DNA of 64,000 bases, from assembly GCF_903645325.1 (NCBI RefSeq), contig NZ_CAHJXQ010000001.1, forward strand, positions 1 through 64,000, read 5' to 3'. The notes under the pieces were generated by a model. It saw only the letters and a list, made by a program, of their open reading frames with translations. It did not search any database and was not told the DNA's origin. This document shows, one piece after another, positions 1 to 64,000 of the stretch. Position numbers and translations under genes: made by a program. Position 1 is the stretch's first letter, and each line of letters starts with the position of its first letter. The DNA is from Microbacterium tenebrionis (lineage in GTDB: Bacteria > Actinomycetota > Actinomycetes > Actinomycetales > Microbacteriaceae).

Positions 1-652
1 CTCGTCACCTCTGAGGGGCCGCGCGTCCGAGGCAGCCGCAGCAGGCAGGCGACCGGTCGCGAGGCGACCCCCGCGTCGATGGATGCCGCGATCGCCGCGG
101 TCGTCGGCCACGCACTGGCCGCGGTGCCCCTCGACGCCGCGTTCGTCGGAGCTGGCGTCGGGAGCGCGGGGCCTGTCGACCGGGCCACCGGCACGATCAT
201 CCCGGTGAACATGCCCGCCGTCCGCGGCTACGGACTGGCGGACGCGGTCCGTTCGGCGGCATCCGTCGTCCTCGGCCACGACGTCGGCACCGTGTTCGGG
301 CACGACGGCGAGCGCGAGCGCCGCCTGGGCGCAGTCTCAGGGCTGGACGGGCGCGACCGGCGAGGACCTGGCGAGGGATGCCGCGGCGGGCGACGCCACC
401 GCCCGTGCGGCGATCGAACGCTCGGCGCGTGCCGTCGGCGAGGCTCTGGCGGATGCCGCGACCCTCGTCGACCTGGACGTGATCGCGATCGGCGGAGGCT
501 TCTCGCGGGTGTCGGACGACTACATCGACCTCGTGCAGTCCGCCCTCACGGCATCCGCTGCGCACGACTACTCGCGCGCTGCCCGCGTGGTCCGCTCCGG
601 CCTCGGAGACGAGGGGCCGCTGATCGGCGCCGCCGCGTTCGTGCTGCGGTAG
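1..652 (+). pseudogene. ROK-family sugar kinase, 5' cut by window edge, internally deleted and frameshifted
   Basis: Frame 1 reads from base 1 without a start, so the gene begins upstream. The first part (to about 307) looks like the N-terminal half of a ROK kinase, including a GAGVGSAGPVD stretch. From about 308 the homology continues in frame 2, starting at a WAQSQGW segment and running through DVIAIGGGF to a TAG at 650-652. The central piece of a ROK kinase (glycine-rich phosphate loop and the ExGH/zinc region, roughly 70-90 residues by family length) is absent. The protein should therefore be inactive. Its neighbour anmK suggests a former role as a GlcNAc-type kinase in cell-wall sugar recycling; that role is inference. 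An assembly error would look the same. Confidence 0.75.
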
Positions 653-655
653 CGC

Positions 656-743
656 CCGACACTTCGGGGGCCGAGGCGACGGATGTCGGACCGATAGGCG
701 TGATCCGTCCGACATGCGTGTCGACGGACCCCCAGAGTGTCGG
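656..743. repeat. Nested inverted repeat, copy 1 (between ROK remnant and anmK)
   Basis: The outer arms are CCGACACTTCGGGGG (656-670) and its imperfect complement at 729-743 (13 of 15 pair). The inner arms CGGATGTCGGAC (680-691) and GTCCGACATGCG (707-718) pair at 11 of 12 positions. A second element with the same core words lies at 17866-17950. RNA from either strand could fold into a long hairpin, so it may act as a terminator for the ROK gene or be a REP-like mobile palindrome. Confidence 0.7.
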
Positions 744-768
744 CCGGTCGAGGTCGTAGGCTCGAGCA

Positions 769-1929
769 ATGCGCGTACTCGGCCTGCTCTCCGGCACGTC
801 CCACGATGGCATCGACGTCGCCGTCGTCGACTTCGATGAGAGCGACGGGATGCTGCGCGGCGAAGTCCTGCGCACCGGCAGCGTGCCGTACCCGGCCGCG
901 CTGCGCGCCCGTCTCGTCGCAGCGCTCCCGCCGGCGGCCACCACGCTGGCCGAGGTGTGCGAGCTGGACACGCTGATCGGGCAGGCGTTCGCCGACGTGG
1001 CACGGGATGCCGCGGCATCCGTCGGCGGCGTCGACGCCGTGTGCTCGCACGGCCAGACCGTCTTCCATTGGGTCGAGGACGATCGCGCCCGCGGAACCCT
1101 GCAGATCGGCCAGCCCGCCTGGATCGCCGAGGCGGTCGGCGCTCCCGTGATCTCGGACGTCCGCATCCGCGACATCACCGCCGGCGGGCATGGAGCGCCG
1201 CTGGTGTCGTTCCTCGACGAACTGCTGCTGCGCGAGCACGCCGGGGTCTCGGCCGCCCTGAACCTCGGCGGCATCGCCAACATCACGGTCGTCGGCGACG
1301 GCCTGCGCGCTTACGACATCGGTCCGGCGAACGCCCTCGTGGATGCCGTCATCAGCGCGTACGGCCTCAACCCGCTCGGTTACGACGAGGATGCCGCGAT
1401 CGCGCGCGCCGGCGCCGTCGACGACGAGTTGCTGACGGCGCTCCTCGCCGATCCGTACTACGCCCTGCCGGCGCCCAAGAGCACGGGCAAGGAGCACTTC
1501 CACCTCGCATACGTGCGCGAGCACGTCGCCGCTCTCGGCCGGGATCTGCCGATCGCGGATCTCGTGCGCACCCTCACCGAGCTCACGGTGCAGACCGTGG
1601 CGCGCGATGTCGCCGCCGCCGGCGTCGGCTACCTCGCGGTCTCGGGTGGTGGTTGCCGCAACCCGCTCATCATGGACGGGCTCCGCGCCGCGCTCCCCGG
1701 CACCGAGGTCGTGCTCGCCGATGAGCTCGGAGCGTCGGCGGATGCGAAGGAGGCGATCCTGTTCGCCCTGATCGGCTGGTGCACGATGCACGGCATCCCC
1801 GCGGTGATCCCCGGCGGCACCGGCGCGCGCGAGCCCCGCATCCTCGGAACGATCACCCCTGGTTCGGGCCCGCTGCGGATGCCGGAGCCGGTCGCCGCGC
1901 TCCGCGGCCTGGAGCTCACCGCCGGCTGA
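769..1929 (+). CDS. anmK: Anhydro-N-acetylmuramic acid kinase
   Basis: This 386-residue cytoplasmic kinase matches the AnmK family in length. The N-terminal phosphate loop reads LSGTSHDGID (residues 7-16). The catalytic Asp lies in a YDIGPAN motif at about residue 183, and VSGGGCRNP near residue 290 is the sugar/ATP-binding loop. The family cleaves and phosphorylates 1,6-anhydro-MurNAc to MurNAc-6-phosphate during peptidoglycan recycling. A -10 box TAGGCT (757-762) ends six bases before the ATG and there is no ribosome-binding site, so the mRNA is probably leaderless. The degenerate ROK kinase upstream may once have belonged to the same recycling set. No MurQ etherase is visible nearby. Confidence 0.93.
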   Translation: MRVLGLLSGTSHDGIDVAVVDFDESDGMLRGEVLRTGSVPYPAALRARLVAALPPAATTLAEVCELDTLIGQAFADVARDAAASVGGVDAVCSHGQTVFHWVEDDRARGTLQIGQPAWIAEAVGAPVISDVRIRDITAGGHGAPLVSFLDELLLREHAGVSAALNLGGIANITVVGDGLRAYDIGPANALVDAVISAYGLNPLGYDEDAAIARAGAVDDELLTALLADPYYALPAPKSTGKEHFHLAYVREHVAALGRDLPIADLVRTLTELTVQTVARDVAAAGVGYLAVSGGGCRNPLIMDGLRAALPGTEVVLADELGASADAKEAILFALIGWCTMHGIPAVIPGGTGAREPRILGTITPGSGPLRMPEPVAALRGLELTAG

Positions 1930-1942
1930 GGAACCGCTACCG

Positions 1943-2112
1943 CGCAGGCGGAGTTTCGGGCGCGAGGTGGCGCGAATCGTTGCTTTGGCCCGAGTATGGC
2001 CGCCGTTCGCGACCCCTGCTTGCGCGGGCGGAGCCGGCCTCGAGCGCGAGGTGGCGCGAATGGTTGCTTTACCCCGAGTGTGGTCGCCGTCTACGACCCC
2101 TCTCGCGGGACA
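1943..2112. repeat. Pair of ~65-bp direct repeats, period 84 bp
   Basis: The word CGCGAGGTGGCGCGAAT begins at 1961 and again at 2045. It is followed each time by a similar stretch (TTGCTTT, CCCGAGT, TGG, CGCCG, CGACCCCT). A shared GGCGGAG precedes both copies. The copies differ at scattered single bases, so they are diverged. The stretch is intergenic between anmK and the convergent small membrane gene; no coding potential was recognised. Confidence 0.7.
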
Positions 2113-2124
2113 GTCGCCCGCGCG

Positions 2125-2283
2125 TCAGCGCTTGTCCTCGTCCCAGGGCCCTTCCCACCAGTTGCCGCCGCGGTCGTCGGACCCGCCGCGACGGCGTGAG
2201 CGCACCCACTGCACGATGATCACCGTGAGCGTCGACAGCGTGATGAGGATCAGCACGAGGAACAACACGTCCTGCTGGGTCAT
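2125..2283 (-). CDS. 52-residue single-pass membrane peptide
   Basis: This short gene reads MTQQDVLFLVLILITLSTL onward, with one strong transmembrane helix (about residues 6-26), then a basic stretch (RSRRRGG) and a tail rich in Trp, Asp and Glu. It should insert with the charged tail in the cytoplasm. Its ATG overlaps the TGA of the YdeI-like gene (ATGA at 2280-2283), which is strong evidence that it is translated as the last gene of that operon. I do not recognise the family; similar short basic/acidic-tailed membrane peptides are common in Microbacteriaceae and unnamed. No function is proposed. Confidence 0.7.
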   Translation of the reverse strand: MTQQDVLFLVLILITLSTLTVIIVQWVRSRRRGGSDDRGGNWWEGPWDEDKR

Positions 2284-2846
2284 GGGCGCTTCCCTTCTGC
2301 GGCATCCGCGACCATCTTCGCGATCCGCGCGGACCGCGTCTCGGGACGCCGTGCCAGCGCGATGTTCGTCAGCCCGAACTTCTTCACCGACTTCGGAAAA
2401 GCATCCCAGTTCGCGCGGGCGGCGGGAACAGCATCCAGTGCGGCGGCGAACTCATCGGGCTCGATGCCGGCCTCCGGGCCGTCGAGCATCTCCCACGTGC
2501 CGTTCGCCTTCGCGACCTCGATCGCTCGGATGCCAGCGGGAGCGAGCTCTCCGGATGCCTCGAGCTCGGCCAGCCGCGCCTTATTCGTCGCCGCCCATCC
2601 GCTCGACGGGCGACGCGGTGAGAACCACTGCGCGTTCGCCGAGTCGAACTTCCGCACCGGTCCGTCGATCCACCCGAAGCAGAGCGCCAGGCGGACGGCA
2701 TCCTCGTACGACAGCCCAGACGCATCACCGCGAACGTTCAGCACCCAGACCCCCGCGGCGGTCGCGTGGTTCTCCTCGAGCCAGGCGCGCCAGGTCGCGG
2801 CATCCGCTGCCGTGATCCGCTCGCCGTCGTCGAGAACGCCCATCAT
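2280..2846 (-). CDS. YdeI/OmpD-associated family protein
   Basis: The product is 187-188 residues (two ATGs in a row at 2846 and 2843). It has the family's features: the N-terminal LCFGWIDGPVRKFD core and RRPSSGWAATNKARLAEL, then a C-terminal PKSVKKFGLTNIALARRPETRSARIAKM block. The family is small, cytosolic and of unclear biochemistry; in some bacteria it has been linked to protection against bacteriocins or peptides. The start overlaps the stop of the HAD hydrolase gene (ATGATGA), so translation is coupled. It is the middle gene of a three-gene unit with the HAD hydrolase and the 52-residue membrane peptide. Confidence 0.85.
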   Translation of the reverse strand: MMGVLDDGERITAADAATWRAWLEENHATAAGVWVLNVRGDASGLSYEDAVRLALCFGWIDGPVRKFDSANAQWFSPRRPSSGWAATNKARLAELEASGELAPAGIRAIEVAKANGTWEMLDGPEAGIEPDEFAAALDAVPAARANWDAFPKSVKKFGLTNIALARRPETRSARIAKMVADAAEGKRP

Positions 2847-3649
2847 CCCTCGACGGTGCGAACCGTCCCGGTGATGGTCGGCAGCAGATCGGCGACAGAG
2901 TCGACGATCTCGTCGGGGCGGAAGGGATACTTCTCGATCTCGCGCTGGTCGCTGATGCCCGTGAGCACCAGCACCGTGTGCAGGCCCGCCTCGATGCCGG
3001 CGACGATGTCGGTGTCCATGCGGTCGCCGATCATGCCGGTCTTCTTCGAGTGCGCGCCGATCTTGTTCAGTGCAGACCGGAACATCATCGGGTTCGGCTT
3101 GCCGACCACGTACGGCTCGCGGCCCGTGGCCTTGGTGATCAGCGCGGCGATCGCGCCGGTTGCCGGCAGCACGCCGTCGGCGCTCGGGCCGGTCGCGTCG
3201 GGATTGGTGACGATGAAACGCGCGCCCTTGTTGATCAGGCGGATGGCCTTGGTGATCGCCTCGAACGAGTAGTTGCGCGTCTCGCCGACGACGACGAAAT
3301 CGGGGTTCGTCTCGGTCATCACGAACCCGGCCTCGTGGAGCGCCGTGAGGATGCCCGCCTCGCCGATGACGAACGCCGAGCCGCCAGGAACCTGCTGCTT
3401 GAGGAAGTCGGCCGTGGCCAGCGCCGACGTCCAGATCCGTTCCTCGGGAACCCGCAGACCGCTGGTGCGCAGCCGCGCTGAGAGGTCGCGCGCGGTGAAG
3501 ATCGAGTTGTTCGTCAGCACGAGATAGGGGATGCCGTTCGCCTCCCACCCGGCGAGCAGTTCGGATGCGCCGGGTATGGCGTCGTTCTCATGCACGAGCA
3601 CGCCGTCCATGTCGGTGAGCCAGCATTCGATGTCATCGCGGTGTGCCAT
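2843..3649 (-). CDS. HAD-superfamily phosphatase, NagD-like (class IIA)
   Basis: The protein has 268 residues, normal for NagD-like HAD-IIA hydrolases. The nucleophile motif I is LTDMDGVLV (residues 11-19), motif II is LTNNS (44-48), and the late Asp-rich motif is MIGDRMDTDIVAG. The class dephosphorylates small phosphometabolites such as sugar phosphates or nucleotides; the substrate cannot be read from sequence. It leads the operon with the YdeI-like gene. A -10 box TAGGCT (3656-3661 on the minus strand) sits six bases before the ATG, suggesting a leaderless transcript. Confidence 0.9.
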   Translation of the reverse strand: MAHRDDIECWLTDMDGVLVHENDAIPGASELLAGWEANGIPYLVLTNNSIFTARDLSARLRTSGLRVPEERIWTSALATADFLKQQVPGGSAFVIGEAGILTALHEAGFVMTETNPDFVVVGETRNYSFEAITKAIRLINKGARFIVTNPDATGPSADGVLPATGAIAALITKATGREPYVVGKPNPMMFRSALNKIGAHSKKTGMIGDRMDTDIVAGIEAGLHTVLVLTGISDQREIEKYPFRPDEIVDSVADLLPTITGTVRTVEG

Positions 3650-3698
3650 GTGCTCAGCCTATTGGTCGGTGCGACGCCGCGGTGGTGTTGCCGTCGGA

Positions 3699-4331
3699 TT
3701 ACGCCGTGAGCCAGATCGCCTCTGCGGCGCCGTCCGGCAGGGCGACGGGGGAGCCGTCGACCTCGATGCCGTCGGCGGTCACGACGACGGTGTGCCCGAC
3801 GCCGAGTCCGGATGCCTCGATCTCGCGCAGCAGCTGGGGGTCGACGTCGCTGACTCGCAGCACGCGCCCGGTGTGACCGATCTCGGCGGAGGCGAGCAGC
3901 ACGAAGGGGTCGCGGACGACCGTGCCCGCGGCATCCGGGATCGCGTCGCCGTGCGGATCGAACCGGGGGTGGCCGAGGCGCGCGTCGATGCCCTCGAGCA
4001 GCCGTTCGCTGATCGTGTGCTCGAGGACCTCGGCCTCGTCGTGCACCTCGTCCCACGCGTAGTCGAACTCCTGCACGAGCCAGGTCTCGATGAGACGGTG
4101 TCGCCGCACCATCTGCAGCGCGCGCGCCTCGCCGGCATCCGTCAGCCGGACGGCGCCGTACGGCACGTGCGAGACGAGCCCTGCGGTGGCGAGCTTCTTG
4201 ACCATCTCGGTCACGCTCGAGGGGGCGATGCCGAGCTTCGCGGCGAGCTGCGAGGGAGTGATCGCGGCGTCCTGCCATTCGGTGTGCGCGAACACCGTCT
4301 TCAGATAGTCGTCAGCTGCGGGGGATGCCAC
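3699..4331 (-). CDS. mntR: DtxR/MntR-family manganese-responsive repressor
   Basis: The 210-residue protein has the DtxR layout. A winged helix occupies about residues 8-65 (TPSQLAAKLGIAPSSVTEMVKKL is the recognition region). A metal-binding dimer domain with the His/Glu-rich RRHRLIETWL and EVHDEAEVLEHTIS segments follows (75-110). An SH3-like domain (about 145-205) ends the protein. It lies just downstream of mntH on the same strand, and two operator-like palindromes sit in the mntH promoter, so Mn(II)-dependent repression of mntH is the likely role. The start is GTG with TAGACT (minus strand, 4338-4343) six bases upstream, giving it its own leaderless promoter. Fe(II) sensing is the alternative reading of the family. 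Confidence 0.88.
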   Translation of the reverse strand: MASPAADDYLKTVFAHTEWQDAAITPSQLAAKLGIAPSSVTEMVKKLATAGLVSHVPYGAVRLTDAGEARALQMVRRHRLIETWLVQEFDYAWDEVHDEAEVLEHTISERLLEGIDARLGHPRFDPHGDAIPDAAGTVVRDPFVLLASAEIGHTGRVLRVSDVDPQLLREIEASGLGVGHTVVVTADGIEVDGSPVALPDGAAEAIWLTA

Positions 4332-4355
4332 GCTCCCAGTCTAGGTGGGCGCTGT

Positions 4356-5651
4356 TCACGCCCCCGTGAGCACCAGCCAGAGCAGAGCCCCGTTGAGCGC
4401 GATGAGCAGCACGGATGCCACGAAGCCGGAGGCCGTCGTCCACGCCCGGTTCGCCCACGGGCCGAGCGTGCGCCGCTGCGCCGTCAGCGCGACGAGCGGG
4501 ATGAGCGCGAACGGGATGCCGAACGACAGCACGACCTGACTCAGCACGAGCGCGAGCGTCGGGTCGACGCCGACGCCGAGGATCAGCAGCGCCGGGATGA
4601 GCGTGATGAGGCGGCGGGCGAGCAGCGGGATGCGCACGTGCAGCAGTCCGTGCATGATCTCGGCACCCGCATAGGCACCGACCGACGTCGAGGCGAGACC
4701 GGAGGCGAGCAGTCCCACGGCGAAGAACGTCGCGACGACCGGCCCGAGACCCGCGGTGAGGGCGGCATGCGCTCCTTCGAGCGAGTCCGTTCCGTCGACG
4801 CCGGCGAGGTTGGCCGCCGCGAGCAGCAGGATGCCGAGGTTCACGGATCCCGCGATGATCATGGCGATCGTGACGTCCCAGCGGGTCGCGGTCAGCAGGC
4901 GCCGGATGCGGGATGTCTCGGTGCGGGCGGCCTCGGCGGCGGCATCCGCCGGGCGGGTGCGCGAGTTCGCGCCGAAGCGGTCGCGGCTGAGCGCGGAGTG
5001 CGCGTAGATCGCGTGCGGCATGATCGTCGCGCCGAGAATGGATGCCGCCAGCAGCACGGACCCGGTCCCCTCGAAGCGCGGGACGATGCCCGAGACCACG
5101 CCTGCGGCATCCGGCGGGGCGATGAAGACGCCGGCGAGGAATCCGACGGTGATGATCACCATGAGGCCGACGATCACGAACTCGAACGGCCGGGCACCGC
5201 GACGGGACTGCACCGCGAGCAGGATCATCGAGACCGCGCCGGTGATCAGTCCCCCGAGCAGGAGCGGCACGTCGAAGAGCAGATTCAGCGCCACGGCGCC
5301 GCCGATGACCTCGGCGAGGTCGGTGGCCATGGCGACGAGTTCGGCCTGCAGCCAGTACGCACGGCGGCCCCAGCGATTGCGCAGCCGGGTGCCGAGGACT
5401 TCGGGCAGGCTCTGCCCGGTGACGACGCCGAGCTTCGCGGACAGGTACTGGATGAGCCAGGCCATGACGTTGCCGGCGAGCACGATCCAGACCAGCAGGT
5501 AGCCGTACTGCGCGCCGGCGGTCATGTTGCTGGCGACGTTGCCCGGATCGAGGTAGGCGACGCCGGCCACGAGCGCGGGCCCGAGCAGCCACAGGCTCCG
5601 CGGGGGAGCGGCGCTGGCGGTCGGAGCATCCACCGTCAGATTTTTAGGCAC
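4356..5651 (-). CDS. mntH: Nramp-type divalent metal (Mn2+) transporter
   Basis: The product has 431 residues with about 11 membrane helices. The Nramp signature DPGN is in helix 1 (VAYLDPGNVASNM) and the MPH motif in helix 6 (ATIMPHAIYAHSAL); both line the metal site. The family imports Mn2+ with protons. The GTG at 5651 is chosen because a TACGAT -10 box ends six bases before it and no Shine-Dalgarno is present; the open frame extends further upstream but only as out-of-context sequence. Two MntR-type operators overlap the -35/-10 region and the start itself. The mntR gene follows. Confidence 0.93.
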   Translation of the reverse strand: MPKNLTVDAPTASAAPPRSLWLLGPALVAGVAYLDPGNVASNMTAGAQYGYLLVWIVLAGNVMAWLIQYLSAKLGVVTGQSLPEVLGTRLRNRWGRRAYWLQAELVAMATDLAEVIGGAVALNLLFDVPLLLGGLITGAVSMILLAVQSRRGARPFEFVIVGLMVIITVGFLAGVFIAPPDAAGVVSGIVPRFEGTGSVLLAASILGATIMPHAIYAHSALSRDRFGANSRTRPADAAAEAARTETSRIRRLLTATRWDVTIAMIIAGSVNLGILLLAAANLAGVDGTDSLEGAHAALTAGLGPVVATFFAVGLLASGLASTSVGAYAGAEIMHGLLHVRIPLLARRLITLIPALLILGVGVDPTLALVLSQVVLSFGIPFALIPLVALTAQRRTLGPWANRAWTTASGFVASVLLIALNGALLWLVLTGA

Positions 5652-5688
5652 GCCGAAATCGTAGCCTATTTTTAGGTGCACCGAAATA
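5639..5688 (-). promoter_or_regulatory. mntH promoter with two MntR-type operators
   Basis: The two imperfect palindromes are TTTAGGCACGCCGAAA (5643-5658) and TTTAGGTGCACCGAAA (5671-5686), 28 bp apart. On the minus strand the -10 TACGAT is at 5663-5658 and a weak -35 TTTCGG at 5686-5681 (17-bp spacer). The upstream operator therefore covers the -35/spacer, and the downstream operator covers the transcription start and GTG codon. This layout fits direct occlusion of RNA polymerase by MntR. Binding is inferred from position and symmetry. Confidence 0.75.
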
Positions 5689-5726
5689 TCCGGGAGCGGC
5701 GTGAGGCGGCCGGATAATCTGGCTGG

Positions 5727-6344
5727 ATGGACGAGCAGACGCCCGAGCGCACCACCCACGGCGTCGGACCCTGGCAGGGCGAGCTGCCCGACGGAGACCA
5801 GTACGACCCCGAACTGCTCGAACACGGCGACACCCGCAACGTCATCGACCGCTACCGCTACTGGCGCATGGAGACGATCGTCGCCGATCTCGACACGCGC
5901 CGGCATCCCTTCCACGTCGCGATCGAGAACTGGCAGCACGACATGAACATCGGCTCGATCGTGCGCAGCGCGAACGCGTTCCTCGCCGACACCGTGCACA
6001 TCATCGGCCGTCGTCGCTGGAACAAGCGCGGCGCGATGGTCACCGACCGCTATCAGCACGTGGTGCACCACGAGGACGTCGCGTCGTTCGCAGCATGGGC
6101 GGCTTCGGAGCGCCTGCCGATCATCGCGGTCGACAACGTCGACGGCGCCGTCCCCGTCGACAAGGCGGATCTGCCCGAACGCTGCGTCCTGCTGTTCGGT
6201 CAGGAGGGGCCGGGCCTCACCGACGAGGCTATCGCCGCGGCATCGGGCCACATCGAGATCACGCAGTACGGGTCGACCCGGTCGATCAACGCGAGCGCGG
6301 CGGGCGCCGTGATCATGTACGAGTGGTGCCGGAGGTGGGCGTAG
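5727..6344 (+). CDS. TrmH/SpoU-family RNA 2'-O-ribose methyltransferase
   Basis: The product has 205 residues. SPOUT motif 1 reads HDMNIGSIVRSANAF (about residues 72-86), motif 2 reads LLFGQEGPGL (about 154-163) and motif 3 reads SINASAAGAVIMYEW (about 187-201), which forms the trefoil-knot SAM site. These enzymes methylate ribose 2'-OH in tRNA or rRNA; which RNA is not readable here. It runs divergently from mntH. TAATCT (5715-5720) ends six bases before the ATG, so a leaderless transcript is likely. The last codons plus stop are duplicated 90 bp downstream. Confidence 0.9.
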   Translation: MDEQTPERTTHGVGPWQGELPDGDQYDPELLEHGDTRNVIDRYRYWRMETIVADLDTRRHPFHVAIENWQHDMNIGSIVRSANAFLADTVHIIGRRRWNKRGAMVTDRYQHVVHHEDVASFAAWAASERLPIIAVDNVDGAVPVDKADLPERCVLLFGQEGPGLTDEAIAAASGHIEITQYGSTRSINASAAGAVIMYEWCRRWA

Positions 6345-6435
6345 CCTGCCTGAGGCACCCGCCGTGCGGAGCGCGGCAGACCGGCGCAGCGCCGGGTGAG
6401 GCCCGCGTGCGGGCCGAGCCGGAGGTGGGCGTAGC
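6328..6435. repeat. Duplicated gene-end sequence behind the SpoU gene
   Basis: The 18-mer GCCGGAGGTGGGCGTAGC covers the last codons and TAG stop of the SpoU gene (6328-6345) and recurs at 6418-6435. A second related pair, CGGCGCAGCGCCGGGTGAGGC-like and CGGCGCCGCGCCGGATGAGGC-like, is interleaved with it at about 6392-6412 and 6437-6458. The 114-bp gap before the convergent small gene consists mainly of these repeats and short GC hairpins. Confidence 0.65.
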
Positions 6436-6458
6436 ACCGGCGCCGCGCCGGATGAGGC

Positions 6459-6650
6459 TCAGTCGCGCTGAACGCCGAACGTGTGTCGCATCAGCGCGTT
6501 GACGTCGGCGTCGAGTCGGTCGAGGCGACGGTGAACGCCCTGGATCTCCGTGCGGATGATGCGGACGAACATCGTCGACATGAGCGTCATCATGCCGAAC
6601 AGACCCGTGGCGAACACGCCGATCAGGGTCCAGACCTGCGGTTCGGTCAT
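6459..6650 (-). CDS. Small membrane protein with C-terminal coiled coil, 63 aa
   Basis: The reading starts MTEPQVWTLIGVFATGLFG with one transmembrane helix (about residues 7-27). It then has an amphipathic, charge-rich segment (RTEIQGVHRRLDRLDADVNALM) that looks like a short coiled coil. I chose the ATG at 6650 because GAAGGG lies nine bases upstream; in-frame ATGs at 6659 and further upstream are possible. The family is unnamed, and the shape (one helix plus coiled coil) suggests a small membrane-anchored oligomer. No partner is evident. Confidence 0.65.
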   Translation of the reverse strand: MTEPQVWTLIGVFATGLFGMMTLMSTMFVRIIRTEIQGVHRRLDRLDADVNALMRHTFGVQRD

Positions 6651-6780
6651 CGTCAGCATCCCTTCATCATGCTCGCTTTCCCGCAAGGATGCCAGGGGCG
6701 GGCCGACCTCGTTCGCGGATCCCCGCGAACGGGGGGAAGCCCGCGATTCTCGTCGCCTGTGGAGAACGAGTCGGCCCGAC

Positions 6781-7653
6781 TCAGGAGAACCGGCCCGCCA
6801 CGCTCAGCTCGTCACCGGTGCCGACGCGGATGTCGTGGAGGCGGATGCCCGATCCCTCGTCGTTGAACATCTCGCCCGCGTCGAAGGTCCTCCCGACGAC
6901 CTCGCGCACGTGTCGCCGCGCGAACAGCAGCGCGACCTTCACCGCGGGGTTGTGGCTGCCGAGCGTCAGCGCCTTCACGGTGACGACCCCGTCGTGAGTG
7001 ACGGAGACAGTCGCCTCAGCTCGCGCCGATGCGAAGAGCAGCTTCCAGCGCAGACCGGCTGACGCGCTGATCCGGATGTCGTCGCCAGCGCCGTCGACGG
7101 CGATGCGCACCCGACCGAGCCGCACCCCGCCTTCCCGCAGTAGCGGACGCATCACCATCGTGACGAGCGGGCCGATGTCGTCGGCGGCGATGGCGAATCG
7201 GAATGTCCCGCGCAGCCCGTCGCGCTCATCGTCCGGAGCCAGGGCGTAGCGGCTCTCGGGGAGGCCCGGCTCCGTCGGCTCGGCGTAGGTGATCCAGGCG
7301 AGCGGCAGGTCCTCGACGCGGATGTCGATCGTCACGGGCGTCTTTTGAATGCGCATCGGCAGCGCCGTGAACCGCACAGTTCTCGCGATCCCGACCTCGC
7401 GTGCCAGCTCGTCCGGCTGAACGGCGTCGCCCGGCCGAGCGCCCGGCGCCGCGTCGCGGTTCGGCGTGATCCGCAGGTCGGCGCGCGTGGCATCCACGGT
7501 CAGCTCGCGCAGGTCGAGGCCGTCGAGATCGGCGGTCACACGGACGCCCTCGAGCCCCCGCACCGCGATCTCGTCGACGGAGGCCGAGTGCCGCAGCACC
7601 GCCCGCACCCAGTTCTCGACGGTGGCGGAGTCTCCGGGCCAGGCTGCGCTCAT
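6781..7653 (-). CDS. Uncharacterised protein, possibly LmeA/DUF2993-like
   Basis: This 290-residue protein has no signal peptide or membrane helix. It is rich in alternating hydrophobic beta-strand patterns with short V-x-V and G-x-x-V repeats, which loosely recalls the DUF2993/LmeA lipid-binding fold; that link is a guess from texture. The start ATG at 7653 has CAGGAT six bases upstream (minus strand), consistent with leaderless expression. It is followed on the minus strand by the small membrane gene but separated by 130 bp. No catalytic motif was found. Confidence 0.7.
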   Translation of the reverse strand: MSAAWPGDSATVENWVRAVLRHSASVDEIAVRGLEGVRVTADLDGLDLRELTVDATRADLRITPNRDAAPGARPGDAVQPDELAREVGIARTVRFTALPMRIQKTPVTIDIRVEDLPLAWITYAEPTEPGLPESRYALAPDDERDGLRGTFRFAIAADDIGPLVTMVMRPLLREGGVRLGRVRIAVDGAGDDIRISASAGLRWKLLFASARAEATVSVTHDGVVTVKALTLGSHNPAVKVALLFARRHVREVVGRTFDAGEMFNDEGSGIRLHDIRVGTGDELSVAGRFS

Positions 7654-7685
7654 GCCACCATCCTGGCATCGTCCGATCGAAGCCC

Positions 7686-9011
7686 CTACGCCTCCGCCCG
7701 CAGCCAGCCGCCCGTCTTCACCCGCCAGCCGAGGGTCGCGAACCGGGCGAGCATGTACACCCCGAAGAACGCCACCGCCAGCCAGGTGACGCCGGCGGTT
7801 CCCGTCACACCGGTGAGCGCGACGATGAGCAGCGCGGGCACGAAGGGCACGAGGTTGAGGCCCCCGGCGATCGCCAGGTAGCGGACGTCCCCTGAGCCCA
7901 TGAGCACGCCGTCGAGCACGAAGACGATCCCGGCGATCGGCTGGGCGACGGCCAGCACGATGAGTGCCGGCTGGATCAGCTCCGCCACGTCCGGGTCACC
8001 CGTGAACGCCAGTCCGATCACGCCGGAGAGGGCACCGATGATCAGTCCGACGATGACGCCGAACCAGGCGCCCCAGGCGACCGTGCGGGCGAGGACGTGC
8101 TTGACGCCGGGGATGTCACCGGCGCCCAGGCGCTCATCGGCAAGAGCCTGGGCGGCGATCGCCAGAGCATCGAGGGCGAAAGCCGCGGCCGAGAAGATCG
8201 TGAAGACCACTTGCCATCCGGCGAGCTCATCGGTGCCGATGCCCGTCGCGACGCCGACCGTGATCAGCAGAGCCGCGCGCAGACTGACCGTGCGCAGGAA
8301 CAGCCAGCCGCCCGACCGCGCCGATCCGCGCACGCCGTCGCGCTGCGGGCGGACCGATGCCGAGTGCTTGCGTGCGAGGCGCCCGACGACGATCACGTAG
8401 GCGGCGACCATGGCCCACTGAGCGGTGACCGTTCCGACGGCGGATCCGGCGATGCCCCAGCCGAAACCGTAGATGAACAGGAGGTTCAGCAGCGCGTTGG
8501 CGCCGAACCCGAGGCCGGCGATCCACAGCGGCGTCACGGTGTCCTGCATGCCGCGCAGCAGCCCGGTCGCGGCGAAGACGATGAGCATGGCCGGCAGGCC
8601 CCACATGCTGATCATCAGGTAGGTGTCTGCCTGTTCGGCGACCTCGGTGGATGCGCCGAACAGCGAGACGAGCCAGTCCGACGACGTCGCGCCGACGACC
8701 GCGAGAACCGCGCCGAGTCCGAGCGCCAGCCACATGCCGTCGATGCCGACGGAGACAGCGTCCTTGTGATCCCCGGCGCCGAACCGGCGGGCGACGGCCG
8801 GCGTCGTCGAGTACGCGAGGAAGATCATCAGGCCGACGATCGTCTGCAGCACGGCGCTCGCGATGCCGAGCCCCGCGAGCGGGACGGTGCCGAGGTGGCC
8901 GACGAGCGCGGCATCCACCATGAGGAACGCGGGTTCGGCGACGAGCGCGCCGAGCGCCGGGACCGCCAGGCGCAGGATCTCCCGATTGAGGGAGGCGGGG
9001 CGGGCGGTCAT
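7686..9011 (-). CDS. MATE-family multidrug/organic-cation exporter (DinF-like)
   Basis: The 441-residue protein has about 12 membrane helices in two homologous halves, the normal MATE layout. N-terminal motifs LAVPALGALVAEPAFLMVDAALVGHLG and LGIASAVLQTIVGLMIFL match the DinF branch. Family members exchange drugs or metabolites for H+ or Na+ across the cytoplasmic membrane; the substrate cannot be told. TAGGCT (minus strand, 9018-9023) sits six bases before the ATG. The 290-residue protein gene follows on the same strand after 32 bp and might be co-transcribed. Confidence 0.9.
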   Translation of the reverse strand: MTARPASLNREILRLAVPALGALVAEPAFLMVDAALVGHLGTVPLAGLGIASAVLQTIVGLMIFLAYSTTPAVARRFGAGDHKDAVSVGIDGMWLALGLGAVLAVVGATSSDWLVSLFGASTEVAEQADTYLMISMWGLPAMLIVFAATGLLRGMQDTVTPLWIAGLGFGANALLNLLFIYGFGWGIAGSAVGTVTAQWAMVAAYVIVVGRLARKHSASVRPQRDGVRGSARSGGWLFLRTVSLRAALLITVGVATGIGTDELAGWQVVFTIFSAAAFALDALAIAAQALADERLGAGDIPGVKHVLARTVAWGAWFGVIVGLIIGALSGVIGLAFTGDPDVAELIQPALIVLAVAQPIAGIVFVLDGVLMGSGDVRYLAIAGGLNLVPFVPALLIVALTGVTGTAGVTWLAVAFFGVYMLARFATLGWRVKTGGWLRAEA

Positions 9012-9089
9012 CCCTCGAGCCTATGGCCTGCCGGCGACACGGATCCGATGCGCGCGTAGGCTGAAAGGACCGGCATCCGGAGGTGGACG

Positions 9090-9408
9090 ATGACTGATCC
9101 TCGAGACGCCGCGGCCCGCTATCGGGCGCGGCAGAACGGCGATCCTGCTGCGCACCGAGGACCGCGAGCTCGATGCGACGCTCGACCGATTCTCGCGCGA
9201 GACCGACGTCCGTGAGCTGCTCGAGGACTTCAACAAGCGCGTGATCGAGGCGCGACGGCAGTTGCTGGGCGGACCGCCGGTGGTGACGAAGACCCGCGAT
9301 GTGGATGCCGAGGCGCGGCGCTGGCGGGAGCGCCGGGCGACCCGTGCCGCCACCGACGTTCCGGAACCCGACCTGGCAGCCCGCCGCGGCTTCTTCCGCC
9401 GCCACTGA
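9090..9408 (+). pseudogene. Small basic protein gene (~105 aa) with a one-base frameshift
   Basis: GGAGGTGGACG precedes ATG 9090, so initiation looks good. Frame 3 reads MTDPRDAAARYRAR, then derails at about 9131 and stops early. Frame 1 carries on with TAILLRTEDRELDATLDRF and a charged helical protein ending RRGFFRRH with TGA at 9406-9408. The span is 319 bases (3n+1), so removing one base near 9131 restores a single ~105-residue protein. The continuation has no start codon of its own. It is either a real +1 insertion or a sequencing error. The family is not recognised; the sequence predicts a helical, strongly charged cytosolic protein. Confidence 0.65.
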
Positions 9409-9430
9409 TTCGCGCGCATAGGGTGGACGC

Positions 9431-11395
9431 ATGACTGATGTTCTTCCTGCCGGTCTCGCGACCGAAGAGTTCAGCTCCGACATCCGCCCGCAGGACGACC
9501 TGTACCGCCACGTCAACGGCGCGTGGCTCGAGCGCACCGAGATCCCCGGGGACAAGGCGCGCTGGGGGTCGTTCCACATGCTCGCCGAGCAGGCCGAGAA
9601 GGACGTGCGCACGATCATCGAGGAGGCGCAGAGCGCCGAGCCCGGCACGCTCGAGCGCAAGATCGGCGACCTGTTCACGAGCTTCATGGACACCGCGCGC
9701 ATCGACGCCGCCGGCATCCAGCCGCTGCAGGAGACCCTCGCCGAGATCGATGCCGTGGACGGCATCCCCGCGCTGCTCGCCCTCGCCGGGGCCTACGAGC
9801 GCGACGGCCGCGCGCACCTCATCGGTCTGTACGTCGACGGCGACCCCGGCGACCCGGAGCGATACGTGCCCGTGCTCGTGCAGTCGGGCCTCTCGCTGCC
9901 CGATGAGAGCTACTACCGCCTCGACAACTTCGCCGGCACGCGCGACGCCTACCGGGCGCACCTCGAGCGCCTGCTCGCGCTCGCCGGAGTCGCGGATGCC
10001 GCCGGCGACGCCGAGCGCTCGTTCGCCCTCGAGACGGAGATCGCCTCGCACCACTGGGACAACGTCGCCAGCCGCGACGCCATCAAGACGTACAACCTGA
10101 AGACGTGGGACGAGTTCCAGACGCTCGTCGGCGTCGACCTGGCCGGATGGCGGGATGCCGTCGGCCCGACGAACCCGGATGCCTTCGCCGAGGTCGTCGT
10201 CAGCCAGCCGAGCGCCTTCGAAGGGCTCGGCTCGCTGCTCACGGCAGGCCGCCTCGACGACTGGAAGGCATGGCTGCGTGCGCACGCCGTGCACGCGGCA
10301 GCTCCGTTCCTCACCGACGACATCGTGCAGGAGAACTTCTCGTTCTACGGCACCGAGCTCACCGGCGTCCCCACGATCCGCGAGCGCTGGAAGCGCGGCG
10401 TCTCGGTCACCGAGGGGGCCCTCGGCGAAGCGATCGGCAAGGTCTACGTCGAGCGGCACTATCCGCCGACGGCGAAGGCCGCCATGGACGAGCTCGTCGG
10501 GAACCTCATCGAGGCGTACCGGCAGAGCATCACCACGCTCGAGTGGATGAGCCCCGACACCCGTGAGCGGGCGCTCGCCAAGCTCGACGCGTTCACCCCG
10601 AAGATCGGGCATCCCGAGGTGTGGCGCGATTACTCGACGCTCGAGATCGACGCCGCCGACATCTTCGGCAACGTGCGCCGCGCCAACGTCTTCGAGCACG
10701 ACCGCAACATCGACAAGGTGGGAAAGCCCATCGACCTGGGCGAGTGGCACATGCCGCCGCAGATGGTGAACGCCTACTACAACCCGTCGATGAACGAGAT
10801 CGTGTTCCCCGCCGCGATCCTGCAGTACCCGTTCTTCGACGCCTCGCGCGATGCCGCGGCGAACTACGGCGGCATCGGCGCCGTGATCGGTCACGAGATC
10901 GGCCACGGCTTCGACGACCAGGGCAGCCGCTACGACGGCACCGGCAAGCTCGACGACTGGTGGACGGATGCCGACCGCGCGGCGTTCGAGGAGCGCACCA
11001 AGGCTCTGATCGCGCAGTACGACGCGCTCGTGCCGGTCGGCCTCGACGAGGAGAACCACGTCAACGGCGCGCTCACGATCGGTGAGAACATCGGTGACCT
11101 GGGCGGGCTCGGGATCGCGCTGAAGGCGTACGAGCTGTCGCTCGGGGGAGCCGAGGCGCCGGTCATCGACGGCCTCACCGGCGTGCAGCGACTGCTGCTG
11201 AGCTGGGCGCAGGTGTGGCAGCAGAAGAGCCGCGACGCCGAGACGATCCGTCTGCTGACGATCGACCCGCACGCCCCGAACGAGTTCCGCTGCAACCAGA
11301 TCGTTCGCAACATCGACGCCTTCTACGAGGCGTTCGGGGTGGCCGAAGGAGATGCGCTGCACCTTCCGAGCGACCAGCGCGTGACCATCTGGTGA
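9431..11395 (+). CDS. M13-family (neprilysin-like) zinc metallopeptidase
   Basis: The product has 654 residues, the usual size for bacterial PepO-type M13 enzymes. The zinc site is HEIGH (His488, Glu489, His492) within VIGHEIGHGFDDQG. The third ligand is in GENIGDLGG (Glu about 552). The substrate-backbone motif NAYYNP (about 450-455) and the C-terminal CNQIVRNIDAFYEAFGV are also present. No signal peptide is visible, so it probably acts on oligopeptides in the cytosol. TAGGGT (9419-9424) ends six bases before the ATG, giving a leaderless promoter. Confidence 0.92.
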   Translation: MTDVLPAGLATEEFSSDIRPQDDLYRHVNGAWLERTEIPGDKARWGSFHMLAEQAEKDVRTIIEEAQSAEPGTLERKIGDLFTSFMDTARIDAAGIQPLQETLAEIDAVDGIPALLALAGAYERDGRAHLIGLYVDGDPGDPERYVPVLVQSGLSLPDESYYRLDNFAGTRDAYRAHLERLLALAGVADAAGDAERSFALETEIASHHWDNVASRDAIKTYNLKTWDEFQTLVGVDLAGWRDAVGPTNPDAFAEVVVSQPSAFEGLGSLLTAGRLDDWKAWLRAHAVHAAAPFLTDDIVQENFSFYGTELTGVPTIRERWKRGVSVTEGALGEAIGKVYVERHYPPTAKAAMDELVGNLIEAYRQSITTLEWMSPDTRERALAKLDAFTPKIGHPEVWRDYSTLEIDAADIFGNVRRANVFEHDRNIDKVGKPIDLGEWHMPPQMVNAYYNPSMNEIVFPAAILQYPFFDASRDAAANYGGIGAVIGHEIGHGFDDQGSRYDGTGKLDDWWTDADRAAFEERTKALIAQYDALVPVGLDEENHVNGALTIGENIGDLGGLGIALKAYELSLGGAEAPVIDGLTGVQRLLLSWAQVWQQKSRDAETIRLLTIDPHAPNEFRCNQIVRNIDAFYEAFGVAEGDALHLPSDQRVTIW

Positions 11396-11503
11396 TCTTC
11401 GGCGCAAGCCAGGACAGGTTGTCGACGGCCGGGGTTAGGATGGCCTGAGTCGCCGACGCCCCGGCCGGTGCGGCACCTCCCCACCTTCTCGGAAGGACCT
11501 CGC

Positions 11504-12412
11504 GTGGGCACTCCCCCTGAGCCTGCGATGATGCGCAGATCGCAGCGCAGCACCCGTCGTCTACCGCGCCGTGCAGCCATCGGGCGGAGGTCGTTCGCCG
11601 CGACGACGCGGGCCCTCGAGGAGCTGGCGGATGCCGGCGCCCACGTGGCGGTGCACGTGATCGACCTCGACAGCGGCTCGCAGGTGCTCGCCGGAGATGA
11701 CCACCTCACGCTGCCGATCGCCGGGCTCGGCGTCGTGCCGCTGCTCATCGAGGTGGCATCCGGGTTCGAGTCGGGCGCCCTCGATCCGCTCGAGATCGTG
11801 GACCGCGCCTCGCCCGATGCTGTGGCGGCATCGGGCCTGTGGCGCAGTCTGCGCGCTCCCGCCCTGCCGCTCAGCGACCTCGCTGTGCTCGCCGCCGCCG
11901 TCGGCGACCCCATCGCCGTCAACATTCTGCTGGAACAGGTCGGGCTCGATCGGGTGCGCGAGCGCATCGCCGCGCTCGGCATGCCGCAGACGGCGGTCCT
12001 GGACCGTTTCCGTGACGAGCGCGGGCTCGACGACGCGCCGCAGGTCGCCGTCGGCACCGCACGCGAGCTGGCCGGACTCTTCTCGGCCCTGGTGAACTCC
12101 CGGGCTGTGGACGCCGCGGTCAGCGCGCAGGTCGCCGAGTGGCTGAGCCTGAACCAGGACCTCAGCCTCGTGGCGGCATCCACCGGCCTCGATCCGTTCG
12201 CGCACGACCACGACGCCCACGGTCTGCTGTTCATCAACAAGACCGGGCGCGATCGGGGCGTGCGCGCCGAGGCCGGTGTGCTCGCCGGCCCCCGATCCGG
12301 TGTCGCCTACGCCATGATCGTCGGCTTCGACGACCTCTCGATCGCGCACCGGCTGCGTGTGCACGACGCGTTCCGCGTCCTCGGCGTCGAACTCATGGAG
12401 TACGCGCACTGA
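11504..12412 (+). CDS. Class A beta-lactamase-fold protein lacking the SxxK serine
   Basis: I start it at GTG 11504, six bases after GGAAGGA; this gives 302 residues. The fold is that of class A beta-lactamases. The C-terminal INKTGRDRG box (KTG, about residue 247) and an NILLEQVG segment where the SDN loop belongs are recognisable. The place of the active serine reads LTLPIAGLGVVPLL, with no SxxK, and the SDN loop reads VGDPIAVN. Both catalytic motifs are therefore changed, so beta-lactam hydrolysis is unlikely. It may be a non-catalytic binding protein. There is no clear signal peptide; the N-terminus is very basic. Confidence 0.75.
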   Translation: MGTPPEPAMMRRSQRSTRRLPRRAAIGRRSFAATTRALEELADAGAHVAVHVIDLDSGSQVLAGDDHLTLPIAGLGVVPLLIEVASGFESGALDPLEIVDRASPDAVAASGLWRSLRAPALPLSDLAVLAAAVGDPIAVNILLEQVGLDRVRERIAALGMPQTAVLDRFRDERGLDDAPQVAVGTARELAGLFSALVNSRAVDAAVSAQVAEWLSLNQDLSLVAASTGLDPFAHDHDAHGLLFINKTGRDRGVRAEAGVLAGPRSGVAYAMIVGFDDLSIAHRLRVHDAFRVLGVELMEYAH

Positions 12413-12437
12413 AGCCCCGCCCGTGATCGGACGGGGC
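12413..12437. terminator. Hairpin terminator between convergent genes
   Basis: AGCCCCG (12413-12419) pairs with CGGGGCT (12431-12437), and CCG/CGG pairs extend it inside. It lies directly after the stop of the beta-lactamase-fold gene and before the end of the convergent amidohydrolase gene. It could serve both strands. There is no T-run. Confidence 0.55.
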
Positions 12438-12451
12438 TCCGGATCGAGCGA

Positions 12452-13993
12452 TCAGGCGCGCGCGTGCGCGCCCACCCAGGTCCGCTCGTCGCCGGTCCAG
12501 CGGTTGACCGGCATCTGCCGCCGGGCCGACTCCATGTGCATCCGGGCGAAGGCCGGTGCGAAGACCTCGTTCACGGCATCCAGGCGATCCTGCTCCTCCC
12601 GGATCCGCGGCATGATCTCGCGGAATGCGGCGAGGACCGCGTCCTCGTCGACGAGAGTGAGCCGGCCGTGCTCGACCGTGACGACTCCGTCGACCATGAC
12701 ACGCACGATCGACGATCCGTTCTCGCTGTAGACGAGGTGGTTCTCGAGGCGGTTGGTGGGCAGGAACGCCAGGGTCGTCGTGTCGAACATGACGAGGTCG
12801 GCGCGCTTGCCGACTTCGATGGAGCCGATCGTCTGGTCCAGCACCCCGCTGCGGGCGCCGCCGATGGTCGCGGCGTCCAGCACCTCGGGCACGGTCGGCC
12901 AGCGCTCGAAGTCCGGTTCGGTGACCTTGTGCAGGAGAGCCGCGGTCTTCATGACCTCCATGAGGCGCGGTGTGTCGCTCGAGGAGCATCCGTCCGTGCC
13001 GAGGCCGAGATTCACGCCCGCGTCCTGGTAGTCGCGCCAGGGCAGGATGCCGGACCCGAGCTTGAGGTTCGAGATCGCATTGTGCGAGACGGAGACGCCC
13101 GACCGTGCGATCCGCTCGATGTCGTCGCCCGTGACCCAGATGCCGTGAGCGAACGTCGTACGCGGGTTCAGGGCGCCGATCTCATCGAGGTGCTGCACGA
13201 GGGTGCGTCCGCCGTAGAGCTCGTCACCGGTCACCGCCTGCGTCTTCGTCTCGAGCACGTGGATGTGCACCTCGGCGTCGAACTCCGCGGACAGGGATGC
13301 CGCCCCCACGAGCAGATCGTCGGTGCAGCGCTGCGGGCCGGACGGCGCCAGCATGTACCGGATGCGACCGCCCGCCGTGCCGTGATGCCTGCGGAAGGCA
13401 TCACGGGAATAGTCGAGGTACTCCGCCGCGGTGAGCGTCGGTGCCTGCCGCACCTGGCGGACGACCTCCTCGGGCAGCCAATCGGCGACGAACGGCAGGG
13501 TGTCGACGAACGGCCGGTTGATGATGTGGCCAGAGACATTGGCCCGGATCCCGATGTCGCTGTACGCGCCGGCGACGGCCGCGAGCTGGTCGAGGTCCTG
13601 CCCTGGCGTCTCGAGCACATCGTCGATGAGCGTGGTCACGCCCGACTTCATCGACTCCATCGCGAACATGAGCGTGCGCAGCCGGATGAGATCCGGCGGG
13701 GTGGGGCTGCCGCCGAGGATGGGGTAGGAGTACGCCATCCACAGCTCCAGCGGCATGTTGTCGTAGCGGCCCTTGTAGAGGTACTCCCACGAGTGGGTGT
13801 GCGCGTTGACGAAACCCGGGGTGACGAGCATTCCCGTGCCGTCGATCACGGTCTCGCCCGGTCGCGCTTCGAGGTTCGTGCCGATCTCGGTGAAGCATCC
13901 GTCCGCGATGCGCAGGTCACGCCGCACCGGAGTCGCGTGCGTGTTCGCGTCCATGGTGATGATATCCGCGTTGCGGATCAGGGTTGCGGTCAT
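12452..13993 (-). CDS. Metal-dependent amidohydrolase / deaminase (TrzN-SsnA-like)
   Basis: The product has 513 residues with the amidohydrolase layout: an N-terminal beta-sandwich, a TIM barrel and a return to the sandwich. Metal ligands are visible as NAHTHSW (HxH, about residues 66-68), VHIHVLET (His, about 247), AHGIW (about 283) and GLGTDG (Asp, about 335). This subgroup deaminates or dechlorinates nitrogen heterocycles (guanine, cytosine, triazines). Its ATG overlaps the TGA of the NCS1 permease gene (ATGA, 13990-13993), so the two are co-translated. A divergent PucR regulator completes a uptake-plus-hydrolysis unit. The substrate is probably a purine, pyrimidine or related ring; the exact one is open. 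Confidence 0.88.
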   Translation of the reverse strand: MTATLIRNADIITMDANTHATPVRRDLRIADGCFTEIGTNLEARPGETVIDGTGMLVTPGFVNAHTHSWEYLYKGRYDNMPLELWMAYSYPILGGSPTPPDLIRLRTLMFAMESMKSGVTTLIDDVLETPGQDLDQLAAVAGAYSDIGIRANVSGHIINRPFVDTLPFVADWLPEEVVRQVRQAPTLTAAEYLDYSRDAFRRHHGTAGGRIRYMLAPSGPQRCTDDLLVGAASLSAEFDAEVHIHVLETKTQAVTGDELYGGRTLVQHLDEIGALNPRTTFAHGIWVTGDDIERIARSGVSVSHNAISNLKLGSGILPWRDYQDAGVNLGLGTDGCSSSDTPRLMEVMKTAALLHKVTEPDFERWPTVPEVLDAATIGGARSGVLDQTIGSIEVGKRADLVMFDTTTLAFLPTNRLENHLVYSENGSSIVRVMVDGVVTVEHGRLTLVDEDAVLAAFREIMPRIREEQDRLDAVNEVFAPAFARMHMESARRQMPVNRWTGDERTWVGAHARA

Positions 13994-15381
13994 TCGCCCG
14001 CTCCGTTCTGTGCGTTCGTGTGCTGTGCGTTCGCATGCTGTGCGGCGTCCGGCGCCGGTGTTGCGGGAGACGCCGCGACCGCGGCCGGGCGGGTGCTGCG
14101 GGCGACCCAGTGGCAGATCGGGGCGGCGATCACGGCGACGAGGACGCCCTGGATGGCCGGACTGCCGATGCCCGTGACGGAACCGAACGCGGCTGCTGCC
14201 GTGCCCAGCAGATAGGCGATGATGCCGGGCCAGATGAAGGCCGGGACGTTGTCGAGGTCTGTCCCCGGGTCGCGGCGCCGCCAGACGAACAGGAACGTTC
14301 CGATGATGACGCCGCCCAGTGGCGGGATCACCGTGCCGAGCGTGACGAGGAACATGGTCATCGAGTCGGCCAGGCCGCTGACGGCGAGGGCGATGCCGAT
14401 GATGACTCCGCCGATGATGAAGGGGCGCTTGTCGGCCTTGCCGAACAGCTCGGACCCTGCGACGCCGAACGCGTAGGCCGCGTTGTCGTTGGTGGTCCAG
14501 AGGTTGAACGTGAGCATGAAGACGCCGAGGCCGGCGAGGCCCATCGTGAACAGCAACGTGGCGAAGTCGGCCTCGTCGAACGCGATCGCACCGATGCCGC
14601 CGAACACGAGCATCGCGGTCTCGACGACCAGGAGCGCACCCAGGCAGACCAGGAAAGCGGTGCGCGCGCTGCGGGCGAAGCGGGTCCAGTTGCCGATCTG
14701 CGTTCCGCCGGAGATGAAGGTTCCGATCATCATGGTGATCGCCATGCCGGGGGTGATCGAGCTGTCGCCGCTCGTCGCGAAGAGTCCGCCGATGCCGCCG
14801 GCCTCGTCGAGGGAGAGCGCGGTGATCCAGATGCACAGGGCGAACATGAGCGGCACTGACACCCACGAGAGCACTTCGATGCCCTTGAACCCCCAGTAGG
14901 CGGTGGTCGCCATGAGGAGGCCGCCGAAGATCGCGAGCGGCCACGACTCCGACCAGCCGAGGGCGGATGCGAGGAGGTTCGCGAAGATGCCGACCGTGAT
15001 CCCGTACCAGCCGATCTGGGTGCCGCCGAGCACGATCGAGGCCCACTTGCCGCCGACCCGACCGAGGGTGAGGCGCGAGATGAGGACCGTGGACAGACCG
15101 GTGCGGGCGCTCGCCGCGCCGAGGGTGGAGATGTAGAGGCCGAGCACGGCGGTCGCGACAGCGCACAGGAGTAGGAACGTGCCGAAGCCGAACGCGCCGG
15201 CGACCTGTCCGCCGGTGACCATCGTCGGGGTGAAGAAGACGAACCCGCCGACGACGACGAGGACGCCGAACCAGCCCTGTCGAGAGTGTGCGGGGACGCG
15301 GGAGAGCGGATAGTCCTTGTCGACGCGCTCGGCCGCGGGCGGGGCTGCGGGTGTGGCGGGAGGTGCGGATGTGGTGGTCAT
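13990..15381 (-). CDS. NCS1-family nucleobase permease (CodB-like)
   Basis: The product has 463 residues with 12 predicted membrane helices, starting after a Pro/Ala-rich cytoplasmic lead. The core segments LGGTQIGWYGITVGIFANLLA and LTFNLWTTNDNAAYAFGVAG resemble cytosine/purine permeases of the CodB group. The ATG at 15381 follows AAAGGA by seven bases and is preferred over an upstream in-frame ATG. The amidohydrolase gene follows with a four-base overlap. Import of a nucleobase-like compound by proton or sodium symport is the likely role. The C-terminal tail is rich in Ala, Gln and Asn. Confidence 0.9.
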   Translation of the reverse strand: MTTTSAPPATPAAPPAAERVDKDYPLSRVPAHSRQGWFGVLVVVGGFVFFTPTMVTGGQVAGAFGFGTFLLLCAVATAVLGLYISTLGAASARTGLSTVLISRLTLGRVGGKWASIVLGGTQIGWYGITVGIFANLLASALGWSESWPLAIFGGLLMATTAYWGFKGIEVLSWVSVPLMFALCIWITALSLDEAGGIGGLFATSGDSSITPGMAITMMIGTFISGGTQIGNWTRFARSARTAFLVCLGALLVVETAMLVFGGIGAIAFDEADFATLLFTMGLAGLGVFMLTFNLWTTNDNAAYAFGVAGSELFGKADKRPFIIGGVIIGIALAVSGLADSMTMFLVTLGTVIPPLGGVIIGTFLFVWRRRDPGTDLDNVPAFIWPGIIAYLLGTAAAAFGSVTGIGSPAIQGVLVAVIAAPICHWVARSTRPAAVAASPATPAPDAAQHANAQHTNAQNGAGE

Positions 15382-15553
15382 GGCGCATTCCTTTCGGTCA
15401 CCGCTCATTGGAGTCCTCGAATGTTTCGGCGCTGTTGCAGGAGGGGATTGTGTGGAGGAGATCACCCGTCCGCGCCTGCGGAGGTGGGGGAGAGCACACC
15501 TCCGGCAATCTCGGGGAAACGGTGGCGAAACACGACCGCCTTATCGTCGGGTC

Positions 15554-16633
15554 ATGGTCGGGCGGAGAAGGGAAGACGCGGATGCGCTGGTCGGCGACGT
15601 CCGCGTCGCGGACCTGCTCGCGTGGGACGGGCCGCCGATGGCGCTCGCCGGACGGCCGGTCGGCCTCGATAGGGTGATCCGCTGGTCGCTGCCGTCGGAT
15701 CTGCTCGACCCGAGCCCGTACCTGCGCGGCGGCGAGCTCGTGCTGACCTCGGGGATCTCGATGACCGAGGTCGAAGCGCAGCGCAAGTTCGTGGCGGCCG
15801 TCTGCGATGCCGGCGCGTCCGCGATCGGCTTCGCCCTCGGCGTCGTGACCGATGAGGTGCCGGCGCCGATCATCCGGACGGCGAACGCCCTGGGCGTCGC
15901 GGTGCTGCGGATCCCGGCCGATGTCGCGTTCGTCGAGATCACGCAGCGCCTGGCGGCCGAGCAGCATCGGCAGGAGCAGGAGGCGCGCGAGCGCGCCCGT
16001 GTCGGGGCGATCATCGACATGGTGCGCCGCGGGCAGGCCAGCGCCGTCGTCCTCGGAGCCGAACTCGACAACGCGGATGCTGTGCACATCGTCGTCGCGC
16101 CCAGCACGATCCGTCTGCCGCTCCCCGAGGGCTCTGTCGTCGGCACGGTCGGCGCGGACACGGTCGCGATCGTGCCGGGCACCATCGGCGGCTTGCTCTC
16201 CGCACCGCACGACATCGATGCTGTGTTCGGCTGGAGCGGTCCGATCGCGCAGGAACGCATCGCGATCGCGCTTCGGGAGGCGTTCGCCGCTGCCGCCATC
16301 GCGCCCCGGCTGCGGCGACCGGCAGGTCCCCGCGACCTCGCCACGTGGGAGGGGCTGGTGCACCGGCTCACGCCCGACCAGATCGCTCCGTTCACGGAGC
16401 ACGTGATCACGCCGCTGCGCCGGTACGACGCGCGTCACCGCACGCAGCTGCTGCAGACGGCCGAGGCTCTCTGCCTGAAGGACGGCGGGGTGCAGGCGGC
16501 CTCAGCCGATCTGTTCATCCACGAGAACACCCTCCGCAAGCGCGCCGCGCGCATCGAGGAGATCACCGGGCTGAACCCGCTCAACGCCCTCGATCGCGCG
16601 GCGTTCCTTGTCGCCATCCTCGGTGGCATGTGA
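15554..16633 (+). CDS. PucR-family transcriptional regulator
   Basis: The product has 359 residues. The N-terminal purine-catabolism (PucR) sensor domain spans about residues 10-135 (VADLLAWDG, GGELVLTSG, AIGFALGV). The C-terminal PucR-type helix-turn-helix lies at about 325-350 (DLFIHENTLRKRAARIEEITGLNP). It is divergent from the permease-amidohydrolase operon with a 172-bp spacer, so it probably controls that operon in response to the imported ring compound. TATCGT (15542-15547) ends six bases before the ATG, suggesting a leaderless mRNA; an upstream in-frame ATG at 15317 would overlap the permease gene and is rejected. Confidence 0.88.
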   Translation: MVGRRREDADALVGDVRVADLLAWDGPPMALAGRPVGLDRVIRWSLPSDLLDPSPYLRGGELVLTSGISMTEVEAQRKFVAAVCDAGASAIGFALGVVTDEVPAPIIRTANALGVAVLRIPADVAFVEITQRLAAEQHRQEQEARERARVGAIIDMVRRGQASAVVLGAELDNADAVHIVVAPSTIRLPLPEGSVVGTVGADTVAIVPGTIGGLLSAPHDIDAVFGWSGPIAQERIAIALREAFAAAAIAPRLRRPAGPRDLATWEGLVHRLTPDQIAPFTEHVITPLRRYDARHRTQLLQTAEALCLKDGGVQAASADLFIHENTLRKRAARIEEITGLNPLNALDRAAFLVAILGGM

Positions 16634-16647
16634 ACAAGCCGCTCCGT

Positions 16648-17136
16648 TCAGCGCCCTGGCACCCCGAACCGCTGCTGGGGGTCCAGTGCCTCGAGCACGG
16701 GTTCGAGGGCATCGGCGAGGTGGTCGAGCTGCTCCGGGTTCAGCCGGTCGAGGACCAGTCGGTGCACGGTGGCGAAGTGGTCGGGCGTCGCGAGCACGAG
16801 CTGACGGCGCCCCTGCCGCGTGAGCTCGAGCAGGATGCTGCGCCGGTCGTGCTCGCTCTCCTCACGCTGCACGAGTCCGCGCTGCTGGAGTCTGCTGACG
16901 ACTTTCGAGGCTCGGGGGAGCGTGGCGTTCGTCGCCGCGGCGAGGTCGCTCAGGCGCATCGCGCCGGTGCGCTGCAGGGCGCTCAGCAGCATGAACTCGT
17001 AGTGGGTCAGTGACGCGTCGCGTTGCAGCTGAGCATCCAGAGCCGCGGGGAGCAGTTCGGCGGTGCTGATGAGCGCGAGCCATGCTCGGGACTGCTGCGG
17101 GGTCATCCGGGGGAGCGATGCGGCCATGTTCTCCAT
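16648..17136 (-). CDS. MarR-family transcriptional regulator
   Basis: The product has about 162 residues. It has the winged-helix layout: N-terminal dimer helices, then LSDLAAATNATLPRASKVVSRLQQRGLVQREESEHDRRSILL, where the DxRxxxL wing motif reads DRRSILL. The start is either ATG 17136 or ATG 17127 (three codons apart); GGAG lies too close to the second to decide. It is divergent from an NADP-oxidoreductase gene, and two TTGCCGARRCAA-type sites lie between them. It is therefore a likely autoregulator and controller of the reductase, probably responding to an oxidant or phenolic ligand. Confidence 0.87.
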   Translation of the reverse strand: MENMAASLPRMTPQQSRAWLALISTAELLPAALDAQLQRDASLTHYEFMLLSALQRTGAMRLSDLAAATNATLPRASKVVSRLQQRGLVQREESEHDRRSILLELTRQGRRQLVLATPDHFATVHRLVLDRLNPEQLDHLADALEPVLEALDPQQRFGVPGR

Positions 17137-17150
17137 TCTGTCGGGAATAG

Positions 17151-17193
17151 TTGCCGAGACAAGGGCGTTTCGATGCGTAGTTGCCGAAGCAAG
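17151..17193. promoter_or_regulatory. Twin operator between marR and the reductase gene
   Basis: TTGCCGAGACAAG (17151-17163) and TTGCCGAAGCAAG (17181-17193) are near-identical and start exactly 30 bp apart, about three helical turns. Each is a short imperfect palindrome (TTGC-CGAA-GCAA). They fill the gap between the divergent MarR gene and the reductase gene, the usual place for MarR dimers to bind. Binding is inferred. Confidence 0.7.
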
Positions 17194-17231
17194 CAAATGC
17201 GGCGGCGGAACAACAGACGAAAGGCATCACA

Positions 17232-17855
17232 ATGACCGCGATCACCGTCATCGGAACCGGGAACATGGGCCAGGCAATCGCCGGCATCGCAGCCAAGGGC
17301 GGAGCGAGCGTGCAGATCCTCGCGCGCGACATCGAGAAGGCGGGAACCGCTGCAGCATCCATCGGCGCGACCGCCGGGGTCGTGGGCGACGCGATCACGG
17401 GTGAGATCGTCGTGCTCGCCGTGCCGTACCCGGCACTCGCCGAGATCGCCGCTGCGTACGGCGAGCAGCTCACCGGCAAGGTCGTCGTCGACATCACCAA
17501 CCCGGTCGACTTCGCCACGTTCGACGGTCTCGTCGTGCCGGCCGACTCGTCGGCCGCGGCCGAGCTCGCAGCGCTCGTGCCCGGTGCGAAGGTGGTCAAG
17601 GCCTTCAACACGAACTTCGCCGCGACCCTCGCCGCGGGTGAGCTGGGCGGCGAGCCGACCGTCGTGCAGGTCGCGGGCGACGACGACGCCGCGAAGAAGC
17701 TCCTCGCCGACGTCGTCACTGCTGCGGGCCTGAAGGTCGCGGATGCCGGTGCTCTCAAGCGCGCACGCGAGCTCGAGGCCCTCGGCTTCCTGCAGATGGT
17801 GCTCGCCGTGCGCGAGCAGATCGGCTGGACCGGCGGCTTCGCCGTCCGCGCCTGA
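17232..17855 (+). CDS. F420H2:NADP+ oxidoreductase-like (NPD family) dinucleotide-binding protein
   Basis: The product has 207 residues. The Rossmann motif VIGTGNMGQAIA is at residues 5-16. DITNPVDFATFDGLVVP and KVVKAFNTNFA (about 120-130) are the conserved segments of the NPD/ProC-like family that moves hydride between NADPH and F420 or a related acceptor. GAAAGG precedes the ATG by seven bases. The divergent MarR regulator and twin operator suggest induction under redox or electrophile stress. A true F420 role would need F420 biosynthesis elsewhere in the genome; generic NAD(P)-binding reductase is the cautious name. Confidence 0.85.
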   Translation: MTAITVIGTGNMGQAIAGIAAKGGASVQILARDIEKAGTAAASIGATAGVVGDAITGEIVVLAVPYPALAEIAAAYGEQLTGKVVVDITNPVDFATFDGLVVPADSSAAAELAALVPGAKVVKAFNTNFAATLAAGELGGEPTVVQVAGDDDAAKKLLADVVTAAGLKVADAGALKRARELEALGFLQMVLAVREQIGWTGGFAVRA

Positions 17856-17865
17856 TCCGATCCCC

Positions 17866-17950
17866 TGACACTTCGGGGGCTTTCTGTACGGATGTCGGAC
17901 GGAACAGACGGTTCCGTCCGACATCCGTCGTTTCCGCCCCCGAACCGTCG
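17866..17950. repeat. Nested inverted repeat, copy 2; strong hairpin
   Basis: ACGGATGTCGGACGGAAC (17888-17905) and its exact complement (17911-17928) form a perfect 18-bp stem with a 5-base loop. They are flanked by TGACACTTCGGGGG (17866-17879) and a partial complement GCCCCCGAA (17936-17944). The same core words occur in the same order at 656-743. It lies just after the stop of the reductase gene and may terminate it. Its role as a dispersed element is inferred from the two copies. Confidence 0.75.
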
Positions 17951-17970
17951 CGGCCGCGTACCATCGTCGG

Positions 17971-18357
17971 ATGGACGACTGGACCCCGCACCGCCGCGAC
18001 GACGGCGAGCTGCTCGGCTGGATCCGCCCCTCGGGCGACGACTGGGTGGCCGTCGACGTACTCGGACGCACCGTCTCCGACCCGGTCGACTGGCTCGTGG
18101 CCGAGGAGGCGCTCGAGGCGCACGGCCTCGCCTGGCTCGCCGAGCCGTGGATGCTTGAGGACGACGGGCGCCCCACCCGCGTCCGCATCGTCGAGGTCAC
18201 ACCTGACCGCGACGGCATCGCCGGCCGCATCGTCGTGAAGGCCGAGGACTACGGCGACATCACGCGCCCGGCATCCGAGCCGATCGTGCTCGCCTGGCCG
18301 CTACCCGCCCGGCTGCGGCCGCCGCAGCCCGGTGATCCGGACGGCTTCACGCTGTAG
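17971..18357 (+). CDS. Uncharacterised acidic protein, 128 aa
   Basis: The protein is small, soluble and acidic, starting MDDWTPHRRDDGELLGWIRP, with a high content of Asp, Trp and Pro. It has a central hydrophobic, probably beta-rich segment (RVRIVEV and GRIVVKAEDYG) and a Pro-rich C-terminus. No motif tied to a reaction was seen. TACCAT (17959-17964) ends six bases before the ATG, the leaderless arrangement common in this window, which supports expression. It lies between the hairpin repeat and a convergent MFS gene. Confidence 0.75.
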   Translation: MDDWTPHRRDDGELLGWIRPSGDDWVAVDVLGRTVSDPVDWLVAEEALEAHGLAWLAEPWMLEDDGRPTRVRIVEVTPDRDGIAGRIVVKAEDYGDITRPASEPIVLAWPLPARLRPPQPGDPDGFTL

Positions 18358-18375
18358 AGCTGCAGGCCCGAGCCG

Positions 18376-19818
18376 TCAGCTCGGCAGCGAGGGGTGCTTC
18401 TCGAGCGGGCGGATCTTCGGGATGAACAGCGACAGCACGAGCGCCACCAGGCCGGCGACGATCGCGAGCCAGAAGCACACCTGGAACGCGTCGTGGGTGG
18501 GGACCGCGACGCCGTCGACGTCGATGGTCATGCTGGCGAGCACACCGCCCATGACGGCCGAGGCGCTCGAGGTGCCGACGGAGCGGAACAGGGCGTTGAG
18601 GCCGTTCGATGCCCCGGTCTCGTTCGAGGGCACCGAGCGCATGATGATCATGGGCATGGCGGCGAACGTGAAGCCGATGCCGACGCCGATGATGGCGTTC
18701 GCGATGAGGATGTGGATCCACTCGCTCGACCAGATGAGCACGTACACGTATGCGATGACGAGCGCGGCTGCACCGCCCGTGAACAGTGGGCGAGGGCCGA
18801 TCGTGCGCTCCAGCCAGCCGGACAGCGGCGAGATCACCATCATCACGAGGCCCGCCGGCATGACGACGAACGCCGCCGAGATCATGTCGAGCCCGAAGCC
18901 GGATCCGGTCTCGACCGGCAGCTCGAGCATCTGCGGGAACGTGACGTTCGATCCGAACAGCGCGAAGCCCATGCCGATCGCCGCGATGTTCGTCAGCAGG
19001 ACGGCGGGTCGTGCGGCGACGCGCAGGTCGAGCAGCGGGTCGGTGGTGCGCAGCTGATACCAGCCCCACAGCAGCAGGACGAGGATGCCGCCGATCACCA
19101 GGCTCAGGCCCAGCGGCGAGGTCCATCCCCACTGAGCGCCGCGCGAGACGTAGAGCAGCAGCCCGGTCAGGCCGATCGCGAGGCCGATGGCTCCGGGGAC
19201 GTCGAGGCGTCCGGGGGAGAGCAGCACGTCCTCGGGGACGAAGAGGAGAACGAGCACGAGCCCGGCGACGCCGAGCCCGGCGGCGAGCCAGAACAGCGAG
19301 TGCCAGTCGGCGTTCAGGGCGAGGTACGCGGCCAGCGGCATCCCGAGCGCGCCGCCGACGCCCATCGTCGCGCTCATGAGCGCGACGGCCGTGCCGAGGT
19401 GCTTGGGCGGCAGGATGTCGCGCATGATCGCGATGCCGAGCGGGATGACGCCGGTCACACCGCCCTGCAGGGCGCGCCCGATGATGACACCGACGATCGA
19501 TCCCGACATCGCTGCGATCACCGAGCCTGCGATGAGTGCGATCATGAGGGCGATCACCACGCGCCGCTTGCCGTACATGTCGCCGAGCCGGCCCGAGATC
19601 GGGGTCGCGATCGCGGCGACGAGGAGCGTGATCGTCACGACCCAGCTCGTGTCCTCGCGGGACGCGTTCAGCAGCGTCGGCAACTCCGCCTGCAGCGGAA
19701 CGACCAGCGTGAACATGAACGAGGATGCGAGTCCGGCGAAGGCGAGGACCGCGACCGTCAGGGACTTGTTCGGGGTGCGCGAGAGGCGTTTCCTGGCTTT
19801 GTCGTCGCTGTCTCCCAC
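18376..19818 (-). CDS. MFS exporter, DHA2-like (EmrB/QacA type)
   Basis: The product has 480 residues with about 14 membrane helices, typical of drug:H+ antiporter 2 proteins. Motif A reads GRLGDMYGKRRVVI (about residues 76-89), and the proline/glycine-rich motif C region reads ATMGVGGALGMPLAAYL. The start is GTG 19818 with TAGCCT (minus strand, 19825-19830) six bases upstream. There is no adjacent TetR/MarR gene, so substrate and regulation are unknown. Drug or metabolite efflux is the family role. Confidence 0.9.
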   Translation of the reverse strand: MGDSDDKARKRLSRTPNKSLTVAVLAFAGLASSFMFTLVVPLQAELPTLLNASREDTSWVVTITLLVAAIATPISGRLGDMYGKRRVVIALMIALIAGSVIAAMSGSIVGVIIGRALQGGVTGVIPLGIAIMRDILPPKHLGTAVALMSATMGVGGALGMPLAAYLALNADWHSLFWLAAGLGVAGLVLVLLFVPEDVLLSPGRLDVPGAIGLAIGLTGLLLYVSRGAQWGWTSPLGLSLVIGGILVLLLWGWYQLRTTDPLLDLRVAARPAVLLTNIAAIGMGFALFGSNVTFPQMLELPVETGSGFGLDMISAAFVVMPAGLVMMVISPLSGWLERTIGPRPLFTGGAAALVIAYVYVLIWSSEWIHILIANAIIGVGIGFTFAAMPMIIMRSVPSNETGASNGLNALFRSVGTSSASAVMGGVLASMTIDVDGVAVPTHDAFQVCFWLAIVAGLVALVLSLFIPKIRPLEKHPSLPS

Positions 19819-19874
19819 CTGTCCAGGCTAGTGACGGATTCCGCAGACGGGCGCGAGAGGGGCAGACTGGGTTC

Positions 19875-20564
19875 GTGCGAACCATCCGTGACCTCGACAC
19901 CGTTGAACTCATCATCGACGCGCAGGGCCTGCTGGACTCCATCCGCGGCCCCGAGCGCGTCATCGACGCGGGAACGCTGCGCGCCCTGCAGCAGTCCGGC
20001 AACTACGTCGTCGGCCTGTTCGACGACGAGGGAGGCCAGGAGCGGATGGTCGGAGCATCCATCGCCTTCTTCGGCGAGCCCGGAAAGCGCCGGATGCACT
20101 CGCACATCACCGCGCTCCTGCCCGACTACCGCGGCCGCGGCTGGGGCCGCGAGCTCAAGGAGCACCAGCGCCAGTGGGCGTTCTCGCGCGACGTCGGCCG
20201 CATCACCTGGACCTTCGACCCGCTCGTGGCGCGCAACGCGCACTTCTTCCTCACCGTGCTCGGCGCGCGCGTGACCGGCTACTCGGTCAACAACTACGGC
20301 ATCTTCGGCGGCGGGGATGCCGGTGACGAGAGCGACCGACTCGACGTCGAGTGGGCCCTCGCCGACATCGCCAAGCCCCCGGCGGACGACGCGGTCGTCG
20401 CGACGCTCGAGATCCCGGAGGACGTCGAGGGGATGCGCGAGACGGATGCCGCGGCCGCCCACGAATGGCGCACGCGTCTGCGCGGCGAGATGGAGCAGCT
20501 GCTCGGTCGCGGGCTGCGCATCGCCGGATTCGACGTGAAGCGCGGGTACCTGTTCACCGAGTGA
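19875..20564 (+). CDS. GNAT-family acetyltransferase-like protein (COG3375 type)
   Basis: The product has 229 residues from GTG 19875. The acetyl-CoA loop is visible as SHITALLPDYRGRGWGRELKEHQ (about residues 75-97), with the R-G-x-G-W-G motif of GNAT enzymes. The segment RITWTFDPLVARNAHFFLTVLGARVTGYSVNNYG is typical of the uncharacterised COG3375 subgroup. The acceptor substrate is unknown. CAGACT (19863-19868) ends six bases before the GTG. It is divergent from the MFS exporter with a 56-bp gap, so both promoters lie back to back. Confidence 0.83.
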   Translation: MRTIRDLDTVELIIDAQGLLDSIRGPERVIDAGTLRALQQSGNYVVGLFDDEGGQERMVGASIAFFGEPGKRRMHSHITALLPDYRGRGWGRELKEHQRQWAFSRDVGRITWTFDPLVARNAHFFLTVLGARVTGYSVNNYGIFGGGDAGDESDRLDVEWALADIAKPPADDAVVATLEIPEDVEGMRETDAAAAHEWRTRLRGEMEQLLGRGLRIAGFDVKRGYLFTE

Positions 20565-20586
20565 GCAGTTCTGCTTTCATGGGCGG

Positions 20587-21207
20587 ATGACCTCCGAACC
20601 AGAATTCGAACAGCTCCCGGCCGAGTCGCCGTTCCACGCCCGCCTGCCCATCGGCGAGCGGCTGGATGCATCGGCCCTGACCGACGGCCTGCCGTGGGCA
20701 TTCGAGGAGATCCGGATGCGGCCCCTCGAGCCGATGGTCGTGCCGGAGAAGCCGCGCGGCGGCGAGACGGACCCATCGGAGTGCCGCCCGTGCATGCCGT
20801 CCCCTGGAACGATATGGCAGGACGAACACTGGCAGGTCCGGGTGATGTCGGACCCGAGCGGGCTGCCGTTCATGGCGGCGATCTCGCCCCGCGAGCACTG
20901 GCTGCTCGAGGATGCCCCGATCGAGGTGCCCGCCGCGCTCGGTCCGCTGATGCAGCGGGTCTCGGAGGCCGTGAAATCGATCCCCGGTGTCGCCCGCTGT
21001 CACTTCGGCCGTTGGAACGACGGTTCCGCGCACCTGCACCTGTGGGCGCTCGCCCGACCAGCAGGGATGATGCAGGGGCGCGGCGCAGCACTCGCGTTCT
21101 GGGATGACGTTCTTCCGCCGATCCCGCGGGAGATGGTCGAGGACCATGTCCGCATCGTTGCGGAGTCGCTTGCCGCCGGAGGGGGCGTGACCTTCCCCCA
21201 TCGTTGA
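20587..21207 (+). CDS. HIT-like superfamily protein
   Basis: The product has 206 residues. An ECRPC pair (about residues 65-69) is followed by TIWQDEHWQVRV and ISPREHWLLEDAP, which resemble the N-terminal part of HIT/GalT-like folds. HLHLWALARPAG (about 151-162) takes the position of the HxHxH histidine-triad loop but reads H-x-H-x-W. The family hydrolyses or transfers nucleotidyl groups; the changed third His leaves activity uncertain. It starts 22 bp after the GNAT gene and may be co-transcribed, although TTTCAT lies six bases before its ATG. Confidence 0.7.
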   Translation: MTSEPEFEQLPAESPFHARLPIGERLDASALTDGLPWAFEEIRMRPLEPMVVPEKPRGGETDPSECRPCMPSPGTIWQDEHWQVRVMSDPSGLPFMAAISPREHWLLEDAPIEVPAALGPLMQRVSEAVKSIPGVARCHFGRWNDGSAHLHLWALARPAGMMQGRGAALAFWDDVLPPIPREMVEDHVRIVAESLAAGGGVTFPHR

Positions 21208-21331
21208 TCGTCGCGCGGATGCCTTCCTGACCTCCCTCACGTGGGGCTGATCGACAGCAGGGGCGCGGATAGGATTGGAACGCCCATGTTCCTGGGCGCA
21301 TTCCCCGTCGCATCCGACCATTGGAGCCACC

Positions 21332-22717
21332 GTGGCCGAACAGTCCCGCCTCGACAAGGTCATCAGCCTCGCCCGCCACCGCGGGTTCGTCTTCCAAGCG
21401 GGTGAGATCTACGGCGGTTCGCGCTCCGCATGGGACTACGGACCCCTCGGCACCGAGCTCAAGGAGAACATCCGCCGGCAGTGGTGGCAGACCTTCGTCC
21501 GCGGGCGCGGTGACATGGTGGGCCTGGACTCCAGCATCATCCTCCCCAAGCGCGTGTGGGAGGCATCCGGTCACGTCGCGACCTTCACCGACCCGCTCGT
21601 CGAGTGCCTGAGCTGCCACAAGCGCTTCCGCGCCGACAACCTCATCGAGGACTTCGAGGCGCGCAAGGGCCGCAAGGCCGAGAACGGCCTTGCCGACGTG
21701 CCCTGCCCGAACTGCGGCAACAAGGGCCAGTACACCGAGCCCAAGTCGTTCTCGGGCCTGGTGAAGACCTACCTCGGCGTCGTCGACGACGAGTCGGGCC
21801 TGCACTTCCTGCGCCCCGAGACCGCGCAGGGCATCTTCGTGAACTTCTCGAACGTGCTCACCGCGAGCCGCAAGAAGCCGCCGTTCGGCATCGGTCAGGT
21901 CGGCAAGGCGTTCCGCAACGAGATCACGCCCGGCAACTTCATCTTCCGCACCCGCGAGTTCGAGCAGATGGAGATCGAGTACTTCGTGCCGCCCGCCGAG
22001 GCGACCGAGTGGTTCGAGCACTGGGTCGAGGCGTGCTGGGACTGGTTCATCGACCTGGGCGTCAACCCCGACAACATGCGCCGGTTCGACGTCCCCGAGG
22101 ACGAGCGGGCGCACTACTCGGCCGGAACCATCGACTTCGAGTACCGCTTCGGATTCCCCGGCAAGGAGTGGGGCGAGCTCATGGGCGTCGCCAACCGCAC
22201 CGACTACGACCTGTCGAGCCACACCGAGGCATCCGGCCAGAGCCTGACCTACTTCGACCAGGCATCCGGCGAGCGCTACACGCCGTACGTGATCGAGCCG
22301 TCCTTCGGCCTCACCCGCTCGATGATGGCGTTCCTCGTCGACTCGTACGTCGAGGAGGAGGTGCCCAATGCCAAGGGCGGCACCGACACCCGCACCGTGC
22401 TCAAGCTCGACCCGCGCCTGGCCCCCGTCAAGGTGGCCGTGCTGCCGCTGTCACGCAACGAGCGCCTCTCGCCGCTGGCCCGTGAGGTCGCCGACTCGCT
22501 GCGCGGTCGCTGGACGATCGACTTCGACGACGCCGGTGCCATCGGCCGCAGATACCGTCGCCAGGACGAGATCGGCACGCCGTTCTGCGTCACGGTCGAC
22601 TTCGACTCGCTTGACGACAACGCCGTGACCGTCCGCGACCGCGACACCATGGCGCAGGAGCGCATCGCGATCGACAAGCTGAACGAGTACCTCGCGGAGC
22701 GTCTGAAGGGCGCCTGA
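21332..22717 (+). CDS. glyS: Glycyl-tRNA synthetase (alpha2 type)
   Basis: The product has 461 residues, normal for the eukaryote/archaea-like class II dimeric GlyRS found in Actinobacteria. The N-terminus reads [30 protein letters not shown] zinc ribbon has CLSCHKRF and CPNCGNKG. Motif 2 is [11 protein letters not shown], and the anticodon domain is the last ~110 residues. GTG 21332 follows TTGGAG by five bases. A possible -10 TAGGAT (21270-21275) gives a leader of about 50 bases with one small hairpin (GCCCATG/CCTGGGC). I see no T-box in the leader. Confidence 0.96.
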
Positions 22718-22735
22718 GGCTCTTTCCCTTCGCCG

Positions 22736-22788
22736 GGCCCCCGCTGGTCGCAGACGCCCCTCCGGGCTGACGCGAATCAGCGGGGGCC
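22736..22788 (+). terminator. Hairpin behind glyS
   Basis: GGCCCCCGCTG (22736-22746) pairs perfectly over 11 bp with CAGCGGGGGCC (22778-22788); the 31-base loop can fold further. It lies 18 bases after the glyS stop and before the next promoter. There is no T-tract, as is common for GC-rich actinobacterial terminators. Confidence 0.6.
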
Positions 22789-22846
22789 TCGTCGTGCAGG
22801 AGGGACCTCGGCGACGGGGGCGCGCGGGGCGTGCGACGATGGCTGG

Positions 22847-23665
22847 GTGGAGACGACGACCTTCGACGCGACAGACGGATTCCCGCATACCGCCCTGGTA
22901 GGCGTGACGGATGCCGAGCGCACCCTCGCCGTGCAGGGCGACCCGCGCGCGGCGCTGCCGCTCGCGTCCGTGTCGAAGCCGATCACCGCGTGGGGCGTGC
23001 TGATCGCGGTCGAACGCGAACTCGTCGACCTCGATGAGCCGGCCGGCCCGGACGGGTCGACGCTGCTCAACCTCCTCGATCACACCAGCGGCCTGCCGTT
23101 CGAGGGAGAGCAGACCCAGGCGGCCCCGGGCACCCGCCGCATCTACTCGAACGCCGGCTTCGACGCACTCGGCGCGCGCGTCGCGGAAGCCGCAGGGATG
23201 CCGTTCGCCCAGTGGCTCGCCGCCGAGGTGACCGGGCCGCTCGGGATGCAGGATGCCGTCGTCACCGGTCGTCCCTCGGCCGGGTACCGTGCCTCGATCG
23301 AGGACCTGCTGATCTTCGGCCGCGAGGTGCTGCGCCCGACCTTGATCCCGGTGGAGCTGCGCGATCTCGCCCTCATGGTGTCGCAGCCGGGGCTCAAGGG
23401 CGTCGTGCCCGGCTACGGGTCGTTCGACGACAACCAGTGGGGGCTGGGCTTCGAGCTCAAGGGCGTGAAGAGTCCGCACTGGCTCGCCGATTCGTTCGCA
23501 CCCGAGACCGCCGGGCACTTCGGCGGGCAGGGCAGCTTCTTCTTCGTGGATCGCTCGCGCGATCTGGCGGCGGCATTCCTGTCGGGCGTGCCGTTCGGCG
23601 ACGAGCACAAGCGCATCTGGCCGCCGCTCACCGAGGAGATCGTCACCCGGTACGGCGGCCGCTGA
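22847..23665 (+). CDS. Serine hydrolase of the beta-lactamase class C / DD-peptidase fold
   Basis: The product has 272 residues from GTG 22847. All three catalytic boxes are present: SVSK (Ser about residue 44), IYSNAGFD (YxN, about 105) and HFGGQG (HxG, about 225). It has no signal peptide, so it probably works in the cytosol as an esterase or peptidase rather than as a resistance enzyme. It is about 100 residues shorter than AmpC. GACGAT (22835-22840) lies six bases before the start. Confidence 0.85.
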   Translation: METTTFDATDGFPHTALVGVTDAERTLAVQGDPRAALPLASVSKPITAWGVLIAVERELVDLDEPAGPDGSTLLNLLDHTSGLPFEGEQTQAAPGTRRIYSNAGFDALGARVAEAAGMPFAQWLAAEVTGPLGMQDAVVTGRPSAGYRASIEDLLIFGREVLRPTLIPVELRDLALMVSQPGLKGVVPGYGSFDDNQWGLGFELKGVKSPHWLADSFAPETAGHFGGQGSFFFVDRSRDLAAAFLSGVPFGDEHKRIWPPLTEEIVTRYGGR

Positions 23666-23760
23666 CGCGCGCCCGCGATCGCGCGTCCGCGGCCGTGACC
23701 GCTCGTCCGCGATCGCGGGATTGCGTCCGTCCCCGGGCCGCGTGATTCCCCGCCCGATTC

Positions 23761-23838
23761 ACAGACCCCGTCTGAACGACGAGACCTCCTCGTAGCAACG
23801 TCGGTACGAGGAGGTCTCGTAGGCATGACGGGGTCTGT
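23761..23838. repeat. 28-bp nested palindrome
   Basis: The outer arms ACAGACCCCGTC (23761-23772) and GACGGGGTCTGT (23827-23838) are perfectly complementary. After six unpaired bases on each side, ACGAGACCTCCTCGTA (23779-23794) and TACGAGGAGGTCTCGT (23805-23820) pair over 16 bp around a 10-base loop. It lies between convergent genes and would stop transcription from both sides; no T-run follows. Such length and perfection are unusual for a simple terminator. Confidence 0.75.
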
Positions 23839-23845
23839 CAGCGCT

Positions 23846-23930
23846 GGGATGCGGGATGCGGGATGCGGGAGGCGGGATGCGGGATGCCGGGATGCGGGGA
23901 GTGGGTGGATGCGGGTGCGGGATGCCGGGA
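23846..23930. repeat. Short tandem repeats of GGGATGC type
   Basis: About eight degenerate copies of the 7-mer GGGATGC occur in 85 bp, mixed with GGGATGCC and GGTGGATGC variants. The unit contains the hexamer GGATGC that is over-represented across the window. It looks like slippage expansion of that motif. Confidence 0.75.
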
Positions 23931-23957
23931 GCGGGCCGGCTCAGTCCTGCACGGTGA

Positions 23958-24173
23958 TCAATTCAGCACGGTGATCTGGGCGTACTCGTCCCCGCCGGAC
24001 TCTGTCCAGGACACGACGTCCTGGAGGATCGGGCGCAGCGCATCCAGGTCGACCTTCTCGAGGTCCTTGATGTACAGGCATCCGACGCCCGTGGTGTGGG
24101 GTCCGAGCGCGGCCAGGGCAGCGGCGTGTTTCGACTCGCTTCGCTCGCTCAACCTTGTTGCCCCGTGACGCAT
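23958..24173 (-). pseudogene. DUF1801 remnant, N-terminal part replaced by a repeat
   Basis: The 71-codon frame ends with the typical DUF1801 C-terminus (LGPHTTGVGCLYIKDLEKVDLD and about 25 more residues). The upstream half of that domain is missing. In its place the frame reads RLSERSESK, encoded by the repeat TTCGACTCGCTTCGCTCG (24130-24147), which also occurs at 39291-39308. The ATG overlaps the stop of the HhH-GPD gene (TGATG), so the remnant may still be translated. A full DUF1801 protein is about 110-140 residues. Function is presumably lost. Confidence 0.7.
24130..24147 (+). repeat. 18-bp dispersed repeat, copy 1
   Basis: TTCGACTCGCTTCGCTCG is identical, in reverse orientation, to 39291-39308. 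Translated on the minus strand it gives the SERSESK-like word seen in the DUF1801 remnant. Confidence 0.8.
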
Positions 24174-24760
24174 CAATGCTCCTTCGTCGCATTGCTCCGC
24201 GCCGCCGTAACCTTCATCGCTTTCTTGTGCTCGCGGACCTTGGTGAGCGACTCGGGCGAGACGATGTCGGCGACGCTGCGGAACGAGCCCTCCGTGCCGT
24301 AGTCGCCCGCCGCCTCGCGCCACCCCGCACCGGTGAATCCGTACTGCTTCCCGAGCAGCGCCAGGAAAATCTTCGCCTTCTGCTCGCCGAAGCCGGGCAG
24401 CTTCTTCAGGCGCCGCAGCACCTCCGGCCCGTCCGGGTCGCCCTGGGTCCACAGCGCCGCGGCATCCCCACCCCAGTCGTCGACGAGGGTCTGGCAGAGC
24501 GTCTGCACCCTGGTCGCCATGGACCCGGGGAAGCGGTGCACCGCCGGGGTCTGCTTGAACGCCTGGAGGAACTCCTCGGGGTCCATGCCCGCGATCGCGG
24601 CCGCATCGGTCGCGCCGGTGCGCTGCTCGATCTTCAGCGGCCCGGCGAACGCCGTCTCCATCGGCACCTGCTGGTCGAGGAGCATCCCGACCAGGAGCGC
24701 GAGCGGGTTGTCCGTGAGCAGTTCGTCGGCTGCCGTGTCGCCGGTGATGTGCAGAGCCAT
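24173..24760 (-). CDS. HhH-GPD-type base-excision DNA repair protein
   Basis: The product has 195 residues and opens with ALLVGMLLDQQVPMETAFAGP (about residues 21-41), the helix that packs against DNA in these glycosylase-like proteins. A helix-hairpin-helix follows as LKKLPGFGEQKAKIFLALL (about 117-135), with the GxG hairpin and downstream Lys. There is no iron-sulphur cluster motif. It resembles an actinobacterial HhH-GPD family of unproven substrate. CAGACT lies six bases before the ATG (minus strand). The DUF1801 remnant overlaps its stop. Confidence 0.85.
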   Translation of the reverse strand: MALHITGDTAADELLTDNPLALLVGMLLDQQVPMETAFAGPLKIEQRTGATDAAAIAGMDPEEFLQAFKQTPAVHRFPGSMATRVQTLCQTLVDDWGGDAAALWTQGDPDGPEVLRRLKKLPGFGEQKAKIFLALLGKQYGFTGAGWREAAGDYGTEGSFRSVADIVSPESLTKVREHKKAMKVTAARSNATKEH

Positions 24761-24829
24761 GCCCCCAGTCTGGCACCGTGTGGCAACCCCCCGGAGCGCG
24801 GGTCCGTCCCCTGTCCTAAGGTAAGGAGC

Positions 24830-25477
24830 ATGGGGGGTAGGTTCAGCGTCGCCATCGTCGACGACCACGCGCTCATCGGGCTGGCGATCGGCCCGCTCAT
24901 CGAGCACTCGGACGATCTGGTGTTCCTGGGCGCCGTGCGGTCGGTCACCGCCCTCCGACAGGGCGAACTGCATCCCGACCTCGTGGTGCTCGACCTCATG
25001 CTCCGCGACGGGACCACACCGGCCGACAACGTGCAGGTGCTGCGCGACCGCGGCGCGCAGGTGCTCGTCCTGACGTCGGGGGAGGACTGCTATCTCGTCC
25101 GAGAGGCGCTGCGCACAGATGCCCTCGGCGTGGTGCGCAAGTCCGCCCCGCCGGCCGCGATCCTCGCGGCGATCCAGCGCGCCGCTCGAGGCGAGCTCGT
25201 CGTCGACGCGGAATGGGCCGTGACCGTGGATGCCGACCCCGACCTGGAGAGCGCACCCCTCACGGATCGCGAGCGAGACGTGCTCGCGCTGTACGCCTCG
25301 GGCATCGGCGCCAAGCAGGTTGCCACGCAGCTGGGCATCAGTGAGAACACGGTCAACGACCACCTCAAGCGCATCAAGCTCGCGTACCAGCGTCTCGGGC
25401 GCCCCGCTCCGACCAAGGTCGAGCTGTATCGCCGTGGCGTGGAAGACGGCTTCCTGCCCGTGCCAGGACGGCGATGA
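24830..25477 (+). CDS. NarL/LuxR-family response regulator
   Basis: The product has 215 residues. The receiver domain occupies about residues 5-120, with acidic pair VDDH near the start, phospho-acceptor Asp in VVLDLML (about 52) and Lys in VVRKSAPP (about 103). A LuxR-type HTH follows (about 145-205) as LTDRERDVLALYASGIGAKQVATQLGISENTVNDHLKRI. The stop overlaps the start of the sensor kinase gene by four bases (ATGA), so the two form a two-component pair. TAAGGT sits seven bases before the ATG. Confidence 0.92.
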   Translation: MGGRFSVAIVDDHALIGLAIGPLIEHSDDLVFLGAVRSVTALRQGELHPDLVVLDLMLRDGTTPADNVQVLRDRGAQVLVLTSGEDCYLVREALRTDALGVVRKSAPPAAILAAIQRAARGELVVDAEWAVTVDADPDLESAPLTDRERDVLALYASGIGAKQVATQLGISENTVNDHLKRIKLAYQRLGRPAPTKVELYRRGVEDGFLPVPGRR

Positions 25478-27657
25478 ATGGCCGGGCCGAGGCCGGTCGG
25501 CGACGCCCTGTGCGCGAGCGTTCGGCCCACCGACATGAACTGCTGACCTCGCGGTTGCTCACCGCCGGCAACGGCGCCGTCTCTGCGGTCGCGGCCCTCG
25601 GGTTCGCGACCGTCGTCGTGCAGCCGGACGCGCTCGCCCTGCCTCTCCCGTTCCAGGGGGCGATCCTCAGTCTCTACGGCGCGGCCATCGTCGTGGCGCT
25701 CGTTGCCCTGGCGTGCTCGCGGCGCGCCATCCGCATGCTCAACGGCGCCGTGGCCATCGGCTACCTGCTGCTGGTCGCGTCGACGTGGCCCGTCGTCGCG
25801 CTCACCCGATCGGAGTCCAGCGGTCAGCTCTCCTGGGTGCTCACCGTCAACGCGATCGCCGTGCTCGCGGCCGTCATCGCCTGGGGGCAGGTGGCGGGCT
25901 GGATCGTGCTCGGCGTGCTCGCCGTCTTCGTCCCCCTGCTGAGGTTCGCCCTGGCGGATACGACGGCGAACGCGATCACGAACGATCTGCAGGCGCTGGG
26001 GGCGGCAATGCTGCTGTGCGCGCTGGCCGGGGCGGCGCTCGGCCGAGCCCGGCGGGCGGATGCCGCGGCAGCGGCCGTCCGCGAGGCCGACGTGCGCGAC
26101 GCCGAGAGCTCGGCGCGTCGAGACGTCGAAGCCCGCGCCCAGGCGCTGGTGCACGACGAGGTGCTCGCCACGCTGGCTTTCGCGGCGCGGGCCAGTACCG
26201 AGATGCTGCCGGTGCTGGCCGCTCAGGCGCACCGCGCCCGTGCGGCGCTCGCCGCGCTCGCGACTCCGCAGACCGGGACGGTCGCGGTCTCGGCGTTCCG
26301 GTCCGAGCTGCAGGATCTCGCGCGCGCGCACGGGGCGGAGTTCGTCGAGGAGGGCGCCGAGGAGCAGTCCGTGGAGGTTCCCGCCGACGTGGCGGCCGCC
26401 ATGACGGGGGCGGCAGAGCAGGCGCTCATCAACGCTCGGGTGCACGCTCCCGACAGCGAGAGCAGTCTGACGCTGAGACACGACGGCCACGGCCTCCGCG
26501 TCGCCGTGAGCGACGACGGGCCCGGGTTCGACAAGCGCGGCGTCACCCCTGGGCGGCTCGGGATCGCCGTCAGCATCCTCGCTCGCCTCCGATCGGTCGG
26601 CGGCCTGGCTGAGGTGCACACCGAGCCCGGCCGTGGCGTCGTCGTCGACACCTCCTGGCAGCCGGGAGTGCCAGCCGCTGCCATCCAGCCGCCGCCGGTC
26701 GGGCTGCTCCCGGATCGCGACATGCGCCTCGCCGGTGGTCTGTTCGCGGCCGGCCACCTTCTCCTTGCGGCGTGCTCGTTCGTATGGCTGCGCAATCCAC
26801 TGCCCGGGCTTCTCGCCGGCCTCGCCCTCGCCGCGGCCTTCGTGGTCGTCTCCTGGCGCGCCGATCGCGCCCGCGCCGGCGTCGTCGTCTGCGCCGCAGC
26901 GCTCGCGGTCGCCGCCGTGTGCACGATGTTCGCCGGTGTGGCCGTTCCCGACACGGCCGGCATGCCGACCTTCGCCGGAATGTGGCCGCTGGTGGGCGCA
27001 TCCTTCGTTCTCGGGATGCTGTGCCTGCGCAGTCGTCCACGCACAGCGCTCGTCCTTCTCGTGACAGTCGTCGCCCTGGCCGTGATGGCCGTCGTCCCCG
27101 GACCGTACACCGAGATGCGCGCCGCCGTCATGCGCGCGGTGGTCGTGGTCGTCGCGACGACCGCGCTCGCCGTCTCGATCCGCACCCTGGACCGGCACGT
27201 TGAACGGGACAGGGCCCTCACGCGGGCGGCGAGCACGGAACGCGCGTGGCTCGCCGAGGGCACGGCCCTCGCCAGGGAGAAGACCGCGAGCTGGGATGCG
27301 ACGATCGGCCCGCTCCTGGACCGCATCGGCGAGGGGACCGCACTCACCGACGCTGAGGTCGCCCAGTGCCTCGTCCACGAGGGCGCGCTGCGCGACGGAT
27401 ACCGCGCCGGTCGCCTCGACGTCCCCGTCGTCGCGGCCGCCGCCGCGCGGGCGCGGTCGCGCGGCGTCGACGTCGTCCTCATCGATGATGTCGCCGACCG
27501 CGACATCGACGATGACGTGCTCGAGCGGCTGCGCGCCTGGCTGGTCGGAGAACTCGACCGGGCGGACGGCAGTTTCATCGCACGCATCCTTCCGGACGGG
27601 CGGTCCGCCCTCGCGACGGCATCGTCCGACACCGCATCCACCCGTTTTGGTGGCTGA
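25474..27657 (+). CDS. Sensor histidine kinase with duplicated membrane/kinase-like halves
   Basis: The product has 727 residues, nearly twice a simple NarX/DesK-type kinase. The order is: about five or six membrane helices (about residues 25-195); a DHp-like helix with LVHDEVLATL (His about 227); an ATPase domain with EQALINARVH (N box), VSDDGPGFD (about 344-352) and RLGIAVSIL; a second block of about six helices (415-560); then a cytoplasmic helix plus an alpha/beta domain (570-727) that resembles a kinase core without N, G1 or G2 boxes. The last part includes CLVHEGALRDGYRAGRLD and a VDVVLIDDVADRDIDDD strand. The pair with the LuxR regulator is translationally coupled. The signal is unknown. 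Confidence 0.85.
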   Translation: MNGRAEAGRRRPVRERSAHRHELLTSRLLTAGNGAVSAVAALGFATVVVQPDALALPLPFQGAILSLYGAAIVVALVALACSRRAIRMLNGAVAIGYLLLVASTWPVVALTRSESSGQLSWVLTVNAIAVLAAVIAWGQVAGWIVLGVLAVFVPLLRFALADTTANAITNDLQALGAAMLLCALAGAALGRARRADAAAAAVREADVRDAESSARRDVEARAQALVHDEVLATLAFAARASTEMLPVLAAQAHRARAALAALATPQTGTVAVSAFRSELQDLARAHGAEFVEEGAEEQSVEVPADVAAAMTGAAEQALINARVHAPDSESSLTLRHDGHGLRVAVSDDGPGFDKRGVTPGRLGIAVSILARLRSVGGLAEVHTEPGRGVVVDTSWQPGVPAAAIQPPPVGLLPDRDMRLAGGLFAAGHLLLAACSFVWLRNPLPGLLAGLALAAAFVVVSWRADRARAGVVVCAAALAVAAVCTMFAGVAVPDTAGMPTFAGMWPLVGASFVLGMLCLRSRPRTALVLLVTVVALAVMAVVPGPYTEMRAAVMRAVVVVVATTALAVSIRTLDRHVERDRALTRAASTERAWLAEGTALAREKTASWDATIGPLLDRIGEGTALTDAEVAQCLVHEGALRDGYRAGRLDVPVVAAAAARARSRGVDVVLIDDVADRDIDDDVLERLRAWLVGELDRADGSFIARILPDGRSALATASSDTASTRFGG

Positions 27658-27782
27658 AAGACCTAGTGCCGCCTGGTCAAAGGTCTATATCGTCGAAGTA
27701 TCGATGACGGGCCGCGTTGATCTCCTGGTGAGATACCCGCGACGAGGGCCGGCATCGGAATGCTGGGGACGAGGCAGAGCCG

Positions 27783-27989
27783 GTGACCGAGCAGCAGAGG
27801 GAACCGGATCAGCCGTCAACGACCGAAACGAAGCTGCGGTCGATGGGGGTGGCGCTCTGGCATGGCGTGAGTGCGGGCATCTTGGGAATGCTCGTGCTCA
27901 CCGCCGTGCTGGCGCCGGGCATCGGCGCTGATCAGGCCGTCGCGGCGTGTACGTCGTTCGCGTCGTCGGCGGCAGGAGTGATCCCGTAG
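27783..27989 (+). CDS. Possible small membrane protein, 68 aa
   Basis: The frame starts at GTG 27783, eight bases after GAGG, and reads a polar N-terminus (EQQREPDQPSTTETKLRS) followed by one hydrophobic helix (GVSAGILGMLVLTAVLAPGIG, about residues 28-48). Its last 58 bases overlap the 3' end of hemA on the other strand. The 125 bp upstream contain TATA-like words (CTATATCG, GTATCGAT) but no clear promoter. No family was recognised. Confidence 0.4.
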   Translation: MTEQQREPDQPSTTETKLRSMGVALWHGVSAGILGMLVLTAVLAPGIGADQAVAACTSFASSAAGVIP

Positions 27990-29260
27990 ATCGTCTCGAG
28001 CGCTGCGACGAACTCCGCCCCTCGGCCTTCCGCTGCGAGCTCGTGCGCCCGCGTCGTCGGCGTGTGGGTGAGGACACCTGCGAGATGACGCATCGCCTGC
28101 TCGACCCGGCCGTCCTCGTCGCCGCGGGCACGGGCGCGCTCGATCTCGGCCTCCATGAGGGCGAAGATGTGCGAGCGGAAGGCGACGACGGCCGGCGTGA
28201 CACTCTGACGGTCGCCGAGAACGTTGAAGGTGTCCGCCGCGTCGCGCACGATCGTGCGAGCGGCATCCGTCGCCTGGAGCTCCTCGAGCGGCGCGTGCAG
28301 GCGGATCGTCTCGAGATCGAGCAGCGCGACGCCCTCGAGCTGCGCGACGGCGGGGTCGACGTTGCGCGGCATCCCCAGGTCGATGACCAGCTGCGAGCGG
28401 GCGTGCGTGCTCGGGGCGTGCACAGGGCATCCGATGGCGACCGGAGCGGACGGCGCCTGCAGGTGCTCCGGACCGAGGACGGGTTCCTCGGCCGCGTTCG
28501 TGCAGGTGATCAGCAGGGTCGAGCGCGACGCCACGCGGGCGTAGTCGGCGTCTGCGACAGCCGTGATCCCGTGCTTGTCCGCGAACAGCTCCGCGCGGCC
28601 CGAGGGCGAATGCACCGAGATGTCGACGGCCCCGCGCTCGCGGAGCGTGGCGAGGGTGACGGCGGCATACGCGCCGGTGCCGACCAGCAGCACGCGCTCC
28701 GCCGACCAATCGGCGATGCGGCTGTCGGCCAGCTCGAGCGACAGACGCACGAGCGAGCGGCCGGCACGGCCGAGCGCCGTGACGTTCTTGACCTTGCGCT
28801 GCGCCTGGCTCGCCCGCTGGAACAGCCTCTCGAGTTCGGGAGAGGTCGTGCCGTCCTCGCGCGCGGCCGTGAGAGCGCGGCGCACCTGACCGGCGATCTC
28901 GCCCTCGCCGGGGACGACGGACTCGAGGCCGGATGCCACCGCGAACAGGTGCTCGGCGACACGTCGCCCCGAGTGCACCTCGTAGGCGCCGTCGAGCTCT
29001 GCGGTGGGGATGCCGGTGGACTGCTCGATCGCCTCGAGCACGGCCTCGACGCCCACGGCGCCGGCGGCTGTGACGGGTTCGTCGACCTCGACGTACGCCT
29101 CGAAGCGGTTGCATGTGGAGAGCACGACGGCCCCCTGCACGCACGATGTCAGGCGCAGAAGATTCGGCGCGACGTCGTCAGGGGTGCGGCTCAATCGTTC
29201 GAGCATGTCGAAGGAGGCGGTCTTGTGACTCGCCGTCAGACACAGCAGCACGAAATCCAT
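27932..29260 (-). CDS. hemA: Glutamyl-tRNA reductase
   Basis: The product has 442 residues. The catalytic Cys is in VVLSTCNRFEAYVE (about residue 51), followed by the Glu-tRNA binding region and the NADPH domain with RVLLVGTGAYAAVTLATL. The enzyme reduces glutamyl-tRNA to glutamate-1-semialdehyde, the first step of C5 haem synthesis. It is divergent from hemE, with 79 bp between the starts, and partners hemL at the other end of the cluster, which takes the next step. The ATG at 29260 is the only good start; no Shine-Dalgarno is obvious. Confidence 0.95.
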   Translation of the reverse strand: MDFVLLCLTASHKTASFDMLERLSRTPDDVAPNLLRLTSCVQGAVVLSTCNRFEAYVEVDEPVTAAGAVGVEAVLEAIEQSTGIPTAELDGAYEVHSGRRVAEHLFAVASGLESVVPGEGEIAGQVRRALTAAREDGTTSPELERLFQRASQAQRKVKNVTALGRAGRSLVRLSLELADSRIADWSAERVLLVGTGAYAAVTLATLRERGAVDISVHSPSGRAELFADKHGITAVADADYARVASRSTLLITCTNAAEEPVLGPEHLQAPSAPVAIGCPVHAPSTHARSQLVIDLGMPRNVDPAVAQLEGVALLDLETIRLHAPLEELQATDAARTIVRDAADTFNVLGDRQSVTPAVVAFRSHIFALMEAEIERARARGDEDGRVEQAMRHLAGVLTHTPTTRAHELAAEGRGAEFVAALETIYGITPAADDANDVHAATA

Positions 29261-29339
29261 TCTAAGCCCGCTCCGCTGGACGCCCGCCCGCGCCGCCGCT
29301 GACAGGCGGTTCATGTGCGCCGGATGGGAGGATGGACCC

Positions 29340-30359
29340 ATGCCTTCCCCTCACGCCCCGTTGCTGCGCGCGCTCGCCGGAGACCGACCCGAGCAGACCC
29401 CCGTCTGGTTCATGCGTCAAGCCGGACGCTCGCTCCCGGAGTACCGAGAACTCCGCGTCGGAACCCGGATGCTCGACGCCTGCCTCACCCCGGATCTCGC
29501 GGCCGAGATCACGCTGCAGCCGGTGCGCCGGCACAAGGTGGATGCCGCGGTGTTCTTCAGCGACATCGTCATCCCGCTGCGGCTGGCGGGCGTCGACGTC
29601 GTGATCGAGCCAGGCCGAGGCCCCGTGTTCGCCGAGCCGGTCCGCACTGCCGCCGACGTCGACCGCATCACGGCGATCGATCCGAACGATCTGGACACCA
29701 CGGCGATCACCGATGCCGTGCGGATCGTCACCGCAGAACTGGGCGACACCCCGCTCATCGGCTTCGCCGGTGCGCCGTTCACGCTCGCCGCCTACCTCGT
29801 CGAGGGCGGGCCGTCGAAGGAGCATCTTCGTGCTCGCGCCATGATGCACACCGATCCGGATGCCTGGGACCGGCTCGCCGGCTGGCTCTCCCGCGTCTCC
29901 CGCCGATTCCTCGAGGCGCAGCGCGACGCCGGGGCCGCGACCGTGCAGCTGTTCGACTCCTGGGCCGGGTCCCTGAGCCCCGCGGACTACCGCGCCCATG
30001 TCGCCCCGCACTCGAAGGCCGCGGTCGAGGGCCTCGGACTCCCTGTGATCCACTTCGGCGTCGGCACCGGACCGTTCCTCCGCGACATGCGCCTGGACGG
30101 AGCGGCATCCGCCGTCGGCGTCGACTGGCGGCAGCCGCTCGACGAGGCCGCCGGCATCCTCGGCCAGGGCGTCACCGTCCAGGGCAACATCGACCCCGCG
30201 ATGCTGCAGGCCCCGTGGCCGATCCTGGAGGCGCACGTGCGCGACGTCCTCGAACGCGGACGCGCTGCCCGCGCCCACATCCTCAATCTCGGTCACGGCG
30301 TGCCGCCGGAGACCGACCCCGATCAGCTCACGCGCATCGTCGAGCTCGCGCACTCATGA
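29340..30359 (+). CDS. hemE: Uroporphyrinogen decarboxylase
   Basis: The product has 339 residues. The N-terminal signature PVWFMRQAGRSLPEYRELR (about residues 21-39) carries the substrate-binding Arg residues. The barrel end reads NLGHGVPPETDPDQLTRIVELAH. It converts uroporphyrinogen III to coproporphyrinogen III in the cytosol. GGGAGGA lies seven bases before the ATG at 29340. Its TGA overlaps the start of cgoX (ATGA, 30356-30359), so these are coupled. Confidence 0.96.
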   Translation: MPSPHAPLLRALAGDRPEQTPVWFMRQAGRSLPEYRELRVGTRMLDACLTPDLAAEITLQPVRRHKVDAAVFFSDIVIPLRLAGVDVVIEPGRGPVFAEPVRTAADVDRITAIDPNDLDTTAITDAVRIVTAELGDTPLIGFAGAPFTLAAYLVEGGPSKEHLRARAMMHTDPDAWDRLAGWLSRVSRRFLEAQRDAGAATVQLFDSWAGSLSPADYRAHVAPHSKAAVEGLGLPVIHFGVGTGPFLRDMRLDGAASAVGVDWRQPLDEAAGILGQGVTVQGNIDPAMLQAPWPILEAHVRDVLERGRAARAHILNLGHGVPPETDPDQLTRIVELAHS

Positions 30360-31888
30360 CCGCCGACACCACGGCTGACCTCGCCGCGCGCGCCGCGCAC
30401 CGTCACGTCGTCGTCATCGGGGGCGGTATCGGTGGACTCGTCGCTGCGCGCGAATGCGCCAAGGTCGGCATGCGGGTCACCCTGCTCGAGGCAGACGATG
30501 AGCTCGGCGGCGCGATCCGCCGGGCGGACCTCGACGGCGTGGCCGTGGATGCCGGCGCCGAGTCATACGCGACCAGGGGAGGTCATGTCAGGACGATGCT
30601 CGCCGAGCTCGGCCTCGACGACCGGATCGTCACACCGAACCCGGAGGGCGCCTGGCTCGTCGGAGCGCCCGGCGTCGACGCGGCGCCGCTTCCGAAGGGC
30701 GGCATCCTCGGCATCCCGGCGAACCCGTTCGCGGAGGACGTGCGACGCATCATCGGCTGGGGCGGCGCGTGGCGCGCGTACGTCGACCGCCTGCGTCCGC
30801 CGCTCACCATCGGCCAGGAGCACAGCCTCGGTGCCCTCGTCGCGAAGCGCATGGGAAGCAAGGTCCGCGACCTGCTCGTCGCGCCCGTCACCGCCGGCAT
30901 CTACTCGGCGGACCCCGACGACGTCGACACCGAGGTCGCGGCCCCGGGGTTGAACGAGGCCCTCACGAGGGCCGGATCGCTGTCCGGCGGCGTCGCGCAG
31001 CTGCTCACCGACCGCGCCGACCGTGCCAGAAAGGCTCCGGGTTCTGCGGTCGAGGGGATCGCCGGCGGCATGAGTCTTCTCATCGATGCGCTCGCCGCCG
31101 ATCTCGGTGGGCTGGGCGCCGTCATCCGGACGAACGCTGCCGTGGAGACGATCGAACGCACCGATGCCGGGTGGGCGGTCGGTCTCGCGCTCGCCACCCC
31201 GCAGGACGATCTCTCAGCGGACGCCGGGCTGCTCGCAGCGGATGCGGATGAGCAGGGCGAGACGATCGCGGCCGACGGCGTCATCGTCGCCACAGAGGAG
31301 CCCACGGCACGCGCGCTGCTCACCGCGCACGTCGCCGGCCTGGGAGCGGCCGGTCAGGCGCCGCAGATCGAGATCGTGAGCCTGCTGCTCGAAGCGTCCG
31401 CACTCGATGCCTCGCCTCGTGGAACAGGCGTGCTCACCGTGCCGGGCAGCCATGTCGCCAAGGCGCTGACGCACGCGAGCGCGAAGTGGGACTGGCTGCG
31501 CGAGTCGGCGGGCAGTCGCCACGTGGTGCGCGTCTCATTCGGCGCCCAGGGCGAACCGGCCGCCACCGGCGCGCTCGACGACGACGCTGCGGCGCGGCTG
31601 GCGTTGAGCGAAGCATCCGCCCTGCTCGGGGTCGCCCTGCCGGAGTCCGCGCTCGTCGCCGCGCACCGTGCTCGCTTCACGCAGTCGCAGCCGGCGTCGC
31701 TCATCGGGGCGTCGAATCGCCGCCGTGAGATCCGCGCCGCAGTGGCGAAGTCCGCGGGTCTCGGCGCGGTCGGTGCCTGGCTCTCCGGCACGGGCCTGGC
31801 GCAGGTCGTTCCCGACGCGACCGCCGAGGCCGACCGTGTTCGCCGCGCGCTTCTCTGGGGTTCAGATGGCCGGCTGTCAACCCCCTGA
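30356..31888 (+). CDS. cgoX: Coproporphyrinogen III oxidase (HemY/HemG-type flavoprotein)
   Basis: The product has 510 residues. The FAD dinucleotide motif VVVIGGGIGGLVAA is at about residues 20-33, and GGAIRRADLDGVAVDAGAESY follows, as in the protoporphyrinogen oxidase superfamily. Because a ChdC (HemQ) gene is 1.3 kb downstream, this is read as the actinobacterial enzyme that oxidises coproporphyrinogen III to coproporphyrin III. The start overlaps hemE. It is somewhat longer than average because of an acidic loop (TPQDDLSADAGLL, about 281-293). Confidence 0.93.
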   Translation: MTADTTADLAARAAHRHVVVIGGGIGGLVAARECAKVGMRVTLLEADDELGGAIRRADLDGVAVDAGAESYATRGGHVRTMLAELGLDDRIVTPNPEGAWLVGAPGVDAAPLPKGGILGIPANPFAEDVRRIIGWGGAWRAYVDRLRPPLTIGQEHSLGALVAKRMGSKVRDLLVAPVTAGIYSADPDDVDTEVAAPGLNEALTRAGSLSGGVAQLLTDRADRARKAPGSAVEGIAGGMSLLIDALAADLGGLGAVIRTNAAVETIERTDAGWAVGLALATPQDDLSADAGLLAADADEQGETIAADGVIVATEEPTARALLTAHVAGLGAAGQAPQIEIVSLLLEASALDASPRGTGVLTVPGSHVAKALTHASAKWDWLRESAGSRHVVRVSFGAQGEPAATGALDDDAAARLALSEASALLGVALPESALVAAHRARFTQSQPASLIGASNRRREIRAAVAKSAGLGAVGAWLSGTGLAQVVPDATAEADRVRRALLWGSDGRLSTP

Positions 31889-31986
31889 AGGGTAGATGCC
31901 GTTTTCGGCATATGGGGCTACGCTAGAACCCTGGCCTACGGCATCCAGCCGGAGGCTCGACCGGAACCAACGTGAGGGAGCCCCGC

Positions 31987-32397
31987 ATGAAGGGAAAGAT
32001 CGGAATCGTCGTCGGACTCGGCGTCGGATACGTTCTCGGCACGCGCGCCGGACGCGAGCGGTACGAGCAGATCAAGAAGCAGTGGCTGAAGGTCTGGAAC
32101 CAGGAGCCCGTGCAGCGACAGGTCGACAAGGCGAAGGCATTCGTCGGGGCGAAGGCCTCGGCCGTTCCCGGAGCGATCTGGAACGGTGTGGTGAAGGTCG
32201 CGAAGTCCGTCGGCGACGGCGACACCCCCGGTGAGAAGCTCGACTCGGCGATCGCCACGGGAAAGAAGGCGGCAGAAAACATCGAGGACGCCCTCGAAGA
32301 CGCCGTCGACGCCGCGAAGAAGACTGCGTCATCGGTGAAGAAGACGACGAACACGCGCTCCACGGGTGCGAAGAAGACCACGACGAACGGGAACTGA
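31987..32397 (+). CDS. YtxH-like small envelope protein, 136 aa
   Basis: It starts MKGKIGIVVGLGVGYVLGTRAGRERYEQI: a short glycine-rich membrane-inserting helix (about residues 4-20) followed by the basic RAGRERYEQI word typical of YtxH-like proteins. The rest is a long Lys/Ala-rich amphipathic helix ending in a TTNTRST/KKTTTNGN tail. GAGGGAG precedes the ATG by seven bases. It is followed by two more small envelope genes, together a common actinobacterial membrane-stress set. The molecular role is unknown. Confidence 0.8.
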   Translation: MKGKIGIVVGLGVGYVLGTRAGRERYEQIKKQWLKVWNQEPVQRQVDKAKAFVGAKASAVPGAIWNGVVKVAKSVGDGDTPGEKLDSAIATGKKAAENIEDALEDAVDAAKKTASSVKKTTNTRSTGAKKTTTNGN

Positions 32398-32398
32398 T

Positions 32399-32806
32399 AT
32401 GGTCCGCGGATATCGTGACCGCGCCGACGACAGCCTCCTGACGCTGCTGGGCGATCTGCCCGAGCTCGTCACGAAGCTCGTCAAGGCCGAGATCGACGCC
32501 GCGAAGGCGTGGGTGTCGCGCACGGCGAAGGATGCCGGGATCGGCAGCGTCTGGTTCGTCATCGCGCTGTTCTTCCTGTTCTGGCTCGGGCCGCTGATCC
32601 CCGTGTTCGCGGTCGCCGGGCTCTCGTCCTGGTGGCCGGTGTGGCTGTCTGCGCTGGCCGTACTCGCCCTGCTGCTCGTGTGCGTGCTGTTGTGCGTCGT
32701 GTTCGGGCTGCTGAAGTTCCGCAAGGTTCTGCGCCGTGAGAACCCCGGCCAGGCCATCGCGACCGATATTCGAATCGTTAAGGATGCCGGTGATGACAAG
32801 CTCTGA
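32399..32806 (+). CDS. Holin-X/DUF1469-like phage-holin-superfamily membrane protein
   Basis: The product has 135 residues. An N-terminal amphipathic stretch reads SLLTLLGDLPELVTKLVKAEIDAAKAW, followed by two strong membrane helices (about residues 50-75 and 80-103) and a basic tail. This is the layout of the actinobacterial Holin-X family, usually a housekeeping membrane protein despite the name. It starts one base after the previous stop and overlaps the next gene by 14 bases, so the three are an operon. Confidence 0.82.
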   Translation: MVRGYRDRADDSLLTLLGDLPELVTKLVKAEIDAAKAWVSRTAKDAGIGSVWFVIALFFLFWLGPLIPVFAVAGLSSWWPVWLSALAVLALLLVCVLLCVVFGLLKFRKVLRRENPGQAIATDIRIVKDAGDDKL

Positions 32807-33065
32807 CTCCCTGCCCCGCACCGTGGTCCCGGCGGGGATCACCGACCCTGTCGAGTCGGCGCGAGCCGAGCTGAAGGCGGCGCTCGCCGCCATCGAGATC
32901 AAGGGCAACGTGCCCCGCCGTCTCGAGAAGGCGTCCCAGCGCGGCATCGCCAGGGCGCGCACGTTCGCGGACCGCAATCCGGCCGGAGCCGTGGCCGCCG
33001 TGGTCGGCGTCGCCGCCGTCACCGGCGGCCTCGTCTGGGCGATCGCACGGGCCATCGCCCGCTGA
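32793..33065 (+). CDS. DUF3618-type protein, 90 aa
   Basis: The sequence has an N-terminal helix with DPVESARAELKAALAAIEIKGN (about residues 18-39), the DUF3618 hallmark, followed by a basic stretch and a membrane helix (about 68-87, AVAAVVGVAAVTGGLVWAIA). It overlaps the holin-like gene and is the last of the three envelope genes. Partners in other actinobacteria are the same two families; the function is unknown. Confidence 0.8.
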   Translation: MTSSDSLPRTVVPAGITDPVESARAELKAALAAIEIKGNVPRRLEKASQRGIARARTFADRNPAGAVAAVVGVAAVTGGLVWAIARAIAR

Positions 33066-33177
33066 GCCCCGCACGTACCCCACGCCCCACTCCAGCCGGC
33101 GCTGCGCGCTGACCGGAGCCTCGGGGCGGGTGGGCCCTGCATTCGCTCCCCGCTCCAGAAAGGGGCAGACTGGGGGC

Positions 33178-33855
33178 ATGTCCGAAGCGAGTGAACAGAA
33201 CCCGTCCGGTTTCACCCTCTGGGCCGTCTGGCGACGCAACCCCGATGCGCCCGTCGTCGAGACGGACGCCACCGAGCTCGAGACGATCGTCGGTCACATC
33301 GAAGACTCCGGTGTCACCGTCCGCGGCTTCTACGACGTCTCGGGGCTGAAGGCCGACGCCGACCTCATGGTCTGGCTGCACGGCGAGACCGCCGAGGACC
33401 TGCAGAAGGCTCTGCGGCGAATGCGGCGCACCGAGCTGCTGCGCACCCTGCTTCCCGTGTGGAACGTCATGGGCGTGCACCGCGATGCCGAGTTCAACCG
33501 TGCGCATGTGCCGGGGTTCCTCCGTGGTGTCGAGGCCAAGGGCTGGCTGTGCCTGTACCCGTTCGTCCGCACGCCCGAGTGGTACCTGATCGATGAGGCC
33601 GAGCGTCGCCAGATGCTTGCCGACCACGGCCGCAAGGGCGCCGCGTTCACCGGCGTCATCGCCAACACCGTCGCGGCCTTCGCGCTCGGTGACTACGAGT
33701 GGTTGCTTCCGCTCGAGGCGGACGACCCGACCGAACTCGTCGATCTCATGCGCGATCTCCGCTATACCGATGCCCGTCGCTTTGTGAAGGAGGAGGTGCC
33801 GTTCTACACCGGGCGGCGCCTGCGCTTCGACGAGATCGCGGACGTGCTGCAGTAA
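33178..33855 (+). CDS. chdC: Coproheme decarboxylase (HemQ, chlorite-dismutase family)
   Basis: The product has 225 residues, fitting actinobacterial ChdC. Conserved segments are FYDVSGLKADADLMVWLHG, the haem-side NVMGVHRDAEFNRAHVPGF and the YPFVRTPEWYLID segment, whose Tyr is the family's radical site. It converts iron-coproporphyrin III to haem b using H2O2. This defines the pathway as the coproporphyrin-dependent one. CAGACT (33166-33171) lies six bases before the ATG. The hemC gene follows after three bases. Confidence 0.93.
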   Translation: MSEASEQNPSGFTLWAVWRRNPDAPVVETDATELETIVGHIEDSGVTVRGFYDVSGLKADADLMVWLHGETAEDLQKALRRMRRTELLRTLLPVWNVMGVHRDAEFNRAHVPGFLRGVEAKGWLCLYPFVRTPEWYLIDEAERRQMLADHGRKGAAFTGVIANTVAAFALGDYEWLLPLEADDPTELVDLMRDLRYTDARRFVKEEVPFYTGRRLRFDEIADVLQ

Positions 33856-33858
33856 GCC

Positions 33859-34869
33859 ATGTCGACCTCAACCCGACAGCGTCCGATCCGCTTGGGCACC
33901 CGGCGCAGTGCGCTCGCCCAGGCCCAGTCCGGGCACGTCGCCGCAGCCCTCGAGAAGATCTCCGGCCGCCCCGTCGAGCTCGTCCCCATCGTCTCCGAGG
34001 GCGATACGAACCGCGCCTCCCTGTCCGAGATCGGCGGGCTCGGCATCTTCGCGACGCGTCTTCGTGAGGCTCTGCTCGCCGGCCAGTGCGACATCCTCGT
34101 CCACTCGCTCAAGGACCTGCCCACCGCGATCCCCGACGGCCTCGTCATCGCAGCGACGCCCGTGCGCGAGGACGCCCGCGATGTCGTGATCACGCGCGAC
34201 GGGACACCGCTGCACCGGCTGCCGGCCGGCGCGAAGATCGGCACCGGCTCGCCGCGACGGATCGCACAGGTGCGCATCCGCGCCCGGCGCGCTGAGGTCG
34301 TCGACATCCGCGGCAACGTCGACTCGCGCCTCGCGCGCGTCGAGGCCGGCGAACTGGATGCGGTCATCCTCGCCGCCGCCGGCCTGTCCCGGCTCGGATC
34401 CGAGACGGCGCTCCAGCGCGAAGAGCTGGGGCTCGCCGAATGGCCGACGGCTCCGGGGCAGGGATCGCTCGCGGTCGAGACCACGGCGGATGCGGCATCC
34501 GATCTGCGCGCAGCGCTCGCCGAACTCGACGACGAGAACACCCGTCTGGCGATCACAGTGGAGCGCGCCGTGCTGGAGGGACTGGATGCCGGATGCCAGG
34601 CGCCGATGGCTGCGCACGCGGTCGTCACGGGTGACGCCGTGCGCGTCCGGAGTGTCGTCTACGACCCAGCCGGAGAGCGGCGGATCGGACTCGACGTCAC
34701 GGAATCCCTGAACCGGGGGTATATTCGGAGTCACGGCAGTGGCAACGAAGCGGATGCTGCCGATGGCGCAACCCTGACTCTCGCCGCACGCGAGCTCGGG
34801 ATCTCTGTCGCCCGTCGGCTGCTCGAACAAGGGGCGGCCGACCTCGTACCCCGAGAGCAACCGTTATGA
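33859..34869 (+). CDS. hemC: Hydroxymethylbilane synthase (porphobilinogen deaminase)
   Basis: The product has 336 residues. It opens with RLGTRRSALAQAQSGHVAAAL, shows HSLKDLPTAIPDGL, and carries the dipyrromethane-binding Cys in LDAGCQAPMAAHAVV (about residue 246). It polymerises four porphobilinogens to hydroxymethylbilane in the cytosol. It begins three bases after chdC, and its stop overlaps the hemD start by four bases. Confidence 0.96.
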   Translation: MSTSTRQRPIRLGTRRSALAQAQSGHVAAALEKISGRPVELVPIVSEGDTNRASLSEIGGLGIFATRLREALLAGQCDILVHSLKDLPTAIPDGLVIAATPVREDARDVVITRDGTPLHRLPAGAKIGTGSPRRIAQVRIRARRAEVVDIRGNVDSRLARVEAGELDAVILAAAGLSRLGSETALQREELGLAEWPTAPGQGSLAVETTADAASDLRAALAELDDENTRLAITVERAVLEGLDAGCQAPMAAHAVVTGDAVRVRSVVYDPAGERRIGLDVTESLNRGYIRSHGSGNEADAADGATLTLAARELGISVARRLLEQGAADLVPREQPL

Positions 34870-35663
34870 CCACACCCGAAACCAAGCACGACAAGCCACT
34901 GTCCGGCTGGCGCGTCCTCGTTCCGCGAGGAGGCCCGTGGGGCGACGGCGTCGCCGCTTCCCTGCGCTCCCAGGGCGCCACGCCCGTCGTGGCGCCGCTC
35001 ATCAACTTCGGCCCCACCACAGACCAGGCCGCGCTGGACGACGCGCTCGAGAAGCTCGCCGCCGGCGAGTACGACTGGCTGACGGTCACGAGCGCCACGA
35101 CCGTCGACGTCCTCTTCGCGCACCGCGCCGTCGTGCCGAAGTCCACGAAGATAGCCGCCGTCGGCGAGACGACCGCAGCGGCGCTCCACGCCGTCGGCTA
35201 CGAGGTCGCGCTCGTGCCCGACGCCGACAACTCCGCAGCGGGCATGGCCCAGCAGCTCATCGCGCTCGAGCCGGAACCGCGCCGCATCCTGACCCTCCGC
35301 AGCGAGATCGCCAAGCCCGTGCTGACCCGCTCGCTCATCGCCGCGGGCCACGACGTGTCGAGCATCGTCGCCTACCGCACCGTCGGCGTGCCGGTCACCG
35401 AGCGCATCCGCCGCGACGTCGAGAGCGGCCGCATCAACGCGATCCTCATCACGAGCGGCTCGGTCGCCGAGCAGGTGCGCGAGCAGTTCCCCGACATCCC
35501 AGATGAGACCCTGCTTGCCGCGATCGGGCCGCGCACCGCGAACGACGCGCGTCGGGCCGGGCTCCCGATCGCGGTGGTCGCCGACAGGCAGACCGTCGAC
35601 GCCCTGATCGACGCCGTCGCGCACTTCACGCTTCCGCACGCGGCCGACGAGTTCGCGCCGTGA
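34866..35663 (+). CDS. hemD: Uroporphyrinogen-III synthase
   Basis: The product has 265 residues in two HemD-like domains. Recognisable parts are LSGWRVLVPRGGPWGDGVAASL at the start, DWLTVTSATTVDVLF (about residues 73-87), and ILITSGSVAEQVREQ (about 195-209). The enzyme cyclises hydroxymethylbilane with inversion of ring D. Family identity is low in general, but the position between hemC and hemB, with four-base overlaps on both sides, makes the call firm. Confidence 0.94.
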   Translation: MTTPETKHDKPLSGWRVLVPRGGPWGDGVAASLRSQGATPVVAPLINFGPTTDQAALDDALEKLAAGEYDWLTVTSATTVDVLFAHRAVVPKSTKIAAVGETTAAALHAVGYEVALVPDADNSAAGMAQQLIALEPEPRRILTLRSEIAKPVLTRSLIAAGHDVSSIVAYRTVGVPVTERIRRDVESGRINAILITSGSVAEQVREQFPDIPDETLLAAIGPRTANDARRAGLPIAVVADRQTVDALIDAVAHFTLPHAADEFAP

Positions 35664-36655
35664 GTTACGCATCCGCCGGCTTCCCCGAGATCCGACCGCG
35701 GCGGCTGCGGCAGTCGCCGGGTGTCCGCGCTCTCGTGCGCGAGACGACGGTCGAGCCGCAGCAGCTGGTTCTGCCGATGTTCGTGCGCGAGGGGCTGAGC
35801 GAGGCCGTGCCGATCTCGTCGATGCCCGGCGTCGTCCAGCACTCGCTGGACTCCCTGCGCCGCGCAGCCGTCGAGGCTGCGGAGGCCGGAGTCGGCGGCG
35901 TCATGCTGTTCGGCGTCCCTCAGGTGCGGGATGCCACCGGCTCCGGCGCGGACGATCCGGACGGCATCCTCAACGTGGCCACGCGCGCGCTGGCCTCGGA
36001 GGTGGGCGATCGTCTCGTCGTGCAGACCGATCTCTGCCTCGATGAGTTCACCGACCACGGGCACTGCGGAGTGCTGGCGGACGACGGCTCCGTCGACAAC
36101 GACGCGACTCTGGACCGGTACGTGGCGATGGCGATCGCGCAGGCGCGCGCTGGATCGCACCTGCTGGGGCTGTCGGGAATGATGGACGGTCAGGTCACGG
36201 CGATCCGTCGCGGACTGGATGCCGAGGGCTTCACCGACACGCTCCTGCTCGGGTACGCGGCCAAGTACGCCAGCGCCTTCTACGGTCCGTTCCGCGAGGC
36301 GGTCGATTCGCAGCTGCAGGGCGACCGGCGCACGTACCAGCTCGATCCGGGCAACCGCCGCGAGGGCGTCCGCGAGGCGCTGATCGACGAGGCCGAGGGT
36401 GCGGACATCGTGATGGTCAAGCCGGCGATGAGCTTCCTCGACGTGCTGCGCGAAGTGCGCGACGCGGTGCGCGTGCCGGTGTGGGCCTACCAGATCTCGG
36501 GCGAGTACGCGATGATCGAGGCGGCCGCCGCGAACGGCTGGATAGACCGCCGTGCGGCCGTGCTCGAGTCGTTGCTGTCGATCCGTCGCGCCGGCGCCGA
36601 CGCCGTCCTCACGTACTGGGCGACCGAAGCCGCCGGCTGGCTCCGCGAACGCTGA
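35660..36655 (+). CDS. hemB: Delta-aminolevulinic acid dehydratase (porphobilinogen synthase)
   Basis: The product has 331 residues from a GTG start overlapping the hemD stop (GTGA). The two Schiff-base lysines are in AAKYASAFYGPF (about residue 201) and IVMVKPAMSF (about 256). The metal loop reads DLCLDEFTDHGHCG: the first and last Cys of the zinc-type enzyme remain but the middle Cys is Asp. It condenses two aminolevulinates to porphobilinogen. A 150-bp gap with GC-rich inverted words separates it from hemL. Confidence 0.95.
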   Translation: MSYASAGFPEIRPRRLRQSPGVRALVRETTVEPQQLVLPMFVREGLSEAVPISSMPGVVQHSLDSLRRAAVEAAEAGVGGVMLFGVPQVRDATGSGADDPDGILNVATRALASEVGDRLVVQTDLCLDEFTDHGHCGVLADDGSVDNDATLDRYVAMAIAQARAGSHLLGLSGMMDGQVTAIRRGLDAEGFTDTLLLGYAAKYASAFYGPFREAVDSQLQGDRRTYQLDPGNRREGVREALIDEAEGADIVMVKPAMSFLDVLREVRDAVRVPVWAYQISGEYAMIEAAAANGWIDRRAAVLESLLSIRRAGADAVLTYWATEAAGWLRER

Positions 36656-36805
36656 GCCGCCCGGGCGCCCGGGTGGCCTCTCGGGCGGGCCTCGAGAGCC
36701 TGACTTTCGCGGGTCGCCCCGCGAAGGCGCGAAGCGCCGAAGACGAAACGGGCTGAGCGACCGAAAGCGAGCCGACGCCGAACCGAAGCACGAACAGGAG
36801 CCACC

Positions 36806-38134
36806 ATGACCGACCGCAACGACGAGCTCTTCTCCGCCGCGCGCACGGTGACCCCCGGAGGCGTGAACTCGCCCGTCCGCGCGTACGGTTCCGTCGGCGG
36901 GACGCCGCGGTTCCTGGCATCCGCCCACGGCGCGTACGTGACCGATGCCGCGGGCGACGAATACGTCGACCTCGTGGCATCGTGGGGGCCGGCGCTGCTC
37001 GGGCACGCGCACCCTCAGGTCGTCGCCGCCGTGCAGGATGCCGCCGCCCGCGGCCTGTCGTTCGGCGCTCCCACCGAGGGCGAGGTCGCACTCGCGCGCA
37101 AGATCACCGAGCGCGTCCGCCTCGGCGACCTCGCACCGATCGAGCGCGTGCGCCTGGTCTCCACCGGCACCGAGGCGACCATGACTGCGATCCGCCTCGC
37201 CCGCGGCGCCACCGGCCGCGACCTCCTCGTGAAGTTCGCCGGGCACTACCACGGCCACTCGGACGGACTGCTCGCGGAGGCCGGTTCCGGCGTCGCGACC
37301 CTCGCCCTGCCCGGTTCGGCCGGAGTCCCGGCCCCGATCGCCGCGCAGACCCTTGTGATCGGATACAACGACCGCGACGCGCTCGAGGCCGTGTTCGCCG
37401 AGCACGGCGACCGGATCGCCGCCGTCATCGTCGAGGCCGCCGCCGCCAACATGGGCGTCGTCGCTCCCGAGCCCGGCTTCAACCGGTTCATCGCCGACAC
37501 CGCGCACGCGCACGGCGCGCTCATGATCCTCGACGAGGTGCTCACCGGATTCCGCGTCCACCACGCCGGGTTCTGGGCGCTGCAGGCGGCGACGGGCGAG
37601 GAGTACCTGCCCGACATCATCACGTTCGGAAAGGTCGTCGGCGGGGGGATGCCGCTGGCCGCCCTCGGCGGACGCGCCGACGTCATGGATCTGCTCGCGC
37701 CGACCGGCCCGGTCTACCAGGCGGGAACCCTGTCGGGGAACCCACTGTCCGTCGCCGCGGGCCTCGAGACCCTCCGCTTGGCCACGCCCGCGGTCTACGC
37801 GAAGGTGGATGCCGCGGCATCCCGCATCGCCGACGCCCTGGACGCCGCGCTCACGGAGGCCGGCGTCGTGCACGCCATCCCCCGGGCGGGCAACCTGTTC
37901 GGCGTGGCCTTCGCCGAGACCGCGCCGCGCACCTACGCCGAAGCCCAGGCGCAGGAGTCCTTCCGCTACGCGCCCTTCTTCCACGCCATGCGCGAGCAGC
38001 GCGTCGCGCTGCCGCCGAGCGTGTTCGAGGCGTGGTTCCTCACCGCGGCCCACGACGACGAGGCGCTGAGCCGCATCGAGGCTGCGCTGCCGGCGGCTGC
38101 GCGGGCCGCGGCATCCGCCTCCCGTCCGGCATAG
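36806..38134 (+). CDS. hemL: Glutamate-1-semialdehyde 2,1-aminomutase
   Basis: The product has 442 residues, a PLP enzyme of the class III aminotransferase type. It opens with [17 protein letters not shown], binds PLP via Lys in [18 protein letters not shown] (about residue 276), and has [15 protein letters not shown] downstream. It makes 5-aminolevulinate from the HemA product. GGAG lies five bases before the ATG. It ends the haem cluster and may have its own promoter in the 150-bp gap after hemB. Confidence 0.96.
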
Positions 38135-38302
38135 CTCCGGAGTTTCTTCCGATTTCCGCTGTCTTCGTCGCGCCGCACAGCGACGGAGCGCACTTTCTCC
38201 GGAGTTGTGCTCGGCGCGACTGAGGAACCGCACAACGCGATCGTTGTCGGGCTGTGAGGAAGTCGCACGCCGTTTACAGGTCGACGCTGGCAGACTGGAC
38301 GA
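38134..38302. promoter_or_regulatory. Intergenic region with repeated CTCCGGAGTT and other operator-like words
   Basis: CTCCGGAGTT occurs at about 38134-38143 and again at 38197-38206. ACAACG (38232-38237) and CGTTGT (38242-38247) form an inverted repeat with a four-base spacer. TGAGGAA followed by a CGCAC word appears twice (about 38221 and 38256). CAGACT (38291-38296) is a -10-like box six bases before the next ATG. I cannot name the regulator. Confidence 0.4.
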
Positions 38303-38752
38303 ATGGTGACCCTGTTCCTGGACCAGACGCAACTCGAGGTTGTGCTCTCTCCGGTCGAGCGTGCGGCCACGTTCCACCGCGAGAACCTGCGGATCGCGCG
38401 GGAGACCATCACGAAGGTGCAGCTCACCGATGACGCGTGGACCTGGTTGCGCGGCGTCCCGGGGCCGGGCACGCACCTCCCCGGCATCCTCGCCGCGGGC
38501 ACCTGGAAGGCGGCTGCGACGACGGACTTCGTCCTCATCCGCCGGCGCCGGCCGAGCGTGGTCATCGATCTCGACGGCGACGAGCAGTTCCAGCGGTTGA
38601 TCTTCACCACCCGGCACGGACTCGCCCTCACGCAGGCGCTTCGGCTCGATGCATCGGAGGAGCCGGTGGACGTCGTCGAACTCGCGGGAACGGCGCCGAT
38701 TCCGGTCGTGACGGGACGTCAGCGGCCGGTCATCCGGCCGCGCCCGGTCTGA
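38303..38752 (+). CDS. Uncharacterised protein, 149 aa
   Basis: The protein is soluble and basic, reading MVTLFLDQTQLEVVLSPVERAATFHRE at the start. A central segment (AATTDFVLIRRRRPSVVIDLDGDEQFQRLIFTT) alternates short strands and charged turns, possibly a PH-like barrel. The C-terminus is Pro/Arg rich. No catalytic motif was seen. The leaderless -10 arrangement supports expression. It is convergent with the ABC ATPase gene, only two bases apart. Confidence 0.7.
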   Translation: MVTLFLDQTQLEVVLSPVERAATFHRENLRIARETITKVQLTDDAWTWLRGVPGPGTHLPGILAAGTWKAAATTDFVLIRRRRPSVVIDLDGDEQFQRLIFTTRHGLALTQALRLDASEEPVDVVELAGTAPIPVVTGRQRPVIRPRPV

Positions 38753-38754
38753 GC

Positions 38755-40314
38755 TCAGCCCCGGTCGGACTCTTCGGAGTCGTGCTCGGGCGCGCCCTCT
38801 GCTGCGCTCTCATCGGGTGCAGTTCCCTCGTGCGGTGCCTCGCCGTCGGCCGGAGCGTCTTCGGGTGCGGCGTCGTCAGTGGCGGCCTCGTCAGGGGCGG
38901 CCTCGTCGAACCCCGGGACGATGTCGATCACGCGGGTGGCGTCGTCGGCATCGGCGGTTTCGGACTCTGCTTGGCCCTCGGCTGCTTCGGGTTCCTCCGC
39001 GGCCCCGGCCTCGACGGCCCCGGCCTCGACGGCCTCGACCTCGGCCGCCGCGCCGCTCGGGTCGGTGACCGGGTTCGCGAACATGCTGGCGACAGCGGCG
39101 AGACCGGCCAGGCCCGGCAGCGGGCGCTCGTCGGTGGATGCTTCGGAGGAAGCAGACGCTTCGCCCGCCTCCGTGGTCTCAGCGTCGACCAGCGCAGTGT
39201 CGTCGTCGCGCGGAGCGTCGTCCAGCGGTGCGTCGTCGTCCTGCGACGCGGCGTCGTCGCGCGACGAGTCGTCCTCCTGCGACGCGGCGTCGAGCGAAGC
39301 GAGTCGAAGCCGCTCGTCCTCGTCGGAGGCTTCCCCGGCAGCAGCCGGCTCCGCATCCCCGGCATCCGTCATCTCGAACAGCGTGTCCGCGTCTGTCGTC
39401 GCAGCCGGCTCCGGGCGGACGTACCGGTCGTTGACGAGGTCGAGGAAGACGTCCTCGAGCGTCGGACCGCGCTGCTGCAGAGTCGTCAGCGCGACGCCGG
39501 CGCGCGCCGTGACGCGACCGATCGTCGCGGCGTCGCTGCCGCGGACGGTGAGGCCGGATCGCAGGATCTCGTACTCGTATCCGGCATCCGCCAGCGCACC
39601 CGACAGGGCATCGCGATCGGGAGCATCCACGACGACGGGCCCGCTGCGGGGGTCGGCGAGATCTTCCATGGTGCCGGCGAACTTCAGCTCGCCGCGCGCG
39701 ATCACGAGGATCTCGTCGGCGATCTGCTCGACCTCCGACAGGACGTGCGACGAGACCAGGACGGTGCGTCCTTCGTCGGCGAGGCCGCGGATGAGCGTGC
39801 GCATCCAGCGGATGCCCTCGGGATCGAGCCCGTTGGCCGGCTCGTCGAGCACGAGGACTCCGGGGTCTCCGAGCAGAGCGGTCGCCGCGCTCAGGCGCTG
39901 GCGCATCCCGAGCGACAGGGCGGCGATGCGGGTGTCGACGTCGGCATCGAGTCCGACGAAGGAGATGAGCTCGCCGACGCGGCCCAGCGGGATGCCGTTC
40001 GCCTTGGCCGTCGTGATCAGGTGGCGCTCGACCGTGCGACGGGCGCGGAAGCCGGGGTCGTCGAGCATCGCGCCGATGACGCGGGCGGGGCTGCGCAGCT
40101 CCGCGTAGCGGGAGCCGCCGATCGTGGCCGTGCCGCTGGTCGGCCGCTCGAGCCCGAGCAGCATCCGCAGAGTCGTGGTCTTGCCCGCGCCGTTGGGCCC
40201 GAGGAACCCGGTGACGACCCCCGGATTGACGCGCGCGGAGAAGTCCGACACCGCGGCGACCGCGCCGAAGCGCTTGGTCGCACGGTCGAACTCGATCAGC
40301 TGTCCGTCTGCCAT
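38755..40314 (-). CDS. ABC transporter ATPase with ~200-residue acidic C-terminal tail
   Basis: The product has 519 residues. The first ~310 are a normal NatA/CcmA-type ATPase: Walker A GPNGAGKTTT (about residue 38), Q-loop region, signature LSLGMRQRLS, Walker B VLVLDEPANGLDPEG and the H-loop SSHVLSE. The remaining ~200 residues are almost all Asp, Glu, Ala, Ser and Pro, with repeated DD clusters (SSRDDAASQDDDAPLDDAPR), and should be disordered. No permease gene is adjacent. AGGAAAGG lies six bases before ATG 40314. The dispersed 18-bp repeat lies in frame inside the tail (39291-39308). Confidence 0.87.
   Translation of the reverse strand: MADGQLIEFDRATKRFGAVAAVSDFSARVNPGVVTGFLGPNGAGKTTTLRMLLGLERPTSGTATIGGSRYAELRSPARVIGAMLDDPGFRARRTVERHLITTAKANGIPLGRVGELISFVGLDADVDTRIAALSLGMRQRLSAATALLGDPGVLVLDEPANGLDPEGIRWMRTLIRGLADEGRTVLVSSHVLSEVEQIADEILVIARGELKFAGTMEDLADPRSGPVVVDAPDRDALSGALADAGYEYEILRSGLTVRGSDAATIGRVTARAGVALTTLQQRGPTLEDVFLDLVNDRYVRPEPAATTDADTLFEMTDAGDAEPAAAGEASDEDERLRLASLDAASQEDDSSRDDAASQDDDAPLDDAPRDDDTALVDAETTEAGEASASSEASTDERPLPGLAGLAAVASMFANPVTDPSGAAAEVEAVEAGAVEAGAAEEPEAAEGQAESETADADDATRVIDIVPGFDEAAPDEAATDDAAPEDAPADGEAPHEGTAPDESAAEGAPEHDSEESDRG
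39291..39308 (-). repeat. 18-bp dispersed repeat, copy 2 (inside the ABC ATPase tail)
   Basis: Identical in reverse to TTCGACTCGCTTCGCTCG at 24130-24147. Here it is translated in frame as part of RLRLASLDAAS in the acidic tail. Confidence 0.8.
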
Positions 40315-40423
40315 CAAGTGCCTTTCCTGCATGGGCGTTCTCCCCATCTTGCCGGAAAACACGCAGAATTCCGCATCGACCGAGCGCAGAAACCCCAGAA
40401 CAGGCCCATGTAACGTGGCCAGG

Positions 40424-41485
40424 GTGACTGACATCGACGCCGAGCCCACCGTTCTCGTTCGCACCGAGGGTGCGCTGGGGCGGCTCACCCTCAACCGGCC
40501 GAAGGCGATCAACGCGCTCGACCTCGACATGATCGGGCAGCTCACCGCCGCCCTCAACGCCTGGCGCGCCGACACCGACATCGACATCGTCCTGCTCGAC
40601 GGGGCCGGCGACCGCGGGCTGTGCGCCGGCGGCGACGTGCGCGCTCTCTACGACCAGGTCACAGCCGGCGAGGCGCAGAGGACGGCAGATTTCTTCCGTG
40701 CCGAGTACGCCTTGAACCTCATGATCTCCGAGTATCCGAAGCCGATCGTCGCGATCGCCGACGGCATCACGATGGGCGGCGGCATCGGCCTCGCCGGCCA
40801 CGCCGCGATCCGCATCGTCACCGAGCGCAGCCGGCTGGCCATGCCGGAGACCCGCATCGGATTCACCCCCGACGTCGGCGGCACGTATCTGCTGGGCCGG
40901 TCCCCGGGACGCCTCGGCGAGTACCTGGGGCTCACCGGGGGCATCATGACGGCGGCGGATGCGGTGTACGCCGGCTTCGCGGATCACTACGTGCCCTCGC
41001 AGCGGCTCGACGACCTGCGCGAGGCGCTGCGCAACCGCGCCGATCCGACGAGCCCGTCCGAACTCGTGCTGCTGTTCGATGAGACGCCCGAGGCCTCGGC
41101 GCTCGCGGGGGAGCGCGCCTGGATCGACGAGGTCTTCTCCGCGGACTCCGTGGGCGAGATCGCGGATCGGCTCTCCGCACGCGCAGAGGTGTCGGCATCC
41201 GCCACCGCAGCCACGCTCGCCGAGCTGTCGCCGACGGGCCTCGCGGTGACGCTGGATGCCGTGCGCGAGGCGCGCGAGGGCACCCTTCGGGATGCGCTGA
41301 TCGGCGAGTACCGGCGCGTGATGTGGTTCGCGACGCAGCATCCCGACCTCGCCGAGGGCATTCGAGCGCAACTGGTCGACAAGGACCGCTCGCCGCGGTG
41401 GCAGCCGGCGACGATCGTGGAACTCGCCGAGGATGCCGGTGCCGGCGCTCGCGGATACGTCCCGGAGACCCCGCTGTTCGGCTGA
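40424..41485 (+). CDS. Enoyl-CoA hydratase / 3-hydroxyisobutyryl-CoA hydrolase-like
   Basis: The product has 353 residues from GTG 40424. The crotonase fold shows GRLTLNRPKAINALDLDM (about residues 16-33), the oxyanion loop LCAGGDVRALY (about 66-76) and the TMGGGIGLAGH loop (about 119-129) with MPETRIGFTPDVGGTYLL. The long C-terminal half (about 190-340) is typical of HIBYL-CoA hydrolases in valine breakdown rather than of short enoyl-CoA hydratases. TAACGT (40411-40416) lies seven bases before the GTG. It stands alone between two ABC loci. Confidence 0.85.
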   Translation: MTDIDAEPTVLVRTEGALGRLTLNRPKAINALDLDMIGQLTAALNAWRADTDIDIVLLDGAGDRGLCAGGDVRALYDQVTAGEAQRTADFFRAEYALNLMISEYPKPIVAIADGITMGGGIGLAGHAAIRIVTERSRLAMPETRIGFTPDVGGTYLLGRSPGRLGEYLGLTGGIMTAADAVYAGFADHYVPSQRLDDLREALRNRADPTSPSELVLLFDETPEASALAGERAWIDEVFSADSVGEIADRLSARAEVSASATAATLAELSPTGLAVTLDAVREAREGTLRDALIGEYRRVMWFATQHPDLAEGIRAQLVDKDRSPRWQPATIVELAEDAGAGARGYVPETPLFG

Positions 41486-41647
41486 CGACGACGTCGCAGG
41501 TTCTTGGACGCGGGTGAGAAATCCGGTCTCATCTGCGGGTCGTTCGCCTTGAGCGGATAATCCTCACGGGGGATGGGCAATGTCGGCGGGTCGTGGCACG
41601 CTAGCTTCTGGCCCTTTCGGGCTCTTCTCCAGAAGGACTCCTCCTCC

Positions 41648-43375
41648 ATGCTCGGAAAACTCCTCTTCCGCTATCTCTCCAAGTACTGGCCGTTGCTGGT
41701 CGGCGTGCTGGTCTTCCAGTTCGCCAGCGCCCTGGCCACGCTCTACCTGCCCCGCCTGAACGCCGACATCATCGACCAGGGCGTCGCGGCCGCCGACACC
41801 GGGTACATCTGGCGCACCGGCGCCTGGATGCTCGTCGTGTCGCTGGGCCAGATCGTCTGCTCGGTCGTCGCCACGTACTTCGCCGCGAAGGCGGCCATGA
41901 GCGTCGGCCGCGACATCCGCTCCGACGTGTTCGCGCGCGTGAGTAGCTTCTCGGAGCGCGAGGTGTCGCAGTTCGGCGCCGGCTCCCTCATCACCCGCAA
42001 CACCAATGACGTGCAGCAGGTGCAGATGCTGGCGATGATGGGCGCGACCATGTTCGTCACCGCGCCGCTGCTCGCCATCGGCGGCATCATCATGGCCGTG
42101 CAGCAGGACGTCGGCCTCAGCTGGCTGATCGCCGTCTCCGTGCCCGTGCTGCTGATCGTCGCCGTGCTGATCATCATGCGCATGGTCCCGCTGTTCCGCA
42201 AGAACCAGGGCAAGCTCGACCAGATCAACCGCGTCATGCGCGAGCAGCTCACCGGCGTCCGCGTCGTCCGCGCCTTCGTGCGCGAACGCGTCGAGGAGGA
42301 GCGGTTCCGCGAGACGAACACCGACCTCATGAAGCTCGGCCGCAACATCGGCTCGCTGTTCGTGCTGCTGTTCCCGCTGTTCATGCTGATCCTCAACGTC
42401 ACCGTGGTCGGCGTCATCTGGTTCGGCGGACTCGAGGTGCAGAACGGCAACGTCGAGGTCGGCACGCTGTTCGCCTTCATGCAGTACATCGGCCAGATCA
42501 TGATGGGCGTCATCATGTCGAGCTTCATGGCGATGATGATCCCGCGTGCGGCCGTCTCGGCAGAGCGCGTCGGCGAGGTGCTCGACGCCGAGTCGAGCCT
42601 CGAGCGTCCCGAGGACGGCGCAACCGACTTCCCGGTGCCCGGCACCGTGATGTTCGAGGACGTCGAGTTCACCTACCCCGGAGCCGACTCCGCGGTGCTC
42701 AGGAACATCTCGTTCGGCGCGGAGCGCGGCCAGACCGTCGCGATCGTCGGATCCACCGGCGCCGGCAAGACGACGCTGGTCTCGCTCATCCCGCGGCTGT
42801 TCGACGTCACCGGCGGCACGGTGCGGGTCGGCGGCGTCGATGTGCGCGAGGCCGACATGGACGCGCTGTGGAAGACGATCGGCCTCGTGCCGCAGCGTCC
42901 GTTCCTGTTCACCGGAACGATCGCGTCGAACCTGCGCTACGGCCGGTCCGATGCCACGGACGAGGAACTGTGGCGAGCGCTCGAGATCGCCCAGGCCAAG
43001 GACTTCGTCTCCGAGATGCCCGACGGGCTCGAGACCCGCATCGCCCAGGGCGGCACCAACGTCTCCGGCGGTCAGCGCCAGCGTCTGGCGATCGCCCGAG
43101 CCCTGGTGCACCAGCCCGAGATCCTCGTCTTCGACGACTCGTTCTCGGCGCTGGACCTGACGACGGACGCCAGGCTCCGGCAGGCGCTCTGGCGAGAACT
43201 GCCGCAGGTGACGAAGATCGTCGTCGCCCAGCGCGTTTCCACGATCACGGATGCCGACCGCATCGTGGTCCTTGAAGGAGGAGAGATGGTCGGCGTCGGC
43301 ACGCACGACGAACTCGTCGAGACCAACGACACCTACCGCGAGATCGTCGAGTCGCAGCTGGGGGTGGACGCATGA
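41648..43375 (+). CDS. ABC exporter half-transporter (heterodimer subunit 1, non-catalytic Walker B)
   Basis: The product has 575 residues: six membrane helices (about 15-310) then an ATPase domain. Walker A is GSTGAGKTTL, the signature is the canonical VSGGQRQRL, and Walker B reads ILVFDDSFSALD, so the catalytic Glu is replaced by Asp. The stop overlaps the start of the partner gene by four bases, which points to a heterodimeric exporter of the BmrCD/TM287-288 type. AGAAGGA lies about 11 bases before the ATG; GGATAAT (41558-41564) is a possible -10. Confidence 0.9.
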   Translation: MLGKLLFRYLSKYWPLLVGVLVFQFASALATLYLPRLNADIIDQGVAAADTGYIWRTGAWMLVVSLGQIVCSVVATYFAAKAAMSVGRDIRSDVFARVSSFSEREVSQFGAGSLITRNTNDVQQVQMLAMMGATMFVTAPLLAIGGIIMAVQQDVGLSWLIAVSVPVLLIVAVLIIMRMVPLFRKNQGKLDQINRVMREQLTGVRVVRAFVRERVEEERFRETNTDLMKLGRNIGSLFVLLFPLFMLILNVTVVGVIWFGGLEVQNGNVEVGTLFAFMQYIGQIMMGVIMSSFMAMMIPRAAVSAERVGEVLDAESSLERPEDGATDFPVPGTVMFEDVEFTYPGADSAVLRNISFGAERGQTVAIVGSTGAGKTTLVSLIPRLFDVTGGTVRVGGVDVREADMDALWKTIGLVPQRPFLFTGTIASNLRYGRSDATDEELWRALEIAQAKDFVSEMPDGLETRIAQGGTNVSGGQRQRLAIARALVHQPEILVFDDSFSALDLTTDARLRQALWRELPQVTKIVVAQRVSTITDADRIVVLEGGEMVGVGTHDELVETNDTYREIVESQLGVDA

Positions 43376-45522
43376 GCGGCAACGCCCCCACTCCTGGGTC
43401 CGACGCACAGGTGGGCCCCACCGAGACGCTGACTCCCGAGGAGCAGTACGAGGCGGAGCTCGCCGAGGCGGCGCGTCAGAACTCCGGCGACTGGGACGCC
43501 ATCAAGCCGGGCAAGGCCGACAACTTCGGCAAGAGCTTCGCCCGCATGATCGGGCTGCTCAAGCCCTCCGCCGCCTGGTTCGTGCTGGTGTCGTTCTTCG
43601 GCGCCGTCGGCGTCGTGCTCACGGTCGCCGCACCCAAGGTGCTCGGCGAGGCGACCAACCTCATCTACGAGGGCTATATCTCGAAGGTCCTCGGCGACAA
43701 CGGCGTACCCGCCGGAACGACGCAGGAGCAGGTCGTCGAGATGCTGCGCTCGCAGGGGCAGGACGACTTCGCGAACATGGTGGCCGCGTTCAGCGACTTC
43801 CAGGTCGGCGCGGGCATCGACTTCGACCGCCTGCGCTGGGTGATCATCGCGGTGCTGGCGATCTACGTCGTCGCGGCGCTCCTGAGCTGGCTGCAGGGCT
43901 ACGTCATCAACGTGATCATGGTCCGCACCATGTGGCGCCTGCGCGAGTCCGTCGAGGCGAAGATCAACCGCCTGCCGCTGTCGTACTTCGACAAGGTGCA
44001 GCGCGGTGAGCTCATCTCGCGCGTCACGAACGACATCGACAACATCACCCAGACGATGCAGCAGTCGCTGTCGGGCGTGCTGACCTCGGTGCTGACCGTC
44101 ATCGGCGTGCTGGTCATGATGTTCTCGATCTCGTGGCAGCTCGCCCTGGTCGCCCTCGTCGCGCTCCCGCTGATGGGCGTCATCTTCGGCATCATCGGCC
44201 CGCGCTCGCAGAAGGCGTTCGGAACGCAGTGGCGCAAGGTCGGGCGCCTGAACGCCCGCGTCGAGGAGTCCTTCTCGGGCCACGCGCGCGTCAAGGTCTT
44301 CGGCCGCGAGCAGGAGGCCCTGGAGAGCTTCCAGGCCGAGAACGAGGAGCTGTACCAGGCGAGCTTCAAGGCGCAGTTCCTGTCGGGCATCATCATGCCC
44401 GCCATGACCTTCGTCGGCAGCCTGGCCTTCGTCGGCATCGCAGTGCTCGGCGGTCTGATGGTCGCCAGCGGCCAGCTGCGCCTGGGCGACGTGCAGGCGT
44501 TCATCCAGTACTCGCAGCAGTTCACCCAGCCGCTGTCGGAGCTCGGCGGCATGGCGGCGGTCGTGCAGTCCGGCACGGCGTCGGCCGAGCGCGTGTTCGA
44601 CTTCCTCGACGCCGACGAGCAGGAACCGGATGCCGAGGACGCTGCGGCCCTGCCCGACCCCGATGTCGCCGGCCGTGGCGTCATCGAGTTCGAGGACGTG
44701 TGCTTCTCCTACACGCCGGACCGTCCGCTGATCAAGGATCTGTCGTTCCGGGTCGAGCCGGGTCAGACCGTCGCGATCGTCGGGCCGACAGGTGCGGGCA
44801 AGACGACTCTGGTGAACCTCATCATGCGGTTCTACGAGCTGAGCTCCGGCCGTATCCTCATCGATGGACAGGACATCGCCGGCGTCACCAGGGAGGAGCT
44901 GCGCTCGCGCACCGGCATGGTGCTGCAGGACCCGTGGCTGTTCGCCGGGTCCATCCTCGAGAACATCCGCTACGGCCGTGCCACCGCGACCGATGAGGAA
45001 GTCGTCGAGGCGGCCACGGCGACCTACGTCGACCGGTTCGTGCGCTCGCTCCCCGACGGGTACGAGACGATACTCGATGAGGACGCCTCGAACGTGTCGG
45101 CCGGTGAGCGTCAGCTGATCACGATCGCGCGCGCGTTCGTGTCGCAGCCGTCGATCCTCATTCTCGACGAGGCGACGAGCGCGGTCGACACGCGCACCGA
45201 GCTGCTGCTGCAGCACGCCATGGCGGCACTGCGACAGGGGCGCACGTCGTTCGTGATCGCGCACCGCCTGTCGACGATCCGCGACGCCGACCTCATCCTC
45301 GTGATGGAGCACGGCGACATCGTCGAGAAAGGCTCGCACGACGAGCTCATCGCGGCGCAGGGCGCGTACTGGCGTCTCTACCGGTCGCAGTTCGAGCAGG
45401 CCGCGACCGACATCGACGCCGAAGAGGCGCTGAGCGATTCGGTCCCCGTCGTCGTGACGGGCGAGGCGTCGGATGCCGAGAGCGTCGCTGCGGGGAGCGC
45501 CGAACAGCGCGGCGACAACTGA
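43372..45522 (+). CDS. ABC exporter half-transporter (heterodimer subunit 2, catalytic Walker B)
   Basis: The product has 716 residues. A long soluble N-terminus (about 1-55) and an extra extracellular loop (AGTTQEQVVEMLRSQGQDDF) precede and interrupt the six helices. Walker A is GPTGAGKTTL, the signature is degenerate (VSAGERQLI), and Walker B has the catalytic Glu (ILILDEATSAVD). With subunit 1 it makes one competent site and one degenerate ATP site. The C-terminal tail (about 660-716) is acidic. The substrate is unknown; lipids or drugs are typical. Confidence 0.9.
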   Translation: MSGNAPTPGSDAQVGPTETLTPEEQYEAELAEAARQNSGDWDAIKPGKADNFGKSFARMIGLLKPSAAWFVLVSFFGAVGVVLTVAAPKVLGEATNLIYEGYISKVLGDNGVPAGTTQEQVVEMLRSQGQDDFANMVAAFSDFQVGAGIDFDRLRWVIIAVLAIYVVAALLSWLQGYVINVIMVRTMWRLRESVEAKINRLPLSYFDKVQRGELISRVTNDIDNITQTMQQSLSGVLTSVLTVIGVLVMMFSISWQLALVALVALPLMGVIFGIIGPRSQKAFGTQWRKVGRLNARVEESFSGHARVKVFGREQEALESFQAENEELYQASFKAQFLSGIIMPAMTFVGSLAFVGIAVLGGLMVASGQLRLGDVQAFIQYSQQFTQPLSELGGMAAVVQSGTASAERVFDFLDADEQEPDAEDAAALPDPDVAGRGVIEFEDVCFSYTPDRPLIKDLSFRVEPGQTVAIVGPTGAGKTTLVNLIMRFYELSSGRILIDGQDIAGVTREELRSRTGMVLQDPWLFAGSILENIRYGRATATDEEVVEAATATYVDRFVRSLPDGYETILDEDASNVSAGERQLITIARAFVSQPSILILDEATSAVDTRTELLLQHAMAALRQGRTSFVIAHRLSTIRDADLILVMEHGDIVEKGSHDELIAAQGAYWRLYRSQFEQAATDIDAEEALSDSVPVVVTGEASDAESVAAGSAEQRGDN

Positions 45523-45530
45523 CGCAGGAG

Positions 45531-45567
45531 TGAGGGGCGGGGCGACCGGGAGGGCGCCCGCCCCTCA
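45531..45567. terminator. Hairpin between ABC exporter and D,D-carboxypeptidase genes
   Basis: TGAGGGGCGGG (45531-45541) pairs over 11 bp with CCCGCCCCTCA (45557-45567) around a 15-base loop, nine bases after the exporter stop. The downstream gene is convergent, so it probably serves both strands. Confidence 0.65.
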
Positions 45568-45579
45568 GCGTTCCGGTCC

Positions 45580-45612
45580 GGTCACTTCGTGATGACGGTC
45601 ACTTCGTGATGA
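45580..45612. repeat. Tandem duplication of the 3' end of the D,D-carboxypeptidase gene
   Basis: GGTCACTTCGTGATGA occurs at 45580-45595 and 45597-45612, a 17-bp period. The second copy contains the gene's stop (minus strand) and last codons, so the duplicate lies just behind the stop and repeats it. Confidence 0.75.
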
Positions 45613-47110
45613 TGCCGAGCAGCTGCAGCGGGTGCGTCAGGCGCCACCAGGGGCTCGGACCCGTGACCTCTTCGGCGAGCGAGACATCGACGGACTCGGC
45701 ATCCACGGGTCCCTGCACGGCGAGCGTGCCGACGTCATCGCCCTCGGCCCGTTGATCCATCAGATCGAGGGTCACGGTCGCGGCCGAGGCTGCTCCGTTC
45801 CACTGCACGACGGTGGCGTCGTCGTCCGTGACGATGTCGACCGTCGTGCCCCAGTCCGTCTGGACTCTGCCGACGACCGTGCCGGCGGCGACGGTCGGTC
45901 CGGCAGCTGTGAGGTCGGCCTCGACCTGCGTGAACAGGGAGCGCGTCGCCGCGAGCCGGCCCTCGTCATCGTCCTGCCCGAGGACGGCCGCGTACAGGTG
46001 CACCGTGACGTCGTCGACCGTCACGTCCTTGGCGGTGAGGAGGTTCCAGTCCTCGCCGAGCGTGCCGGTCTTGATGCCGACGACGCCAGCGTCTGCCAGC
46101 ATCCCGTTGGTGTTCGTCACCACCCCCGCGCCGGGCAGCTCCACGCTCTTCGTGCCGACGATCTCGGCGAAGACGGGGTTCTGCATGGCGCGCTCGCCGA
46201 GCTTCAGCAGGGCGGCGGGTGTGGCCGTGTTGCGGTCGTCGAAGCCCGACGGCGTGACGATCGTGATGTCGCTCAGGCCGCGATCGGCGAGCCACGTCTT
46301 CGCCGCAGCGGCGAATTGCGCCTCCGACCCCCAGATCTCCCGCGCGAGCCGGTCGATGTAGTTGTTCGCCGATCCGAGCAGGGTCCCCTGCAGCAGCTGG
46401 TACTCGGTCAGTACGCCGTCGACGGGAACATCGAGTGCGGACTGGTCCGAGACGCGGTAGTCCCAGTACTCGACGCTGTCGGCGTACGTGAACGCGTATT
46501 CCGGTCCCTGTTCGCCCAGCGCCAGAGGCAGTCGGTCGAGCACCATCAGGCTCGAGACCACCTTCGTCACGCTGGCGATCGGCACGGCTCCGGTCGCCGA
46601 CGCGACGGAGGACACTCCTGCGATCCCGACGCCCGAGCTGCCCCCGGACGGCCACGTGATGTCGGATGCCGCGGCCGGCGCGATCCGGACCTCGACGGCC
46701 GCGGCCACCGGGGCGACGGCGTGCAGCGGCCACAGGAGCATGGAAGCGCCGTAGGCGACCGTGCACAGCGCGAGGGTGCCCAGCGGTACGAGCCAACGCG
46801 TGCGCAGCAGTCCGGAACGGGTCCCGGCGAGCAGGTCGTCACCGGACGGGCGGGTCGCCGCAGCACCCAGATCGGCGGGAAGCGTGGTCTCGATGACATC
46901 GGCTGTCTCGAGCCAGAGGAGTGCGGTCGCGGGCCGTTCGGCATCCGCCCACTGGACGGCAGGCTCTTGATCCTCGGGCGACTCCGGCGGCGGAACGGGA
47001 AGCGGCGCCTCGACGGATGCCGGTGCCGAACCGGTGGGGACCGTGGTGCGTTCCCGGTGAGCACGGAAGGCGCGACGGGTCGTCACAGGCGTCGCATCGT
47101 CAATGGTCAC
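45599..47110 (-). CDS. D-alanyl-D-alanine carboxypeptidase (PBP, serine-type)
   Basis: The product has 503 residues. A long cytoplasmic Pro/Glu-rich lead (about 1-100) precedes one membrane helix (WLVPLGTLALCTVAYGASML, about 110-130), so it is anchored with the catalytic domain outside. The active boxes are SVTK (Ser about 185), SANN (about 258) and IKTG (about 333). It should trim D-Ala from peptidoglycan stems. GTG 47110 has TAGCGT six bases upstream (minus strand). The long lead is unusual for DacA-type enzymes and may bind cell-division or regulatory proteins; that is inference. Confidence 0.9.
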   Translation of the reverse strand: MTIDDATPVTTRRAFRAHRERTTVPTGSAPASVEAPLPVPPPESPEDQEPAVQWADAERPATALLWLETADVIETTLPADLGAAATRPSGDDLLAGTRSGLLRTRWLVPLGTLALCTVAYGASMLLWPLHAVAPVAAAVEVRIAPAAASDITWPSGGSSGVGIAGVSSVASATGAVPIASVTKVVSSLMVLDRLPLALGEQGPEYAFTYADSVEYWDYRVSDQSALDVPVDGVLTEYQLLQGTLLGSANNYIDRLAREIWGSEAQFAAAAKTWLADRGLSDITIVTPSGFDDRNTATPAALLKLGERAMQNPVFAEIVGTKSVELPGAGVVTNTNGMLADAGVVGIKTGTLGEDWNLLTAKDVTVDDVTVHLYAAVLGQDDDEGRLAATRSLFTQVEADLTAAGPTVAAGTVVGRVQTDWGTTVDIVTDDDATVVQWNGAASAATVTLDLMDQRAEGDDVGTLAVQGPVDAESVDVSLAEEVTGPSPWWRLTHPLQLLGIITK

Positions 47111-47168
47111 CTGCCCACGCTACCCAATCCCCGGTGTCGATCTTGTAACGCCGGGCGCGGGAGGCGGG

Positions 47169-47273
47169 TATGATCGAGGGCACAACCACGGGAGTCCGGG
47201 CGATGCCGGGCTGAGAGGGAGCGAGAAGCGCTTCGACCGTCGAACCTGATCCGGATCATGCCGGCGCAGGGAG
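47169..47273 (+). promoter_or_regulatory. TPP riboswitch (THI element) with its -10 box
   Basis: The aptamer spans about 47187-47273. The two diagnostic cores are CTGAGA (47211-47216) and ACCTGATCCGGATCATGCC (47244-47262), the latter followed by GGCGCAGGGAG; they bind the pyrimidine and pyrophosphate of thiamine pyrophosphate. A -10 box TATGAT is at 47169-47174. The 3' end of the aptamer runs into the Shine-Dalgarno (GGGAGGAG) of the ykoE-like gene, so ligand binding should block translation. Confidence 0.93.
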
Positions 47274-47281
47274 GAGCTCAG

Positions 47282-47920
47282 ATGAGTACGTCTACACGCA
47301 CGCCCGCGATCGCCGAGACGGTCGCACCGAGTCGCTGGCGCTGGCGCGTCGTCGACATCGTCGTCGCCGCCGTCCTCGGCGTCGCGATCGGCCTCGTCTT
47401 CTGGGGCTGGAACACCATCGGCTACGCATGGTTCAGCGCCGCCGACGCGCTGCCCCCCGGCTTCGGCGGCATCGCGGTGGGCATCTGGCTGCTCGGCGGC
47501 GTCGTCGGCGGCCTCGTGATCCGCAAGCCGGGCGCCGCCCTCGTCGTCGAACTCGTCGCGGCCATCGTCTCGATGCTGATCGGCAACGTCTGGGGAGTAT
47601 CGACGATCCTCTCCGGCATCGTGCAGGGTCTCGGGGCCGAGCTCATCTTCGCGCTGTTCCTGTACCGCCGCTTCGGCATCGTCGTCGCCGGTCTCGCCGG
47701 TGCGGGCGCCGGCATCGCCGCGTGGATCTTCGAGCTGTTCTACGGCAGCTCCCCGAACATCCTGAAGTCCCTCGAGTTCAACACGATCTACCTCGTGTGC
47801 CTGATCGTGTCGGGCATCGTGCTCGCCGGTGTCGTGGGCTGGCTGCTGGTGCGCGCCCTCGCCGCCACAGGGGCGCTCAGCCGCTTCGCGGCAGGGCGAG
47901 AGCGCATCCGCGAGGTCTGA
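47282..47920 (+). CDS. ykoE: ECF transporter substrate-binding (S) subunit, YkoE-like, thiamine/HMP
   Basis: The product has 212 residues with about six membrane helices. The segments IGYAWFSAADALPPGFGGIAVG and WGVSTILSGIVQGLGAELIFALF match YkoE-type S components. The TPP riboswitch just upstream indicates thiamine or its pyrimidine precursor (HMP) as the substrate. GGAGGAG lies five bases before ATG 47282. Two genes for the ATPase and the T subunit follow in the same operon. Confidence 0.9.
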   Translation: MSTSTRTPAIAETVAPSRWRWRVVDIVVAAVLGVAIGLVFWGWNTIGYAWFSAADALPPGFGGIAVGIWLLGGVVGGLVIRKPGAALVVELVAAIVSMLIGNVWGVSTILSGIVQGLGAELIFALFLYRRFGIVVAGLAGAGAGIAAWIFELFYGSSPNILKSLEFNTIYLVCLIVSGIVLAGVVGWLLVRALAATGALSRFAAGRERIREV

Positions 47921-47921
47921 G

Positions 47922-49418
47922 ATGAGCGGGGCTGGGACCACCCCGGCCCGCGTGCAGGCGGCGGGCTGGGGCTGGCGTTACGCGGGCCGCAGGCGTCCGG
48001 CGGTCTCAGACGTCACCTTCACGATCGAGCCCGGCGAGCGCGTACTGCTGCTCGGCGCATCCGGCGCGGGCAAGTCGACCCTGCTCGCCGGGCTCGCAGG
48101 AGTCCTCGGCGACGCCGATGAGGGTGAGCGGACCGGCTCGCTGCTCGTCGACGGCGCGGCCCCCGAGGCCCGCCGAGGGCAGGCGGGGCTCGTGATGCAG
48201 GACCCGGATGCCGGGATCGTGCTGTCCAAAGTCGGCGACGACGTCGCGTTCGGATGCGAGAACCTCGGCGTGCCGGCATCCGAGATCCCCGATCGTGTCG
48301 CGGAGGCCATGGAAGCCGTCGGCCTCGCCGTGCCTCTGCAACGCGCGACCAAGGCGCTCTCCGGAGGGCAGAAGCAGCGTCTCGTGCTCGCCGGTGTCCT
48401 GGCGATGCGGCCCGGTCTGCTTCTGCTCGACGAGCCGACCGCGAACCTGGATCCCGAAGGGATCGCCGAGGTGCGGGCGAGCGTCGAGCGCGTCGTCGAG
48501 GCGAGTGGCGCCACGCTCGTGGTGGTCGAGCACCGCACGCCGGTATGGGTCGATCTGATGACCCGCGTGATCGTGCTCGGCGCCGACGGGGGGCTGCTTG
48601 CCGATGGTGCACCGGATCGGGTGTTCGCCGAGCACGGCCAGATACTGGCGGATGCCGGCGTGTGGGTGCCCGGGCTCGACGTCGAGCTGCCTGAGCTGCC
48701 GCCGGCGCCTTCGGGCGCGGAGCCGGTGCTCAGTGATTTCGGCGAGCCAGTGCTCGCGGCATCCGGTCTTGCGATCGCCCGCGAACCGCGCACGATCGTG
48801 CAGTCCGGGCTCGAGGTGCGGGTGCCGGGCGGTCACGCGACAGTGATCACCGGACCGAACGGGGTCGGCAAGTCGACGCTCGCTCTCACCCTCGCCGGGC
48901 TCATCCCGGAGCGGGCGGGCAGCATCGAATCGGCGGAGTCGCTCGCAGGAAAGAGCGGGCGGCGGCCGATCCGCTGGACCTCGCGAGAACTGCTCACCCG
49001 CATCGGCACGGTTTTCCAAGAGCCCGAACACCAGTTCCTCACCCAGACCCTGCGCGACGAGCTCGCCGTAGGGCCGAAGGCGCTCGGCTGGACGGCATCC
49101 CGAACGGCATTCGTCGTCGACGGGCTGCTCGAACGCCTCCATCTCGCACCGCTCGCCCTCGCGAACCCGTTCACGCTGTCGGGTGGGCAGAAGCGCCGTC
49201 TCTCCGTGGCGACCGTGCTCGCGGCATCCCCCGAGGTCGTCGTGCTCGATGAACCGACCTTCGGGCAGGATCGCCGCGGCTGGGTGGAGCTGGTCGCGCT
49301 GCTCCAGGAGGAGATCGCCTCCGGGACGTCGGTCATCGCGGTGACGCATGACGAGGGCGTGGTCCGGCACCTCGGCGGTCAGCGTATCGAGCTGAGCCCG
49401 CAGGCGGTGCGCGCATGA
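47922..49418 (+). CDS. ykoD: ECF transporter ATPase, two fused ABC domains (YkoD-like)
   Basis: The product has 498 residues with two ATPase domains in tandem. Domain 1 (about 5-230) has GASGAGKST, LSGGQKQRL and LLLLDEPTANLD. Domain 2 (about 275-490) has GPNGVGKST, LSGGQKRRL and VVVLDEPTFGQD. Both have complete Walker and signature motifs. The gene starts one base after the ykoE stop and overlaps the ykoC start by four bases. It powers uptake of the S-subunit ligand. Confidence 0.92.
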   Translation: MSGAGTTPARVQAAGWGWRYAGRRRPAVSDVTFTIEPGERVLLLGASGAGKSTLLAGLAGVLGDADEGERTGSLLVDGAAPEARRGQAGLVMQDPDAGIVLSKVGDDVAFGCENLGVPASEIPDRVAEAMEAVGLAVPLQRATKALSGGQKQRLVLAGVLAMRPGLLLLDEPTANLDPEGIAEVRASVERVVEASGATLVVVEHRTPVWVDLMTRVIVLGADGGLLADGAPDRVFAEHGQILADAGVWVPGLDVELPELPPAPSGAEPVLSDFGEPVLAASGLAIAREPRTIVQSGLEVRVPGGHATVITGPNGVGKSTLALTLAGLIPERAGSIESAESLAGKSGRRPIRWTSRELLTRIGTVFQEPEHQFLTQTLRDELAVGPKALGWTASRTAFVVDGLLERLHLAPLALANPFTLSGGQKRRLSVATVLAASPEVVVLDEPTFGQDRRGWVELVALLQEEIASGTSVIAVTHDEGVVRHLGGQRIELSPQAVRA

Positions 49419-50224
49419 CGGACTCGCGCCTGAACGATTCGCAGGCGGGTGCTGTCGACCTGGAGCCGCGCGCCTGGCTCGATGGCGTCAATCCGGTCAC
49501 GAAGATCGTTCTCGCACTGCTGCTGTCCGTGCCGCTGTTCGCCTCGATCGACGTCGTCAGCGGACTCGTCGCGATCGCGTTGCAGCTGCTGTGCCTACCG
49601 CTCACCGGCCTGCGTCTGCGGACCGTGATCCGGCGCATCCTGCCAATCGTCGTGTTCGCCCCGATCGCCGGTCTCAGCATGCTGCTCTACGCCGAGCCCG
49701 CAGGTCACATCTACTGGAGCTTCGGCTTCGCGACGATCAGCGACGACTCGATCTCGCTCGCGATCGCGGTGAGCCTGCGGGTCGTTGCGCTCGGACTGCC
49801 GACGATCATGCTGTTCGGGCGCACCGACCCCACCGAGCTCGCCGACGCCCTGGCACAGGTCGCGAAGCTGCCCAGCCGGTTCGTGCTCGGCATCCTCGCC
49901 GGTACCCGGATGCTCGGGCTGTTCCTCGACGACTGGCGCACGATGGGCCTCGCGCGCCGCGCGCGGGGGGTGGGCGACAGCGGAGCGATCCGGCGCTTCT
50001 TCTCGATGGCGTTCGTGCTGCTCGTGTTCGCGGTGCGCCGGGGGACCAGGCTCGCGCTCGCGATGGAGGCCCGCGGGTTCGGCTCCGGCATCCCGCGCAC
50101 CTGGTCTCGGCCGTCGAGCCTGCATGGACGGGATGCCGTCGCGCTGCTCGGTGCGCTGGCGATCATGGCCCTCGCGCTCGCCGCCGCCGTGCTCGCCGGC
50201 ACCTTCCGGTTCGTCTGGAGCTAG
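49415..50224 (+). CDS. ykoC: ECF transporter transmembrane (T) subunit, YkoC-like
   Basis: The product has 269 residues with about five membrane helices. The coupling helices carry the T-subunit signatures LARRARGVG (about residues 183-191) and AMEARGFG (about 219-226), the A-R-G motifs that touch the ATPase. The overlap with ykoD (ATGA) and the shared riboswitch place it in the thiamine/HMP operon. Confidence 0.92.
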   Translation: MTDSRLNDSQAGAVDLEPRAWLDGVNPVTKIVLALLLSVPLFASIDVVSGLVAIALQLLCLPLTGLRLRTVIRRILPIVVFAPIAGLSMLLYAEPAGHIYWSFGFATISDDSISLAIAVSLRVVALGLPTIMLFGRTDPTELADALAQVAKLPSRFVLGILAGTRMLGLFLDDWRTMGLARRARGVGDSGAIRRFFSMAFVLLVFAVRRGTRLALAMEARGFGSGIPRTWSRPSSLHGRDAVALLGALAIMALALAAAVLAGTFRFVWS

Positions 50225-50394
50225 TCCTCGTCGAGCCGCTTCACGAGCCGGCGGTACGTGGTCACCCGGTAGGAGGCGTCGACGAGCTCGGAGATCTCCT
50301 GCCAGTCGGTGCCGGCGGTGAGGTCGACACCCAGCCAGCCAGACGGCCCGAGATAGGCGGGCAGAACATCAGCGGATGCGCCATCCGGAATCCC
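50221..50394 (-). pseudogene. MmcQ/YjbR-family remnant (C-terminal ~57 residues)
   Basis: On the minus strand the frame reads VLPAYLGPSGWLGVDL, then TDWQEISELVDASYRVTTYRRL, the recognised C-terminal core of MmcQ/YjbR-like DNA-binding proteins. It stops at 50221-50223. Upstream of 50394 the frame hits a TGA (50395-50397), there is no start, and the first half of the family (about 60 residues) is gone. The region up to 50498 shows no further homology. Confidence 0.7.
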
Positions 50395-50498
50395 TCACAT
50401 CGGGTCGCCGCGCCGTGCACAGCTTCGGAACCCCGGTGCGACCCGCCGTCGATTAGGCCACCGTCGCGGCGTGTCGAGCGCCGGATCCGAAGTTGTGC

Positions 50499-50861
50499 TC
50501 ATGGCAGCAGTGCTCGCAGCGCCTGCTCGAGGATCACGGCGTGGTTGTGCTTCTCATCATGCGCGGCGTAGACGAGGGTGACGGTGTCGTGCATCTTCAG
50601 TTCGCCGGCCAGAGCGTCGAGTGCCGCGGCGGACTCGCCGTCGAGCTCGGCGCGGTAGCGGTCGGCGTAGGTGCCCCAGTCATCATCGGATGCCGCATGC
50701 CAGGCCTTGCGCAGCTCCGGGCTCGGAGCGGTGTCCTTGGCCCACAGATCGATCGCCGCGCGCTCCTTCGACAGACCCCGCGGCCACAGCCGATCGACCA
50801 GCACACGGAACCCGTCGGAGGATTCGGCGGTGTCGTAGGCTCGCTTGCGACGCAGTTCCAT
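50499..50861 (-). CDS. DUF488-family protein (YeaO-like)
   Basis: The product has 120 residues. The family words are LVDRLWPRGLSKERAAIDLWAKD (about residues 21-43), PSPELRKAWHA and VTLVYAAHDEKHNHAVILEQAL (about 93-114). The domain is small and cytosolic with unproven chemistry. ATG 50861 is taken as the start because homology begins there; an in-frame ATG at 50906 would add 15 residues. No promoter-linked site was recognised. Confidence 0.85.
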   Translation of the reverse strand: MELRRKRAYDTAESSDGFRVLVDRLWPRGLSKERAAIDLWAKDTAPSPELRKAWHAASDDDWGTYADRYRAELDGESAAALDALAGELKMHDTVTLVYAAHDEKHNHAVILEQALRALLP

Positions 50862-50900
50862 GACCCCAGCCAACACCTCCGTGATCGGAATGACCAGAGG

Positions 50901-50932
50901 TGACACTGAGAACCGCGTATGCTGACACTGAG
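50901..50932. promoter_or_regulatory. Direct-repeat operator candidate before the SDR operon
   Basis: TGACACTGAG occurs at 50901-50910 and 50923-50932, 22 bp apart, with TATGCT (50918-50923) between them as a possible -10. The arrangement, 25-56 bases before the SDR start, is a plausible regulator-binding site. The regulator is unknown. Confidence 0.45.
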
Positions 50933-50956
50933 TTGCAATCCGTTCGAGGGAGAACC

Positions 50957-51718
50957 ATGCAGATCCAGGGATCCGGTGCGCTGATCACCGGCGGAGCCTC
51001 AGGGCTCGGCCTCGCCACCGCCCGCGCGCTCGCGGCCGCGGGTGCGCACGTAACGCTTCTCGACCTGCCGTCGTCGGCCGGCGCCGAGATGGCCGCAGAG
51101 CTCGGCGGAGCGTTCGCCCCCGGCGACGTGACGAACGCCGAGGACGCCGCATCTGCCGTCGCCGCCGCGAACGAGCACGCGCCGCTGCGCATCGTCGTCA
51201 ACTGCGCCGGCGTCGCGACCCCGGCCAAGGTGCTCGACCGCGACGGCAACCCCACCGCGCTCGCCGACTTCGAGCGCGTCATCCGCATCAACCTCGTCGG
51301 CACGTTCAACGTCGCATCTCAGGCCGCGGCCGTGATCGCGAAGAACGACCCCACCGACGGCGGGGACCGCGGCGTCATCGTGAACACGGCATCCGTCGCC
51401 GCGTTCGACGGTCAGATCGGTCAGCCCGCCTACTCGTCGTCGAAGGGCGGCGTGCACGCCATGACGCTGCCGATAGCCCGCGAGCTCGCGCGCTACGGCA
51501 TCCGCGTGTGCACGATCGCGCCGGGGATCATGGAGACCCCGATGCTCGCCGGCCTCCCGGAGGCGGCGCAGGCGTCGCTCGGCCAGCAGGTGCCGTACCC
51601 CGCGCGCCTCGGCAAGCCCGCCGAGTACGCAGCCCTCGTGCAGAGCATCATCGAGAACGGCTACCTCAACGGCGAGACGATCCGCCTCGACGGCGCGATC
51701 CGCATGGCGCCCAAGTAA
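50957..51718 (+). CDS. Short-chain dehydrogenase, 3-hydroxyacyl-CoA dehydrogenase (HSD10)-like
   Basis: The product has 253 residues. The cofactor motif is [13 protein letters not shown] (about 9-21), followed by NCAGVAT, catalytic Ser in [11 protein letters not shown] and YSSSKGG (Tyr about 161, Lys about 165), and [10 protein letters not shown]. The NAD-type Asp is in LLDLP. It is close in pattern to type II 3-hydroxyacyl-CoA dehydrogenases of beta-oxidation or branched-chain breakdown. GAGGGAG lies four bases before the ATG. A second SDR gene follows after 31 bp. Confidence 0.87.
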
Positions 51719-51749
51719 GCATCCGCAGAACCACCACCCAGGGAGACCC

Positions 51750-52583
51750 ATGAGCACCCTCGCCGGAAAGACCATCCTGATGTCGGGCGGCAGCCGCGGC
51801 ATCGGCCTCGCCATCGCCCTGCGCGCCGCGCGCGACGGCGCGAACATCGCGATGCTCGCCAAGACCGACACCCCGCATCCGAAGCTCGAGGGCACGATCC
51901 ACACTGCCGCCGAGCAGATCCGGGCGGCCGGGGGCAACGCCCTCCCGATCGTCGGCGACGTGCGCGACGACGATGACATCACCGAAGCGGTCATGAAGAC
52001 GCAGGGCGAGTTCGGCGGCATCGACATCGTCATCAACAACGCCAGCGTCATCGACCTCTCGCGCTCGCTCGACCTGGGCGCGAAGAAGTACGACCTCATG
52101 CAGGACGTCAACGTCCGCGGGACGTTCATGCTCTCCCGCGCCGCCGTGCCGGTGCTGCGCGGTTCGGCGAACCCGCACATCCTGTCGCTCTCGCCTCCGC
52201 TGAACCCGACGCCGAAGTGGCTCGGTGCGCACACCGCCTACACGCTCGCGAAATTCGGCATGACGATGGTGACGCTCGGGTTCGCCGCTGAGTTCGCCGA
52301 GGACGGCATCGCCGCGAACACGCTGTGGCCGCGCACGACGATCGCGACCGCGGCGGTGCAGAACCTGCTCGGCGGCGACAAGGTCATGGCCGCCAGCCGC
52401 ACGGCCGACATCTACGCGGATGCCGCGTATTCGGTGCTCACGAAGCCCGCGGCGTCGTACACGGGCCAGTCGCTCATCGTCGAGGATGTGCTCGAGGCCG
52501 ACGGCGTGACGGACTTCTCCGGCTACGCCGCCATCCCCGGCACGCCCGACGACCGCCTGTTCCCGGACATATTCCTGGACTGA
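51750..52583 (+). CDS. Short-chain dehydrogenase, HSDL2-like
   Basis: The product has 277 residues. GGSRGIGLAIALRAARDGANIAM (about 13-35) is the cofactor site and INNASVIDLSRSLDL the NNAG-type segment. The catalytic Tyr and Lys are in YTLAKFGMTMV (about 166-170), and NTLWPRTTIAT follows. The KLEGTIHTAAEQIRAAGG loop is typical of the HSDL2 branch, often linked to fatty-acyl metabolism. GGGAGA lies four bases before the ATG. It is co-directional with the first SDR gene and likely co-transcribed. Confidence 0.87.
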   Translation: MSTLAGKTILMSGGSRGIGLAIALRAARDGANIAMLAKTDTPHPKLEGTIHTAAEQIRAAGGNALPIVGDVRDDDDITEAVMKTQGEFGGIDIVINNASVIDLSRSLDLGAKKYDLMQDVNVRGTFMLSRAAVPVLRGSANPHILSLSPPLNPTPKWLGAHTAYTLAKFGMTMVTLGFAAEFAEDGIAANTLWPRTTIATAAVQNLLGGDKVMAASRTADIYADAAYSVLTKPAASYTGQSLIVEDVLEADGVTDFSGYAAIPGTPDDRLFPDIFLD

Positions 52584-52613
52584 GCAGCCTTCGCTCGCGC
52601 TCGGGTCTCGGCG

Positions 52614-53146
52614 TCAGAACAGCAGGTAGACCGCCCCGACGATCGTCAGACCGATGACGATCCGGTCGAAGAGGCGCTGATCGATCCGCCGGGCGATGCG
52701 CAGGCCGATCAGCGCGCCGATCACGACCAGCGGTGCGAGCACGGCATCCATCAGCAGCACCGGGCCGGGGAACAGCCCGAGACCGGCGAGGAACGGCACC
52801 TTGACGATGTTCACGATCGCGAAGAACCATGCCGACGTGCCGAGGAACGTCATGACCTGCGCGCGTGTGGCGAGGAAGTACATCGACATCACGGGGCCGC
52901 CCGCGTTGGCGACCATGGTCGTGAAGCCGCCGAGCGTGCCGTACGTGCCCGCCAGCAGCAGATTGCCCCGGGGCGATGGCGCAGGAGGAGCATCGCCGCC
53001 GTGGAGGTACGAGCAGGGAGCACTGAGGCGAACAGCGCGATCGCGAGTGTGCTGCCGCCCGGCAGCGCGGTCTTCGAGATGCCGATCGTGACGGCGGCCG
53101 CCCCGAGCGCCACCCACGCCCAGGGCAGCAGGTCGGGCAGCGTCAC
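52614..53146 (-). pseudogene. TauE/SafE-family exporter, internally deleted and frameshifted
   Basis: A GTG at 53146 (overlapping the aldolase stop) opens a normal TauE N-terminus: [47 protein letters not shown]. At about 52985-52995 the frame breaks. Homology resumes in another frame as PSPRGNLLLAGTYGTLGGF and runs through four further helices to a normal end at 52614. About 70 residues (helices 3-4 and their loop) are missing relative to the ~245-residue family. It was a permease of sulphite/organosulphonate type and is now non-functional unless the gap is an assembly error. Confidence 0.75.
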
Positions 53147-53781
53147 CCGCGCACGGCGGCCAGCGCCGCAGCGAACCGAGCGGCGCGCGCCGTGATGTCG
53201 TCCCAGTCCTGCGCGGCGATCGACGCCGAGTTCGCGAGGTCGCCTCCCGCGCCCACTGCGACCGATCCGGCGGCGAACCACGCGGCGAGGTTGTCGGGGC
53301 TGACGCCGCCGGTGGGCATGAGTGGAGCATCCGGGAACGGTCCGCGCAGCGCGCCGAAGTAGGACGGCCCGCCGAGGGATGCCGGGAACACCTTCACGAC
53401 GTCGACGCCGAGCCCCAGTGCCCCCATGATCTCGGTCGGCGTCAGCGCGCCGGTCATCACGACCGCTCCGGTGTCGAGCATCGTGCGGGTGAGGTCGGGC
53501 AGGGTGCCGGGGCTCACGAGGAACTCCGCGCCCGCCTCCACGGCGGCGTGGGCCTCGTCGGCCGAGGTCACGGTTCCCGCGCCGACGTACGCGGCATCCC
53601 CATGGCGGGCGATGAGCTCGCGGATCACCGCCGGCGCATCGGGTGTGGAGTACGTGACCTCGATGCCCGTCACCCCACCGCGGATGATCGCCTCGGCGGT
53701 CTCGAGGGCGGACTCGGGGGAGGGGGCGCGGAGGACGGCGAGGACGCCGGAGGTGCGGGCGCGGGCGAGGCGGTCGGTCAT
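53143..53781 (-). CDS. eda: KDPG/KHG aldolase
   Basis: The product has 212 residues. [20 protein letters not shown] opens the barrel. The catalytic Glu is in [12 protein letters not shown] (about residue 41), the Schiff-base Lys is in [25 protein letters not shown] (about 129), and [25 protein letters not shown] closes the phosphate site. It cleaves 2-keto-3-deoxy-6-phosphogluconate in Entner-Doudoroff or hexuronate pathways. GAAGGAG precedes the ATG. The decayed TauE gene overlaps its stop. A CTGTAATGACA site upstream resembles those before rbsK. Confidence 0.92.
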
Positions 53782-53824
53782 CGGGCTCCTTCATCGGGGG
53801 ATGCCCCATTCTCGCGGACCCCAG

Positions 53825-53838
53825 CCTGTAATGACAAG
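53825..53838. promoter_or_regulatory. GntR-type operator candidate before eda
   Basis: CCTGTAATGACAAG matches the palindrome CCTGT-AAYG-ACAGG seen in perfect form at 61764-61777. It lies 44 bp upstream of the eda start and 58 bp from the divergent rlmN start. Confidence 0.5.
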
Positions 53839-53895
53839 TGCCGTGACTCACGCCGCCCCAGGGCCTTTCCACCTCCCAGCCCGTACCCTGGAGGT

Positions 53896-55146
53896 ATGAC
53901 CGAGAAATCTCCCATCCGCCTGACGGGGCCTGCGAACCCGCAGGTGCGCCCACGCACCGAGGGCTGGACCCAGAAGAAGGATGAGAGCGGTCGTCCACTG
54001 CTGCAGTTCGCCAGCCCGAAGCGCGGCAAGCCGCCGGTGCACCTGGCGGATCTGACGCCGGCCGAGCGCATCGAGAAGGTCAAAGAACTCGGTCTGCCGG
54101 GCTTTCGCGCCAAGCAGCTCGCGACGCACTACTTCACGCACTACACGTCCGACCCCGCCGAGATGACCGACCTCCCCGCCGCGCAGCGCGAGGAGCTCGT
54201 CGCGGGGATGCTTCCGCCGCTGCTCACCGAGGTGCGGCGCCTCGAGACCGATCGCGGCGACACGATCAAGTTCCTGTGGCGTCTGCATGACGGCGCGCTG
54301 GTCGAGTCCGTCCTCATGCGCTACCCGGGCCGGATCACGCTGTGCGTGTCGAGCCAGGCAGGATGCGGCATGAACTGCCCGTTCTGCGCCACCGGACAGG
54401 CCGGGCTCACCCGCAACATGTCCACCGCCGAGATCGTCGAGCAGATCGTCCGCGCGAACCGCCTGATCGCCGAGGGCGGTCTCGGCGGCAAGAAGGCCGA
54501 CGACCACAGCATGGAGCGCGTCAGCAACATCGTCTTCATGGGCATGGGAGAACCGCTCGCGAACTACAAGCGCGTGATGGACGCCGTGCGCATCATGGTC
54601 GCCCCGCAGCCCGACGGCCTCGGCATGAGCGCTCGCGGCATCACCGTGTCGACGGTCGGCCTGGTGCCGGCCATCAGAAAGCTGGCGAACGAGAACATCC
54701 CCGTCACCTTCGCACTGTCCCTGCACGCGCCCGACGATCATCTGCGCGACGAGCTCATCCCGGTGAACTCGCGCTGGAAGGTGGACGAGGCGCTGGATGC
54801 CGCGCACGAGTACTACGAGAAGACCGGTCGCCGCGTCTCGATCGAGTACGCGCTCATCAAGGACATGAACGACCACGCCTGGCGCGCCGACCTGCTGGCG
54901 GAGAAGCTCAATCAGCGGGGCCGCGGATGGGTGCACGTCAACCCGATCCCGCTGAACCCGACGCCCGAGTCGGTGTGGACGGCATCCGAGAAGGACGTCA
55001 CCGACGAGTTCGTCCGCCGGCTCAACGACGCCGGCATCCCGACGACCCTCCGCGACACCCGCGGCAAGGAGATCGACGGCGCCTGCGGCCAGCTCGTCGC
55101 GACCACCGAGGATGAGGTCGCCGCGGCCGCCCTCTCCGCGGACTGA
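53896..55146 (+). CDS. rlmN: Radical-SAM 23S rRNA (A2503-C2)/tRNA methyltransferase
   Basis: The product has 416 residues. The iron-sulphur motif CGMNCPFC (CxxxCxxC) is at about residues 156-163, and the conserved Cys of the methyl-transfer loop lies in the final domain (DGACGQL, about 396-402). [25 protein letters not shown] precedes the cluster. It methylates A2503 in 23S rRNA and some tRNAs. TACCCT (53884-53889) ends six bases before the ATG; GGAGGT touches the ATG and is too close to serve as a normal ribosome-binding site. RlmN rather than Cfr is indicated by the chromosomal context. Confidence 0.95.
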
Positions 55147-55189
55147 GGCTTCCGGCTGTCGCTCAGGCGGAGTTTCGTAGCCTCTAGGG

Positions 55190-56809
55190 ATGTCCTATTC
55201 CGCGCATCGCCCTGGCCGTATGGGCTCCGACGGGCAGATTTCGATCGACGGCGAAACCCCTGAGGGCTCCGTCACCGACGAGGATCTCGACTTCCTCCGC
55301 AGCTACGAGCCCACCGGCAGCGAGGCGTCCGCGACCGGCGACCAGCCGCGCAGGGCCGAACCCGCAGCTGATGAGCTGGGCGACCTCGAGCGGGCGCAGG
55401 GCGTGTTCGGACCCACGAAGATGAAGCGCGCGCAGCGCCGCGCCGCGAAGGCGAAGCGCGAGAACAAGCCGCGCACGCGCGGGTCTCGACTGCGCACCAT
55501 GGCGATCCTCGGCGGCGCGGACGGCGAGATCCTCGACCGTGTTCCCGGTGAGACGCCGCGATTCGTGCAGATGTTCTTCGTGCTCGCAGGTACCGCGCTC
55601 GTCTCGGCGATCTCGATGTTCTTCGCCCTCACCACGGGCGTGCAGGCCGCGATGTGGATCGCCGTTCCCCTCGCGATCGTGTGGGCCGGCATCATCTTCA
55701 ACCTCGACCGGTTCCTGACATCGACCATGACGTCGACGCGCAGCATCGGAAAGCTCATCGGACTCGCGCTTCCCCGAGTCGCCATGGCGGTCCTGATCGG
55801 ATTCCTCGTCGCCGAGCCGCTGGTTCTGCAGGTGTTCCACAACGACATCAACCGCGAGGTCGCCGCGACGAACATCGTGCAGGCGCAGTCGGACCAGGAT
55901 GCTCTCGAGAGCGGCCCGGAGAAGAAGGCGCTGGATGCTGCGACCGCACGGGTCGCCGCGCTCGAGAACCAGGCGGCCACGGGAATCGTCGCCGACACCG
56001 AGTCGGGTTCGGCATCCACGACCGCCGCGCAGGCCACCGTCGACGACATCACGTCGAAGATGGCCGAGCAGCAGAAGGTCATCGACCAGGCACGCGCGCT
56101 CTACCAATGCGAGCTCACCGGTGAAGGCGCGGGCGAGGTCCCCGGCTGCACGGGGGTCAACGGCGAAGGGTCGAGCTCGGATGCCGCCCAGGCGCAGCTC
56201 GCGCAGGCCCAGCAGACCTACGATGCGCTGGCCGCACAGCTGCGCACGGCGAACGACGAACTCGCCGCCGCGGAGACCGCCGCCAAGGAGAACACCGCTT
56301 CGTCGGAGTCGGCGAACCGCCAGCAGGCGAACGACCAGCTCCCCGCCGCTCGTGAGACGTACGAGCAGGCGCTCGCCGCTTACAACGCCCGCGCCGACTC
56401 CGTCGCGCAGGGGAACGCCGGAGCGGTCGGTCTGCTGAGTCAGATCAGCGCCCTGAACCGCCTCGCCGAGGAGGAGCCGACCATCTGGTGGGCGCACTGG
56501 CTCATCGCGGCGCTGTTCTTCATGATCGAGCTGCTCCCCGTCATCGTGAAGGTGCTGACGAGTTACGGCGACCCGTCGCTGTACGAGAAGGCGTACGCGA
56601 TCCGCAAGCAGGTCGATCTGGATCGGGTGACCGCCGAGGGCTTCCGCGATCGGGCGTCGATCGTGACGACAGCGGATGCTGCGGCATCCGACCCATCTCC
56701 GGCATCCGAGGCGCCGGCATCTGCTGCCTCGACCGCCGCCCCCTCGACCACCGACGTGCCGACGCAGCCGATCACCCGCGCCGACCTGCGCGAATCGATC
56801 GACGCCTGA
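55190..56809 (+). CDS. DUF4407-family membrane protein with periplasmic-side coiled coil
   Basis: The product has 539 residues. After an acidic/basic lead (about 1-115) come helices at about 120-145, 147-165 and 190-215. A long coiled-coil, Gln/Ala/Glu-rich stretch (about 225-420) follows, with a CELTGEGAGEVPGC pair of Cys about 11 residues apart, then a last helix (WWAHWLIAALFFMIELLPVIVKVL) and a Ser/Ala/Pro tail. This is the DUF4407 layout, of unknown function, perhaps envelope or chromosome related. TAGCCT (55178-55183) ends six bases before the ATG. A strong hairpin ends the unit. Confidence 0.85.
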   Translation: MSYSAHRPGRMGSDGQISIDGETPEGSVTDEDLDFLRSYEPTGSEASATGDQPRRAEPAADELGDLERAQGVFGPTKMKRAQRRAAKAKRENKPRTRGSRLRTMAILGGADGEILDRVPGETPRFVQMFFVLAGTALVSAISMFFALTTGVQAAMWIAVPLAIVWAGIIFNLDRFLTSTMTSTRSIGKLIGLALPRVAMAVLIGFLVAEPLVLQVFHNDINREVAATNIVQAQSDQDALESGPEKKALDAATARVAALENQAATGIVADTESGSASTTAAQATVDDITSKMAEQQKVIDQARALYQCELTGEGAGEVPGCTGVNGEGSSSDAAQAQLAQAQQTYDALAAQLRTANDELAAAETAAKENTASSESANRQQANDQLPAARETYEQALAAYNARADSVAQGNAGAVGLLSQISALNRLAEEEPTIWWAHWLIAALFFMIELLPVIVKVLTSYGDPSLYEKAYAIRKQVDLDRVTAEGFRDRASIVTTADAAASDPSPASEAPASAASTAAPSTTDVPTQPITRADLRESIDA

Positions 56810-56817
56810 CTCTCGGA

Positions 56818-56863
56818 GAAGAGTTTCCGGGCCCGGGATCGATTCCGGGCCCGGAAACTCTTC
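56818..56863 (+). terminator. 19-bp perfect hairpin terminator
   Basis: GAAGAGTTTCCGGGCCCGG (56818-56836) and its exact complement (56845-56863) enclose an eight-base loop. TTCG follows. It starts nine bases after the DUF4407 stop. Confidence 0.8.
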
Positions 56864-56913
56864 TTCGCTGACGCGCCGGGTGATCTCCCAGGGTGCGCCA
56901 ATACGGTCGCCGC

Positions 56914-57408
56914 ATGAACGAACCGCGCCGCGCGACCGTCCTCGTCTCGATTCTCGGTGCGGTCGCCGTCGCCGCGTACGCGGTCTGGGGGGCCCTCCAG
57001 ATCATCGTCCTGACGCCGCTGGCCGCAGTTCCAGGCCGAAGCCTCGCTGGGATCCGGGGCGAGATGGCAGCGGCCGGTGAGTCGCCGTCGGATGCGGGCC
57101 CGGTGATGTTCCTCGTGCTCGGCGTCGTCATCGCGGTGGTCGTCGCCGTGCTCGTGATCCGCACCAGCGCGGACCCGCAACTGGCTGCGCTGCTCTTCCT
57201 GGCTGTGCTGACGCTCGGCGCTCCCGCGTTGTTCATCGCCTCTTTCGGGCCGGGCATGAGCCTAAGTGACACGTACTTCGTCTCCGGCGGCGTCACGCTG
57301 CCCGGCGTCGCGCCATTGTATGTCGTGAGCGTCGCCGCCGCGTTCGGATGCGTCGTGCTCGGGGCGATCGTCAGTGGGCGAAGCGGGCCGGCACGCGTGA
57401 TGATCTGA
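56914..57408 (+). CDS. Uncharacterised four-helix membrane protein, 164 aa
   Basis: The start ATG 56914 is chosen because TACGGT (56902-56907) ends six bases before it. Predicted helices lie at about residues 8-30, 64-84, 90-112 and 133-153. The loop between helices 1 and 2 carries GRSLAGIRGEMAAAGE. No signature tied to a known transporter or enzyme was seen. It lies between the DUF4407 gene and an aldo/keto reductase gene, each with its own promoter. Confidence 0.75.
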   Translation: MNEPRRATVLVSILGAVAVAAYAVWGALQIIVLTPLAAVPGRSLAGIRGEMAAAGESPSDAGPVMFLVLGVVIAVVVAVLVIRTSADPQLAALLFLAVLTLGAPALFIASFGPGMSLSDTYFVSGGVTLPGVAPLYVVSVAAAFGCVVLGAIVSGRSGPARVMI

Positions 57409-57450
57409 CATACCGGCGCCGTGCCGGCCGAGTGGCCGTAGCGTTGAGAC

Positions 57451-58464
57451 ATGGTCAACTATCGCTATCTCGGTAACAGCGGCTTCAAAGTCTCGGAGAT
57501 CACTTACGGCAACTGGGTGACGCACGCCTCCCAGGTCGAGGACGACGCCGCGGTGAAGACCGTGCACGCCGTGCTGGATGCTGGCATCACGACGTTCGAC
57601 ACGGCCGACACCTATGCCAACACCGCGGCTGAGGTCATCCTCGGCAAGGCGCTCGAGGGCCAGAGGCGTGAGAGCCTCGAGATCTTCACCAAGGTGTACT
57701 TCCCGACCGGGCCCAAGGGCCCGAACGACACCGGGCTGTCGCGCAAGCACATCCTCGAGTCGATCAACGGTTCGCTGAAGCGTCTCGGCACCGACTACGT
57801 CGACCTGTACCAGGCGCACCGCTTCGACTACGAGACACCGCTGGAGGAGACGTTCCAAGCGTTCGCCGACGTCGTCCGGGCCGGCAAGGCCCTCTACATC
57901 GGCGTGAGCGAGTGGACGGCAGAGCAGCTGCGCGAGGGCCACGCCCTGGCGAAGCAGCTGGGCGTGCAGCTCATCTCGAACCAGCCGCAGTACTCCATGC
58001 TGCACCGCGTCATCGAGGGCAAGGTCGTCCCGGCATCCGAAGAGCTCGGCATCTCGCAGATCGTCTGGTCGCCGATGGCGCAGGGCGTGCTCAGCGGCAA
58101 GTACCTGCCCGGTCAGCCCGCGCCGGAGGGCTCGCGCGCGACCGATCCGCACAGCGGCGCCCACTTCATCCAGCGGTTCCTGCAGGATGACATCCTCGAA
58201 GCCGTCCAGAAGCTGAAGCCCATCGCCCAGCAGGCGGGCCTCACGATGCCGCAGCTCGCGATCGCCTGGGTGCTGCAGAACAAGAACGTCGCGGCTGCGC
58301 TGGTCGGAGCATCCCGCCCCGAGCAGCTCACCGACACCGTCAAGGCGTCGGGCGTGACGCTGGATTCCGACACGCTCACCGCGATCGACGAGGCACTCGG
58401 CGACACGGTGAACCGCGACCCGGAGGACACGTACTCGGTCTCCCCGAAGGAGCGACTGGTCTGA
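57451..58464 (+). CDS. Aldo/keto reductase (Kv-beta-like, YghZ type)
   Basis: The product has 337 residues forming a TIM barrel. The tetrad is visible: Asp in TTFDTADTYA (about residue 50), Tyr (DTYAN, about 55), Lys in EIFTKVYFP (about 81) and His in LYQAHRFD (about 115). The C-terminus has ALVGASRPEQL, the NADPH-binding loop. It reduces aldehydes or ketones with NADPH. TAGCGT (57439-57444) ends six bases before the ATG. Substrate specificity cannot be told. Confidence 0.92.
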   Translation: MVNYRYLGNSGFKVSEITYGNWVTHASQVEDDAAVKTVHAVLDAGITTFDTADTYANTAAEVILGKALEGQRRESLEIFTKVYFPTGPKGPNDTGLSRKHILESINGSLKRLGTDYVDLYQAHRFDYETPLEETFQAFADVVRAGKALYIGVSEWTAEQLREGHALAKQLGVQLISNQPQYSMLHRVIEGKVVPASEELGISQIVWSPMAQGVLSGKYLPGQPAPEGSRATDPHSGAHFIQRFLQDDILEAVQKLKPIAQQAGLTMPQLAIAWVLQNKNVAAALVGASRPEQLTDTVKASGVTLDSDTLTAIDEALGDTVNRDPEDTYSVSPKERLV

Positions 58465-58482
58465 GTCGATCTGCGATCGCGC

Positions 58483-58986
58483 TCAGTCGAGCGTGATGTC
58501 GACCTGGAGCTCGGAGGTCAGACGCTCCAGGTCGACACGCAAGGCGGCGAGATCGGCGGCTGCCGGGACCGTCGCCGCAACGGACGCCTCGAACAGGCGT
58601 CCGCCGGCCATCGCCGCATCCCGGGTCTCGGTCGTCATGTCGTGGATGCTGAGGTCATGAGCGCGGAGCACGGCAGAGACCTCGCGCACGATCCCCGGTC
58701 GGTCGTTGCCGAGGATCTGCAGGGTGATGGGCTGATCGCGAGCCGGAGCATCCGCACCCGTGTGCACCGAGACCGTCAGCGTCCCGTCCAGCGCCCGCAG
58801 CGCCTGCTGCAGATCCTCCTCCTGCTCGGCGGGGATCGCGACCTGGATGACTCCCGCGAACACGCCCGCGAGCTCGGCGAGCTGGCTGCTCTCCCAGTTG
58901 CCGCCATGCGCGTCGACGATGTCGGCGACGGCGGCGACGAGGCCAGGGCGGTCGGATCCGGCGACGGTGAGGATCAGAGTGGTCAT
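58483..58986 (-). CDS. Tandem ACT-domain protein (GcvR-like)
   Basis: The product has 167 residues made of two ACT domains: LILTVAGSDRPGLVAAVADIVDAHGGNW (about 4-31) and ITLQILGNDRPGIVREVSAVLRAHDLSIH (about 87-115). Both have the G-x-D-R-P-G loop that binds amino acids. The layout matches GcvR-like regulators that act through protein partners rather than DNA. TACGAT (minus strand, 58993-58998) lies six bases before the ATG. The gene is convergent with the aldo/keto reductase gene. Confidence 0.85.
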   Translation of the reverse strand: MTTLILTVAGSDRPGLVAAVADIVDAHGGNWESSQLAELAGVFAGVIQVAIPAEQEEDLQQALRALDGTLTVSVHTGADAPARDQPITLQILGNDRPGIVREVSAVLRAHDLSIHDMTTETRDAAMAGGRLFEASVAATVPAAADLAALRVDLERLTSELQVDITLD

Positions 58987-59004
58987 GCCGTCATCGTAAC
59001 CGGG

Positions 59005-59225
59005 TCAGTCGTTCCAGACCCCGGTGTCGAGGAACCGCTCGAGATGCGCCCGGTGCGGGGCGAGATCCCAGCCCTGATCGGACACCCAGTCGTCCGCATA
59101 GTACGTTCCGGCGTAGCGGGCCCCGCCGTCGCAGATCAACGTCACGACGCTGCCGGTGCGTCCGGCGGCGAGCATGCGTGCGATCAGCTCGAACGCGCCG
59201 ACGAGATTGGTGCCCTGGTCCAGGA
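59005..59225 (-). pseudogene. Remnant of a PLP-dependent cysteine synthase-like gene (Cds1 type), C-terminal ~73 residues
   Basis: Minus-strand frame, open directly behind the stop of the 83-residue gene, reads LDQGTNLVGAFELIARMLAA, then TGSVVTLICDGGARYAGTYY and ends at TGA 59005-59007. This is the C-terminal block of actinobacterial PLP enzymes of the Cds1/CysK group. The lysine domain and about 270 N-terminal residues are missing, and there is no start. The whole front of the gene has been lost. Confidence 0.75.
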
Positions 59226-59227
59226 GG

Positions 59228-59479
59228 TCAGGCGATCCCGGACTGCGCCACCTGCCAGGCGATCACGGCGCCAGCGACGGCGGCGAGCACGACGACGACG
59301 ATGACGGGCACAAGCCAGCGCGCAGCGCGCTTGGGCGGCCGCACGACCGGAGCGGGCTTCGTCAACGGCCCGGGAGTCGGCGCCGGGCGGTCGGTCAGAT
59401 CGGCGATCGGCGGTACGGAGCCGGTCTCGGGCTTCTGGGTGGCATCGCCCGGGGCGGCGTCATCTGCGGCGTCGACCAT
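59228..59479 (-). CDS. Pro-rich single-pass membrane protein, 83 aa
   Basis: The N-terminal half is acidic then Pro-rich (TDRPAPTPGPLTKPAPVVRPPKRAAR). A single helix follows (WLVPVIVVVVLAAVAGAVIAW, about residues 54-74) with a short outside tail (QVAQSGIA). It lies 32 bp behind the GntR gene on the same strand and may be the last translated gene of the ribose operon. The remnant of the PLP enzyme starts right behind it, so the 3' end may be a deletion junction. Confidence 0.65.
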   Translation of the reverse strand: MVDAADDAAPGDATQKPETGSVPPIADLTDRPAPTPGPLTKPAPVVRPPKRAARWLVPVIVVVVLAAVAGAVIAWQVAQSGIA

Positions 59480-59511
59480 CGTCCGTCATCCTCTCCGAGG
59501 CGGCACTCGCC

Positions 59512-60327
59512 TCAGACAGAGACTGTACCCGCCTGGAACGTGCCTCCGCTGCCATCGACATGCAGAAGCGACGCCTGCGACTGCTCCTGACGCAGCTGGA
59601 ACTCGAACCGCGACCGGTCGCCGCGGTGCAGGGCGATGAAGTACTCGATCGGCGTTCCCGACGCATCCCGGCTGATGCTGCGCAGACGCAGCAGCGCCGA
59701 CCCGGCGCTGATCCCGAGGTGGTGAGCCTGGTCGTGCGTCGCGACGGTGGCCTCGGCCGAGCGGACTCCGTCCGTCGCCTGGACTCCGTGCTCCGCGAGC
59801 AGCCGGTAGAGGGATGCCTCGGACAGGTCGACGTCGAGAGTCAGCGCACCGACCGCTTCCGGCATCCACGTCGTCGACAGCGACCAGGGCTCGCCGTCGA
59901 CGTGGCGGAGGCGCTCGAGGGCGATGACCGGCGAGCCGACGGGGATCTCGAGGGCCGCCGCGACATCGGCGTCCGCCTCTTCGCGCTCGTGCCGGAGGAT
60001 GTCGCTGTGCACGTGGCCGCCGCGGCGCTCCACATCGTCGAACAGGCCGATCAGCGTGTGCACGAGAGACTCACTGGTGCGGGGGCGCGAGACGAACGTT
60101 CCCTTGCCCTTGACGCGCTCGACCATGCCTTCGTGCTCGAGCTGGGCGAGCGCCTGCCGGACGACCGTGCGCGAGATGCCGTAGCGCTCGCACAGCCGGT
60201 GCTCGCCGGGGAGCGGGTCGCCGGGCTGGAGTCCGTCCCGCTCGATGCCGTCGATGATCAGCTGCCGCAGCTGGTCGTACATCGGGGCGGCCGAGTGCCG
60301 ATCGATCGTGTCGACGGTGGGGGACAT
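59512..60327 (-). CDS. GntR/HutC-family sugar-responsive repressor
   Basis: The product has 271 residues. The winged helix (about 18-88) has LRQLIIDGIERDGLQPGDPLPGEHRLCERYGISRTVVRQALAQLE. A UTRA effector domain follows (about 100-245) with ALERLRHVDGEPWSLSTTWMP and EYFIALHRGDRSRFEF. It is in operon with rbsD and rbsK, and CCTGT-AAYG-ACAGG sites lie before rbsK, so it is the likely ribose/phosphosugar regulator. It follows the rbsD stop immediately (start 60327, rbsD stop 60328-60330). Confidence 0.9.
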   Translation of the reverse strand: MSPTVDTIDRHSAAPMYDQLRQLIIDGIERDGLQPGDPLPGEHRLCERYGISRTVVRQALAQLEHEGMVERVKGKGTFVSRPRTSESLVHTLIGLFDDVERRGGHVHSDILRHEREEADADVAAALEIPVGSPVIALERLRHVDGEPWSLSTTWMPEAVGALTLDVDLSEASLYRLLAEHGVQATDGVRSAEATVATHDQAHHLGISAGSALLRLRSISRDASGTPIEYFIALHRGDRSRFEFQLRQEQSQASLLHVDGSGGTFQAGTVSV

Positions 60328-60726
60328 CTAGTACGCCACCCCCGCGTGCAGGATCACGTTCGCGTACGGTGTGAACTCGCCGGAGCGGACGAAGGCGCGG
60401 GCGTCGTGGGTGAGCTTTTTGAACTCCACGTGCGGCACGAGCTCGATCTCGATGCCGGGGAGGCGTTCTCGCAGCTGCTCCAGCACCTGGGGGCTGTGAT
60501 CGGCGACCTCGGCAGAGACGGTCGCACCCTCCACGACGAGCTCGGCGAGCACGGTGTCGAGCACGTCGAAGAACGCCGGCGCACCCGGGCGGTAGGCGAG
60601 GTCGATCCGATCCGATCCCGGCGGAATGGGCAGCCCCGCATCGGTCACGACGATGAGGTCGGTGTGGCCGGTCTCGCTGATCACGCGGGAGAGCGCGGGA
60701 TTTATCGTCGTGGACGTCTTTCGCAT
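60328..60726 (-). CDS. rbsD: D-ribose pyranase
   Basis: The product has 132 residues, the standard length. The catalytic His is in SETGHTDLIVVTDAGLPIP (about residue 20), with the family end PYANVILHAGVAY. It interconverts pyranose and furanose forms of ribose so that ribokinase can use it. It lies 17 bp behind rbsK and ends where the GntR start begins. GGAG lies ten bases before the ATG. Confidence 0.94.
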   Translation of the reverse strand: MRKTSTTINPALSRVISETGHTDLIVVTDAGLPIPPGSDRIDLAYRPGAPAFFDVLDTVLAELVVEGATVSAEVADHSPQVLEQLRERLPGIEIELVPHVEFKKLTHDARAFVRSGEFTPYANVILHAGVAY

Positions 60727-60743
60727 GGTGGTGGGGCTCCTGT

Positions 60744-61712
60744 TCAGGATGCGGCGCGCGCAGCGCTCTCGGTGCGCTCGGCGAGGAAGGCGTCGACCTC
60801 ATGGCGCTCGGGGAGACTCGGCGAGGCGCCCTGCTTCGTGACGGTCAGAGCGCCGGCGGCGGTGGCCAGGCGCACGGCATCCGTCAACGTCGCGCCGTTC
60901 GCGAGCGCCGCGCCCAGGTAGCCCGCGTAGGCGTCGCCGGCGGCGGTGGTGTCGACGGCGTCGACGGGCAGCGGTGGGACGATCGTCGTGCCGTCGGGGG
61001 TGACGACGCATGAGCCCTGAGCCGCCAGAGTGATGACGGCCGCGCCGACGCCCTGGTCGAGGAACCAGCGGCCGGCCTGCTCTGCGGATACCGCATCGGT
61101 CACCTCGATGCCGCTGAGCACCGAGGCCTCGGTCTCGTTCGGGGTGACGATGTCGATGCTCCGCCACACGTCGGCTGCCAGCGGTGCAGCAGGCGCCGGG
61201 TCGAGGATGACCGTGAAGCCGAGCTCGCGGCCGCGTCCGGTGATGTGCGCGGTCAGAGCCGACGGCGTCTCGAGCTGCGTGAGCAGCACGGAGCTCGAGC
61301 TCGCCAGCGCATCCAGCGCGGTGTCGATCTGCTCCGTGTTCAGCTCGGCGTTGGCGAGCGGGACCATGACGATGTCGTTCTGGGCCGAGGCGTCCACACG
61401 GATGTGCGCGATGCCGGTCGGGCCGGGCACGGTGCGCAGATGGGCGAGGTCGACGCCGGCCTCGGTGAGCCCGTCGACGACGAGGTCCCGGAACAGGTCG
61501 TCGCCCACGCACCCGACGAAACTGGTGCGAGCACCGGCTAGACCGGCCGCGACGGCCTGGTTCGCACCCTTGCCGCCGAGGAACAGGGTGAACTGATCGC
61601 CGAGGATCGTCTCGCCGCGGGCGGGGAGCCGCTGGGAGAAGGTGGTCACGTCCGCCGTGACGCTCCCGACGATGACGACGCCGGTGCGCCCTTCGGTGGG
61701 GGAGGTGGGCAT
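60744..61712 (-). CDS. rbsK: Ribokinase
   Basis: The product has 322 residues, PfkB family. The sugar motif LGGKGANQAVAAGLAGA (about residues 50-66) and the ATP/catalytic motif DTTAAGDAYAGYLGAAL (about 262-278, with the base Asp) are present; the usual GAGD reads AAGD. It phosphorylates D-ribose at O5. GGAG lies four bases before ATG 61712. It heads the operon rbsK-rbsD-gntR and is divergent from an aldolase gene across a shared regulatory gap. Confidence 0.94.
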   Translation of the reverse strand: MPTSPTEGRTGVVIVGSVTADVTTFSQRLPARGETILGDQFTLFLGGKGANQAVAAGLAGARTSFVGCVGDDLFRDLVVDGLTEAGVDLAHLRTVPGPTGIAHIRVDASAQNDIVMVPLANAELNTEQIDTALDALASSSSVLLTQLETPSALTAHITGRGRELGFTVILDPAPAAPLAADVWRSIDIVTPNETEASVLSGIEVTDAVSAEQAGRWFLDQGVGAAVITLAAQGSCVVTPDGTTIVPPLPVDAVDTTAAGDAYAGYLGAALANGATLTDAVRLATAAGALTVTKQGASPSLPERHEVDAFLAERTESAARAAS

Positions 61713-61721
61713 GGGGCTCCT

Positions 61722-61778
61722 TTGACTTCGCCGTTCGCTGTCATTACATTAGCCGAATCCGCACCTGTAACGACAGGT
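61722..61778. promoter_or_regulatory. Divergent promoter region with two GntR-type operators
   Basis: On the plus strand TTGACT (61722-61727) and TACATT (61745-61750) are 17 bp apart, a good promoter for the aldolase gene. ACCTGTAACGACAGGT (61763-61778) is a perfect 6+6 palindrome with an AACG spacer. TGTCATTACA (61739-61748) is a second site, reverse orientation, over the -10. A TAATGT word on the minus strand may be the rbsK -10. Regulation of both directions by the operon's GntR protein is inferred. Confidence 0.65.
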
Positions 61779-61810
61779 TGCCGGTCCCCTGCGCTCTCGA
61801 GGAGTCCCGC

Positions 61811-62479
61811 ATGCCTGTTGCCGCCATCGCTCCGCGTCTGTACGTCGACAGCGCCGACGTCGAACGGGTCTCGCGCCTGCTCGCGGCGCGGGTCGTGCAT
61901 GGCGTTACGACGAATCCCACGATCCTCGAGCGGGGTGGTTGCTCGGCCGCGCAGATCCCCGAGCTCTACGCCCGGTGGGAGGGCGAGGGCGCGCCCGAGA
62001 TCTTCTTCCAGACCTGGGGCGGCAGCGCGGCCGAGATGCTCCGCAACGCCGACGCGACCCGCGCGCTGGGCGACCGGGCTGCGGTCAAGGTCCCCGCGAC
62101 CGCAGCGGGCTTCGCCGCGGCATCCGCCCTCGTCGCCGATGGAGCGAGCGTTCTCGTGACGGCCGTGTACTCCGTCGGGCAGGCGCTCGCCGCGGCGAGC
62201 ATCGGCGCGCGGTACATCGCCCCCTACCTCGGGCGCCTGCGGGATGCCGGTGTCGACGGCGACGCTCTCATCGCCCGGATGCAGGAGGTCTGCGCGGGCA
62301 GCGAGACGAACGTCCTCGCTGCCAGCCTGCGCTCCGCGGACGACATCGTGTCCCTGCGTATGGCCGGTGTGCCGTACTTCACCGCCGCGCCGGACGTGCT
62401 CGACGCACTGCTGCAGCACGACGTCAGCGATTCCTCGGCCGCCGAGTTCGAGGCAGCCATGGGGCGGATCGGCGCGTAA
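61811..62479 (+). CDS. Transaldolase-family fructose-6-phosphate aldolase-like
   Basis: The product has 222 residues, the short (TalC/FSA/MipB) form. LYVDSADVERVSRLL at the N-terminus, GVTTNPTILERGG (about 29-41) and the Schiff-base Lys in AAVKVPATAAG (about 85-95) are the family marks. It could form or cleave fructose-6-phosphate or another ketose phosphate. GGAG lies six bases before the ATG. The divergent ribose operon suggests a role in the same sugar regulon. Confidence 0.87.
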   Translation: MPVAAIAPRLYVDSADVERVSRLLAARVVHGVTTNPTILERGGCSAAQIPELYARWEGEGAPEIFFQTWGGSAAEMLRNADATRALGDRAAVKVPATAAGFAAASALVADGASVLVTAVYSVGQALAAASIGARYIAPYLGRLRDAGVDGDALIARMQEVCAGSETNVLAASLRSADDIVSLRMAGVPYFTAAPDVLDALLQHDVSDSSAAEFEAAMGRIGA

Positions 62480-62554
62480 CTCTCGAGGCTGCCAGGCCGC
62501 CCCGAGACAGCGCAGTGATGGTGCAGTCTTGGCGCGGCCCGGGGGATTCGAGGA

Positions 62555-63232
62555 TCAGGCTGTGGCGGCCTGACGCAGCCAGCGCTCGACTCCGGCGATG
62601 TGCGCCGTGGCGAGCGAGGTGGCCAGGTTCGGGTCGTGCTGGGCGATCGCGTCGGCGATCGCACGGTGCTCCGACAGTGTCCGTTCGACCGCGTCCTGCT
62701 CGGTGAGACCACGCCAGATGCGCGCCCGGACCGTCTGGCCGCTGAGGCTCTCGATGAGGCTGGCGAGATACGCGTTGCCCGCCATGCGGACGATCTCGCG
62801 ATGGAAGCGGATGTCGTGCGCGACGAGGTCGTCGATGCTGACCTCGGAGCTGACGGCGTCGAGCTCCTGCTGCAGCGCGCCGATCGCGTCGTCGGAGCCG
62901 AGCGTGGCAGCGAGGCCCGTCGCCTGGGACTCCAGCATCCGCCGCACGGCGAAGATCTCGAGGAGCGAGTCGTCGTCGTGCATGTCGGCGACGAACGAGA
63001 TCGCCTCCAGCAGCAGGTGCGGCTCCAAGCTCGTCACGTACGTGCCGTCGCCGCGCCGCACATCGAGCACGCGGATGACCTCGAGCGCCTTGACCGCCTC
63101 GCGCATCGAGTTGCGGCTGAGGCCGAGGCGCTCGGCGAGCTCCTTCTCGGGAGGCAGGCGGTCGCCGGGGGAGAGCTCCCCCGACACGATCATCGCCTTG
63201 ATCTTCTCGATCGCCTCATCGGTGACAGCCAT
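62555..63232 (-). CDS. FadR/FCD-type GntR transcriptional regulator
   Basis: The product has 225 residues. The N-terminal HTH (about 5-70) reads IKAMIVSGELSPGDRLPPEKELAERLGLSRNSMREAVKALEVI. The FCD ligand domain (about 90-215) has the metal-binding AHDIRFHREIVRMAGN and an EHRAIADAI His. Such proteins sense organic acids or sugar acids. It is divergent from an amidohydrolase/lactonase gene across 55 bp and is the likely regulator of that gene. TAGGAT (minus strand) lies six bases before the ATG. Confidence 0.9.
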   Translation of the reverse strand: MAVTDEAIEKIKAMIVSGELSPGDRLPPEKELAERLGLSRNSMREAVKALEVIRVLDVRRGDGTYVTSLEPHLLLEAISFVADMHDDDSLLEIFAVRRMLESQATGLAATLGSDDAIGALQQELDAVSSEVSIDDLVAHDIRFHREIVRMAGNAYLASLIESLSGQTVRARIWRGLTEQDAVERTLSEHRAIADAIAQHDPNLATSLATAHIAGVERWLRQAATA

Positions 63233-63287
63233 GAGGGCATCCTAGCGATTGATCGGATGTCTGCTCGGGCTGTGTGAGGATGGGGTC

Positions 63288-64000
63288 ATGCGTGTCGTCG
63301 ACAGCCACCTGCACCTGTGGGATCCCGACGTCCTCACGTACGACTGGCTCCAGGGCGAGCTGGACGGCACCTTCGCCGTGGAGGCGCTGCGCGAGGACCT
63401 GATCGACGATGTCGAGCAGCAGGTCGCGGTGTTCGTGCAGGCGGACCCTCTCCCCAAGCAGGCGCTCGCCGAAGTCCGGTGGGTCGAGTCGATCGCCCGG
63501 GAAGCCGGAGTGGTCGCCATCGTGGCGGGCGCCCGATTGGACCGCGTGCGCAAGCTCCGCAAGCACCTCGACGCTCTGGCCGAGCACGAACTCGTCGTCG
63601 GCATCCGACACCTGCTCCAGGGAGAGGAGGACGGCTTCGCCCGTCGCCCCGCGTTCATCGAAGGAGCTCGCGAGCTCGCCGCCCGCGACCTCACCTTCGA
63701 CGCCTGCGTCCGTGCGCATCAGATCCCCGACGTCACGGCGCTCGCCGAGGCGGTACCAGGGCTGCGGATCGTGCTCGACCATCTCGGCAAGCCGGCGATC
63801 GGCACGCGGGAGCAGCCTCTCGCGCCCAGCGCGCAGTGGATCCGCGATCTGCGCGCGCTCGCGGCCAACCCGCAGGTCTCGGTCAAGCTCTCCGGGCTCC
63901 CCGCCGAATCCCAGGGGCAGATCGACGAGGAGCAGATGGAGCCGTTCCTCGACGTCGCCGCGGATGCGTTCGGCGAGAACCGTCTGATGTGGGGCAGTGA
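63288..64000 (+). CDS. Amidohydrolase-family lactonase (rhamnono/fucono-lactonase-like), cut by window end
   Basis: The visible 237 residues open with VVDSHLHLWDPDVLTYDWL (HxH metal pair, about residues 6-8) and contain GIRHLLQGE (about 109-117), VRAHQIPDV, VLDHLGKPAIG (His, about 164) and SVKLSGL. The last visible codons read LMWGSD, which normally holds the metal-binding Asp. This is the COG3618 group that opens sugar-acid lactones such as fucono- or rhamnono-lactone. The divergent FCD regulator fits a sugar-acid catabolic operon continuing past the window. GAGGAT lies six bases before the ATG. Confidence 0.85.
   Translation, partial: MRVVDSHLHLWDPDVLTYDWLQGELDGTFAVEALREDLIDDVEQQVAVFVQADPLPKQALAEVRWVESIAREAGVVAIVAGARLDRVRKLRKHLDALAEHELVVGIRHLLQGEEDGFARRPAFIEGARELAARDLTFDACVRAHQIPDVTALAEAVPGLRIVLDHLGKPAIGTREQPLAPSAQWIRDLRALAANPQVSVKLSGLPAESQGQIDEEQMEPFLDVAADAFGENRLMWGS

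Follow-up and report, generated by a model that had tools for sequence, protein, structure and literature searches.

Histidine kinases are usually taken as symmetric homodimers, a view that makes each half's role during signalling hard to tell. Nature offers an asymmetric version in a kinase whose inactive twin is either encoded separately or part of the chain itself: one His, one ATP site, and two sensing blocks. The DivL-CckA and RetS-GacS pairs consist of unlinked, larger multi-domain proteins that are neither fused nor shortened kinases. In these pairs, from Caulobacter and Pseudomonas, respectively, a kinase-like protein complexes with and controls a working histidine kinase, and DivL is termed catalytically inactive (excerpts of PMC12189002 and PMC12675982). 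The nearest precedent that we found for the locus described here is FasBCA of Streptococcus. In group A Streptococcus, its two kinase-like proteins gave a heterodimer but no homodimer signal in the two-hybrid results excerpted from PMC12675982, whose authors propose that one member, FasC, is a pseudokinase.

Here, we analyze a 64,000-nucleotide stretch of DNA from Microbacterium tenebrionis (the window), in which a response regulator gene is followed by a fused gene for a kinase and a pseudokinase. With a probability of roughly two in three, the fused product is a pseudo-heterodimer within a single chain, holding one phospho-His and one ATP site, in which the second half serves as an allosteric partner. 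It would represent an actinobacterial three-part signalling module with the last two parts fused. Searches of open-licence PMC papers brought up neither the actinobacterial kinase-partner pair nor its fused form, and a third gene of this kind was not seen in the available portion of a corynebacterial review (PMC3353115).

Anatomy of the fused gene

The fused gene (25474..27657, + strand; 727 aa) is a single ORF with no internal stop, starting with the ATG at 25474. It encodes, in order, six membrane helices, a complete DesK/VraS-like histidine kinase, six further helices, and a shortened kinase-like part. The regulator gene comes first (24830..25477, + strand; 215 aa), and its product is of the LuxR/NarL type, with a receiver and a GerE DNA-binding domain (Pfam Response_reg, 4.7e-8; GerE, 8.2e-12). 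Its stop overlaps the kinase ATG by 4 nt. A scan of positions 24500-28000 found no promoter or terminator.

In the full-length AlphaFold2 model, the first membrane block (residues 20-159; 25531..25950, + strand) has helices at 20-47, 58-80, 83-111, 116-137 (broken), and 139-159, the sixth being the start of a long helix at 165-238. Next come the active half's signal helix and DHp hairpin (residues 165-263; 25966..26262, + strand), and then a complete HATPase (CA) domain with N box, G1, and G2, placed by HATPase_c and structure matches (residues 268-397; 26275..26664, + strand). The catalytic residues are kept: His227-Asp228, with the phospho-acceptor His227 within VHDEVLA (26152..26154, + strand), Asn320, D347-x-G-x-G, and R361-x-G363. 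Among 119 non-redundant rows (out of 145 aligned), the His227 column holds H in 117 and a gap in 2, while the Asn320 column holds N, and the G349 and G351 columns G, in 118 with a single gap. At E<=0.001, HATPase_c was found in 49 of 50 relatives; the window protein itself scores 23.1 bits, under the 26.4 cut-off. HisKA_3 is absent among the matches listed for the window protein (E<=10), in a search where HMMER filters discard most weak matches. The CA domain resembles those of VraS (4gt8; Z 15.0, 124 residues, 2.9 Å) and DesK (3ehj; Z 13.7). The best-scoring named profile is MacS (NF047322, an NCBIfam equivalog; E 4.2e-20), but with 72.3 bits against a required 300 the protein is related to MacS rather than MacS itself. 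From these sequence features, the first half is predicted to be a DesK/VraS/LiaS-like histidine kinase in which the phospho-His and CA boxes are present. It had been labelled NarX/DesK-like; the complete kinase and the DesK likeness hold, whereas NarX, at 13 bits, falls below MacS.

A linker (residues 398-413; 26665..26712, + strand) joins the two genes at the point where relatives' separate kinases stop and partner genes begin. Beyond it, AlphaFold2 models of the C-half and of the full length place a second membrane block (residues 414-566; 26713..27171, + strand), with helices at 414-438, 443-461, 468-489, 501-518, 522-539, and the start of 546-610. The models continue with a helical hairpin (546-619 and 626-644) and a helix-strand-helix-strand-strand-strand arrangement (651-725). 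The former constitutes the second signal helix and pseudo-DHp hairpin, supported by hhalign of whole halves (residues 546-644; 27109..27405, + strand); the latter is a shortened pseudo-CA part without ATP boxes (residues 651-725; 27424..27648, + strand). Sequence, alignments, and models thus agree with the initial description of two membrane-plus-kinase halves, the second degenerate, with six helices and a phospho-helix-like hairpin and lacking ATP boxes, although degenerate does not here mean decaying.

The second half has lost the phospho-acceptor: the His227-equivalent position is Asp608 in the window protein, and His occurs in that column in 0 of 119 rows. Some His lies within columns 600-616 in 26 of 119 second halves, at no fixed position; in the divergent locus L146, it is one column beyond the equivalent of His227. 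D-x-G-x-G occurs in 12 of 119 and, by inspection, not at the G1 place. Neither the window's second half nor the six distant ones of the fused forms L145-L150 gave a HATPase match at E<=10, and HATPase is absent among the 25 of 39 families listed for 60 second halves (E<=1). Read by eye, the end of the second half in L149 and L150 resembles the last strand of the active domain.

Compared as whole halves, the two are homologous (hhalign 96.7%, E 4e-10, 211 columns). Cytoplasmic parts with the signal helix gave 37% (E 3.5e-4), and DHp+CA (10.6%) and CA alone (12.6%) aligned out of register. By sequence alone, an ATPase ancestry of residues 651-725 is thus not significant; it may be read from their order of elements, which in the model is that of the first part of the active CA, and from a match of the C-half model to AgrC kinase (6e52_B; VIA Z 7.0, 84 residues, 3.1 Å) that is weak and under the tool's caution level. 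The C-half model alone had no Foldseek match at E<=0.001.

Two motifs mark the second half: EGxLRDxxR (residues 636-644; 27379..27405, + strand), with R640 in 119, D641 in 115, and R644 in 113 of 119 rows, and the hallmark RGVDVVL[IL]DD (residues 663-672; 27460..27489, + strand), with R663 in 111, G664 in 119, V667 in 118, and D671 in 112. A further conserved motif is R-x-LP-x-GR. Pfam and NCBIfam scans of 60 members name no known family, with weak, scattered matches among those listed. Neither PHROGs, scanned with the whole protein, nor a profile search against PDB sequences yielded a convincing family for the second half. The best PDB sequence match, adenylyl cyclase type 5 over the membrane part (E 4.3e-4), is given little weight because of a large composition bias. 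Plasmid records name the partner "hypothetical protein" in 12 of 12 cases.

Distribution, gene order, and selection

Among 366 genomes of the genus, we find the uninterrupted fused ORF spanning both halves 29 times, in 28 genomes that include the window's own, a recurrence beyond chance; named loci add fused forms in other genera. In the best 30 loci, drawn from 58 genomes, the partner is present in 30/30: 3 are fused, and 27 have a separate gene of 333-372 aa behind the kinase. Orthologues stopping near residue 410, which had been proposed as the sign of a frame fusion, do exist (27 of these first 30), but their second half sits in the following gene. Both parts are encoded at 61 of 62 named loci, a set overlapping the best 30 in some genomes; 27 are fused and 34 called split. 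Among the loci examined, the separate partner gene adjoins the kinase everywhere except at L120. A partner-profile query matched 38 of 296 class genomes at 47 places, and in all 30 of those fetched (window included) the kinase lies in the same or an adjoining ORF. Partners in split pairs keep the same reading frame relative to the kinase in 58/62, and annotated plasmid records show a 4-nt overlap of the pair in 3/5. The regulator is matched at 28/28 fused loci and at 27/27 split loci among the first 30. We also observe that hemA-hemE-hemY adjoin the system, which is convergent with hemA, in the window and at 3 of 61 named loci (L059-L061); this neighbourhood is absent at the remainder, and no function is read from it.

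The module is a response regulator, a histidine kinase, and a membrane pseudokinase with linked genes, as in a FasBCA-like three-component system. That the same two proteins come from neighbouring genes in many relatives points to a pair that functions as a single lopsided unit. On the tree, a clade of 35 rows (SH-aLRT 96) shares the window's fused form, and other fused forms lie elsewhere. Parsimony counts five changes between fused and split, on long branches, the starred branches forcing only one.

When four regions were compared with four distinct close relatives, the second cytoplasmic part ranked first in identity every time (67-76%; kinase part, 55-68%). Its dN/dS is 0.19-0.27, the lowest in 3 of 4 relatives (in the exception, L034, 0.22 versus 0.21). 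The second half is a conserved partner protein under purifying selection rather than debris. Loss of the kinase residues, and the many homologues that stop near residue 400, might have pointed to a decaying duplicate or frame-fusion artefact. Such an origin is extremely improbable: an artefact was rejected on the recurrence of the same fused ORF across the genus and beyond, and decay on conservation and dN/dS, and the separate gene stays beside the kinase.

The same conservation could mean that the second half is active in its own right through LRDxxR, RGVDVVLLDD, and R-x-LP-x-GR, such as ligand or nucleotide binding or action on the regulator. These motifs persist though every kinase residue is gone, in the region of highest identity among close relatives. 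An interface with the kinase or regulator would suit that conservation too, however, and the weak, scattered family matches of the 60 second halves also count against it; we consider an independent activity improbable.

Predicted pairing of the two halves

In the full-length AlphaFold2 model (pLDDT 85.5, pTM 0.74), the halves pack pseudo-symmetrically in the 2x6-helix manner of membrane adenylyl cyclases, with cytoplasmic helices paired in one chain. VIA, which merely re-ranks Foldseek's list, places membrane adenylyl cyclases at ranks 1-11, the best being AC8 (8buz_A; Z 18.3, 391 residues, 5.8 Å, model residues 12-603). By Foldseek E-value, ordinary kinases come on top and AC8 is at rank 40. 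No cyclase family, and hence no class III cyclase domain, appears among the window-protein matches at E<=10.

Couplings between the halves show their peak at offset 381, a value already taken from the hhalign block, with the signal helices paired in register. This offset ranks 2 of 75 overlapping windows (Neff 78 overall) and 1 of 75 on a narrower region, where 0 of 60 shuffled pairings reached the coupling value, shuffling also removing phylogeny. It ranks 3 with split-only rows (83 rows, Neff 50) and 20 with fused-only rows (59 rows, Neff 28). Both the pseudo-dimer packing and the in-register coupling are computed results. Of the three roles first suggested for the second half (sensing a second signal, acting as a built-in dimer partner, or regulating the active half), they best support the dimer partner, with which the other two roles are compatible.

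Alternatively, the second half might be a LiaF-like accessory sensor or inhibitor that docks from outside on an ordinary homodimer of active halves. Homodimers are the common sensor-kinase form in the available text of PMC12675982, and the model, being of one chain, does not reach the pairing of two fused chains and is compatible with such a homodimer; the fused-only rank of 20 also leaves room for it. We nevertheless regard this docking as unlikely, in that the partner is kinase-like over most of its length, the model pairs both membrane blocks together, and the couplings favour parallel, in-register pairing.

In the pseudo-heterodimer that we prefer, the active half would pair laterally with the inactive one, with contacts between the two six-helix membrane blocks, the parallel signal helices, and the DHp-like hairpins. 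A signal at either membrane block would shift the signal-helix pair, with the second half, as allosteric partner, setting kinase or phosphatase output towards the LuxR regulator. We infer autophosphorylation in cis because the partner offers no His; the direction of regulation and the signal are likewise proposed parts of this mechanism.

Comparison with known systems

FasB and FasC are AgrC-like, not DesK/VraS-like. TodS-type double kinases also have two kinase modules per polypeptide, but they are soluble, carry PAS domains, and keep both modules active. FasBCA shares with the window system two six-helix kinase-like membrane proteins and one response regulator; it differs in that the Fas proteins are separate and that FasC has the phospho-His and FasB the working kinase domain, whereas in the window protein both lie in the active half and neither in the partner (excerpts of PMC12675982). 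In Corynebacterium glutamicum, where the kinases are likewise actinobacterial membrane proteins, a pseudokinase variant of ChrS heterodimerizes with HrrS and raises output; unlike the window system, this inactive ChrS is a laboratory-evolution frameshift and not a conserved natural partner gene (excerpts of PMC9491836). Mycobacterium smegmatis MSMEG_0244/0246 was considered as a relative and rejected, being PrrAB-like and unrelated to this module.

If the pairing is right, these proteins offer a ready system for studying cis versus trans phosphorylation, one-sided signalling, and the roles of bacterial pseudokinases, and give a function to an actinobacterial family now recorded as "hypothetical protein". 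More tentatively, and at somewhat less than even odds, they may constitute an unannotated yet widespread class of three-component systems in Actinobacteria, asymmetric in that the kinase functions only together with its dedicated membrane pseudokinase. Fusion of the pair into a 2x6-helix chain, like that of the fused membrane adenylyl cyclases, would have happened in several lineages and given rise to natural kinases with a single site: one His, one ATP site, and phosphorylation forced to occur in cis.

The membrane adenylyl cyclases AC5, AC8, AC9, and bacterial Cya have the same tandem of six helices and a cytoplasmic part, twice per chain; the bacterial form is a homodimer, and TM6 and TM12 of the cyclases extend into a coiled coil (excerpts of PMC9433096). 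The fused cyclase form is believed to have arisen by duplication and fusion (excerpt of PMC9552081). Unlike those enzymes, the window protein has no cyclase domain, and the likeness is one of membrane and helical arrangement that does not imply common descent. It provides a bacterial comparison for the role, not yet agreed, of the cyclase membrane blocks.

A kinase and a pseudokinase in one reading frame

The ORF at 25474-27657 is a single uninterrupted frame of 727 codons encoding a fused kinase and pseudokinase. Its ATG and the stop codon of the preceding LuxR/NarL-type regulator gene (24830-25477) share a 4-base overlap. Residues 1-397 form a membrane histidine kinase: six helices come first, then a signal helix that continues into the phospho-His (DHp) hairpin, then an ATPase (CA) domain. 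The hairpin carries VHDEVLA (His227), and the CA domain has N, G1, and G2 boxes. MacS is the top named profile for this half (72.3 bits; the cut-off is 300); in structure comparison of the model, the CA domain resembles VraS (Z 15.0) and DesK (Z 13.7). The initial annotation proposed two membrane-plus-kinase halves, the second degenerate, and this is borne out: residues 414-727 repeat the first-half plan without an equivalent of His227. The models show six helices again, then a long helix and hairpin, followed by a short alpha/beta segment that reaches only as far as the expected start of the ATP lid.

Aligned as whole halves, the two profiles match at 96.7% probability (hhalign; E 4e-10, 211 columns), in a block running from the membrane part through the signal helix to the beginning of the ATPase part. 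The cytoplasmic parts alone, signal helix included, reach 37% (E 3.5e-4), while DHp plus CA (10.6%) and CA alone (12.6%) align out of register. Column-permuted controls, ten per test, all gave 0.3% or less, save one at 4.3%. Since these narrower alignments are weak or out of register, the ATPase ancestry of residues 651-725 rests on an element order (helix-strand-helix-strand-strand) shared with residues 272-347 in the model, together with weak similarity to AgrC (Z 7.0, 84 residues). Distant fused kinase-partner proteins occur in actinobacteria with large genomes (L145, L146, L147, L148, L149, and L150); two of them, L149 and L150, have second halves whose final stretch resembles the last ATPase-domain strand.

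Among 119 second halves, the column aligned with His227 holds D in 44, L in 30, A in 13, and His in none. Some His lies within 8 columns in 26 of the 119, at no constant position; in divergent L146 it is one column off. A distinct set of conserved residues marks the second half: R640 (119/119), D641 (115/119), R644 (113/119), G664 (119/119), V667 (118/119), and D671 (112/119). When the window is compared with four distinct relatives (L032-L035, of which L033 and L034 are duplicated by L059 and L060), the second cytoplasmic part is the most identical region, at 67-76% versus 55-68% for the kinase part. Its dN/dS ranges over 0.19-0.27 and, for three of these relatives, is lower than that of the other three regions. 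Given this conserved signature, highest identity, and low dN/dS, the second half is enzymatically degenerate yet not decaying.

Fused and split forms

The second half stands as a protein of its own. Of the 30 loci fetched after searching 58 whole genomes, every one encodes a homologue of it: 3 carry it fused and 27 as the next gene (333-372 aa). A GTDB genome scan found both parts in 61 of 62 named loci: 27 fused, including one truncated by the contig end (L079), and 34 called split, including one that appears frame-shifted. The latter (L110), a Propionibacterium MAG contig, has a kinase frame that continues beyond the kinase and the partner cytoplasmic part in another frame. The single exception, L120 (Conexibacter), encodes a more distantly related kinase with its regulator gene behind it. 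The scan used one pattern per half and so partly selects for the partner, making the 58-genome search the fairer count; the two sets have genomes in common. A partner-profile query matched 38 of 296 class genomes at 47 places; in all 30 places fetched, the kinase lies in the same or adjoining frame (9 fused, window included, and 21 split). At E<=1e-27, the uninterrupted fused ORF occurs in 28 of 366 genus genomes, at 29 places.

Fused forms are found in Microbacterium, Nocardioides, Herbiconiux, Compostimonas, and Micropruina, and split forms in Nocardia, Rhodococcus, Gordonia, Tsukamurella, Williamsia, Hoyosella, Demequina, Leifsonia, and others. The window's own genome additionally carries a split pair of the same family outside the window (G000:C1:584971-587021). 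Another split pair (L105) lies on a Chloroflexota MAG contig, which may reflect a binning error or transfer.

The regulator is matched in 28/28 fused loci and in 27/27 split loci among the first 30. The partner has the same frame relative to the kinase in 58 of 62 split pairs, where overlap lengths depend on the start-choice rule; a 4-base kinase/partner overlap is also present in three of five annotated plasmid records. Public plasmid records label the partner "hypothetical protein" (12/12) and the kinase "ATP-binding protein" (5/5 read). The three-gene module is found on plasmids of Rhodococcus, Gordonia, and Pseudarthrobacter (L151, L152, L153, L154, and L155); a regulator is annotated in four of these five, and the upstream gene of L154 is named "protein kinase".

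A kinase-half tree was built from 119 rows after removal of 26 near-copies; several of its branches are long and two rows are largely gaps. It places the window's fused form among 35 fused rows that make up one clade (SH-aLRT 96), and 8 further fused rows elsewhere. Parsimony gives at least five fused/split changes; the starred branches force just one.

Directly 3' of the fused ORF are hemA (minus strand), hemE, and a hemY/hemG-type oxidase gene (27932-31888). The same neighbourhood occurs in L059, L060, and L061, three of 61 named loci, possibly through shared ancestry alone. A TPP riboswitch lies at 47178-47289 (54.7 bits, slightly over the gathering score of 54.3).

Predicted packing of the two halves

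The full-length model (pLDDT 85.5, pTM 0.74) has a cyclase-like packing. In VIA, a structure comparison that re-ranks Foldseek's list, ranks 1-11 are all membrane adenylyl cyclases, above kinase CA domains; the best is AC8 (Z 18.3, 391 residues, 5.8 A, model residues 12-603). Foldseek's own ranking has kinases on top and AC8 at rank 40. In membrane adenylyl cyclases, according to PMC9433096, a coiled coil extending TM6 and TM12 connects the membrane with the paired cytoplasmic part. The model therefore predicts that both membrane blocks and both signal helices are paired inside one chain.

The hhalign block aligns position i in the first signal helix with i+381, and averaged helix-helix couplings peak at this offset (142 kinase-partner pairs, Neff 78). 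Among 75 offset windows it ranked second in one run; when the region was narrowed it came first, again among 75, and none of 60 shuffled pairings attained its value. Split pairs alone placed it third; fused pairs alone (Neff 28) placed it only 20th, giving no support. The couplings point independently to in-register pairing of the signal helices, and are suggestive only, because the offset windows overlap and shuffling also takes away phylogeny. Pairing of the halves within the fused chain is a likely prediction.

Proposed working and comparison with known systems

This sensor kinase, joined in one chain to its dedicated pseudokinase, is a real finding. Regulator, kinase, and pseudokinase would form one module, in which kinase and pseudokinase make a heterodimer whose ratio and orientation would be set by fusion. 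Phosphorylation would have to take place within the active half, on its own His, because the partner has neither His nor an ATP site. The second membrane block might offer an extra sensing surface or relay the same signal, and the cytoplasmic part of the second half might restrain or free the active half. A signal in or at the membrane is plausible, because few residues are exposed outside.

Literature searches, confined to open-licence papers in PMC, found no account of this kinase-partner family or its fused form. Inactive kinases can steer active ones, as described for DivL and RetS (PMC12189002, PMC12675982) and for a laboratory ChrS variant (PMC9491836). The closest precedent found is FasBCA of Streptococcus, which comprises two six-helix kinase-like proteins and a regulator, with a heterodimer, no homodimers, and one member proposed as a pseudokinase (PMC12675982). 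It differs in that the FasC pseudokinase holds the phospho-His, whereas the partner here has no His, and in that its genes are separate, whereas here they make one chain.
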